Counted from the stretch's first letter, positions 1-33,803 are shown. The stretch is 33,803 nucleotides of DNA from a virus (IMGVR_UViG_3300007734_000602:1-33803); one strand, 5' to 3'. Made by a program: numbers and translations. The notes: a model not told the origin generated them from the sequence alone.

Positions 1-10
1 GTCTGGAGCA

Positions 11-55
11 CCCCATGCTCTCAGGAAAAGACCCCCTACCCCCTGTGACGCCCCC
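11..55 (-). other. G-run cluster in the HNH/terS gap, possible packaging region
   Basis: Read on the minus strand, the stretch after the HNH stop codon carries G-runs at 51-55, 39-43, 32-36 and 11-14, separated by 7, 2 and 17 bases. If the map closes, this lies in the only gap between the HNH gene and the terminase small subunit, about 113 bases across the window ends. That gap is where cos sites often sit in HNH-terS-terL phages. A short inverted repeat (GAGCA/TGCTC, 6-20) overlaps it. Assignment as cos or as a G-quadruplex is inference; only the runs are seen. Confidence 0.3.
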
Positions 56-369
56 TATGCCTTGGCTTTCTTGCGTGTAGCGCCGTACCGAAGGTGGCAG
101 TCGGTGCAGATGACTCTTAGGTTTCCAAGCTCGTTGGTTCCACCCAGGCTCTGCGGGATAACGTGATCAACCGTCAGGTTCCGATCTCGCGAGCCACACA
201 ATTCGCACCAGGGTTGGCGCGCTCGCAGCATCGTGGACAGCTTCTGCCACTGGTATCCGTAGCCACGCTGTGTGCTACTGGGTCTCATCGGGTTTGTCTT
301 TGGAAGTTTGTGAGCAGAGCAGCGCGAGGCTTGCGATAGTGCTCCGCATACTAGGCACGGTTGTTGCAC
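55..369 (-). CDS. HNH endonuclease, terminase-associated
   Basis: A 104-residue HNH nuclease. From the chosen start, CxxC pairs lie at about residues 5-8, 55-58 and 88-91, the catalytic core is VDHVIP (D68-H69) followed by GGTN and NLRVIC, and the last His is in the CH after C91. In HK97-type phages, HNH proteins next to terminase assist cos cleavage by the large terminase. I chose the GTG at 369 because GAGGAG lies 6 bases upstream and homologous proteins begin near the first CxxC. The frame stays open to a TTG at 411, but that start has no good ribosome site. It is the last gene of the minus-strand array and would precede terS on a circular map. Confidence 0.88.
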   Translation of the reverse strand: MQQPCLVCGALSQASRCSAHKLPKTNPMRPSSTQRGYGYQWQKLSTMLRARQPWCELCGSRDRNLTVDHVIPQSLGGTNELGNLRVICTDCHLRYGATRKKAKA

Positions 370-614
370 GGTAGCTCCTCTGCGTCCAGGTCGCCTGCGG
401 TGCCGTGCCAACGGCTGGCATTAGGCGCCAGCTCCTAACCGCATCGTCTTGCGCCAGACGTGCGATGTAGCAAACAGGGACGGCAAAGCCAGTCCCGTGC
501 GACATTGTATTTCAGGGCGGCTTCATGTCGCGAGCTTCATTGCCCAGCAGAGTCAGCCTAGGTTCCTGATCTGCCTTAGCGTGAAGATTACTACACTAAT
601 TCTTCACATGTGTG
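370..614. other. Non-coding gap with weak hairpins
   Basis: No convincing gene. Two adjacent short inverted repeats (TGCCA/TGGCA near 406-420 and TTAGG/CCTAA near 421-438) sit just upstream of the HNH ribosome site and could fold in the leader. A 7-bp inverted repeat (GTGAAGA/TCTTCAC, 581-607, 13-base loop) follows the stop codon of the next gene. It lacks a U-run, so a terminator role is uncertain. Confidence 0.35.
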
Positions 615-1022
615 TCAGATGTTTGGCACAGTCAGCATCGGCGCGATTAGCTCTGCGATGGCATCCGTACCGCGCTCGTAGTGATCTTCATACACGGCGT
701 GCCAAGGTGTCCATGCTGCTGTCCCAAGCACGTCTTCCAGGGCAGACACGGCATGATCAGCCATGCCCAGGTGGATGTGGATTAGCTCATGGCAGATGGT
801 CAGCCGCTGGTCTTCAGGCTTCTGGTTCCAGAAGAGATTACCGACGCGCAGGGTTGCGCTTGCGGCTTGGCTATGGACCTCAATGTCCGCATACCGATCC
901 TCTGGCGCAGTGTCGCTGAGTACGCTGATCTTCCAGCTTCCCAGGTTCAACAGTGCAGCGCAGTCCCTAACGTACGCCTCTAGCTTGTTGAGCTTGTCGG
1001 AGCGCGGTGTAGCCTTTGCCAT
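615..1022 (-). CDS. Putative HELIH zinc metallopeptidase
   Basis: A 135-residue protein with the zincin motif HELIH at residues 78-82 (two His ligands and the catalytic Glu). Downstream Glu residues in YERGTDAIAEL could give the third ligand, an arrangement that recalls ImmA/IrrE-like and other gluzincins. No signal peptide, so it should act in the cytoplasm. Start ATG 1022 follows GGGAGAG at good spacing. It stands alone behind copy A of the repeated intergenic element and is followed by a weak hairpin. A protease that degrades a host factor or repressor is possible but not shown. The fold is fairly sure; the substrate is unknown. Confidence 0.6.
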   Translation of the reverse strand: MAKATPRSDKLNKLEAYVRDCAALLNLGSWKISVLSDTAPEDRYADIEVHSQAASATLRVGNLFWNQKPEDQRLTICHELIHIHLGMADHAVSALEDVLGTAAWTPWHAVYEDHYERGTDAIAELIAPMLTVPNI

Positions 1023-1057
1023 ATCTCTCCCAATACTTCCGCAATTGCTTCTACGGT

Positions 1058-1128
1058 TTCAGGTGTCTAGGTATTACCCCGCTCCGAAACGCCCGTCTCC
1101 GTTGATCCTAGACGGGCATTTTAGTAAC
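1058..1128 (-). repeat. Repeated intergenic element, copy A
   Basis: On the minus strand the copy starts with GTTACTAAAA-TGCCCGTCTA, continues through GGATCAACGG-AGA, and ends with TAGACACCTGAAA. There are exactly 59 bases from the G of GTTAC to the T of TAGACACC, as in copies B-E. In this copy GCCCGTCT and AGACGGGC form an 8-bp hairpin. It begins 1 base after the stop of the upstream gene and lies about 36 bases before the next start codon. Confidence 0.8.
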
Positions 1129-1129
1129 A

Positions 1130-1657
1130 CTAGACCGATTCAGCCGCCTCTGCGTCCAGCTGAGCGTCTGACTTAACGGCGCCGATCATAGCAGTTGGAG
1201 CCTCCTGGTACCTCTCCATGATCAGTGTCAACGTCCGATCCAAGACTTCCAGCCATGGCTCGCGGTGCAGCATGAGCGGGTACCGTGAGCCAATTGCATC
1301 TTGCGCAAGGTAGATGTTCCCTCGCGTAGCCAGTAGCGCGCGTGCGATCTCTACTGGTCGCGGGTCTCCAGCTCTCGCCCTGCACCGTTGCAGCCTTTGA
1401 ATCGCGGCGCGCATTGGATACCGATAGCGCGTGGAGATCGTTGTTTGCTTTGTCGCCTGCTCTGCCTGGGTCCCTTCGTTGACGTATGACTCATCCCGCT
1501 CCGCCACCGTCGCAAATGCGGCGTGATCTATAAAGCCGCTGAACTCTTTAGTCCAGGCTGGATTGCCACCGTCATCCATCTCCTTTGCCCGATGCATTGC
1601 CAGCGGTAGATCGTCAATGTGATTCATAAACCAGACAATCTTGCTTGATAGGTTCAC
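1130..1657 (-). CDS. Hypothetical protein
   Basis: A 175-residue protein of unknown function, mostly charged and probably helical; no motif recognised. Start GTG 1657 overlaps the TGA of the preceding gene (GTGA) and follows GGGGAGG, whereas the longer ATG start at 1693 would overlap the neighbour by 40 bases. The gene ends immediately before copy A of the repeated element. It forms a two-gene unit with the gene at 1654-2214 behind copy B. Confidence 0.65.
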   Translation of the reverse strand: MNLSSKIVWFMNHIDDLPLAMHRAKEMDDGGNPAWTKEFSGFIDHAAFATVAERDESYVNEGTQAEQATKQTTISTRYRYPMRAAIQRLQRCRARAGDPRPVEIARALLATRGNIYLAQDAIGSRYPLMLHREPWLEVLDRTLTLIMERYQEAPTAMIGAVKSDAQLDAEAAESV

Positions 1658-2214
1658 GCGATAATCCTCCCCGCTACCGTGGGTCTGACACATGGCGCTC
1701 GCAGTGCCATGCCACTAATTTCACGAGCAGCTTCGTCTATGGCTGCCACCTCTTCACACCGCTCGCACTTGCTTACCCAGTCATAATCCAGGTCATTGTC
1801 AGGATGCCGAATCCAATCTCCCATGATATGCCCTTGCAGCTTCACAGAGATCTCTGCGACAGATAGCTGCGCGAGCTTGCGCCAATCTCCGTCATACCGT
1901 TCCACCTTCCAGAATGATTCCACCCTGGGCTTCATCGGCTGCACCGTTTTCTTCGTATCTCGCTTTACTTGACGCAGCGTCACGGTGCGCCATGCATCTT
2001 CTGGCGGATCGCCGTAGACCTGGACAATCCGCACCTCAATATCCTCTGGCACGCGGCGCTCCTGTGCCATAAACGCCAGTAACGATCGCTTGCTGATTCC
2101 GATGGACGCAGCCATGGCTTCCGCCTGTGCGCCGCGCTCTCCCAGCTCTGCGGGAAAGTGCGTGTCAGCTAGTTTGCGTAAGTACTCTCCTGTGAGCGAA
2201 GAAATCTTTAGCAT
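1654..2214 (-). CDS. Hypothetical protein with possible N-terminal HTH
   Basis: A 186-residue protein. The segment around residues 35-65 (ISKRSLLAFMAQERRVPEDIEVRIV) reads like a XRE/YdaS-type helix-turn-helix in which a short protein helps choose transcription targets; I place this at low certainty. The rest is unrecognised and contains CERC near the C-terminus. Start ATG 2214 has GGAGGT directly upstream; the GTG four codons earlier lies in the ribosome site. It is the first gene after copy B of the repeated element and is translationally coupled (GTGA) to the next gene. Confidence 0.55.
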   Translation of the reverse strand: MLKISSLTGEYLRKLADTHFPAELGERGAQAEAMAASIGISKRSLLAFMAQERRVPEDIEVRIVQVYGDPPEDAWRTVTLRQVKRDTKKTVQPMKPRVESFWKVERYDGDWRKLAQLSVAEISVKLQGHIMGDWIRHPDNDLDYDWVSKCERCEEVAAIDEAAREISGMALRAPCVRPTVAGRIIA

Positions 2215-2227
2215 CCTACCTCCCACT

Positions 2228-2311
2228 TTCAGGTGTCTACATACTCAGCCACTTGTTTGCGTGCCTCTCCGTTGATCCTACGGGGTCATTTTCGTAACAC
2301 AACTGGCAAAA
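2228..2311 (-). repeat. Repeated intergenic element, copy B
   Basis: Minus-strand order: TTTTGCCAGTTGT, GTTACGAAAA, TGACCCCGTA, GGATCAACGG-AGAGGC, variable middle, TAGACACCTGAAA. The 59-base distance between the conserved ends matches the other copies. CCGT/ACGG can pair around AGGATCA. The box lies directly upstream of the ribosome site of the gene starting at 2214. Confidence 0.8.
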
Positions 2312-2312
2312 C

Positions 2313-2798
2313 CTAAGGAATCACCTCCACTTTGACTTTTAGCACTCCTCGCGACAATGGCGTGTCTGGTCCAGCAACTGCCTTCCAAGCCTCTGGCGAC
2401 AAGTCAACCAGCTTCTCATTCTTACCCTCGCGGCATTGGCACCAGTCAACAACCCATGCAACGATGGAACGACCGTTTGCAAGGTTAGTGACAATAATCC
2501 GATACGGAGGCTTGCCCCATTTGAAGTCGCATTTCTTGCCGCAGAGACCTCGCAGTTTCGGTCCCGCAGCTGCGTAAAACTTATAGCCCTCGCGCACATA
2601 CCAGGTTGATGCCCCTCCCCGCTCAGCGTCAAACCATGTCGCCTTACCAACCACCGACTGCATCCCGATCATCTCAAGTTCAAGTGCGGTCGGTTCGGGC
2701 TTGAAGGAATCTCGCATCTCTAACTGCGGCTTGCCCATGAACAGGGACATAGCTAGTCCCAGTGCCAAGGTGAGCAGGATAAGAGCTACGCGGCGCAT
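2313..2798 (-). CDS. Secreted or membrane-anchored RlpA-like double-psi beta-barrel protein
   Basis: A 161-residue protein. Residues 1-21 are a basic start plus hydrophobic stretch (signal peptide or anchor). From about residue 50 the chain resembles RlpA-like DPBB domains: GKATWFDA, a Cys-rich middle, PYRIIVTNLANGRSIVAWVVDWC, then the typical ending DLSPEAWKAV and LSRGVLKVKVEV. Such domains bind or cleave peptidoglycan or act in the wall. Location in the early or accessory block, not in the lysis cassette, is unusual. Start ATG 2798 overlaps the preceding stop as TAATG with GGGAG upstream. Confidence 0.65.
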   Translation of the reverse strand: MRRVALILLTLALGLAMSLFMGKPQLEMRDSFKPEPTALELEMIGMQSVVGKATWFDAERGGASTWYVREGYKFYAAAGPKLRGLCGKKCDFKWGKPPYRIIVTNLANGRSIVAWVVDWCQCREGKNEKLVDLSPEAWKAVAGPDTPLSRGVLKVKVEVIP

Positions 2799-3010
2799 TA
2801 CTGCTCCCTGGTCTCCACGCGCGCCGATATGATTGCTCGCTCAATGTCTGCGAGTCCAGCAACAATCTTGATTGCTGCGGTCACGCCATCCATGTATCCA
2901 AGTGAATAGTCGGTGTCGCCCAGGATCTTCGCCACCTCCTGACGATGGTTGATGAGTTTGAGCACTCGCATCTCCACCGAATCAACGTCTCTTTGTTTAG
3001 GCTTCGGCAT
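2798..3010 (-). CDS. Small hypothetical protein
   Basis: A 70-residue probably helical protein (LINHRQEVAKILG... YMDGVTAAIKIVAGLADIERAI). No family recognised. Start ATG 3010 overlaps the last codons of the methyltransferase-like gene and follows AAGGAG; the longer frame to 3037 has no such site. Its TAA overlaps the next ATG. Confidence 0.6.
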   Translation of the reverse strand: MPKPKQRDVDSVEMRVLKLINHRQEVAKILGDTDYSLGYMDGVTAAIKIVAGLADIERAIISARVETREQ

Positions 3011-3650
3011 CGTCAATCTCCTTCCAGCTTGGGGCATCGTCTGGTTTCTGCCACACGGTCACATGCGATTCTAGTAGTGGCATGATCCCTGCGCTGCTCA
3101 AGACGCGAAAAACCTCTTGTCCCTTACCGCGCGTGCGTTCAAAGCAATCGTCAACTGCGATCAAGCATCCTCCTGGAATGACGTCCCATGCCAAAGCTAG
3201 CTCTTTGCGATGGTGGATCGGTGAGTTCATGCTGCCATCCCAGTCGTAAGAATCTAGATATAGAAAATCGGCTGCGTGCAGGGTCTGCACCTTTGGCAAA
3301 AGCTCAAGCGAGTCTCCGCACATGGCATAAGCGTTTGGCGCAAGCTCCATTGCCTTCTCGCACGCCTTCGGGTCCAGATCAATACACGTTAGAGATCCGC
3401 CGTGCTCAGCGATTAACCAGTCCCAGATGATTGTGCTTTGCCCATCTCCAGCCCAGTTCCCAGGCTGACGTACGCAACCAGTTTCAACAATCACCAGTGG
3501 GCGATTCTTACTTGCAAGGAATTCGGTAATGAGGATAAACGCATCTCTACGGATGTTCCGACTATCAAACCATTGCCCGAACTTCATTTCAAACTTGCTC
3601 TTTGAATCAAACAGTGGCACAGTCCCATTAAAGCTAACCCTGATTCCCAC
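2997..3650 (-). CDS. Class I SAM-dependent methyltransferase-like protein
   Basis: A 217-residue protein. VETGCVRQPGNW (motif I position) followed by a conserved acidic CIDLDP about 40 residues later gives the SAM-binding half of a Rossmann methyltransferase. LYLDSYDWDG and PGGCLIAVDDC match the later strands of the Methyltransf_24 group. The target (small molecule, protein or sugar) is unknown; there is no DNA methylase signature. Start GTG 3650 is preceded by a G-rich ribosome site (GAAGGGGGG); the longer frame to 3704 overlaps the upstream gene by 70 bases. Confidence 0.6.
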   Translation of the reverse strand: MGIRVSFNGTVPLFDSKSKFEMKFGQWFDSRNIRRDAFILITEFLASKNRPLVIVETGCVRQPGNWAGDGQSTIIWDWLIAEHGGSLTCIDLDPKACEKAMELAPNAYAMCGDSLELLPKVQTLHAADFLYLDSYDWDGSMNSPIHHRKELALAWDVIPGGCLIAVDDCFERTRGKGQEVFRVLSSAGIMPLLESHVTVWQKPDDAPSWKEIDDAEA

Positions 3651-4032
3651 TGTCGCCCCCCTTCGTGAAGTGCGCAACAAACTCATCCAACGACATGATG
3701 ACAATGCTTCGGCGCCGCGTTCCAGGTCCAGGGCTGTCGCCCATGACCAGTATGCGGATCTGATCGCCCTTCGCTGGCACCTGGGTCAGCCAATTCCACA
3801 GTCGCTCTGGGAAACTCTTGCCCACTTTTGTCTGCGCGACGATGGTTCCGTCACCAGACTGCACATCAATCTTCGTTCCGAATTGACCCACGCGCATTCC
3901 GTTCAGCGCAGCTGCGACTTCCCTTTCATAAGAATTGCCCCTTTGTCTGGACCGCTTCCCGCGAATGCGGCGCGCGGTCATGGCTGGGTCATCATTCGCA
4001 GCTTGGATCTGCTGGTCTTTGAAGTAGCCCAT
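3634..4032 (-). CDS. PD-(D/E)XK nuclease, Holliday-junction-resolvase-like
   Basis: A 132-residue protein. RGNSYEREVAAAL gives the helix with the first Glu, followed by GTKIDVQ (Asp) and VAQTKVGK (Q-x-K), the order seen in small PD-(D/E)XK resolvase-like nucleases. This would cut branched recombination or replication intermediates before packaging. Start ATG 4032 overlaps the upstream TAA (TAATG). The longer frame to 4146 lies inside that gene and is rejected. No other resolvase is visible in the window, which supports this role. Confidence 0.55.
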   Translation of the reverse strand: MGYFKDQQIQAANDDPAMTARRIRGKRSRQRGNSYEREVAAALNGMRVGQFGTKIDVQSGDGTIVAQTKVGKSFPERLWNWLTQVPAKGDQIRILVMGDSPGPGTRRRSIVIMSLDEFVAHFTKGGDSGNQG

Positions 4033-4235
4033 TAGTTTCGTCCGTACTTCTGCGCAAGGTAAAGATCCATTTGCTCCAGGCATGGATTGCAGTGAACTGA
4101 CTCGCGGTATTGATCGCGCGTCAGCTTCGCGTCGCATTCGGCGCATCGGAATCCGCGTGACCGCACGCGCTTCTTCTTTGGCTTGCCAAGCATCTCGTTG
4201 AGCATGGCATCTAGCGGATTGTTTGCGTTACGCAT
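4032..4235 (-). CDS. Small zinc-finger-like protein
   Basis: A 67-residue protein with a Lys/Arg-rich segment (KPKKKRVRSRG) followed by CAEC at about residues 31-34 and CNPC at about 49-52, so one four-Cys zinc site. It may bind nucleic acid or a partner protein. Start ATG 4235 overlaps the 3' end of the SprT-like gene by 8 bases. Confidence 0.6.
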   Translation of the reverse strand: MRNANNPLDAMLNEMLGKPKKKRVRSRGFRCAECDAKLTRDQYRESVHCNPCLEQMDLYLAQKYGRN

Positions 4236-4866
4236 TTGCTGCCTCCATTCTTTCCTGGCGTCGGACTTCTTTGAACTCGTGGTACTTGCGGACCGCTTTG
4301 GCGGCTTGAACTGCCTGGCGAGGATGGTAGTCCCACTCTTGCAACCTGGCGTCGGTTGCGTCTTCCGCGTTTAGAAACTTTGCGTACATCTTGAAGGCAA
4401 TGACATGGAATTCAAAGTCGTGAGTGTGAGTGCATGCGCCGCCGCGCGCGCATCCTCCTGGGCAGTAAGCGTCGCGAATGATGTGCGCCATTTCGTGAAG
4501 CAGTACCTTCCTGGTTCTATCAAGTAGCTCTGGAGTTCCATTCTCCTTGGCTCGCAGATCGCGACCCCATTTTCTCCCGATGCCGACATTGATTTGATGG
4601 CGGAACCCGTATGCATGTCCGCCGTAGTTCGGTACCAGGTTGATCATTAACCCATTTAGTTGCTCGCCCCAGGCGCTTCGCAGAATCGGCTTGACGAATT
4701 CTGCAACCAGTTTGCGATCTGTTGTAGATCCGCCCTTGATCTTGATGGTGCGTGTGCCGCGAAGAGCTTTGACCAGGTACACGATTACCGAAGCGAATGG
4801 GTATCGCTTGGCGTTGACGCGGATTTCGTTTTTGTTGAGACCCTTTCGGCTCTGTCGCTTTGCCAT
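4228..4866 (-). CDS. SprT-like zinc metallopeptidase
   Basis: A 212-residue protein with HEMAH at residues 124-128 and HDFEFH around 149-154 for the third ligand. CPGGCARGGAC lies between them and could bind a second zinc or a disulfide. SprT/WLM-type proteases act on DNA-bound or cytosolic proteins. I chose ATG 4866, which has GGAGG upstream; the open frame continues to a TTG at 4944, but that TTG is the -35 box of promoter P1, so the longer start would precede the transcript. It is the first gene of the P1 transcript. Confidence 0.65.
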   Translation of the reverse strand: MAKRQSRKGLNKNEIRVNAKRYPFASVIVYLVKALRGTRTIKIKGGSTTDRKLVAEFVKPILRSAWGEQLNGLMINLVPNYGGHAYGFRHQINVGIGRKWGRDLRAKENGTPELLDRTRKVLLHEMAHIIRDAYCPGGCARGGACTHTHDFEFHVIAFKMYAKFLNAEDATDARLQEWDYHPRQAVQAAKAVRKYHEFKEVRRQERMEAANA

Positions 4867-4886
4867 TTCCTGGACCTCCATTTTCG

Positions 4887-4905
4887 GGAGAGCTGTCTTC
4901 TCTCC
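4887..4905 (-). promoter_or_regulatory. 5' leader hairpin with AAGACAG loop (P1 mRNA)
   Basis: Minus-strand RNA: GGAGAG-AAGACAG-CTCTCC, a 6-bp stem with a 7-base loop at about the first bases of the predicted P1 transcript, 9 bases before the GGAGG of the first gene. The P2 leader has the same loop with a different stem. Confidence 0.6.
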
Positions 4906-4909
4906 TCTG

Positions 4910-4944
4910 GTACAAGTGTACAACATGGCGTTCAAGTCTGTCAA
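4910..4944 (-). promoter_or_regulatory. Promoter P1 with GTAC-N4-GTAC operator
   Basis: Minus strand: TTGACA (4944-4939), 18-base spacer, TACACT (4920-4915). Upstream, the 20-base block TCAAAATAGGGGCTTGACAG also occurs at P3. A palindrome GTAC-ACTT-GTAC (4921-4910) covers the -10 box. It sits in the 102-base gap before the SprT-like gene. Confidence 0.7.
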
Positions 4945-4968
4945 GCCCCTATTTTGAGCACGATTTTT

Positions 4969-5160
4969 CTACTTGCCCCAGCAGTTGCGATGCCACCAGG
5001 TCCATCGGTCCCTAAACCTGGTCTCTTGATAGCTTCGTGACAAAACGCGCAGAGAATCTTTTTGCGCGGCAATTTCTTTGGCGCAGTGTGCGCAATTACG
5101 CATCACCCAAATCACTGTGCCTTTATTCTCCGCAGTCTTCGCAGGCTTCTTTGTAGCCAT
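4969..5160 (-). CDS. Small Cys/His-rich protein
   Basis: A 63-residue protein. After a Lys-rich start there is CAHC, and near the C-terminus WWHRNCW, which could complete a zinc site. Function unknown. Start ATG 5160 has GGGAG upstream; a start at 5172 is also possible. It overlaps the end of the preceding gene by 38 bases and is the last gene before promoter P1. Confidence 0.5.
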   Translation of the reverse strand: MATKKPAKTAENKGTVIWVMRNCAHCAKEIAAQKDSLRVLSRSYQETRFRDRWTWWHRNCWGK

Positions 5161-5368
5161 CTTCACTCCCATTCACTGCGCTCATCAATTTGTGCGCTGC
5201 AACATGCACCGCATCTTCTACCGTCACACCCTGATAAGCAATCTCTTGCCCGTCAGAATCTACCAGGATTACCGCTGTTCCGTGTTCGGTCTTTGTGACT
5301 CCATCAAATTTGTAGCCGATGTTTTCCGCGAGGAAGTTAAGCGTCTTGAAGTCTTCTTCTCTACTCAT
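5123..5368 (-). CDS. Hypothetical protein
   Basis: An 81-residue acidic protein. Residues 20-45 look like a small beta sheet (FDGVTKTEHGTAVILVDSDGQEIAYQG) and the C-terminus ends CEDCGE. No family recognised. Start ATG 5368 follows the LexA-like gene with GGAG upstream. Confidence 0.6.
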   Translation of the reverse strand: MSREEDFKTLNFLAENIGYKFDGVTKTEHGTAVILVDSDGQEIAYQGVTVEDAVHVAAHKLMSAVNGSEDGYKEACEDCGE

Positions 5369-5370
5369 GA

Positions 5371-5568
5371 TCACTCCAGCACGCGAATGCTTCGCGCAGT
5401 TCGGTCTGACTTCGCAATCTTTCCGTCGCTTGCAAGCGCCATAAGTTCTCGCTGAACAGTTCCGTGCGACATGTCTAGTCGCGCGACTAGCTCTCTAATC
5501 GTTGGCGCGTAGCCTTTCTCTCGCACAAAGTTTCTTATCTCGCTGATAAGTTCCTGCTGTCTTGTCAT
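5371..5568 (-). CDS. Stand-alone LexA-type winged-helix DNA-binding protein
   Basis: A 65-residue protein that matches the N-terminal DNA-binding domain of LexA almost from end to end: RQQELISEIRNFV (helix 1), KGYAPTIRELVARL (helix 2), SHGTVQRELMALASDG (recognition helix), then the wing. The self-cleaving peptidase domain is missing, so it cannot be inactivated in the normal SOS way. It probably represses or activates phage promoters; the GTAC-N4-GTAC operators at P1-P3 are candidates. Start ATG 5568 overlaps the upstream TGA (ATGA) and follows AGGAGG. Confidence 0.75.
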   Translation of the reverse strand: MTRQQELISEIRNFVREKGYAPTIRELVARLDMSHGTVQRELMALASDGKIAKSDRTARSIRVLE

Positions 5569-6131
5569 AGCTCATCTCCTCCTGTCATCCACTCATGCAG
5601 TCTGTGAAATGTCTGCGTTGCATCTAGATGCGTTGCGTCCAGCGATAGATCAAACCGAACCTTGTTCCACTCTTGTTCGGTGACATCATTCACCCCGCCA
5701 AGACCTCCAGCCACTCGCCACATTCGCTTATTGATATCGGCGTTCAACTGCACGATCTTAATTCCGCTGCTCATCTTGCGAAGGTAGTCCACCTCGCGAA
5801 TGAGACGAAGATCGTCAACGACTACTGCCCGTCCCATCATCTTCGCGCCCTCGTACTTTTCGCGCCAAAGCCCAAGCCAGAAGTCTTCGTCAACGTCTCG
5901 CATTGCCGCTCCGATCCACTGTAGAAGCTCGCGCCCCGTGGCAATCCAAAGCTTGCCGTTGCGCTGCACATCAAACAAGCTTCCCTTCTGCAAGCCTGGG
6001 TACCTACGCAGCGCGATCTCTTTAACCGCGTCCGCAATCCCAATGCGTACATAGCCACGATGCTCAACAAGATTCATTGCGAGCGTTGTTTTCCCAGACC
6101 CTTGCGGTCCAATGATGGCAATGTCATGCAT
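5565..6131 (-). CDS. P-loop deoxynucleoside monophosphate kinase-like protein
   Basis: A 188-residue P-loop protein. GPQGSGKT at residues 8-15 is Walker A, and VVVDDLR is the Walker B/LID-side acidic motif. The pattern resembles phage dNMP kinases and dephospho-CoA-kinase-like folds, which charge dNMPs for replication. Start ATG 6131 follows GGAGG; the frame to 6155 is rejected. It is the first gene after copy C of the repeated element, and its stop overlaps the LexA-like gene. Confidence 0.65.
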   Translation of the reverse strand: MHDIAIIGPQGSGKTTLAMNLVEHRGYVRIGIADAVKEIALRRYPGLQKGSLFDVQRNGKLWIATGRELLQWIGAAMRDVDEDFWLGLWREKYEGAKMMGRAVVVDDLRLIREVDYLRKMSSGIKIVQLNADINKRMWRVAGGLGGVNDVTEQEWNKVRFDLSLDATHLDATQTFHRLHEWMTGGDEL

Positions 6132-6162
6132 TACATTTCCTCCAATCGCTCGCAAACTTTAA

Positions 6163-6240
6163 GGTGTCTAGACATTGGGCGCCACCGTTTCGGCGCTCTC
6201 CGTCGTTCCTACGGGGTCAATTTCTGACGTCAACCCCCAA
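6163..6240 (-). repeat. Repeated intergenic element, copy C (inside a gene 3' end)
   Basis: Minus strand: TTTTGGGGGTTGA, degenerate CGTCAGAAAT in place of GTTAC-AAAAA, TGACCCCGTA, GGAACGACGG-AGAG, variable middle, TAGACACCTTAAA. The 59-base distance holds. Unlike the others, it is read as codons: it supplies the last roughly 20 residues and the TAG stop of the gene at 6168-6770. Confidence 0.75.
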
Positions 6241-6770
6241 AAAGCCCGAATCGCAGTCTCATCCATAAATTGTCGGACTGGCATCAAACGAGCTGCGTGG
6301 AGCCTAAGCCGAACGCCATGTCCATAGTCATGCGGTTCAGCCTCGCGCATGAATCTGGCACGGGAACAGACGCCGCCAACGCGGAACACTCCGTCCACTG
6401 GATGGCGTCGGTCACCCAGCATCTGAACCAGGATCGCCGCTTGAGACTTGAACGCAGCTGCGTCATCAAAGATCAGCTGCTCTAGCGTTGACGTCTTGGC
6501 ATCCCAGGTCAGACCGAAAGCACTGAAGTCAGCGCCGCTGTCACCAGCCTGACCGATCTCCCAGTTCAAGACCTCGTAGCCAAGTCCAAGCGCCTGTACA
6601 GCCGCCATCTCTCCCAGCCTTCCCATCAAGTCCACAGCCTCTGAGCTGCTGTGTCTGTCATACCACTTATCCGTGACCAAATGTTCCGCCTTAAATGCCT
6701 GCTTTGCCGCAGTCCAGTCCAATGCTTTCTTCACCGACTCTGCCGTCAACGGTACATCAACCCAGTTCAT
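6168..6770 (-). CDS. PD-(D/E)XK nuclease-like protein
   Basis: A 200-residue protein. GRLGEMAAVQAL (E54) followed by GDSGADFSAFGLTWDAKTS (D81, D90-x-K92) is a clear PD-(D/E)XK active-site order. The role could be restriction-type, repair or host-DNA degradation. The C-terminal tail (roughly the last 20 residues, to VAPNV) is encoded by copy C of the repeated intergenic element and is probably not part of the fold. Start ATG 6770 overlaps the upstream stop (ATGA). Confidence 0.6.
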   Translation of the reverse strand: MNWVDVPLTAESVKKALDWTAAKQAFKAEHLVTDKWYDRHSSSEAVDLMGRLGEMAAVQALGLGYEVLNWEIGQAGDSGADFSAFGLTWDAKTSTLEQLIFDDAAAFKSQAAILVQMLGDRRHPVDGVFRVGGVCSRARFMREAEPHDYGHGVRLRLHAARLMPVRQFMDETAIRAFWGLTSEIDPVGTTESAETVAPNV

Positions 6771-7249
6771 TTGATCCCTCGCCTTAAGATACTTCCAACA
6801 AGCTCTGGCTTTATATAAGTATTAAGTCTCTTGTCTCTTGTCTCATGTCTCTTGTCTCTTGTCTCTTGTCTCCCGCCGTGACCTGGCGTGACATTTGCCG
6901 TGACAGATCCGTTACCAAAACGCTCTGTTTGCGTGACAGACCGCTCCCGATGCCGCTGCTGTCGGAGGGTAGCCGTCGGATCAATCTGGAACTTTGCCCA
7001 GTTATCTACGACGATCCGACCAGACTCCTCCCTAATCAGCCCAGAGCTGAACAGCGTCTTTAGGTGCCGATGCAGCCGCTGCGGGATAAGTGCCTTCAGA
7101 TGCTGCACCGACGCAAAGCCGCCCTGTGGCTTCTGCCTCTTCGCCATTACCCAGATGGTCATGACCAGGCGGAACTCTGAATCGTTGAGCACCGCGATTC
7201 GCGGGTCTTCCAGAAAGTCTGTAAAGAGCTTTAGATACTGTCCGCGCAT
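6767..7249 (-). CDS. Winged-helix replication initiator-like protein
   Basis: A 160-residue protein. Residues 1-100 look like the N-terminal winged helix of phage replisome organisers (GQYLKLFTDFLEDPRIAVLNDSEFRLVMTIWVMA, then HLKALIPQRLHRHLKTLFSSGLI). A basic Thr/Arg linker follows and a repetitive ETRDKR tail is encoded by the heptamer array. It lacks a helicase-loader or primase domain. Start ATG 7249 follows GGAGG. It lies behind copy D and beside the recombination genes, as replication initiators do in many phages. Confidence 0.55.
   Translation of the reverse strand: MRGQYLKLFTDFLEDPRIAVLNDSEFRLVMTIWVMAKRQKPQGGFASVQHLKALIPQRLHRHLKTLFSSGLIREESGRIVVDNWAKFQIDPTATLRQQRHRERSVTQTERFGNGSVTANVTPGHGGRQETRDKRHETRDKRLNTYIKPELVGSILRRGIK
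6811..6874 (-). repeat. Heptamer array next to AT-rich segment: candidate replication origin
   Basis: Seven tandem 7-base units occupy 6826-6874 (plus-strand unit GTCTCTT; five exact, the third GTCTCAT, the seventh GTCTCCC). A 15-base AT-only-but-one stretch (6811-6825) abuts the array. Direct repeats beside an AT-rich stretch inside the replication gene resemble iteron origins such as lambda ori in gene O. A simple coding repeat is the alternative. Confidence 0.5.
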
Positions 7250-7281
7250 GTCGCCTCCACTTTCTCTAATCACCTTCCAAG

Positions 7282-7366
7282 TTTCAGGTGTCTACATACC
7301 CGAAACAATTTTCTCAAGCCTCTGCGTTGCGCGTAGACGGGCTTTTTTGTAACACAACTCCCAAAT
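7282..7366 (-). repeat. Repeated intergenic element, copy D
   Basis: Minus strand: ATTTGGGAGTTGT, GTTACAAAAA, AGCCCGTCTA, CGCGCAACGC-AGAGGC, variable middle, TAGACACCTGAAA, with 59 bases between the conserved ends. It lies between the annealing-protein gene and the replication gene, about 34 bases before the start codon at 7249. Confidence 0.8.
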
Positions 7367-7371
7367 GGGGC

Positions 7372-7404
7372 GTTGACGGTAGGGAAGACAGCCCTACCGT
7401 CAAC
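7372..7404. terminator. 13-bp hairpin, loop AAGACAG on the plus strand
   Basis: GTTGACGGTAGGG and CCCTACCGTCAAC pair perfectly around a 7-base loop. It follows the stop codon of the annealing-protein gene by 4 bases, so it may end or protect that mRNA, but no U-run follows on either strand. On the plus strand its loop is AAGACAG, the same as in the two promoter leaders. Confidence 0.5.
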
Positions 7405-7408
7405 TGAA

Positions 7409-8137
7409 TCAAAACGGCAGATCCTCCAAAGTGTCTTCTGGGATCAGCCGCGTCGGTGCAGGAGCAGCAGCAGTAGCTGGACGAATCGGATTCTCCTTCG
7501 TCCACGAGAGTGCAGGCTTCTCATTGCAATAGCCAGAGCTGTCTTTGATGCCGCATGTGTAGAAGGCTGCATAAGGTTTACCCGCCTTACTGACCCCTGA
7601 CTCGCGCACCTTCCAGGCGGTGCCATGCACTGGACACGCCCCGCCGTTCCCGCCACTAAGTGAAGAGATCATGCTGCGCACCGCATCTGGATTCGCGAAG
7701 TCCGCAGCAATGTCATCAATCCGACGCTCCATCGGAATCGGTCCATCCGACTGTACGATTGGCGCGCTGATTCTCTCTGGCGAGTACAGGTCGCGAGCTA
7801 CGCCCATCTGCACCGCAGCGCGGCGCAAGGCATCTGAGGCTGCTGACTTCAAAGCTTCTGGATCACGGTCACTGTTTGGATATCCATAATCGGAATGCGT
7901 CACCATCTTGTCTACGATCTGTGCAGTAATCTCGCCCTTCACAACCGATTTGGATAGATCCGCGATATCCACTTTGAATGACCAGCCGCCAATGCCTAGC
8001 ACGCTGGTGAGGCGCTCCGCCACTGCGCGCGAATCAACATAGGTGAACACCATGCCACCTGGTCCCTGGCGCTTTTTGAGTTGGCTTTCCGCAAACGGTG
8101 CCGCTAGCTCTCGCGCAATCTGATTCTCGTCTTTCAT
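7409..8137 (-). CDS. Rad52/Sak-like single-strand annealing protein
   Basis: A 242-residue protein. Residues 8-120 match the Rad52-22/Sak group (LAAPFAESQLKKR, FTYVDSRAVAERL, GWSFKV, then KSAASDALRRAAVQMGV). A second module at 168-204 has C168, H171, C195 and C204, a probable zinc ribbon. The last residues, LEDLPF, look like the acidic tip of SSB proteins, which recruits repair enzymes. With the YqaJ exonuclease next to it, this makes a Red-like recombination pair. Start ATG 8137 follows GGAGG, behind copy E. Confidence 0.75.
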   Translation of the reverse strand: MKDENQIARELAAPFAESQLKKRQGPGGMVFTYVDSRAVAERLTSVLGIGGWSFKVDIADLSKSVVKGEITAQIVDKMVTHSDYGYPNSDRDPEALKSAASDALRRAAVQMGVARDLYSPERISAPIVQSDGPIPMERRIDDIAADFANPDAVRSMISSLSGGNGGACPVHGTAWKVRESGVSKAGKPYAAFYTCGIKDSSGYCNEKPALSWTKENPIRPATAAAPAPTRLIPEDTLEDLPF

Positions 8138-8172
8138 GCAACCTCCAAACTTTCTTCAAGTGCCTGTGAAGA

Positions 8173-8256
8173 TTCAGGTGTCCAAGTATCTGGACTTACT
8201 TTTGCGAGCCTCTCCGTCGTTCCTAGACGGGCATTTTTGTAACTCTTCTCCCAAAA
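8173..8256 (-). repeat. Repeated intergenic element, copy E
   Basis: Minus strand: CTTTTGGGAGAAGA, GTTACAAAAA, TGCCCGTCTA, GGAACGACGG-AGAGGC, variable middle, TGGACACCTGAA, with 59 bases between the ends. TGGAC replaces TAGAC, and GTCCA just before it can pair with it (loop GATACT). It lies between the exonuclease and annealing-protein genes. Confidence 0.8.
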
Positions 8257-8260
8257 GTGC

Positions 8261-9208
8261 CTAAACGCCGTCAAGTTGATCCTCCCTGTATTTGAATACG
8301 CGCGCTCCTGGGACCTCTCGTGTGTGCTTTGCAATGATCTCTTCACCGACGCGCGCTTCTTCTGCAACCGCCTTCCAGTCGGTGCGCTGTGAGCTTTTGT
8401 TTGCGCGCCATGTGGCGATCCATCCTGTGTTCCCCACGATGCCTTGACGCTCGCCGATAGCTTCCTTGATTGAGATTGCCAGATTGCTGATCTGCTCATC
8501 TAGCAGCCTTGACTCGTACAGCGCCTGCGAATACATCGCAGCTACCCGATCAATGCCCGTATCTGCCGTCGCCCACTCTTCAGAAGACTGCGGCTTTACG
8601 GCGGCGAGCACGTCGGAGTCGCGACCATCCAGGGCTGGTGGCGTCCGCGTCTCAACCGCCTTGCGAAACAGCTCTGCCTTTCTGAACATCTCCGCCTGCA
8701 AGTTTCGGTCAGCCTTCACGGTCTCTTCGCGGAAGACCAGACCGCCAAGCAACGCCGCGACGGTCATCTCCTCAAAGCCAGAAATCAAGAGCTGCCACTG
8801 GCATTGCACCTGGACAAACTCTGGGATGCCGATGCGCCATAGCGGACTCGCAGACGTTTTAATTTCCACGATGTGATCCTCTCCTTGGACCATTCTGTCA
8901 ATGGAGCACATTGCCCACGGCACATCTTTTAGCCGAAGCACGCCGTTGCTGCGGCGCAGCTTTTTGCCTTCATGCTGCGACTCCCACCAGGTAGCCACCG
9001 CGTCTTCCAGGATAAGACCACGGTGCGCCGCCTCTCCAACTGGCTCTGGCTGGAACTGCCCAGTCTTCTCCGCGTAGAGTGCAAACGCCGTCTTCCACGG
9101 AGAGACGCCCATGATTGCCGTCATGTCTGTCGCCGTGATCCCAGTCTTTCGCAGCTCTAGCCAAGGCTCTGATCCTTGCGGGGCTGCAACAAATTCATAC
9201 TGCCTCAC
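8261..9208 (-). CDS. YqaJ/lambda-exonuclease family recombination nuclease
   Basis: A 315-residue protein. W16xELRKTGITATD and the later catalytic residues E68 (LEDA), D104 (SIDR) and E115-x-K117 (VEIKT) fit YqaJ-type 5'-3' exonucleases. The C-terminal half (about 210-280) is helical and may bind its partner. It would resect ends so that the neighbouring Rad52-like protein can anneal them. Start GTG 9208 overlaps the upstream TGA (GTGA) with AGGAGG just before it; the frame to 9241 is rejected. Confidence 0.85.
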   Translation of the reverse strand: MRQYEFVAAPQGSEPWLELRKTGITATDMTAIMGVSPWKTAFALYAEKTGQFQPEPVGEAAHRGLILEDAVATWWESQHEGKKLRRSNGVLRLKDVPWAMCSIDRMVQGEDHIVEIKTSASPLWRIGIPEFVQVQCQWQLLISGFEEMTVAALLGGLVFREETVKADRNLQAEMFRKAELFRKAVETRTPPALDGRDSDVLAAVKPQSSEEWATADTGIDRVAAMYSQALYESRLLDEQISNLAISIKEAIGERQGIVGNTGWIATWRANKSSQRTDWKAVAEEARVGEEIIAKHTREVPGARVFKYREDQLDGV

Positions 9209-9393
9209 TTTGCCTCCTTCTTGCGATCCGTTTTCGCCCATCCGTCACCAACAAATTGCACCGACGCAGCAGATATCTGGCGCGGCATCCAATGCTGACA
9301 GACGGGACAGCGAAGCTTTGGCTCCGCCGTCATGTCTTGCAATACCTCCTCAGAGTGACCGCACTCCTTGCAGAGATAAAGATAGATCGGCAT
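9205..9393 (-). CDS. FmdB-type zinc-ribbon protein
   Basis: A 62-residue protein starting MPIYLYLCKECGH, with CxxC at 8-11 and CPVC at 29-32, as in FmdB/CxxC regulatory-type zinc ribbons. It may bind nucleic acid or a transcription partner. ATG 9393 overlaps the upstream TAA, and the stop overlaps the exonuclease start. Confidence 0.7.
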   Translation of the reverse strand: MPIYLYLCKECGHSEEVLQDMTAEPKLRCPVCQHWMPRQISAASVQFVGDGWAKTDRKKEAK

Positions 9394-9563
9394 TACAGTC
9401 CAACGACCCAGACGAAGAGAAAGAGCAATCCGATGGCAATGACAGTCGCGGTAAACCGATCCCGTGCATGCACCTCTAGAAGCTCTACCTCACGCTGGTA
9501 CGCCGTCTTGCGGATCGGCATGTTGCGATAGGTAATTGGCACTGTGCGCTTGCTCCTGCTCAT
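9393..9563 (-). CDS. Small single-span membrane protein
   Basis: A 56-residue ORF found by hand. A basic N-terminal half (MSRSKRTVPITYRNMPIRK) is followed by an amphipathic helix and then a hydrophobic segment (TVIAIGLLFLFVWVVGL) at the very C-terminus, so it should be a tail-anchored inner-membrane protein. ATG overlaps the upstream TGA and its TAA overlaps the FmdB-like start. Function unknown. Confidence 0.6.
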   Translation of the reverse strand: MSRSKRTVPITYRNMPIRKTAYQREVELLEVHARDRFTATVIAIGLLFLFVWVVGL

Positions 9564-9643
9564 GACATAGATCCCAGGGCGAGGAACAACACCATCGCCA
9601 CAATGCCCATCAATACGGTTGCGATCTCAGCTAGTACTTTCAT
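9560..9643 (-). CDS. 27-residue membrane microprotein
   Basis: A very small ORF, almost all of it one hydrophobic helix (VLAEIATVLMGIVAMVLFLALG). It is locked between neighbours by ATGA overlaps at both ends, which supports translation. A GGGAGGG site lies upstream. Could be a toxin-like or regulatory membrane peptide; unknown. Confidence 0.5.
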   Translation of the reverse strand: MKVLAEIATVLMGIVAMVLFLALGSMS

Positions 9644-9807
9644 AGGTCTACCGCCCTCCCTGACTTCGTAACCCTGAAGTAAAACTTCGGGGTCTCGTTT
9701 GGAATACTCGCCTTGCACGGCTTGCAAATGCGCGTATAGATATTGTTGTTATCCGATGGAACCGTGACAGCCTTGTCGCACTTCCAGCAGTTTGTCTTAA
9801 TTCTCAT
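9640..9807 (-). CDS. Small double-CxxC zinc protein
   Basis: A 55-residue ORF found by hand. CWKC at residues 7-10 and CKPC at 28-31 make a four-Cys zinc site of the ribbon type. Start ATG 9807 has GGAGG 6 bases upstream. It resembles small phage zinc ribbons of unknown function, perhaps contacting RNA or ribosomes. Confidence 0.6.
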   Translation of the reverse strand: MRIKTNCWKCDKAVTVPSDNNNIYTRICKPCKASIPNETPKFYFRVTKSGRAVDL

Positions 9808-9808
9808 G

Positions 9809-10057
9809 TTAAGCCTCCACCCTTGCTGTCCATTCGTCGTAGCGATCTACTTTGGCTTGCATCCGAAACGCAAGCTTATTGATGCGACTGGCATCTTTCC
9901 AGGCTTGATGGCTCCGCTTGCTATCAACAAGATCCAGGTTGCGAGCCGCTTCAAACAGCTTAAGCGCAGCATCGCGCATATTTTCGCTTGCTGTTTCAAT
10001 TTGATCGCGATTGCTCTCCGTAACCTCCGTATCAAAGTTTGGGATTCGTCCCGCCAT
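9809..10057 (-). CDS. Hypothetical helical protein
   Basis: An 82-residue charged, all-helical protein (SENMRDAALKLFEAARNLDLVD ... INKLAFRMQAKVDRY in outline). No family recognised. Start ATG 10057 follows AGGAGG. It is the second gene after P2 and lies behind a strong intergenic hairpin. Confidence 0.65.
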   Translation of the reverse strand: MAGRIPNFDTEVTESNRDQIETASENMRDAALKLFEAARNLDLVDSKRSHQAWKDASRINKLAFRMQAKVDRYDEWTARVEA

Positions 10058-10081
10058 TTTGTGTGCCTCCTTTTGTCTTCC

Positions 10082-10108
10082 GCCCCGCCTGGATTTTCCA
10101 GGCGGGGC
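10082..10108. terminator. Intergenic 11-bp hairpin
   Basis: GCCCCGCCTGG and CCAGGCGGGGC pair with a 5-base loop, 8 bases after the stop of the first P2 gene. There is no U-run on the minus strand, so a leaky terminator or an mRNA 3'-end stabiliser is more likely than full termination. Confidence 0.5.
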
Positions 10109-10116
10109 TGCTTGTT

Positions 10117-10410
10117 TTACTTTGAAGCTTTGATTGCCTTCTTTGCGCAGTTCATAACATTCAGGTTGCGAGCGATACCCGCGACCACCTCCTCTTTGAG
10201 CCTACCCTCGCTCACGGCGTCTGCAACATCAATTGCGTACCAGGTCTCCGCGATCTCCTCTAGGCTCTCGCCAACCATCAAGAGCGGTCGTGGGTGCTTT
10301 CCGTTCCACATGAGCACTGGCTTAACAATATCCTTGCAGCCTTCTGCGTGAATCTCTGGAATGCCTGCATCGTTTGGCTTGAATCCGTCTAGAGCTACGA
10401 GCTTTGCCAT
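10117..10410 (-). CDS. First gene of the P2 early transcript, unknown function
   Basis: A 97-residue protein (MAKLVALDGFKPNDAG ... ETWYAIDVADAVSEG ...). Likely a mixed alpha/beta cytosolic protein; no motif recognised. It starts at ATG 10410 with AGGAGGT 7 bases upstream, and the leader (hairpin, GGAGGT-CAGGA, ATGGCAAAG) closely resembles that of the SprT-like gene behind P1. As first gene after P2 and followed by a stabilising hairpin, it may be made in large amount early in infection. Confidence 0.7.
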   Translation of the reverse strand: MAKLVALDGFKPNDAGIPEIHAEGCKDIVKPVLMWNGKHPRPLLMVGESLEEIAETWYAIDVADAVSEGRLKEEVVAGIARNLNVMNCAKKAIKASK

Positions 10411-10429
10411 GTCCTGTACCTCCTGTTTG

Positions 10430-10448
10430 GACCAGCTGTCTTCTGGTC
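10430..10448 (-). promoter_or_regulatory. 5' leader hairpin with AAGACAG loop (P2 mRNA)
   Basis: Minus-strand RNA: GACCAG-AAGACAG-CTGGTC, 6-bp stem, at about the 5' end of the P2 transcript and 5-6 bases before AGGAGG. Same loop and closing AG/CT as the P1 leader, other stem bases changed with pairing kept. An overlapping alternative hairpin (GTCTC/GAGAC) sits just upstream. Confidence 0.6.
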
Positions 10449-10457
10449 TCTAGGGAG

Positions 10458-10487
10458 ACTGTACAGGCGTACCGCCTGGGCTGTCAA
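10458..10487 (-). promoter_or_regulatory. Promoter P2 with GTAC-N4-GTAC operator
   Basis: Minus strand: TTTAGGGG upstream, TTGACA (10487-10482), 18-base spacer, TACAGT (10463-10458). The palindrome GTAC-GCCT-GTAC (10472-10461) covers the -10 box. It drives the early operon starting with the gene at 10410. Confidence 0.7.
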
Positions 10488-10525
10488 CCCCTAAATCAAC
10501 CCTTTAGGATGAATATTTTTTATCC

Positions 10526-10543
10526 AGTTTGGATTGTAACAAT
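10526..10543 (+). promoter_or_regulatory. Shared 17-base motif with ATTGT-A-ACAAT palindrome
   Basis: AGTTTGGATTGTAACAA lies midway between the divergent promoters P2 and P3 and is repeated with one mismatch upstream of terS (33759-33775, minus strand). Its core ATTGT-A-ACAAT (10533-10543) is a perfect palindrome, so a dimeric regulator site is plausible. An AT-rich segment (10511-10524) is adjacent. Confidence 0.45.
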
Positions 10544-10570
10544 TGGAGCAGCTGAGTTCAAAATAGGGGC

Positions 10571-10599
10571 TTGACAGATCTCTGGTACGGGCGTACCTT
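10571..10599 (+). promoter_or_regulatory. Promoter P3 (plus strand) with GTAC-N4-GTAC operator
   Basis: TTGACA (10571-10576), 17-base spacer, TACCTT (10594-10599), with GTAC-GGGC-GTAC (10585-10596) over the -10 box. It carries the same upstream 20-base block as P1. It points away from every annotated gene, toward the hairpin at 10637-10677 and the antisense strand of the CxxC and phosphoesterase genes. Confidence 0.6.
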
Positions 10600-10636
10600 A
10601 CTAGCATCGGGGAAGCTGCGCAGAAATAGAAATGGC

Positions 10637-10677
10637 GCCCTGGACGCGGTGCGGGAGGCACGCGACGCGTCCAGGGC
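10637..10677. terminator. Very stable hairpin at the end of the late operon / start of the P3 transcript
   Basis: A perfect 12-bp stem (GCCCTGGACGCG / CGCGTCCAGGGC) encloses an inner 4-bp stem (GTGC/GCAC) with loop GGGAG and a 3' bulge GCGA. On the minus strand it follows the CxxC gene and is trailed by a weakly T-rich stretch (ATTTCTATTTC), fitting a terminator of the late operon. On the plus strand it would be the core of a P3 RNA, with a Shine-Dalgarno-like loop. Confidence 0.55.
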
Positions 10678-10691
10678 TGGACTGGTCCGCC

Positions 10692-10910
10692 TTACGGCTC
10701 GCCAGTATCGTCATCGGGTAGGGCGTTATTCTCTGCAAGGTCCACAATGACCCCAATGCAGTTGCTGCAAATCGCGTGTTCCGCGACGAGCTGTAAACCC
10801 GTAGCTAGATCCCTACCCAAAACTACGGTGTTGAAGTAAAAGACGCGTCCGCGCTTTTCGCAGACGTCGCAGACACCATTGCCCCCCTTATCGGTTACGG
10901 CGTAAGGCAC
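10692..10910 (-). CDS. Double-CxxC zinc protein
   Basis: A 72-residue protein with CDVC at about 14-17 and CSNC at about 48-51 and an acidic C-terminus (LPDDDTGEP). Probably one zinc site. Start GTG 10910 overlaps the end of the phosphoesterase gene; the ribosome site is weak (AAGAG), so coupling is likely. Last gene before the hairpin that closes the operon. Confidence 0.6.
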   Translation of the reverse strand: MPYAVTDKGGNGVCDVCEKRGRVFYFNTVVLGRDLATGLQLVAEHAICSNCIGVIVDLAENNALPDDDTGEP

Positions 10911-12085
10911 GGTAGGACTCTTAGGTCATCCCAGAATCCGCCACCGACCGTCATGGTCAGGATTCCCGCTGGTGCCGAAGCGCCCTGGGTTTCCGTGAAC
11001 CATTGCGACCCACCGTCCAGCGATGGTGCCTGCACAAACGTGCGCGCGCCAGACTGTTGCACCACCAAATGATGCAGATGACCAGCCAAGAGCAGCGAGC
11101 TGTCTCCAGTGCGCTGCAAGCCCAGTGCCTGTTTCGCCCACCATGTCAACGGATTGCCACGGAATTGATGACCGTGCGCCAGTCCGACGATGGTGCCGCA
11201 AACGTCTAGGGTCATGGTGAGATCATTCTTCGGAAACGCAAACTTCACATGGTCGTAATCGGGGTTTGCCCCTACGACCTCAGCCGCCTGCTCAAAGACC
11301 GCCACGTCATCATTGTCACCGAACGTGGTAAAGGCTTTACCACCCCTGCGATTCTCGCCGTGATTGCCTGGAATGGCGGCGACGATTACCTCTGGCGCGA
11401 ATCGCGCCCAGCTCGTGATCGCTTTTACCAGCAGGCGCCGTGCAACCGTGATCTGCTCACGCCGATCCAAGTCAGTCTGAAATGCCTGCATGTCGTAGTG
11501 ACCGTCGCAGCTCTCTACGACGTCCCCAAGCCCTACGACCACGAGCCTAGAGAGCGGACGCCCAGTCTTCACTAGCTCTTTCCAACGGGCTTCTACCTCG
11601 TTGATCCCAGCTAGGAATCTGGCGACAATTCCAGCGGTGCCGCCGCCCTCGCCCTTGCCAAGCTGTAGATCGCTGATCGCAACAAGCATTGCCAGTCCCT
11701 CTTCGCGGACCAACGGCTTGGAGAATTTATGCTTCTTAATCTCTTGGATCAGTCGTTCCATGTCTGCGTCTTCCGACACGGTGCGCTGAACGACTTTGCC
11801 CTTCCACTGTCGGTTGAGCTGACCTAGCGGATCGCCCCACACGTTGAACAACACTGGCTCAACGACCTGGAACTTGTCAGGGTCTAGCCCCCACACCTTC
11901 AGGATCGTGTCCCAGTTCGGCGCATTCTCCGCTGGGAGTGCGCCAGTGACGATGGTTCCCTCTTTGCCATTCCATGCAACGCCAGGTTCCCATCCCTGTG
12001 GATGTGTGCGCGACGGAGGCTTTGGCTCCTCCAGCTCGTTTTGTACGGCGAGGATTTCGTCCAGCGCCTTGTCAAGCTGACTCAT
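10895..12085 (-). CDS. Calcineurin-like metallophosphoesterase
   Basis: A 396-residue protein. The metal-binding motifs occur in order: SDLQLGK (D139), GLGDVVES (GD 187-188), PGNHGE (GNH 240-242), AHGHQ (H304 region) and AGHLHH (335-338). This is a complete two-metal phosphoesterase site. Phage members are often found near lysis or tail genes; substrates may be nucleic acid ends or cyclic nucleotides, unknown here. Start ATG 12085 overlaps the upstream TGA (ATGA). The first roughly 120 residues form an extra domain. Confidence 0.85.
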   Translation of the reverse strand: MSQLDKALDEILAVQNELEEPKPPSRTHPQGWEPGVAWNGKEGTIVTGALPAENAPNWDTILKVWGLDPDKFQVVEPVLFNVWGDPLGQLNRQWKGKVVQRTVSEDADMERLIQEIKKHKFSKPLVREEGLAMLVAISDLQLGKGEGGGTAGIVARFLAGINEVEARWKELVKTGRPLSRLVVVGLGDVVESCDGHYDMQAFQTDLDRREQITVARRLLVKAITSWARFAPEVIVAAIPGNHGENRRGGKAFTTFGDNDDVAVFEQAAEVVGANPDYDHVKFAFPKNDLTMTLDVCGTIVGLAHGHQFRGNPLTWWAKQALGLQRTGDSSLLLAGHLHHLVVQQSGARTFVQAPSLDGGSQWFTETQGASAPAGILTMTVGGGFWDDLRVLPCLTP

Positions 12086-12324
12086 CGTGGACACTTGCAC
12101 TGCTGACGGCGATGCCGATTCAGCGTGTGATCCTGGACCTCGTATTTGTATGCGACGCGAATCGCCTCGCTTAGATGCCGCTTGCTCCGCGTTTTGTCTG
12201 CGAGCGCAGCATTGAGCGCAGCTCGCTCTTCGTCATCCAACGCGGCGAGCAGTAAGCCAACCGAACACGGCGGTCCCTTGCGGACCTTACCTTGCGCCCC
12301 AAGCGCATCGTCCAATCTAGCCAT
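12082..12324 (-). CDS. Small HTH-like protein ending in a Cys/Arg tail
   Basis: An 80-residue protein. LLLAALDDEERAALNAAL, HLSEAIRVAYKYEVQDHTLNRHRR and a terminal CKCPR resemble a small helix-turn-helix family common in phages of high-GC hosts, where it also precedes other structural or lysis genes. Start ATG 12324 follows GGGAGG. It is coupled to the phosphoesterase gene. Confidence 0.6.
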   Translation of the reverse strand: MARLDDALGAQGKVRKGPPCSVGLLLAALDDEERAALNAALADKTRSKRHLSEAIRVAYKYEVQDHTLNRHRRQQCKCPR

Positions 12325-12381
12325 GGTGTGCCTCCCTTTTTACGCCCTGCAAGTGCAGGCACCATGATCATAAGTATGCCG

Positions 12382-12642
12382 CTACTTCTTTGCCGTCTTG
12401 TCTGTGGAGCTGCTGGTCACACCATAGGCGGTGTTGGCTGGGTCCAGGTACCGCTGGATGGTCTGGAGGAATGAGGCTAGCCCAGCGGAGAGGATTACCT
12501 TGAATCCGTCGCCAGTCAGATCCAGCAGCGGGATGCCCATGCCCAAGGCGACAGCGATGGACACGGTGAGGAACGTGCGCCCTGCGTCCAGCAGCGCCTC
12601 ATCTACCGACGTGCGTGCGAAAAGATCCTTAAGCCAAGTCAT
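12382..12642 (-). CDS. Holin-like membrane protein
   Basis: An 86-residue protein. FLTVSIAVALGMGIPLLDL and VILSAGLASFLQTI are two hydrophobic stretches separated by a short polar turn, followed by a polar tail (SSSTDKTAKK). Position right after the lysin gene (stop and start nearly touch) fits a holin. Start ATG 12642 follows AAGGAG; the longer frame to 12789 is inside the lysin gene and rejected. Confidence 0.6.
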   Translation of the reverse strand: MTWLKDLFARTSVDEALLDAGRTFLTVSIAVALGMGIPLLDLTGDGFKVILSAGLASFLQTIQRYLDPANTAYGVTSSSTDKTAKK

Positions 12643-12644
12643 GA

Positions 12645-13250
12645 TTACTCCTTTGCCGTGACGATTACAACGTGCTTGAACGCTGGTCCAGGCTTGGACG
12701 CAGCGATTTGCTTGAGCTGGTCTTCGGTCACCTTCACGCCGAACTGCTCTTTGCCCTTGCCAGAGCGCGTGGGGCATGCCCACTGCCAACCCTCTACGGG
12801 ACAGAAAGCTGCGGCGGTCATGTGACCATACCCAGCCTCTAAAACTTTCTTATCTTTCTTCGCCCAGTAGGAAGCCCAGTTGGTGTGCCACTTGCTGATT
12901 TCTACTTCAGCTGGGTATTGCAGCGGCTGCTGAACCCAGACGATTAGACCAGCTCCAGCCTTCGCTGACTCAACGACGTCATCCCACGAGTCTGCGTAGC
13001 GTGCCTTTCCGCCCATGTGCTTGACGGTCTTGATCAGATCGCCAAGCGAGCTGCCATTATCCGACACGCCGTCGCGATCCTCTTGTCCCGTCGCAGCCTT
13101 CTTTGCGGCAATGCCGTCTGCTGCGCTGAACTGTTTGGTGTACTTCGTGGCATACGACAAGGCGCATGCTGCGGACGAGGGACCGCAATCGTCAAGTACG
13201 CCATTCTTTTCAATATGATCTAGCTGTGACTTAACCTGAAGCTTAGGCAT
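12645..13250 (-). CDS. C39-like cysteine peptidase, likely endolysin
   Basis: A 201-residue protein. DDCGPSSAACAL (Cys22) gives the nucleophile region and YGHMTAAAF (His143) the catalytic His of a C39/papain-like fold. No signal peptide, so release through a holin is expected. Probable target is peptidoglycan cross-bridges; no cell-wall-binding domain is obvious. Start ATG 13250 overlaps the previous gene end and has GGGAG upstream. It is the only enzyme in the lysis cassette that looks wall-degrading. Confidence 0.7.
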   Translation of the reverse strand: MPKLQVKSQLDHIEKNGVLDDCGPSSAACALSYATKYTKQFSAADGIAAKKAATGQEDRDGVSDNGSSLGDLIKTVKHMGGKARYADSWDDVVESAKAGAGLIVWVQQPLQYPAEVEISKWHTNWASYWAKKDKKVLEAGYGHMTAAAFCPVEGWQWACPTRSGKGKEQFGVKVTEDQLKQIAASKPGPAFKHVVIVTAKE

Positions 13251-13503
13251 CCTCAAGCTCCCGCTTGATGTAGACAGCGAGGGCGCGCGCAGCCTCTTCA
13301 AAGCTAAGCGCGGCTGAAATTGGATGCCCTTCAGTTACGCCCTCTGCGTAATAATTGCCATCGTCCGCCAGACGCCAGAGCGTGCCGCCGAAGGCGCTGT
13401 TGTTATCGTTCGGAACAAGCGCGACCCACTCACCAGGAGCGGTATCAACACGCGTCCATCCCTGCTCGTGCAGCGATTCAATATGATCAGAGCTATTTAC
13501 CAT
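13243..13503 (-). CDS. Hypothetical protein in the lysis cassette
   Basis: An 86-residue acidic protein (HEQGWTRVDTAPGEWVALVPNDN ... ALSFEEAARALAVYIKREL in outline), perhaps a small alpha/beta fold. No family recognised. Tandem ATGs lie at 13506 and 13503, and GGAGG gives better spacing to 13503; the frame stays open to 13539. It is coupled to the genes on both sides. Confidence 0.6.
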   Translation of the reverse strand: MVNSSDHIESLHEQGWTRVDTAPGEWVALVPNDNNSAFGGTLWRLADDGNYYAEGVTEGHPISAALSFEEAARALAVYIKRELEDA

Positions 13504-13673
13504 CATTCCCTCCATCGTAACGGTCCAGTGATTAGCCAAACCAATGTAAGCGCAATGAAGAGCGCGGACATTGTTTCTTGGGTACCTCCAGGCGGAAGTA
13601 CAATGACCGCGAAAGCCAGCCCCAAAATGGTCCAGGCTCCACCAATCAAATCTAAAATAATATTCTTAAACAT
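13503..13673 (-). CDS. Small two-span membrane protein, holin-like
   Basis: A 56-residue protein with two hydrophobic segments (IGGAWTILGLAFAVIVL and SALFIALTLVWLITGPL) around a short PPGG turn and a basic end. This is the shape of a class II holin or antiholin. Start ATG 13673 overlaps the end of the surface-protein gene; the longer frame to 13790 is rejected. Confidence 0.6.
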   Translation of the reverse strand: MFKNIILDLIGGAWTILGLAFAVIVLPPGGTQETMSALFIALTLVWLITGPLRWRE

Positions 13674-14742
13674 CGCGGCGCACCTTTCTGCTACGCGCAC
13701 CCATCTCGCCGCCTCCAGCGCCACCACCCCCACCGCCGTTATTGCTTGGCTGTCGCGCAGCGTTTGCCGCCGCTGCTGCAACACTTGCAATTTGACTGGA
13801 GATAATCGCGACTGCTACGGGTTGCGCTTCTTCACGTTCAGTTTCGTCAAGGTCTTTGCCAAGCTCAGTAATCGCAGCAATGTCGGATATGAAATCCGCT
13901 GCGGCTGCAACCGCTGCTCCAGCAGCTTCGGCAATCGCTTCGGCTACAGGCGGCAGATCGGGCTGTGTTGGCTCAGGAGTAGGAAGAGGAGTGGTATCAG
14001 GAGATACGGTAGGAGATGGCGACGGCGTTTCTGGTAGAGGCGTCTCCGTTGAAGCGGCAGACGGGGCGGGAGTGCTCGTGGGTCCAGGTGTTGGCTCAAT
14101 GCTCACCTCTGGGCTAGGCGTTGGAACTGGCGTTGGTTCGGGCGTGAGATCAGGCGTAGGCTCAGGCGTAGGCTCCACGGTCGGTTCGGGCGTAGGAGGC
14201 TCTGTGGGCGACGGAGACGGCTCCTGGGTAGGATCTGGCGTCGGAGTCGCGGTTGGCTCAGGAGACGCCGTAGGAGACGGCGTAGGGCTACCTACGGCAA
14301 TGGTCAGATCGCCAGTCCCGCAGCAGCTGTCCAGGGAGTGGACGCGGAACCCGAACAGGTCTCCCGCCGCAAGCACTACCTCCAGGTAGCCGCTCGCCTC
14401 TTTGGCATTGCCCTCCGCTAGTGAGATCCACTCGCCGTTATCCAGGTATTGCGGCTTATCGTAGTACGCCGCATCCGTGGTGTAGAAGCTCCACAAAAAG
14501 CCAACGGTCTCATCGGCATCTGTCGTCGTTGTGATCTGTGTGTTTGCATTCCAGCGCGGCTGCTCTGGCGTCGGATCATTCGCTCCGACAATGGTTGTTG
14601 ATCCGTCTTCGTTGTGCGTGACTGTGCCGTTAGAGTCGGTTAAGAAATCCCAATCATCAAGATCTTCCAGCGCGTAGGCGTTCGCAGCAAACGGCAATAG
14701 AATTGCCAGTGTCAGCAGGAACGCGAGTACGCGTTGACTCAC
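13666..14742 (-). CDS. Secreted Pro/Thr-rich surface protein
   Basis: A 358-residue protein. Residues 1-24 are a signal peptide ending ANAYA. Residues about 25-150 look like a beta-sandwich domain (with a CC pair at 140-141), about 152-268 are Pro/Thr/Glu repeats of the PEPTP kind, and the rest is an Ala-rich hydrophobic helix, a Gly run and a basic tail (RSRKVRR). The design recalls wall-spanning bacterial surface proteins; no LPXTG motif is seen. It might alter the infected cell surface or help lysis. Start GTG 14742 overlaps the upstream TGA. Confidence 0.6.
   Translation of the reverse strand: MSQRVLAFLLTLAILLPFAANAYALEDLDDWDFLTDSNGTVTHNEDGSTTIVGANDPTPEQPRWNANTQITTTTDADETVGFLWSFYTTDAAYYDKPQYLDNGEWISLAEGNAKEASGYLEVVLAAGDLFGFRVHSLDSCCGTGDLTIAVGSPTPSPTASPEPTATPTPDPTQEPSPSPTEPPTPEPTVEPTPEPTPDLTPEPTPVPTPSPEVSIEPTPGPTSTPAPSAASTETPLPETPSPSPTVSPDTTPLPTPEPTQPDLPPVAEAIAEAAGAAVAAAADFISDIAAITELGKDLDETEREEAQPVAVAIISSQIASVAAAAANAARQPSNNGGGGGGAGGGEMGARSRKVRRDV
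13939..14289 (-). repeat. Pro/Thr-rich coding repeat
   Basis: Imperfect tandem PTPEP-type codon repeats in the middle of the secreted protein. The opposite frame forms a false Gly/Val-rich ORF on the plus strand. Such repeats commonly change length by slippage. Confidence 0.7.
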
Positions 14743-14921
14743 TTAGCGTTAGACAGCCAAGCGGTTAGACCTCCCAGTCCACTTAGTCCAAGCAGCGCAA
14801 TCACAAACTTAGCTAGCCGATACGCACCACGAGTCTCTGCCATCTCAACGCGCACGGCGGCAAGATCGGATTCAATCCGATCAAGCCGCTCTAGGATCGC
14901 GTCAACTTGACTCTTGGTCAT
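14739..14921 (-). CDS. XhlA-like coiled-coil membrane protein
   Basis: A 60-residue protein: a heptad-rich helix (VDAILERLDRIESDLAAVRVEMAE) followed by one membrane span (FVIALLGLSGLGGLTAWL). This matches the plan of haemolysin XhlA-type proteins, which work with holin and lysin. It opens the lysis cassette. Start overlaps the upstream TGA (ATGA). Confidence 0.65.
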   Translation of the reverse strand: MTKSQVDAILERLDRIESDLAAVRVEMAETRGAYRLAKFVIALLGLSGLGGLTAWLSNAK

Positions 14922-15145
14922 TCAGGAGCAGCGGGAGCTTCAGGTTCGGCTGGAACCTCTGGCTCAGGCGCGAACACAGGCTCAACATAGTCCGTACGAA
15001 TGACCAGTTTAGAGCCATCCCAGCGGTACTTTTGGAATCCGTGCGTTCTGAAATCCGCTGGCGGATTCGCAACGAGCGTAGCGCCTGGAAGTTCAGCATC
15101 GCCCCAAGTTGTGATATTACCGTTTTCGTCAAATCGGATATACAT
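14918..15145 (-). CDS. Small protein with Pro/Glu/Ala tail, after tail fibre
   Basis: A 75-residue protein beginning MYIRFDENGNITTWGD, then a YRWDGSKLV segment, and ending in an EP/AP-rich disordered tail. Similar short proteins follow tail-fibre genes and may be fibre-associated. Start ATG 15145 follows AAGGAG. Confidence 0.6.
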   Translation of the reverse strand: MYIRFDENGNITTWGDAELPGATLVANPPADFRTHGFQKYRWDGSKLVIRTDYVEPVFAPEPEVPAEPEAPAAPE

Positions 15146-15154
15146 TTTTTCTCC

Positions 15155-16930
15155 TTACGCGAGCGCGACTTTGGTTGCAAGAACTACCGCTGTTCCTCCA
15201 ACGACTTGAGTTTGTGGTGTTGCGGTTGCGCTTAGTCGCCAGTTTCCACTGCTGTCTATCCCTGCTGCAAGATTGGCGGTCACAACTGATGTCCCAGACG
15301 CAATAAACTGCACTGGACCCTTTTTGGCAGATCCACCGCTAGCCATATCAGAGCCAGATCCTCCAGCATTTACCGAGAGGAACATTTCGCGGCTCCATCC
15401 TTGACCGCCTTGAATGCTCATTAGGCGGTTTGCAGTTGAACTTGCATCAAGTTGTACCTTTGCGTATCCAGCAAGATCCCAACGCAACACGGTCCCACTG
15501 CTATTGACACCGATTGCGAATGTTGCACTTCCTGGTCCGCACAGCGTTGATGTTGATGTGTAGCCCACAGGAAACTGTGTTAGATTATTGAACGGCGCAG
15601 CCATCCCATCGTATGAACCAAGTATCGTGACATATTGCCCATCGTTGATAATGATATTACTCGTTGGATCAAAGTTTCCAGTGTCAATGTTGCCCATTGT
15701 ATTTCTTCCAAGATTATAACCACGCACAACATTGCGATCTTGCGATTCCGCAAGCACTGTTCCAAGTGTGCGATCTAGAAACCGCACAGTATCAACAGTG
15801 GTCACCATCACTCTGCTCGCTGATTCTAGCCAGACAGCATCAGCAATCCTGCCTACAATCGGGAACACAAAGTTATCGGTTATGTTCGCATAAGTTGCGC
15901 CAGTAAATGTGTAATCTGCGGTCGCGACCGCGCTGATACTTGCGCTGCCAACCGCATAGGTCACATATCTTGCGCTTGCGTTGTTATAACCCCACGCGTG
16001 AATCGTTCCATTTGTAGCGGCTGTTGATGATGGAACGAATACCGAAACAGCAATATGCGCACCATTTCCAGATGTTGCAGAACCAAATGGCGCGGAATAA
16101 GCAGATCCAGTTGAATCGTTGATGATCCACATTGAACAGATCTGCGTTGTTCCCGAAGCGGAAAAAACTGATGCTTCACGACGATCGCCGCCATACCAAA
16201 TGCCAGGTCCAGCAGCCCATCGCCCTGCGTTATACGATGCGCCATATCCATTGAGGTGAGAGAACGGTCCGCCTTCAGACAACGAGCCTGACGCAACACT
16301 TCCTGTGAATAACTGCGTATTCCAAGAGTTCGTCAGCGTATTTGTAAACTTTCGGATGGTTGTAGTTTGTGTCGTTCCAGTCTTGCTCGCTTCACGAATC
16401 ACAAACCCCTGAGATGTCGCTGTTGCAAACCCTTGTCCAGCGGCAATGAACCACGCTGTTCCAGCAACCACATTCGCCCACGCTGTGCCGCCAGTCTTCA
16501 CCGTGCCACCAGTTGTATAGGTCGCAATTTCGTGACCTGTTGTTGAGCCAGTGTCTGGCGTGCGAACTGCAACGACAACGGAGCCATTTCCTGTGGTTGT
16601 CACATAGTGAACTGCAGCGTTCAACGCAGCATAAGTAACGGGTGTTCCACCGTTATTCGTCGCCGTTGAGAACGCAGCCGTTCCGTATACGGTAGAAACG
16701 GTTGGTCCGCTTGATGCGGCGAACGAAACGCCGCCAGCGCCATTTGCGGTAAGCACATACCCATTGGTCGCGCCTGTCGCCTTGAGCGCCGTGCCTTCAA
16801 TCTGCGCGCCGTTTTCGGACGCGCCAGTATGCGTGTGACCTGTGCTAACATTCAGCACATCGGCGCGAAGATTGTTGTATTGCGACGCAAGTGCGACGCT
16901 ACCAGCTGTAACGGTACCGCTATTAGGCAT
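15155..16930 (-). CDS. Tail fibre / receptor-binding protein candidate
   Basis: A 591-residue protein rich in Thr, Ser, Gly and Asn, with GHTHTGASENGAQI near residue 32-45, a sequence style common at the start of phage fibre or collar proteins. The rest suggests beta-rich domains. The last gene of the tail block, so host binding is likely. Start ATG 16930 with GAGGGAAC upstream. Confidence 0.65.
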   Translation of the reverse strand: MPNSGTVTAGSVALASQYNNLRADVLNVSTGHTHTGASENGAQIEGTALKATGATNGYVLTANGAGGVSFAASSGPTVSTVYGTAAFSTATNNGGTPVTYAALNAAVHYVTTTGNGSVVVAVRTPDTGSTTGHEIATYTTGGTVKTGGTAWANVVAGTAWFIAAGQGFATATSQGFVIREASKTGTTQTTTIRKFTNTLTNSWNTQLFTGSVASGSLSEGGPFSHLNGYGASYNAGRWAAGPGIWYGGDRREASVFSASGTTQICSMWIINDSTGSAYSAPFGSATSGNGAHIAVSVFVPSSTAATNGTIHAWGYNNASARYVTYAVGSASISAVATADYTFTGATYANITDNFVFPIVGRIADAVWLESASRVMVTTVDTVRFLDRTLGTVLAESQDRNVVRGYNLGRNTMGNIDTGNFDPTSNIIINDGQYVTILGSYDGMAAPFNNLTQFPVGYTSTSTLCGPGSATFAIGVNSSGTVLRWDLAGYAKVQLDASSTANRLMSIQGGQGWSREMFLSVNAGGSGSDMASGGSAKKGPVQFIASGTSVVTANLAAGIDSSGNWRLSATATPQTQVVGGTAVVLATKVALA

Positions 16931-16944
16931 GTTCCCTCATCCTC

Positions 16945-17874
16945 CTATGCAGTTGTGGTGAGCGCCCAGCTTACCGTGAGGAGGCTGTTTGGCTCTTTAT
17001 AGATGCCGCTACCAGCTGCGTATCCAGTGATAGCGAGTAGATTGCTAGATCCGTCAAATAGTCCAAGCACATAGAATGTTTCTCCGATTGCGTCTGCCAA
17101 TTGCCATGTGCTCGTTGATGTGACCGTGCGCGTTGAGCGCGTGCTTGTCGTAGCCTTCGTGTCGTAGATTGCAGGCACGGCAGTCGCCGCGCTCGTGGTG
17201 TCTAGGTTCCCGTTCACCACGAAAGCATTGTCAATGTATGCAGTGGCGGTACCAGCGGTGCCAGCTACTAGCTGGAAGCCGATCCCCGTGGTGTCGTTCC
17301 ACGATGGTCCGCCAGCTGTAACGTTGAAGCTGCTGATCGGCACGCGGCACACTGCCCACGTTGCGTCCGCAAACGTAACGCCTGCGGCGGTCTCCAGGTC
17401 CGCAACGCTAATGCCATAGTAGGAGGATGCGTTTCCTGCGCTGAAGATGCGCAGCTGCGACGCGCTCTTGTTGACGCGGCTGACTGTCGTAAAGCGCAGC
17501 GACAGCTCAATGGATGAGCCGCTTACCACGGTGGAGCTGCTGATTGTGCTCGCGTCGTAGACATACTGCGTGCCAGAAGGTGCAGCCTCAATCTTGAAGG
17601 AGCCAACGCCTTGGCGATAGATCCCAGAGTCAACCGTCGCGGTCCCCGTAAATCCAGTCGTAGAGTCAAAGTCATAGATCCTGGTGCCGCCGCTGCTGGT
17701 CTTGATGCTGCTCACGGTCAGAGTCCCAGCCTCACCAGCGAGCGCCGCCGCAAGCCGCTCAGCGCCAACAAGCGTGAACGTGTTGGATTGCCGCGTCAGC
17801 AGCGTAGTTCCGTCTGGTCGGTATAGCGTCGCCGTGACTAGCCCAGTCGGTTTCGTCAAGAAACTTTCAAACAT
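16945..17874 (-). CDS. Minor tail protein with beta-sandwich domain
   Basis: A 309-residue protein. The first part (VTATLYRPDGTTLLTRQSNTFTLVG) resembles tail-tip adaptors, and the central part (DSGIYRQGVGSFKIEA... YIDNAFVV) looks like a carbohydrate-binding jelly-roll. It likely sits at the tail tip next to the fibre. Start ATG 17874 follows the previous stop; the frame to 17919 overlaps that gene and is rejected. Confidence 0.6.
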   Translation of the reverse strand: MFESFLTKPTGLVTATLYRPDGTTLLTRQSNTFTLVGAERLAAALAGEAGTLTVSSIKTSSGGTRIYDFDSTTGFTGTATVDSGIYRQGVGSFKIEAAPSGTQYVYDASTISSSTVVSGSSIELSLRFTTVSRVNKSASQLRIFSAGNASSYYGISVADLETAAGVTFADATWAVCRVPISSFNVTAGGPSWNDTTGIGFQLVAGTAGTATAYIDNAFVVNGNLDTTSAATAVPAIYDTKATTSTRSTRTVTSTSTWQLADAIGETFYVLGLFDGSSNLLAITGYAAGSGIYKEPNSLLTVSWALTTTA

Positions 17875-17875
17875 T

Positions 17876-19672
17876 CTAACCCCACACTTGCTGATCCCAA
17901 TATCCAGTTCCCCAGACAAGGGCTTGAGTTACGCTTGTTGTAATTGTATCTGAAACTGCTCCGACTTCGTTTCCAATTCTTGTGGGATCGGGCAGTGGAC
18001 CCCAAAACGTGTTGCTATCCCAGGTAAGCTCTGAATCTCCAGCTCCAGCTGGCGCCCAATACCACGGTCCAGTTGGCTCTCCAAGCGTGATTGAATCGGT
18101 GACTCCGCCAATAAGATCTGTGACCAACACGGATGTTGGACCAGGCAAAGACGGCAGACCGTCAATGCTGCACTGGTATCCGTTTTGTGCGTTGAAGCTC
18201 CAGTTGATGGTTGCAACTTGCTGTAGGTAGGTTGCATTTTTCTCTGGATCAAGCACCGCAAAGACTTCACCAGCCTTCAGCGGTACGCCTGGAGCGGACG
18301 GGATCGCCACGCGCACCCTTCGTACGCTTCTGAAGTACAGCAGATCCCTTGCGCGCTCGTATGCCTGATCTACGCTTGGCAAATACGGATCGCTAATTGT
18401 TTGCTCCAAGATCTGCCCAAGGAGATCCTGACCATCGCCATCGTCCGCCTGCACCGCATAGGGGCTGGAGAGACGGGCTGGCTTACCAACGAGCGTAAAC
18501 GTGCGCACATAGACTGGCACGCTGTTCATGTTTCGGAACGTGATCTCACCACGGTTCCCATCGCCCGTCGCGGTCCCGCCAAGGGTCATGTCGTAGTAGA
18601 GCTTGTTATCTAGCGTAAGGCGCGCTGCTGGAGTTCCAGCCGCCATGGTGACCGCGCTACCAGATCCATCGCTTGCGGCATTTGCCACAGCCGTAGACGG
18701 ATTCGCCGTACCAGTCGCCCAGATTACGGGCGTGTACTCCACCCACCTGGTCTGATCCTGCGCGTTGAGCGAGATCGTGACCTGACCTGGAATGTAGTAG
18801 GTCCCTACGGAACCAGTCGCTTGAATCGCAGCTGGGATCTTGATTGGCGTAGTGACTTGCCACACCGTCTCATCACTGACCGCGCTCGCGCGATCTTCGT
18901 ATGCCAAGGTAACGCGATTGATCGCCTGCGACGTATTGCGTGTGATTGCAATGTCAAACGGGAAGGTGTCTTTGTTAAGTGTGACAAGCGGTCTTTGCAG
19001 CTCCGCCTCGCGCGTCACATTGTCTGCGAAGACTAGCGTTCCGCCATTGTTGACGTAGATGCGTCCGCCCTCTGCCAAGGCGAGAAGACCCAGCTCATCT
19101 GCCAGACGCCCTCCGACAGCAGCCGCAAACTGTGCCGTAGCAAATGCTGAACCCTGGGTCGCATAGGCGGCAGTTCCAAGACCAGCCTTGGCAGCGAGGC
19201 TGCCGAAGACTGAAGTCATCGCGGTATTTACCGTCGGACCGTAGAACGTCGGAATGTCAGCGAATCGGCTAGAGATATCGGTCAGACGCAACGTCGCGGT
19301 ACGACCCTGCTCCAACGGCTCTAGCTCGCGTACAACGTAGACGCCAATTTGCCTAAAGTTTTCCTGACCAGCGTAGTAGTACCCAAGCGAGATCTTGGCA
19401 CGCACGTCAAGGAATGCGCCCTGAATGTACGGGTAGATTGGAGATTGCGTATTCTCCGCCGTAAACCGCCCGTCAAGATTGTCTAACGTGAAGTTTGCTT
19501 CGGCTGGCTGAAGCGATCCCGTGTTTTGATCAATGCTTTCTACGCCAGTCGCTTCTAGCACATACGTTGTTTCGTCAACGTACTCAGATCCGTTCCAGGC
19601 AATCTCTAGCTTTAAGAGCGGTCGCTGCTGCTTGTCTCCTATGGCGGCGACTAGATTTGCACTAAGTGTCAT
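17876..19672 (-). CDS. Tail hub / minor tail protein
   Basis: A 598-residue protein. The N-terminal part (LEIAWNGSEYVDETTYVLEATGVESIDQ) and later DISSRFADIPTFYGPTV resemble siphovirus tail hub proteins that follow the distal tail protein; beta-rich throughout. Position directly after the short distal-tail gene supports a tail-tip role. Confidence 0.65.
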   Translation of the reverse strand: MTLSANLVAAIGDKQQRPLLKLEIAWNGSEYVDETTYVLEATGVESIDQNTGSLQPAEANFTLDNLDGRFTAENTQSPIYPYIQGAFLDVRAKISLGYYYAGQENFRQIGVYVVRELEPLEQGRTATLRLTDISSRFADIPTFYGPTVNTAMTSVFGSLAAKAGLGTAAYATQGSAFATAQFAAAVGGRLADELGLLALAEGGRIYVNNGGTLVFADNVTREAELQRPLVTLNKDTFPFDIAITRNTSQAINRVTLAYEDRASAVSDETVWQVTTPIKIPAAIQATGSVGTYYIPGQVTISLNAQDQTRWVEYTPVIWATGTANPSTAVANAASDGSGSAVTMAAGTPAARLTLDNKLYYDMTLGGTATGDGNRGEITFRNMNSVPVYVRTFTLVGKPARLSSPYAVQADDGDGQDLLGQILEQTISDPYLPSVDQAYERARDLLYFRSVRRVRVAIPSAPGVPLKAGEVFAVLDPEKNATYLQQVATINWSFNAQNGYQCSIDGLPSLPGPTSVLVTDLIGGVTDSITLGEPTGPWYWAPAGAGDSELTWDSNTFWGPLPDPTRIGNEVGAVSDTITTSVTQALVWGTGYWDQQVWG

Positions 19673-19680
19673 GTCGCCTC

Positions 19681-20085
19681 CTAGCTAGTGCGCGCGTCAA
19701 CCTCAACGAGCACAATGGTAAAGTCAGCTTTGTCAACAGTCGGATAGGTGTTTGAGGGATCGCCAATCTCATCAATGCGCACGGTGACCCCAGGCTGCGC
19801 GTCGGTCCATGGTCCTCCAGCCCAGGTAAATGTCGCAGACGTTTGATTGGACACGTTGTTCCAATACAGATCTACGAGCGAATTCCAGACAGACATGTCC
19901 GCGTACTCAAACGCGAGGGCGTATCGGTACCTGTATCCCACTGACCATGTTCGGATTGATCCGTTAATGGTCATGCGGCTTCCGCCCACGGTCTCCCAGC
20001 TTAGGCGAGTCTGTGTGGAACGCGCGGGAAACGGGAGAGTAATAGTCGTTGCGCCAGATACTAGTGTCGGTTGAGATACGCTCAC
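19681..20085 (-). CDS. Distal tail protein candidate
   Basis: A 134-residue beta-rich protein between tape measure and hub, the usual Dit position. TRLSWETVGGSRMTINGSIRTW and WNNVSNQTSATFTWAGG fit a small tail-tip ring protein. GTG 20085 overlaps the tape-measure TGA (GTGA). Confidence 0.55.
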   Translation of the reverse strand: MSVSQPTLVSGATTITLPFPARSTQTRLSWETVGGSRMTINGSIRTWSVGYRYRYALAFEYADMSVWNSLVDLYWNNVSNQTSATFTWAGGPWTDAQPGVTVRIDEIGDPSNTYPTVDKADFTIVLVEVDARTS

Positions 20086-22568
20086 GCGCCTGCTCCTCTC
20101 CTAATCGTTGGTGGAACCGTGAAGCGCCTCTTGCTTTCTTCTTCAATTGCCCCGTATACGCGTCGCGCAAACTCACGAGCATCTGAGCTAGAGCCAAGGA
20201 ATGCTCCAGCCTGCACGGTCACATTGATGCCACCGCCACCAATGACATTGCCGTTCATACCAGGGACGAATAGCTCTGGTCCAAATTCTCCGACCATGTA
20301 TCCTTGACCAGCTGCGACTGCGCCACCTAACGCGCGTGCTCCATACGCTGGGCTACGCATCGGAATTGGAGCGCCCCTACCAGCGCCACCGCCACCGCCG
20401 CCGCTAGTGCCGCCACCGCCACCGCTAGTGCCGCTGCCGCCCTTACCTCCGCCCTTTTTGCCGCCCCCCAAGAGACCCGATAAACCTTCGGTATCGGTGA
20501 GTCTTCCAGGGTTTTTGCCCAAGCCGAATGGATCGGAGAGGAATCCAAAGATATCTCCGATTGTGCCCAGGAATCCCAGCGCGCTCTTGATGTCTCGCAA
20601 CGCCTGAGCAAAATCCTGACCAGCCTTCGCCGCATCTTTGAACGCGTCAGCAAACGAATCAACCACTGGTTGATCCGTTTCCAGCTGATCCATGAGCGAA
20701 CCATGATCGTGCGCGTAATCGCGAACAGCCTTATTATTTTTATTCTGGGCTTCAAGTTGTGTTTCAAGACCAGCAAGTTGCGTTTGCAATGCAGCAAGGA
20801 ACGCGTCGCTACCGCTCTTTACAGCGGCATTCTGTTCCTTCTGTCGCTCCAAACGCTTCTGGTGCTTCGCGATTTCCTGCGTTTCTTCTTGCGCGCGGAT
20901 CGCCTCACGAGCCAAAGAAAGATTGATCTCAATTTGCTTGATCGCCTCTGAATCGCCGTTAGCAATTGCAATCTTAAGCGCCGATTCCTGTTGCTGCTCA
21001 ATGAGGCGCAGCGCAGCAATATTTTTGGCAAAGTCTTTATCAGATAGCGCAAGCTCTTGAATCTTTTGTGACAGATCCATCGCCGCCTGGATTTGTCCGC
21101 GTGCAGCATCAATTGCAGCTTGTCGCTTTGTCTCCGCCTCAAACTTCGCAATGCTCGCGCGTGCGTCAGCAACCGCCTTTTCATAGCGGGTCTGCTCTTC
21201 CGCGTACTGCTCAACCATGCGCTGCTCGCGCTCTGCGTAATCCGCCGCCACCTGGAATTGCTTGTCCAGATCGGATTCCGCCGCGATTGCAAGGTCACGT
21301 TCCGCTCGCAAGTTTGCAAGATCTCGCTGTGCCTTGATCTTCGCGTCAGCAGCCTCTTGCTCTGCGTCCGCCAGATCCTGAGCCAGCTCCTTACGGCGCT
21401 CGTCTAGTTGATACTGTCGCTCCGTCGCGTCAAGACCAGCGAGCATGGCGTCAAACGCTGTCTTCGCCTGGTCCACCTGAGCGCGCATGACGTCGCGAAT
21501 GGCGTCGCGCTGATCTTTGAGCTTCGCAATCTGTCGCGTAATCGCGGCAGTAACCTTGCTCGCTCCTCCAGATGCGCTCCCAGAAGCTCCGCCACTTGCC
21601 TTATAAGCCGCAATCTGTTGCTTGATCTGCGCAATATGCGCTTCAAGCTTCGCCTTGTTGATGTTAAGTCCAGCGGAGCTAGCACGCAGACTCTGGATAA
21701 ACCCAGACGCTGCGTCTGTTGCGCCAAGAAGCCCAGAGATAAATCCGCCGATTGCTCCAGCAACTGCCGCAAGAGTCTTCAAAAGACCTTCGCGATTCTC
21801 CATGACCCAGTTGCGGATAGCGTTGACGATGTTGATGATTGACGGAAGAAGTTGACTGGCGAGCGTAATCTGTAGTCCGTCAATCGTCATGCCAAGGAGC
21901 GCGAAACTCCTATCTGCATCCTCCGCCGCCGTCACGGTGCGCGCGTCAAGCACGAGACCCATCTTCTCAAGCTCGCTTGCCGCGCTCGCCGCAGCTTCGT
22001 CTGACAGATTGAGATAATCAATCATCGTCAGCGCGCTACGACCAAACAGGTCAACCGCGACAGCTGTCTTCGCTGCGCCGTCACCCATCTGTCCAAGCTT
22101 GCTACGGGTATTGTCTAGGACAGTTACGGTATCAAGAAGATTGCCTTCCGCGTCTCGCACCGTAATGCCAAGCGCGTTGAACTTTTCCTCGTTGTTCGTA
22201 ATCTCAGATGACAGCGTGCGGAATGTAGTGGCAAGACCATCCGTTGAAATGCCGAGCATGCCCAGCGTTCCAGCCAGAATGGAAGATTTCTCTGCGCTTG
22301 CGCCAGTCGCATCCGCGATCTGATCAATGCTGCGCGCGTAGGCGAGAGCCTTTGGCACCGCCTGCGTAAACAGCCCAGTGACCTGACTGAACGCGTCAAA
22401 TGCGACACCAGCGACTCGCTGACCGATGCCCTGACCGATACCCGTGAAGACATTGTTAAGCTGTTTACCAGCTGCGCGAAGAAGGTTGAACTCACGCTTG
22501 ACCTGTCTGAATGCAGGATCAATCGCGGCTTTACCTTCAATGACAATGCCAACTCGTTTATCAGCCAC
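20082..22568 (-). CDS. Tape measure protein
   Basis: An 828-residue protein. The N-terminal part contains hydrophobic helices (INIVNAIRNWVMEN, TLAAVAGAIGGFISGLLG), then a long charged coiled coil rich in Lys, Glu, Gln and Arg (about 340-640), and a Gly-run linker near 740-775 before a short C-terminal domain. Length fits a tail of roughly 120 nm by the usual 0.15 nm per residue. GTG 22568 overlaps the end of the frameshifted chaperone gene. Confidence 0.85.
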   Translation of the reverse strand: MADKRVGIVIEGKAAIDPAFRQVKREFNLLRAAGKQLNNVFTGIGQGIGQRVAGVAFDAFSQVTGLFTQAVPKALAYARSIDQIADATGASAEKSSILAGTLGMLGISTDGLATTFRTLSSEITNNEEKFNALGITVRDAEGNLLDTVTVLDNTRSKLGQMGDGAAKTAVAVDLFGRSALTMIDYLNLSDEAAASAASELEKMGLVLDARTVTAAEDADRSFALLGMTIDGLQITLASQLLPSIINIVNAIRNWVMENREGLLKTLAAVAGAIGGFISGLLGATDAASGFIQSLRASSAGLNINKAKLEAHIAQIKQQIAAYKASGGASGSASGGASKVTAAITRQIAKLKDQRDAIRDVMRAQVDQAKTAFDAMLAGLDATERQYQLDERRKELAQDLADAEQEAADAKIKAQRDLANLRAERDLAIAAESDLDKQFQVAADYAEREQRMVEQYAEEQTRYEKAVADARASIAKFEAETKRQAAIDAARGQIQAAMDLSQKIQELALSDKDFAKNIAALRLIEQQQESALKIAIANGDSEAIKQIEINLSLAREAIRAQEETQEIAKHQKRLERQKEQNAAVKSGSDAFLAALQTQLAGLETQLEAQNKNNKAVRDYAHDHGSLMDQLETDQPVVDSFADAFKDAAKAGQDFAQALRDIKSALGFLGTIGDIFGFLSDPFGLGKNPGRLTDTEGLSGLLGGGKKGGGKGGSGTSGGGGGTSGGGGGGAGRGAPIPMRSPAYGARALGGAVAAGQGYMVGEFGPELFVPGMNGNVIGGGGINVTVQAGAFLGSSSDAREFARRVYGAIEEESKRRFTVPPTIRRGAGA

Positions 22569-23042
22569 GCTTACTCCTTACCTTTGCCGCAGACGCCTGC
22601 GCTTGTGACTCTACCTTCTGAAAGTGCAGACCACGAATGATCCAGTCTGCGTTCGGTGCGTGCTCCAGTTCCCACGGGGCAATGTGCCAACGTCTTGCTA
22701 ACGCGTCCAACGCGTAATCAAGCGGAACGGTGACTGGCTTTCCGTCCCCTAGTCCAGCTGCTGCAAGGCTTCTGGCGAGCCGTTGGCGTTCACTTTTGGG
22801 AGTGCCGTTTCCGTTTGCTCAGCAGCCCATGCCTTCAGCAGTCCAAGCGCCGTCTGCACGTCGCAGTTGTCCAGGAAGTCATCGGCGCTCTTTCCGAACG
22901 GATGCTCTACGGCTGAAGCCGCAAGAATCTCTAGAAGCTTCGCCTCGTCAATCTCCCCGCGCTGAATAGAAATAAATTGGCGAGCAGACATTGATTTCAT
23001 GACAAATACCTGATCGCCAATCGTTACGTCAAATGTGCGCAT
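22561..23042 (-). CDS. Frameshifted tail assembly chaperone, long form (GT-like)
   Basis: By a -1 slip at CCCAAAA (22800-22794), translation from ATG 23042 leaves frame after residue 83, bypasses the TAG at 22749-22751 and reads 77 more codons to TGA 22563-22561, a 160-residue product. The extension includes PVTVPLDYALDALARRWHIAP and WELEHAPNADWIIRGLHFQ, typical of T domains that bind the tape measure. This frame has no convincing start of its own. The C-terminal end overlaps the tape-measure start. Confidence 0.8.
22749..23042 (-). CDS. Tail assembly chaperone, short form (G-like)
   Basis: A 97-residue protein (MRTFDVTIGDQVFVMKSMSARQF ...) between tail tube and tape measure, the standard position of the G product. 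It keeps the tape measure soluble and guides tail tube polymerisation. Start ATG 23042 has AGGAGG upstream. Only part of translation shifts to make the long form. Confidence 0.75.
   Translation of the reverse strand: MRTFDVTIGDQVFVMKSMSARQFISIQRGEIDEAKLLEILAASAVEHPFGKSADDFLDNCDVQTALGLLKAWAAEQTETALPKVNANGSPEALQQLD
22794..22800 (-). promoter_or_regulatory. -1 ribosomal frameshift slippery site CCCAAAA
   Basis: Minus-strand C-CCA-AAA fits X-XXY-YYZ in the zero frame of the short form. After slipping, CCC-AAA leads into a 77-codon open -1 frame. A short hairpin (GGCT/AGCC) follows by about 10 bases and may help. Confidence 0.75.
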
Positions 23043-23063
23043 ATAGCCTCCTTTGCCGTTTTT

Positions 23064-23130
23064 GTTACTAAAACGCCCGTCTATGCGACACCAGGAGACG
23101 CGTTTCCACGTCCCCTGGTGTCTAGATACC
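23064..23130 (-). promoter_or_regulatory. Rearranged copy F with 16-bp GAAA-capped hairpin
   Basis: On the minus strand the box TATCTAGACACC runs straight into a hairpin (23122-23087): GACACCAGG, G, GACGTG, loop GAAA, CGCGTC, T, CCTGGTGTC. As minus-strand RNA, two G-U wobbles make the 16-bp stem continuous; on plus they would be mismatches. The conserved 5' block (GTTACTAAAACGCCCGTCTA) is present but inverted. It lies between tail tube and chaperone genes, and may partly terminate or protect the abundant tail-tube mRNA. Confidence 0.65.
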
Positions 23131-23139
23131 CTAAAAGAA

Positions 23140-24129
23140 TCAGCTGATTGTCGCTGAGTTATTCTTCACAACAACGCTGAACGGAACGGTTGTAACCGAC
23201 CCATCAACGAATGGGCGAAGCGTGATCTCCTGGGCGACGTTTCCATCAACCTCTGTCTGCGTGATCTCATCAATCACACCGAAGAAGTCAACCGTCATCT
23301 CGTAGTTACCAGCGCCAAGCGTCGGACCAGTGGTGACGATGCGGACGCGTCGGAGGCTCTTATCCTCCCAGGCATCCAGCTCATTGTCATTCTGGAAGTG
23401 GCGCGTCAGCGTGAGCACAGCATCGGTCTTTGCGACACGATTCAGGGCTGCGCCAACAGAGCTTCCGTCAAGACCAAAGCGCGTGGTGAAGCCATTGGTC
23501 AGCGCGAGCGCAGCAACAGCGACGTTTGCATCTGCCGTGGTCCCAATTGCGTTTGCGGTGCCGTCAATGTAAACCGTGGTGTTCACGCCAACTGCGTGCT
23601 TCTCAACGGTGTCTGACGGGCTTGCGCTAAGCGCGGTTCCCTGGGTCATTCCCTTGAACGAGACCAGCCCAGCTTCAAACGTAACGACGTCATCCTTTGC
23701 CCAGGTAATCGTCAGCGTGTCCACCTTGTTACCAGGGACGCGGAACGATGCTGGAATGTTTGCCCCGCCATCCGACCATGCGTATTCAAGAGAGAATGAT
23801 CGCGTAAGGTCAGCGGTTGAAGCGGCGTTGAACGTCCAGGTGTATGGAGCAGCTGTGCCGCTCGCGGCTGCGGAGCCAATGCCTGCGTTCAGCCAGAAGA
23901 CTGACTGATCAAATGCAAGCGGTCCGCTAATGCTGAACGCATTGGTCTCAATGCCTTCGTATACTGCGCGCGACTGATTGTATGTTCCATCCAGGTAGTC
24001 TGGGCGGATTGATGCAATCGTGCGCTCGTGCGTAATCTCTGTACCGTAGAGCTTGCGCGTGGCGTTTGCGAAGGTTCCCGCCGTGCTCTCAAGCGCACCC
24101 TGAACCTTCTGAAGCACTCGTGTAGCCAT
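23140..24129 (-). CDS. Major tail (tube) protein
   Basis: A 329-residue protein. The long beta-rich chain, position before the frameshifted chaperone, and lines such as RVLQKVQGALESTAGTF and YEMTVDFFGVIDE match large siphovirus tube proteins. Start ATG 24129 follows GGAG. A strong hairpin follows the stop codon. Confidence 0.8.
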   Translation of the reverse strand: MATRVLQKVQGALESTAGTFANATRKLYGTEITHERTIASIRPDYLDGTYNQSRAVYEGIETNAFSISGPLAFDQSVFWLNAGIGSAAASGTAAPYTWTFNAASTADLTRSFSLEYAWSDGGANIPASFRVPGNKVDTLTITWAKDDVVTFEAGLVSFKGMTQGTALSASPSDTVEKHAVGVNTTVYIDGTANAIGTTADANVAVAALALTNGFTTRFGLDGSSVGAALNRVAKTDAVLTLTRHFQNDNELDAWEDKSLRRVRIVTTGPTLGAGNYEMTVDFFGVIDEITQTEVDGNVAQEITLRPFVDGSVTTVPFSVVVKNNSATIS

Positions 24130-24133
24130 CTAG

Positions 24134-24334
24134 TTACTCCTTTTCTGGCGACTGCTTTGCCGCCGTAGGTTCGGCAGGCTTGTTTGCTGCGAGCACGAAG
24201 GCGCCAGTTGCAATTAGCTCTTGCGCCTCATCCTCTGTGACTTCCGCAATGCGCGCGGCGACGCCAGGGATAAACCGTCCCTGCACGGGTTCAACCTTTA
24301 CCAGCCTCGCAGCTGGCTTAAGAATCTCAGCCAT
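24134..24334 (-). CDS. Small protein before tail tube gene
   Basis: A 66-residue protein. LVKVEPVQGRFIPGVAARIAEV and ELIATGAFVLA resemble small proteins (DUF7210-like) that often precede tail tube genes; the end is disordered. Start ATG 24334 follows GGGAG; the frame to 24478 is rejected because it overlaps the gp10-like gene. Confidence 0.6.
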   Translation of the reverse strand: MAEILKPAARLVKVEPVQGRFIPGVAARIAEVTEDEAQELIATGAFVLAANKPAEPTAAKQSPEKE

Positions 24335-24344
24335 CTTTACTCCC

Positions 24345-24854
24345 TCATGTGATTGGCGGTGTGGAGTCAATGTACTTTTGCAGTGACTCACCGACCGTCG
24401 CTTCAATAGAGCCAACGGCACCACTGAAGGCTGGACCGATAAATGGTCGCGCCTTTGTGCGCCGTCCGCTATCAACACCAGCGTGGCTCACGATCCTATG
24501 CCCGAACTCAATCAGGTGACGATGTGCTCCCCACGCAACGACCTGGGTAATGTCTCGTGCAAACGCGCGCTTAACGCTACGCGTCCGCGACATTGGACCA
24601 ACCCAATATCCAATCTCAGAGTATCGGCGCCGAATGCGCTTATAGCGAATGGACTTGAACAATCCGTCCGCTGGATGGTGAATTTGGATACCAGCTGCAC
24701 GATAGTTTACGCGCATTCTGTTGGCTGTTTGAGCAGCCACCTTGCGGGTTCCCTCTAGCACCACGGCATCCATTCGCTTCTGCCCAAGCTGATCCTCAAG
24801 CTTCTGCACAAAGTCGTTCGGCTGAATGCTGATTGAAACGATCTCTTTTGCCAC
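24345..24854 (-). CDS. HK97 gp10-like head-tail protein
   Basis: A 169-residue protein. HLIEFGHR and RPFIGPAF are the hallmark segments of HK97-gp10-type neck proteins. Start GTG 24854 shares a base with the upstream TAG (TAGTG). Confidence 0.7.
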   Translation of the reverse strand: MAKEIVSISIQPNDFVQKLEDQLGQKRMDAVVLEGTRKVAAQTANRMRVNYRAAGIQIHHPADGLFKSIRYKRIRRRYSEIGYWVGPMSRTRSVKRAFARDITQVVAWGAHRHLIEFGHRIVSHAGVDSGRRTKARPFIGPAFSGAVGSIEATVGESLQKYIDSTPPIT

Positions 24855-25300
24855 TAGGCTCCAATTTCGCTAACGACCGACCTAAACCGTACTTCGGTTC
24901 GGCAGTCAATTGCCAGAAGATCCTCGTCTGCTCCGTAAGTAACGTCGCCCATTGTGACGTTAGTTACCAGGCATGATATCACGCCTGCAACGTCAAGATC
25001 TTGATTGCCAACAGCGCCCTTAACAATTGCGTCGCGCCAAGCGTAAAGAGCTTTGATACCGCGATCTGTACCCATTGAGCGAGGGATGATAAATCGCACG
25101 GTGAAAACGTGCGTCTCGTCCACTTGTCTATTCATTGAGTATGAGAGCGTAGTATCTGGCGGTAATACAATTACCGCTGGATAGGTTGAGATATTATCTG
25201 GAGTGAATACTGTAGAAAGCTTAATCGCTTCGTAGCCAGTTGGCGGCGTAATGTTTGCAAAACGCGCGGCGAGCGCGGTGCCAACACCGTAGGTATTCAT
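24854..25300 (-). CDS. Tail terminator / completion protein candidate
   Basis: A 148-residue protein (AARFANITPPTGYEAIKLS, PAVIVLPPDTTLSYS, ALYAWRDAIVKG in outline) with the alpha/beta plan of gpU-like terminators. In many phages this gene follows rather than precedes the gp10-like gene, so head-tail stopper is an alternative. It starts 1 base after the connector's stop. Confidence 0.5.
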   Translation of the reverse strand: MNTYGVGTALAARFANITPPTGYEAIKLSTVFTPDNISTYPAVIVLPPDTTLSYSMNRQVDETHVFTVRFIIPRSMGTDRGIKALYAWRDAIVKGAVGNQDLDVAGVISCLVTNVTMGDVTYGADEDLLAIDCRTEVRFRSVVSEIGA

Positions 25301-25900
25301 TTAAACCGCCTGCGAAGGAATACGATACGGGCGCACGAGCTGCTCAACGTCTGGATCTAGACGGCTCAGCAACCTCATCTGTCCCGTCTCCAACGTCCCA
25401 GCAATTCCGAATGGGGTGTTCCTTCGGTTAAAAATTCTCCCACACTGCAACTGCGTTGCGGTCACGATTGGTTTTGGAATAGACGGAAATCCTCGCACTG
25501 CCGTGAGCTTTACGCCCTTGATCGTGTCAATTGGGAAGCTGCGATTCCCGTTTGTGGCGACACGAATCAGCGTGTACGGGCGTCCCGTCAGCGCGGCGTT
25601 GAACGGTTCCAACACATAGTCTGCTGTCCCCCAGGTCGTACCAAACGACCCATCGCCACCGTCATCGGTTTGCAGGATAGAGACCGAAGAGACGTCATCA
25701 ATTTCTAGGCTAAGCGCCTTGTCTGGCGTGTAGTAGGAAACAACGGTCCCCGCGCTGTAGAAGAATCTACCAGCATAATCATCAATCATGCGGCTGACGG
25801 TCTCAATGACAAGATCAATTTCCGTGTCGGATGAGGCGTCAATAATGCCCAACGCCTCTTTCACGGCGCTCCCCGTGGTGTACCCGTTTGTGATCGGCAT
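25301..25900 (-). CDS. Head-tail connector (gp6-like)
   Basis: A 199-residue protein. VKEALGIIDASSDTEIDLVIETVSRMIDDYAGRFF is the classic helical start of gp6/Phage_connect adaptors that bind the portal, and the rest is beta-rich. Start ATG 25900 follows AGGAG. Confidence 0.7.
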   Translation of the reverse strand: MPITNGYTTGSAVKEALGIIDASSDTEIDLVIETVSRMIDDYAGRFFYSAGTVVSYYTPDKALSLEIDDVSSVSILQTDDGGDGSFGTTWGTADYVLEPFNAALTGRPYTLIRVATNGNRSFPIDTIKGVKLTAVRGFPSIPKPIVTATQLQCGRIFNRRNTPFGIAGTLETGQMRLLSRLDPDVEQLVRPYRIPSQAV

Positions 25901-25908
25901 TCAGTCTC

Positions 25909-27144
25909 CTATCGGCGCTTTTTTTGTGCGCGTCGCTGCTCGCGGTTTACCGCAGGCGCACTCGTCAACTCATCCTCAAGTTGCTTGAGAATTGGTCGCC
26001 AGTGCGTTTCGTACACATAATTTGTTTCGTAATTCTTCATGAACGCAGCAGCCTTCGCCTTAGCCTCTGCAAGCTCTGTTGGCTTGCGCATCAATTCGTA
26101 TGACTGCTCTAGCGCGTCCATGATCTCTTTGACGTTTGGTGTCATCCACCATCCGCCCTGCATTGGATCATATTCAACTTGTCCGCCAACTTTCCATCCA
26201 GCGCCAACAAGCTCTGGCATTGCAGTCCACTCCGTCACTGCGGGTAACAGACCGCATGCTTGAGATTCTATAATGCCGACGCCGAAGCCCTCGCCCTTGG
26301 AACAGTGCAATAAAATATTACTTGCACTATATAGGCGAGCTAATACCTCTTGCGACAAACCTTGTCGGTATTCAAACTGCGGCACAACTCGCACGCGATC
26401 CATTGGTGCGCTGCACGCCGCAAGAAGTGGCTCAAGCTTCACGCCATTTGCAAGACCGAAGATATCGGTATGAAGATATAGGTACGCATCTTTGCGACCG
26501 CGCGCCCACGTTGACCACGCAAGAATTTGCTCGCCCCACGATTTGCGAGGCGGGGTCACGCCCTTGTTCGCGGCATTGATCATCGTCAAATGCGCATCGT
26601 CTGGAATGTTTAGCTCTTTGCGAATGTCAGACGGTGTTGGCTTGAACACTGCTGGGTTAAAACTATGCGGAGCGTAGAACACACGGTCTCGCTCAACGCC
26701 AGCCTCAAGCAACTCGCGCTCTCCGAATTGGCTCATGGCGATTGCCCATTTGCCTTTTCCGCGACGATCAAACCAGGCTTTTACCTCTGGCGGTACCACG
26801 CTGTGGTCAATCGGCGTCCAGGATGCCATTGGGATCTCATCCCATTGTGGAGATTTGTAGACCCACACGTCATAGAGGCTAAGTCCCAGGGCTGGAAGTT
26901 TTGGCTCTTGATTGCTCCACCACATGATTTGCGCTGGAGTTAGGTCGTTGGAGTATGCGTCCATTCCCTGACCCATGATCGGAACGCCGTTCCACTCCAG
27001 CGTTGTTCCAGCTAAACCGTAATTCGCCATTACCGCAACAAGGTGACCGTCGCGCTTGAGCTGTGGAATCAGCTCTGTCGCCTGGACGCCGTATCCCGTG
27101 GGCGACCATGGAGCATTCGTCGTAAGTCCAATCCTGAGTGCCAT
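25909..27144 (-). CDS. GT4-like glycosyltransferase
   Basis: A 411-residue GT-B glycosyltransferase. The N-terminal part (MALRIGLTTNAPWSPTGYG) has the first Rossmann strand and Gly loop; HCSKGEGFGVGIIESQACG gives the E-x7-E motif (E285, E293) that binds the sugar nucleotide. Located between the capsid gene and the neck genes, where it probably adds sugar to virion or host surface. Start ATG 27144 follows GGGGAGG. Behind the capsid hairpin it may be expressed less than the capsid. Confidence 0.8.
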   Translation of the reverse strand: MALRIGLTTNAPWSPTGYGVQATELIPQLKRDGHLVAVMANYGLAGTTLEWNGVPIMGQGMDAYSNDLTPAQIMWWSNQEPKLPALGLSLYDVWVYKSPQWDEIPMASWTPIDHSVVPPEVKAWFDRRGKGKWAIAMSQFGERELLEAGVERDRVFYAPHSFNPAVFKPTPSDIRKELNIPDDAHLTMINAANKGVTPPRKSWGEQILAWSTWARGRKDAYLYLHTDIFGLANGVKLEPLLAACSAPMDRVRVVPQFEYRQGLSQEVLARLYSASNILLHCSKGEGFGVGIIESQACGLLPAVTEWTAMPELVGAGWKVGGQVEYDPMQGGWWMTPNVKEIMDALEQSYELMRKPTELAEAKAKAAAFMKNYETNYVYETHWRPILKQLEDELTSAPAVNREQRRAQKKRR

Positions 27145-27174
27145 TCAGATTTGCCTCCCCTAACTATTGGTTTG

Positions 27175-27206
27175 CCCCGCTGGTCAGATTACTCCGACCA
27201 GCGGGG
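27175..27206. terminator. Intergenic 11-bp hairpin after capsid gene
   Basis: CCCCGCTGGTC pairs with GACCAGCGGGG around a 10-base loop between the capsid stop and the glycosyltransferase start. No U-run follows on the minus strand, so partial termination or mRNA protection are both possible. Confidence 0.5.
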
Positions 27207-27229
27207 TTTGTCTCAACTAAAACCTAGAA

Positions 27230-28411
27230 TCAGGTGTTAGCGGAAACGAGTACACGAAGCGCGGTTACATCTGGGATGTTCCCGTCAACTGCGTACAGCG
27301 TTCGGACTGCGGTTTGCGCATAATCAAACCTAAAATCTGTACTTGAAGCCACCTCAATCGGCAATTCGCGAATGTAGTACGAAGGCGCGTGCATGATTGC
27401 AACCGACTTAGAAGCCGATGCAACAGCAGCCATGTGCACATTCTCAACGACGCGATAGCCAAGGAGAGTGTCTGGCTGACCAACAACAAGACCAGGGGTC
27501 CAGATTGGCTGACCAGTCGTATCCTGAAGCTTACGAATCTTTGACATCGCGGTGGATGCAACTTGCCACTGTGTATTCGCATTGCGATACATAGGCTGAA
27601 GGCTATAAGCCAACGTAATTACATCCAACGAGTCAAAGAATGTTGACGTGACAGTTCCTGCCTTCGTTGCAGTTGAAAGCTGTGCATTACCAGCGGCTGG
27701 TACAAAGCCCTGTGGCTGAGTGGTACCAGTGCCAAGCGTGCATGCTGACCCTGCAAGGAATGCAATCTGATTACCAGCAGACTCACCAACGAGCGCAGTG
27801 ATATTCACTGAGTTGTCGCGGATAAGCTCGTTGCTAAGAAGCGTCAGCGCAGCGATCTTATTTGCATACAGCGTAATGCTGCTGATCGTAGGATCGGTTG
27901 GGCTGATCTGGCTTCCCTCGCCAACGAATGCTGCTGTCTGGTTAGCCGTAAGGCGCGGAACAGTGATCTGCTCGCCAGTAGCGGTGCGGATCTTTGTTGC
28001 ACCTTCGTACACAGGATTTCCAGCGGTCAAGGCGACCACAACAAAATCCGCAAACGAGACAGGCACAGTGCTTGACGAAGAAGAAAGCGCGCGAATATCA
28101 AACTTCGCGGATCGCTTCTCGCCTGCTGCAACGGCGCGGAGAACATCTCCGTCGTTGTCAGCCTTCACTGCATTCTCAACCTTAAGTGCGCGCTCCGCGA
28201 GCGCGTCAATCTTGGCGGCACGCTCTTCAGCCTGCTCAACAACATCCATCTTGGACTTCTTGTCCGACATGGCGTCGTTCAGCTTCTGCCAACGAGCTTC
28301 CTCTTCTGGTGTGAACTCTCGCTTCTCATCGGTCGCCGTCGCAAGAAGGGCTTTCGCCTCTTCCCAATCGTTTCGGTAACCAGCAAAAAGCTTCTTTGAA
28401 ATCTCCGACAT
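27230..28411 (-). CDS. HK97-type major capsid protein
   Basis: A 393-residue protein. The first 105 residues are a charged helical delta domain (EEEARWQKLNDAMSDKKSKM ...), which the prohead protease would remove near RSAKFDIRA. The rest follows the HK97 capsid plan (TVPRLTANQTAAFVGEGSQI, TLYANKIAALTLLSNELI, ... LLGYRVVENVHM). Start ATG 28411 with AAGGA upstream. It follows the protease gene and is followed by a hairpin. Confidence 0.9.
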   Translation of the reverse strand: MSEISKKLFAGYRNDWEEAKALLATATDEKREFTPEEEARWQKLNDAMSDKKSKMDVVEQAEERAAKIDALAERALKVENAVKADNDGDVLRAVAAGEKRSAKFDIRALSSSSSTVPVSFADFVVVALTAGNPVYEGATKIRTATGEQITVPRLTANQTAAFVGEGSQISPTDPTISSITLYANKIAALTLLSNELIRDNSVNITALVGESAGNQIAFLAGSACTLGTGTTQPQGFVPAAGNAQLSTATKAGTVTSTFFDSLDVITLAYSLQPMYRNANTQWQVASTAMSKIRKLQDTTGQPIWTPGLVVGQPDTLLGYRVVENVHMAAVASASKSVAIMHAPSYYIRELPIEVASSTDFRFDYAQTAVRTLYAVDGNIPDVTALRVLVSANT

Positions 28412-28453
28412 TTGGAGTTCCTTTCTGCTTTTGTTTACTTAATTTCTTTCACC

Positions 28454-28483
28454 CAGTGGTGCTCTGGCAGTGGTGTCTGTCAA
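28454..28483 (-). promoter_or_regulatory. Weak candidate promoter before the capsid gene
   Basis: TCTTGACAG resembles the -35 block of P1/P3, but the -10 (ACCACT) is poor. The spacer contains two direct CAGTGGTG copies (28454-28461, 28468-28475). No GTAC-N4-GTAC is present. Confidence 0.25.
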
Positions 28484-28509
28484 GACCCTCGTGCCTTCGC
28501 CCTCGTGGA

Positions 28510-30105
28510 TCAAATTCGGTTTGGGTCCAGCGCCATAAGCGCCAGCTGTCGCTCGCGGACGCTGAGCGGGATGGCACGATCTGTGCCAGTCGCCTCTTCG
28601 TCATCCATCTCCTCATCCTCTGCGCCCTCTTCGGCGTAGTAGTCCAGGATGCCGCGAGCGCGGTCCATGACGTCTTGCGGAATATCGGTTTGTGGGAGTC
28701 GCGACGCGGCGGCGTTTAGACCAGCGCGAATCGCAACCAGCTCGCCACCGACTACGTCAGCAAAGCCAAGTTTGTAGGAGCCGCGTAGCTCAGGAGCTGC
28801 GGCATCGTAGACGAGGAACGCGCGACGAGCAACGGAGGGATCAGGATTCTCCCCATCAAAACCAGCCAGGGCGAAGACCCTTTCAGCGGCTGCTGCGCCG
28901 TCCCAGTCGCGCGTTTCGTCAATCTCCAGTTCACGGTCTGCGCCGATAACCCAAGGGCTTCGGACTTCAGGCGCGATCTTACGGATTGCAAGGTCAATAA
29001 CTTCCGCATCATCGCTCTTGACATTGCCGTTAAGCAATCCGTCAATCGCTCGCGTAAGTTTGTTCGCTGCGATATCGGTGCGCTGCGCAAGCGCGCGCAC
29101 TGCGCCCAGACCGATAGTTGCTGGGTATGCAGGAACATTTCCAGTGAGCAGCGAAATCTCGTGAAGTCGGATTGACTTCAGCTCGCGCACGCCCTCTTCG
29201 TTGTAGCCATCGCCTCCATTCGGCACGCTGAACCCGAACGATAGACCCATGCTTGCGCCATCGCGCTTAAGCATTGCTGCAAGATCTCGCGCAAACGAAA
29301 CCTCTGGATTCAGCGCAACACGAACCTTAAGCCCGAGATCATCTTCCGCAACCTCAAGCGTCCCAGTCTTCGTGGAGCCAAGGAACAGCTTAGGGTCATG
29401 ATCTTGGAGCGCCTTGACTTCCCACTCACCGCGCTCTGCTGCGGCTACAGACTTGCTGAATGCCTTTGGCTTGATAACCTCGCGGAAGCCAAGCCCTTCT
29501 GATTCCGTGTTGAACAAAGCGGCGTATGACTCAAATGTGTAGCCATCGCCTTCGGCGCGGATCTCAGCCTGCGCCTGTCGGAATTCCATCGTCATGTATG
29601 TTTGCTCCTTACGCTCAGCGTTTTGGACGATGTTGTCCGCCCATCGCTTGCCACTATCTCCGCCCCAAAGCGCCCACGCGATTCTGCCATTGCTAGGGAA
29701 TCCGTCTTCGCCTGGGCTAAAACCCTCTGCTTGCTTATCAACTTCATGTCGTGCAAAAAAGCTTGCCATGCGTTGCACGGTCTCAAACGGAAGATTCCGC
29801 CCGTTCACGATGTCTCGCGCACGAGCGATACCAACTTCCGTTCCACCGCGACCGAACTCGCTTCGCCAGTCAAGACCACGCTGGGCTTCTTCTTTCATTG
29901 CATCTGTTGGTGTGTATCCGTCTGGATCAATCGGAGCGCGAAGCGCGCGCTCTCCGCCAGGCTCAATTCCTTCGGCTAGCGACACAGCAACCATCTGATC
30001 AATTGCATCCTGTTTCGTCGTATGGCAGCCAATGACTTCGCCATCATCTTTGATGGTTGCCCATCCGCTGCAATCCTGAGCCTGGTCAGTTACGAAATAC
30101 GGCAT
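28510..30105 (-). CDS. Multidomain prohead protease (S78-like)
   Basis: A 531-residue protein. Domain 1 (1-45) is DCSGWATIKDDGEVIGCHTT; domain 2 (65-165) is GGTEVGIARARDIVNGR ... RIAWALWGGDSG; domain 3 (175-340) is the HK97 prohead protease with H236 (QDHD) and S285 (ASMGLSF); domain 4 (360-520) includes WDGAAAAERVFALAG and YKLGFADVVGGELVAI. Residues 171-173 are preceded by AAGGAG, so an internal start could make a separate protease. It cleaves the capsid delta domain during maturation. Confidence 0.75.
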   Translation of the reverse strand: MPYFVTDQAQDCSGWATIKDDGEVIGCHTTKQDAIDQMVAVSLAEGIEPGGERALRAPIDPDGYTPTDAMKEEAQRGLDWRSEFGRGGTEVGIARARDIVNGRNLPFETVQRMASFFARHEVDKQAEGFSPGEDGFPSNGRIAWALWGGDSGKRWADNIVQNAERKEQTYMTMEFRQAQAEIRAEGDGYTFESYAALFNTESEGLGFREVIKPKAFSKSVAAAERGEWEVKALQDHDPKLFLGSTKTGTLEVAEDDLGLKVRVALNPEVSFARDLAAMLKRDGASMGLSFGFSVPNGGDGYNEEGVRELKSIRLHEISLLTGNVPAYPATIGLGAVRALAQRTDIAANKLTRAIDGLLNGNVKSDDAEVIDLAIRKIAPEVRSPWVIGADRELEIDETRDWDGAAAAERVFALAGFDGENPDPSVARRAFLVYDAAAPELRGSYKLGFADVVGGELVAIRAGLNAAASRLPQTDIPQDVMDRARGILDYYAEEGAEDEEMDDEEATGTDRAIPLSVRERQLALMALDPNRI

Positions 30106-30368
30106 TAGTTAGGTGTGTACAGCACATAGGAGATCACATGAGTTGCGCTATCCACAACGCCATAAAGCGCATCTCCACGACCGACCTTGAATGTCACATA
30201 AGATCCAGCCTGAAGCTGTAGCCCGTTTGTCAGTGAGACATCGGACTTGCCGATGTAGACATCCTTGCCCTTCGTGCTAATCGTAATCTCAGCTTTATCA
30301 GAATTAGTAGCAGCCGCGATAAGTGTTGCAGCCGTTCCAATGGTGACCTGGTTAACAGAGATACTCAT
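30105..30368 (-). CDS. Small beta-rich protein, possible head decoration
   Basis: An 87-residue protein (VTIGTAATLIAAATNSDKAEITISTKG ... GLQLQAGSYVTF in outline) with short repeated beta strands, placed between portal and protease. Similar small proteins occur here in other phages; capsid decoration or stabilisation is a guess. Its stop codon borders the protease start. Confidence 0.5.
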   Translation of the reverse strand: MSISVNQVTIGTAATLIAAATNSDKAEITISTKGKDVYIGKSDVSLTNGLQLQAGSYVTFKVGRGDALYGVVDSATHVISYVLYTPN

Positions 30369-31690
30369 TAAATCCCCTCTGGCTGTACGGTGACTGGCGC
30401 AGCGCCAGTGTGCTTGAGGCTCTTGATTCCAGAGATCCTGGCGGCGTCTGCTGGATCATATCCAGCTCGCACGAGTACTCCTGCAATGTCCGCGCGCTGC
30501 CGTAGATCTGCGGCTTCAGCAGCAGCCTGATTCAGCGGCATTCGGTATACGTCGCCGCCTTCAATTGGCGTCATGTCTTCCATCTTGCGAATGTCATTAA
30601 CGCTACTCCAGCCCTCTTGGATGGCGATACGGTGGACTTCCGCGCGTGCCTGTGCGGTGCCGCGAAGAATGCTGTCCATGTTGAATCGCACAAATGCGTC
30701 GGGCGGAAGGAGCAGCGAAGAAAGCTGTCGTTCCAGCGCCTCTGTCAATGGACGAAGTGTGTACTGCACGAAGGCTAGGTTTTGCTGTTCCACACTTGAA
30801 TATGACATTGCGCCAGGAGTCGTAACGCCGATCAACACTGGAGGCACCCTAAAGATTCTTGCCACCTCTTCGGTTGAGAAGCCCCGTGAGGCAAGAAGCT
30901 GCGTGTCTTCTGGCTTGAACGAAAGCGGTTTCCATGTGCTGCCGCCAGTCAACACACCAGGTGTGTGCATGTTGGCGCCAGTGTGGTGCCGCAGCCATCC
31001 AGCCTTAAGCGCCTCCGCCTGATCTTTTGTCAGCTCGTGAGGCACTTCAATAATCCCAGTTGGCATGCTTGCGGAGGCAAATAGCGACGATGCGCTTTCC
31101 TCTAGTGTTGCGCCAAGACCGAATGTGCGGCGCAGCTGCTCAACTGGATTCATGCCGCGAAGGTCACCAGGAAGAGTGACTAGCGGAATATGGATGATTG
31201 TATCTTGTCCGTAAACAACAAAATCGTTTCGGTCGGTCTGTTGCACGCGATACTTGACTTCTCTTCCCTCGCGGAAGATCGTCACACGGCGCGGATCAAT
31301 GACTCTGACTTCCAACACTTCGCCGCTTTCTGAGCGCGGACAGTATAGGAACGTATTTCCATCTGTGTAGAGGCTAACGATGGCTTCTGAAATGAGTTGA
31401 TTGAACGTATACCCAGGTTCATCTGGAATTGGAATAAGCATCCACGATGGTTTGTCGCCGCCTGGACGATATGGGCGCCGCACGCCGCCCGTGCGAATAT
31501 AGGCGTCAGCAGGGAAGCTAGAGACTACATCGGCTAGCAGCCGCACCGAAGCCCATGCCGCCGTGAGCGCGAGTGCGCCCTTGCTATCTAGCGTGACATT
31601 GGAAAACGGCACGCGATCAAACTTCATTCCCTGAATGTTTGTGATCGCACGCTGATCCTGCTCGCCAAGAATTCTACGAAGGAGACTCAC
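30368..31690 (-). CDS. Portal protein
   Basis: A 440-residue HK97-type portal. ALTAAWASVRLLADVVSSFPADAY, KDQAEALKAGWLRHHTG and VPPVLIGVTTPGAMSYSSVEQQNLAFVQYTL are strong portal segments. It forms the dodecameric ring for DNA entry. Start GTG 31690 shares a base with the upstream TAG. Confidence 0.9.
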   Translation of the reverse strand: MSLLRRILGEQDQRAITNIQGMKFDRVPFSNVTLDSKGALALTAAWASVRLLADVVSSFPADAYIRTGGVRRPYRPGGDKPSWMLIPIPDEPGYTFNQLISEAIVSLYTDGNTFLYCPRSESGEVLEVRVIDPRRVTIFREGREVKYRVQQTDRNDFVVYGQDTIIHIPLVTLPGDLRGMNPVEQLRRTFGLGATLEESASSLFASASMPTGIIEVPHELTKDQAEALKAGWLRHHTGANMHTPGVLTGGSTWKPLSFKPEDTQLLASRGFSTEEVARIFRVPPVLIGVTTPGAMSYSSVEQQNLAFVQYTLRPLTEALERQLSSLLLPPDAFVRFNMDSILRGTAQARAEVHRIAIQEGWSSVNDIRKMEDMTPIEGGDVYRMPLNQAAAEAADLRQRADIAGVLVRAGYDPADAARISGIKSLKHTGAAPVTVQPEGI

Positions 31691-31824
31691 TAGTTACCTC
31701 GCTTATAGCCGATAGCGGCAACGCTGATACCAGCTGCAACCAGGAGGCTGAGCGGTTGGATGAGAAAGAGACCGACGATGATAAGCGTCGCTCCAATAAG
31801 TTCAAGTGCGGTTGATTTGCTCAC
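31690..31824 (-). CDS. 44-residue membrane microprotein between terL and portal
   Basis: Found by hand: GTG 31824 overlaps the terL TGA (GTGA) and TAG 31692-31690 overlaps the portal GTG. It is hydrophobic (LIGATLIIVGLFLI and LLVAAGISVAAIG), so one hairpin-like or two short membrane spans, ending YKRGN. The tight overlaps at both ends strongly suggest translation. Function unknown. Confidence 0.65.
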   Translation of the reverse strand: MSKSTALELIGATLIIVGLFLIQPLSLLVAAGISVAAIGYKRGN

Positions 31825-33320
31825 AGGCTTATAAACTCCGCTGTAGGCTTTTTTACCACATGTTGTGAGTGATACTTAGCGCGGTCCCAGCTCATGATCG
31901 CACACACTGCTGCGTCAATCTTGCGGCTTGAGCCTTTATGCTCTTTTACGACGCGTGGACCAAAGCGATCAATCTTGACGGTGCAGTTATCTAGATGCCG
32001 TGCAAGAATCGGATCACCATTATGCGAGAGCTTTTCCTGCATCACCGCGTCCATGAAGCCCGCACATGCGGGTACCATCCTAGCGGGACTCTGACTGTAT
32101 ATCACTACAGGTAGCCCGTCGTTTTCCCACTTCTGCAAAACAGAAGCCCAGCGATACGGGTCAGCTGCAATTTCTCGCACCTGGTAAGTCTTGCAGAGTT
32201 CATACATCTTCGCCTCAACTTCGTCCATCGGCACTTGCCAATGTGGATCGTCAATCGGGCGCTCCCAGATTGCAAGCGTCTGAATGAATCCGTCTAGCGT
32301 GCAGGCGAGGATCGCAGAGCAGTCATTCTTGAAGGATCCATCAAAGCTCAAAACGACTTCTTCGCCTTTTTCAAGCTTGCGATCAACGGCGAGTCGGTCC
32401 CAGGCGCCGTTTGGCAGCCATGCCGTCGCTGTGGTCACCCACTGGTTCATGCGCTTCGTGCGAACTTCTAATTCGCTAATGGATTTGATTGCGCTCTCAA
32501 AGTCTTCTGGATTGAGATAGTCGCCGTACGCTGGGTTTGCCGCAGCCCAGACAGCTGGATCCCGATAGTCTGCGCCATCTGGCGCACCCCACCATCGGAA
32601 GAAGAATGTCGGATCCTCAATCTCGCCCGACTGCACACGCATTCCGTATTGCCAGAGCTTGTAGCAGATCGTGTCTTGACCGTGGCTGTCGGTGCGGCTT
32701 CCAGCCGTCGTAATCGCAACGATCAGAGGCTGTTTGCGAGTACCAGATCCAAGGTTGATGGTGTTCCAAAGCCTATCGTCTGGCTGCACATGCAGCTCAT
32801 CTACCACGGCGAGCGACGGGTTCAGACCTTCGGCTCGTGAGGCGTCTGCCGATAGCACGCGAAAGACCGATCCGTTTGTTGGATACTCAATCACATCGCG
32901 CATTACGCGCAAGCGTTGGCTCAAGATCGGATCTAGCTGCACCATGCGTGCCGCTTCGGAAAAGATAATTCGCCCTTGTTGACGGTCTCCCGCAAGCGCA
33001 TAGACCTCGCTACCTGGCTCATCAAGAATCAAGCCATGCAGTGCAATGCCTGCACCTAGCAGTGATTTACCATTCTTCCTAGGTAGACCTATCAGTGCGC
33101 GTCGGTGTTTGCGAAGACCGTTTTCGTCGGTCGCGTAGAGTTCACGCAAAAGCGTTTTTTGCCATGGGCGGAGTTGTATAAGTTGCCCTGCAAGATCGCC
33201 CTTAGTTAAGCGGCAGAAGTTTTCAATGAAGGCAATGACGGACTCGCCCTGACTAGCGTGCTCGCTTTGCTGCGCTGATGAGCGCGTCAAGTTTTGCTGC
33301 CGCCGTGTTCGCTTCGCCAT
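31821..33320 (-). CDS. terL: Terminase large subunit
   Basis: A 499-residue protein. ATPase: Walker A LPRKNGKS (about 79-86), Walker B AVVDELH (171-177). Nuclease: LSFDGSF (D327), EIAADPYRW (D387) and KIDAAVCAIMSWD (D469). This is a Terminase_1-type packaging motor. I chose ATG 33320 with GAGAGG upstream, overlapping terS by 68 bases; GTG 33329 is also open. Confidence 0.92.
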   Translation of the reverse strand: MAKRTRRQQNLTRSSAQQSEHASQGESVIAFIENFCRLTKGDLAGQLIQLRPWQKTLLRELYATDENGLRKHRRALIGLPRKNGKSLLGAGIALHGLILDEPGSEVYALAGDRQQGRIIFSEAARMVQLDPILSQRLRVMRDVIEYPTNGSVFRVLSADASRAEGLNPSLAVVDELHVQPDDRLWNTINLGSGTRKQPLIVAITTAGSRTDSHGQDTICYKLWQYGMRVQSGEIEDPTFFFRWWGAPDGADYRDPAVWAAANPAYGDYLNPEDFESAIKSISELEVRTKRMNQWVTTATAWLPNGAWDRLAVDRKLEKGEEVVLSFDGSFKNDCSAILACTLDGFIQTLAIWERPIDDPHWQVPMDEVEAKMYELCKTYQVREIAADPYRWASVLQKWENDGLPVVIYSQSPARMVPACAGFMDAVMQEKLSHNGDPILARHLDNCTVKIDRFGPRVVKEHKGSSRKIDAAVCAIMSWDRAKYHSQHVVKKPTAEFISL

Positions 33321-33744
33321 CCAATTCACCTCTCAAGCCGCTGCGTGCCGCAGGCGTCAGTCCAAGCTTAGACGCAAGTTGGAGCATAAGCACGGCGTTA
33401 TCCCGAACGATCTGGTGAAGCGGTGACTTAACGACCTCGCCATTCTGACCCCGCGTCAGTGGTCCAGTCTCCAGGTACATCTGTTCGGCTTGTCTGTACC
33501 GAATCGCCGCTTCGCAATAAAGCCGCAGCGTGTGTAGGTCAGCCGCCGTGAGCATGCCAGTGTGAGCCACCGCCTCAATGACTTCCTCCCAGATTGCACG
33601 GGCTTGCGGAGAAAGATCTTGCGGAGGGCTGAAGTCTGCACGCCTGGGAAGCGGCTCTTCATAGTTCACACGGCTGGGTCTGGTCTCACCTTTGAGCAGC
33701 TTCAACCGTGAGGGAGTCGGAGCTGGTCCGCGCTGTCCCATCAT
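33253..33744 (-). CDS. terS: Terminase small subunit (P27-like)
   Basis: A 163-residue protein. RGPAPTPSRLKLLKGETRPSRVN is the standard start of P27-family small terminases, followed by DLSPQARAIWEEV and TAADLHTLRLYCEA. It recognises the packaging site and loads terL. Start ATG 33744 (a second ATG follows) with weak ribosome site. Confidence 0.85.
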   Translation of the reverse strand: MMGQRGPAPTPSRLKLLKGETRPSRVNYEEPLPRRADFSPPQDLSPQARAIWEEVIEAVAHTGMLTAADLHTLRLYCEAAIRYRQAEQMYLETGPLTRGQNGEVVKSPLHQIVRDNAVLMLQLASKLGLTPAARSGLRGELDGEANTAAAKLDALISAAKRAR

Positions 33745-33758
33745 GCACCATCCGTTTC

Positions 33759-33775
33759 TTGTAACAATCCAAACT
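33759..33775 (-). promoter_or_regulatory. Second copy of the AGTTTGGATTGT motif, upstream of terS
   Basis: Minus strand AGTTTGGATTGTTACAA matches 16 of 17 bases with 10526-10542. It lies 15 bases before the terS start, so it may regulate the late operon. The promoter itself may lie across the window end; no clear -10/-35 pair is visible in the remaining 28 bases. Confidence 0.4.
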
Positions 33776-33803
33776 CAAAAACCTGTCTGAGCGTACGCCG
33801 ACT

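Follow-up and report, generated by a model that had tools for sequence, protein, structure and literature searches.

Copies of an intergenic element in a freshwater phage

The window, by which we mean the whole 33,803-nucleotide stretch analyzed here (IMGVR_UViG_3300007734_000602:1-33803), comes from a 33.8-kb virus and encodes terminase, portal, protease, capsid, tail tube, and tape-measure genes, with RecE, Erf, DnaD-like, and dNMP kinase genes coded on the same strand. Between these genes we found a noncoding intergenic element of about 77 bases, which occurs in six or seven copies per phage in one freshwater group. An earlier note, made from the sequence alone, had described five copies (A to E), all on the minus strand and between genes, and these were confirmed by alignment and by a profile search (Table 1); copy C touches the 3' end of an ORF (6168-6770). 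When read on the minus strand with their 3' boxes in register, the five copies are ungapped over 77 columns.

The profile scored six copies in the window at 52 to 92 bits, compared with −1.4 bits for the top of 20 shuffled windows; it was built from seven kinds of copies, in part sequences resembling those that it then scored. The sixth copy, F, is on the plus strand and runs against the genes; it follows the tail tube gene. The earlier description of a single orientation before early genes therefore holds for A to E and had missed F. Copies A to E, along with a further class, G, which precedes RecE and is absent from the window, are all found immediately upstream of a gene and on that gene's strand.

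Table 1 Features of the window discussed in the text
Feature	Coordinates	Strand	Evidence	Remarks
Copy A, 77-column unit	1055..1131	-	83.9 bits (profile)	upstream of ORF 615-1022
Copy B, 77-column unit	2225..2301	-	91.8 bits (profile)	upstream of ORF 1654-2214
Copy C, 77-column unit	6156..6232	-	66.5 bits (profile)	upstream of dNMP kinase gene 5565-6140; without GTTAC
Copy D, 77-column unit	7280..7356	-	89.6 bits (profile)	upstream of DnaD-like gene 6767-7252
Copy E, 77-column unit	8170..8246	-	90.4 bits (profile)	upstream of Erf-like gene 7409-8137; box TGGACACC
Copy F, reverse orientation	23061..23137	+	52.4 bits (profile)	between tail tube gene 23140-24129 and ORF 22749-23042
3' box of A	1057..1073	-	pattern and dyad test	dyad half TAGACACC
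3' box of B	2227..2243	-	pattern and dyad test
3' box of C	6158..6174	-	pattern and dyad test
3' box of D	7282..7298	-	pattern and dyad test
3' box of E	8172..8188	-	pattern and dyad test
Box of F	23119..23135	+	pattern search	GGTGTCT/AGATACC
Terminator-like hairpin and T-run of A	1098..1126	+	consensus scan and shuffle test
Terminator-like hairpin and T-run of B	2267..2295	+	consensus scan and shuffle test
Terminator-like hairpin and T-run of D	7321..7347	+	consensus scan	without support in stricter shuffle test
Terminator-like hairpin and T-run of E	8213..8241	+	consensus scan and shuffle test
Sigma-70 promoter TTGACA-18-TACAGT	10458..10487	-	promoter scan	head of early operon; contrast to element
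Second sigma-70 promoter TTGACA-18-TACACT	4915..4944	-	promoter scan
Sigma-70 promoter	from 10571	+	promoter scan
63-aa CxxC...HxxC protein	4969..5160	-		only on element-bearing contigs

Two conserved blocks at a constant distance

The element consists of two conserved blocks, columns 1 to 45 (gTGTTACnAAAAtGnCC...TAGGAnCAACGGAGAGGCncGnnAA) and columns 58 to 75 (TATnTAGACACCTGAAA), which are separated by a free stretch of 12 to 13 bases. On the minus strand of the window, GTTAC...GACACC occurs four times at 61 bases (in A, B, D, and E), which is 59 bases when counted to the T of TAGACACC; six other distances between the two motifs occur once each. The earlier note had placed GTTAC 59 bases from TAGACACC in all five copies. 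Since C has CGTCA and E has TGGACACC, that wording is strictly true of A, B, and D, while the register is common to all five.

Across the window and its IMG/VR relatives, we distinguished 32 versions of the element in seven positional classes (A to E, F, and G). A search of related phage contigs had been proposed in the earlier note; when we scored the 5' block and the 3' box separately, the best box lay at offset 0 in 32/32 versions. The idea of a fixed length with free sequence was borne out, in that the 32 versions show no length changes, whereas window paralogs are only 37% identical in the middle, compared with 75% in the 5' block and 82% in the box. A two-ended pattern with the gap left free from 36 to 60 matched 12 IMG/VR stretches, with one gap throughout, and a second free-gap scan returned a single gap in every match. 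A third pattern, anchored on AAAAnGCCCGTCT, gave one gap in all matches within relatives of this phage and matched unrelated contigs at other gaps. The named phages of the phages collection had no copy and no DNA match, and the bacterial genomes scanned yielded ten chance matches only, with variable gaps.

Within the 3' box, 16 bp form an imperfect DNA dyad, AGGTRTnT/AGACACCT (p = 0.009 in permutations that keep column conservation). In copy F the stronger half of the dyad is reversed relative to the other copies, so that TAtcTAGACACC stands on the opposite strand of F. Past the box, an additional conserved stretch, aGGCAATTgnnGAAA, is found at a constant distance in A, C, D, E, and G. Copy B is without this stretch; its box leads straight to the Shine-Dalgarno sequence and is about 10 bases from the start codon, so that, if transcription begins at B, it must do so within the box or upstream of it. 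The 5' block contains another center of symmetry at 42 bp (4 turns) from that of the box; this second dyad was set aside as not significant (p = 0.18 with column conservation kept), and no 10.5-bp helical periodicity of conservation was found in the element. A micro-ORF in the 5' block (ATG-CCC-GTC-TAG) was also rejected, because its ATG is not conserved.

Hairpins on the opposite strand

No common fold was found among the copies on the sense strand, where every class folds in its own way, and Rfam 15 gave 0 matches at gathering score over the whole window. In A, B, D, and E, a consensus scan detected on the opposite strand a G+C-rich hairpin with a T-run immediately after it, as in intrinsic terminators; transcripts terminated there would have their 3' ends at GGGCATTTT on the plus strand. 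The hairpin reached p ≤ 0.05 in a shuffle test for A, B, most E versions, and one G version, was borderline for C, and failed for D and F, with a combined p of 0.001 over the classes. In most copies, the 5' block thus has the form of an opposite-strand intrinsic terminator and may end transcription there. Sense-strand mispairs in the traced hairpin arms are A.C, i.e., G.U on the opposite strand, so it appears that, in the traced copies, pairing matters on the opposite strand.

These results support, for most copies, the plus-strand hairpin and T-run recognized in the earlier note, and they back its remark on antisense termination rather than a common RNA structure. Its proposal of "a structure or a two-ended binding site" fared unevenly: the binding-site half is favored by the significant box dyad, at which binding is putative, and the structure half is disfavored by the lack of a common sense-strand fold.

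Promoters around the copies

Outside the copies, the window has good-looking sigma-70 promoters (Table 1); several are kept in relatives, most of them with a leader hairpin whose loop contains AAGACAG. In the copies themselves, we found no sigma-70 −35/−10 pair whose position is shared among copies, on either strand. A reading of the element as a sigma-70 promoter, with TAGACA as its −10 or −35, was rejected, since the hexamers vary across classes on both strands. With ordinary promoters elsewhere in the genome and none common to the copies, the copies sit within a region that is already served by sigma-70. The gene before D ends in a strong terminator-like hairpin with covarying arms (TTGACGGTAGGG/CCCTACCGTCAA; GGCGCCAGGG/CCCTGGCGCC; GGTGCCAGGG/CCCTGGCACC), and the gene after D therefore plausibly needs a start of its own.

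Filled and empty junctions in relatives

The G position is filled in two relatives (L010 and L011), which carry the element between a zinc-ribbon gene and RecE, and is empty in the window and in three others (L012, L017, and L134), where the genes overlap or abut. In phages with 75%-identical terminases, the A and B junctions have no element, and the orthologous genes abut or have only a short leader between them; at the D junction of these phages, the hairpin is kept at that place and the element is not there. The F junction is short and without the element in four phages with an 82 to 83% identical tail tube protein, and G023, a near-complete and largely colinear genome of this tail tube group, has no copy at all. 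No other multicopy intergenic repeat of a similar kind was found in G023, G001, or G002, and the divergent terminase relatives (75% and 57%) showed no version of the element of their own.

Empty tight junctions in relatives, together with the occurrence of both orientations, argue for lineage-specific insertion and not for an ancestral promoter. Most simply, the element would have been gained by this lineage and would have spread to several junctions, in one case in reverse orientation; its loss in the other relatives would be a less simple alternative. The earlier note was right in denying that this is a decayed repeat, yet the element seems to have spread as a unit, given the empty sites. 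It is also dispensable, because the RecE copy is absent in the window and present in L010/L011 and because there are relatives without any copy.

Comparison with known multicopy phage elements

The earlier note named the start-associated sequences (SAS) of cluster K mycobacteriophages as the nearest known idea. The ESAS of cluster K are 46 to 47 bp long, have SigA hexamers and an inverted repeat, and are linked to a 13-bp SAS (PMC3203893, PMC11373665); they contain a SigA promoter (PMC11373665). Like ESAS/SAS, the element is present in one phage group in several intergenic copies before nonstructural genes, on one strand, with an inverted repeat and a length of tens of bases. Unlike ESAS, it has two unlike ends at an exact spacing and a putative opposite-strand terminator. 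The 13-bp SAS GGGATAGGAGCCC, which in cluster K lies near start codons, gave 0 matches in the window with up to 2 mismatches, and ESAS-type SigA −35/−10 hexamers, spaced 17 to 18 bp, have no common position in the element on either strand. ESAS has imperfect inverted repeats of 17 bp separated by a short spacer; the element has instead one 16-bp dyad, located at its 3' end. The suggested kinship thus fails on sequence, and as judged by these motifs the element is not a cluster K SAS or ESAS.

Among named phages, the group with the nearest terminase includes phiC31, whose genome has a palindrome in about 15 copies and, as a separate unit, an early box (GGGTTGCCGACTCCCTTAC) in about nine. The palindrome (CIR) is the operator of the phiC31 repressor, and the multicopy box belongs to the early genes. 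Many intergenic copies of a palindrome are common to both phages, but the sequences differ, and the dyad and the 5' block are locked at one distance here, whereas palindrome and early box stand apart in phiC31. The CIR palindrome CCTACTCACGTGAGTAGG had 0 core matches in the window with up to 3 mismatches.

Kinship with activator-dependent phage promoters, such as those of the P2/P4 Ogr-Delta type, would account for a free middle between two conserved sites of fixed spacing and for the missing −35; no activator was identified here. Cluster A stoperators are asymmetric 13-mers that are bound by a monomer, oriented with transcription, and work in one orientation (PMC9283540). The element resembles them in offering many short intergenic sites across the genome, with binding putative here, and differs in having a dyad within a 77-base unit in place of an asymmetric 13-mer. 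The stoperator 13-mer GGTGGMTGTCAAG (L5 consensus) matched once in the window, compared with 1.5 matches expected by chance. The element would work like the ESAS, CIR, and stoperator systems and belongs to none of them.

Candidate regulators

The window genes yielded no identifiable repressor, sigma factor, or activator, and a Pfam search of them detected no integrase and no repressor. The 63-aa CxxC...HxxC protein has nine relatives in IMG/VR, all on element-bearing contigs, and from this distribution it is a weak candidate for the factor acting in trans. Shared ancestry accounts equally well for the distribution, and several other genes are distributed likewise. A LexA-like wHTH protein (5371-5568) is found also in relatives without the element.

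A possible cassette for early gene control

We tentatively postulate that the element is a lineage-specific dispersed operator/promoter cassette that acts at the DNA level for a phage regulator and has a built-in opposite-strand terminator; this is the reading that we favor, with somewhat less than even confidence. Its most likely role would be to switch early genes on or off through a putative DNA-binding protein. A dimeric DNA-binding protein, either the phage's own or one recruited by it, would occupy the palindromic 3' box, which would mark the start region of early transcripts, right before the Shine-Dalgarno sequence. The 5' block would halt transcription from the opposite direction and would probably be a second contact for the bound complex, which we propose as the source of the fixed distance. 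Transcription of the early operon would first come from the ordinary sigma-70 promoters at about 10.46 and 4.92 kb; boosting or gating by the copies could follow at five genes, namely those for Erf, the DnaD-like protein, and dNMP kinase and two others.

The identical spacing in 32 versions and seven classes, despite a nearly random middle, counts for the cassette, as do the box dyad, the lack of a common RNA fold, and the lack of an Rfam family. The placement of A to E and G directly before genes and the terminator-like plus-strand sites at A, B, D, and E count for it as well. The orientation of F against the genes speaks against a simple promoter and is compatible with a copy carrying a putative terminator after the tail tube gene. 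Points against the cassette are the lack of common sigma-70 hexamers, of an identified regulator, and of a 10.5-bp periodicity, the dispensability of the element, and the weak D and F hairpins in the stricter test.

The main rival is an operator network of the CIR or stoperator kind, in which a phage repressor on the dyad would silence initiation or block elongation at many intergenic sites, with no promoter in the element. We consider this unlikely, although the box is a dyad, the copies lie inside an operon with sigma-70 promoters of its own and occur in early and late regions in both orientations, and phiC31 offers the precedent of a many-copy palindrome from the nearest terminase group. 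The Pfam results, with neither integrase nor repressor, do not favor it, nor does the presence of the LexA-like wHTH protein where the element is absent, and a 37-base 5' block at a fixed distance would be needless for an operator alone.

We find it less likely still that the element is a self-spreading intergenic repeat (MITE- or REP-like) that is tolerated in gaps and functionless for the phage. Such a repeat would account for junctions A, B, F, and G being cleanly unoccupied in relatives, for the two orientations, and for the failure to find the element in any other phages searched. However, the middles of paralogs differ almost randomly, yet both ends and the exact length have been kept over the long term; no target duplication or transposase was seen, and no copy in this set lies in a gene body, with only the ORF 3' end overlap at copy C.

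An RNA leader in early mRNA, acting in antitermination, processing, or translation control, is improbable in our view: it would suit the single orientation before five genes and the conservation down to the Shine-Dalgarno sequence in A, C, D, E, and G, but the copies have no common fold, mispairs on the sense strand, and no Rfam match, and F would be antisense to the genes. We regard as highly improbable a short RNA of uniform length encoded by the opposite strand, which would start near the box and end at the T-run, since that strand has no sigma-70 promoter and the sequence is too variable for a conserved RNA, even if the box-to-terminator distance is fixed and the hairpins favor that strand.

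Within the cassette reading, we further speculate, with considerable doubt, that the cassette spreads as a unit in both orientations, locking a palindromic operator/promoter to an opposite-strand terminator, so that with each insertion a gene junction would acquire an insulated switch answering to a single phage regulator. In this way, the early gene control of a phage lineage could be changed in a single step, through the insertion of preformed switches at tight junctions. If the regulator were found, this would be a new type of multisite control in phages of uncultured freshwater bacteria. Filled and empty forms of identical junctions exist in nature, which makes the effect of insertion on transcription testable through close relatives.

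Promoters, hairpins, and genes around the element

A leader hairpin with the loop AAGACAG sits after sigma-70 promoters in this phage group, and it is also conserved in the phages with a 75% identical terminase, which lack the element. The loop of the hairpin before copy D contains CTGTCTT, the reverse complement of this promoter-leader motif. In three relatives, a small divergent operon encoding Cys-rich proteins lies behind an opposite-facing promoter; the window retains this promoter, at 10571 (+), while the genes behind it seem to be absent.

Promoters with leader hairpins in the window, and the divergent operon in relatives' contigs
Feature	Location	Strand
Sigma-70 promoter + leader hairpin	10440-10487	-
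Sigma-70 promoter + leader hairpin	4890-4944	-
Sigma-70 promoter + leader hairpin	10571-10620	+
Divergent Cys-rich operon	L010:7642-8673	
Divergent Cys-rich operon	L011:3030-4277	
Divergent Cys-rich operon	L012:5998-6751	

Between genes 1 and 2 of the early operon, a strong, terminator-like hairpin (10082-10114, +) faces against the operon and is a further predicted opposite-strand terminator. In phiC31 (L117, 34777-34860), several conserved inverted repeat (CIR) palindromes lie within G+C-rich hairpins, one of which is followed by a T-run, so that operator and terminator may coincide there, as proposed for the present element.

In the window, the ORF upstream of copy C (6156-6232) runs through the element and ends at a TAG that belongs to the box; several relatives have a stop codon where the element begins. 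The DnaD-like gene (ORF 6767-7273) contains a TTGTCTC tandem repeat of about six units (6829-6872). ORF 5371-5568 (-) encodes a 65-aa winged-helix protein, kin to the LexA DNA-binding domain, that occurs also in relatives without the element.
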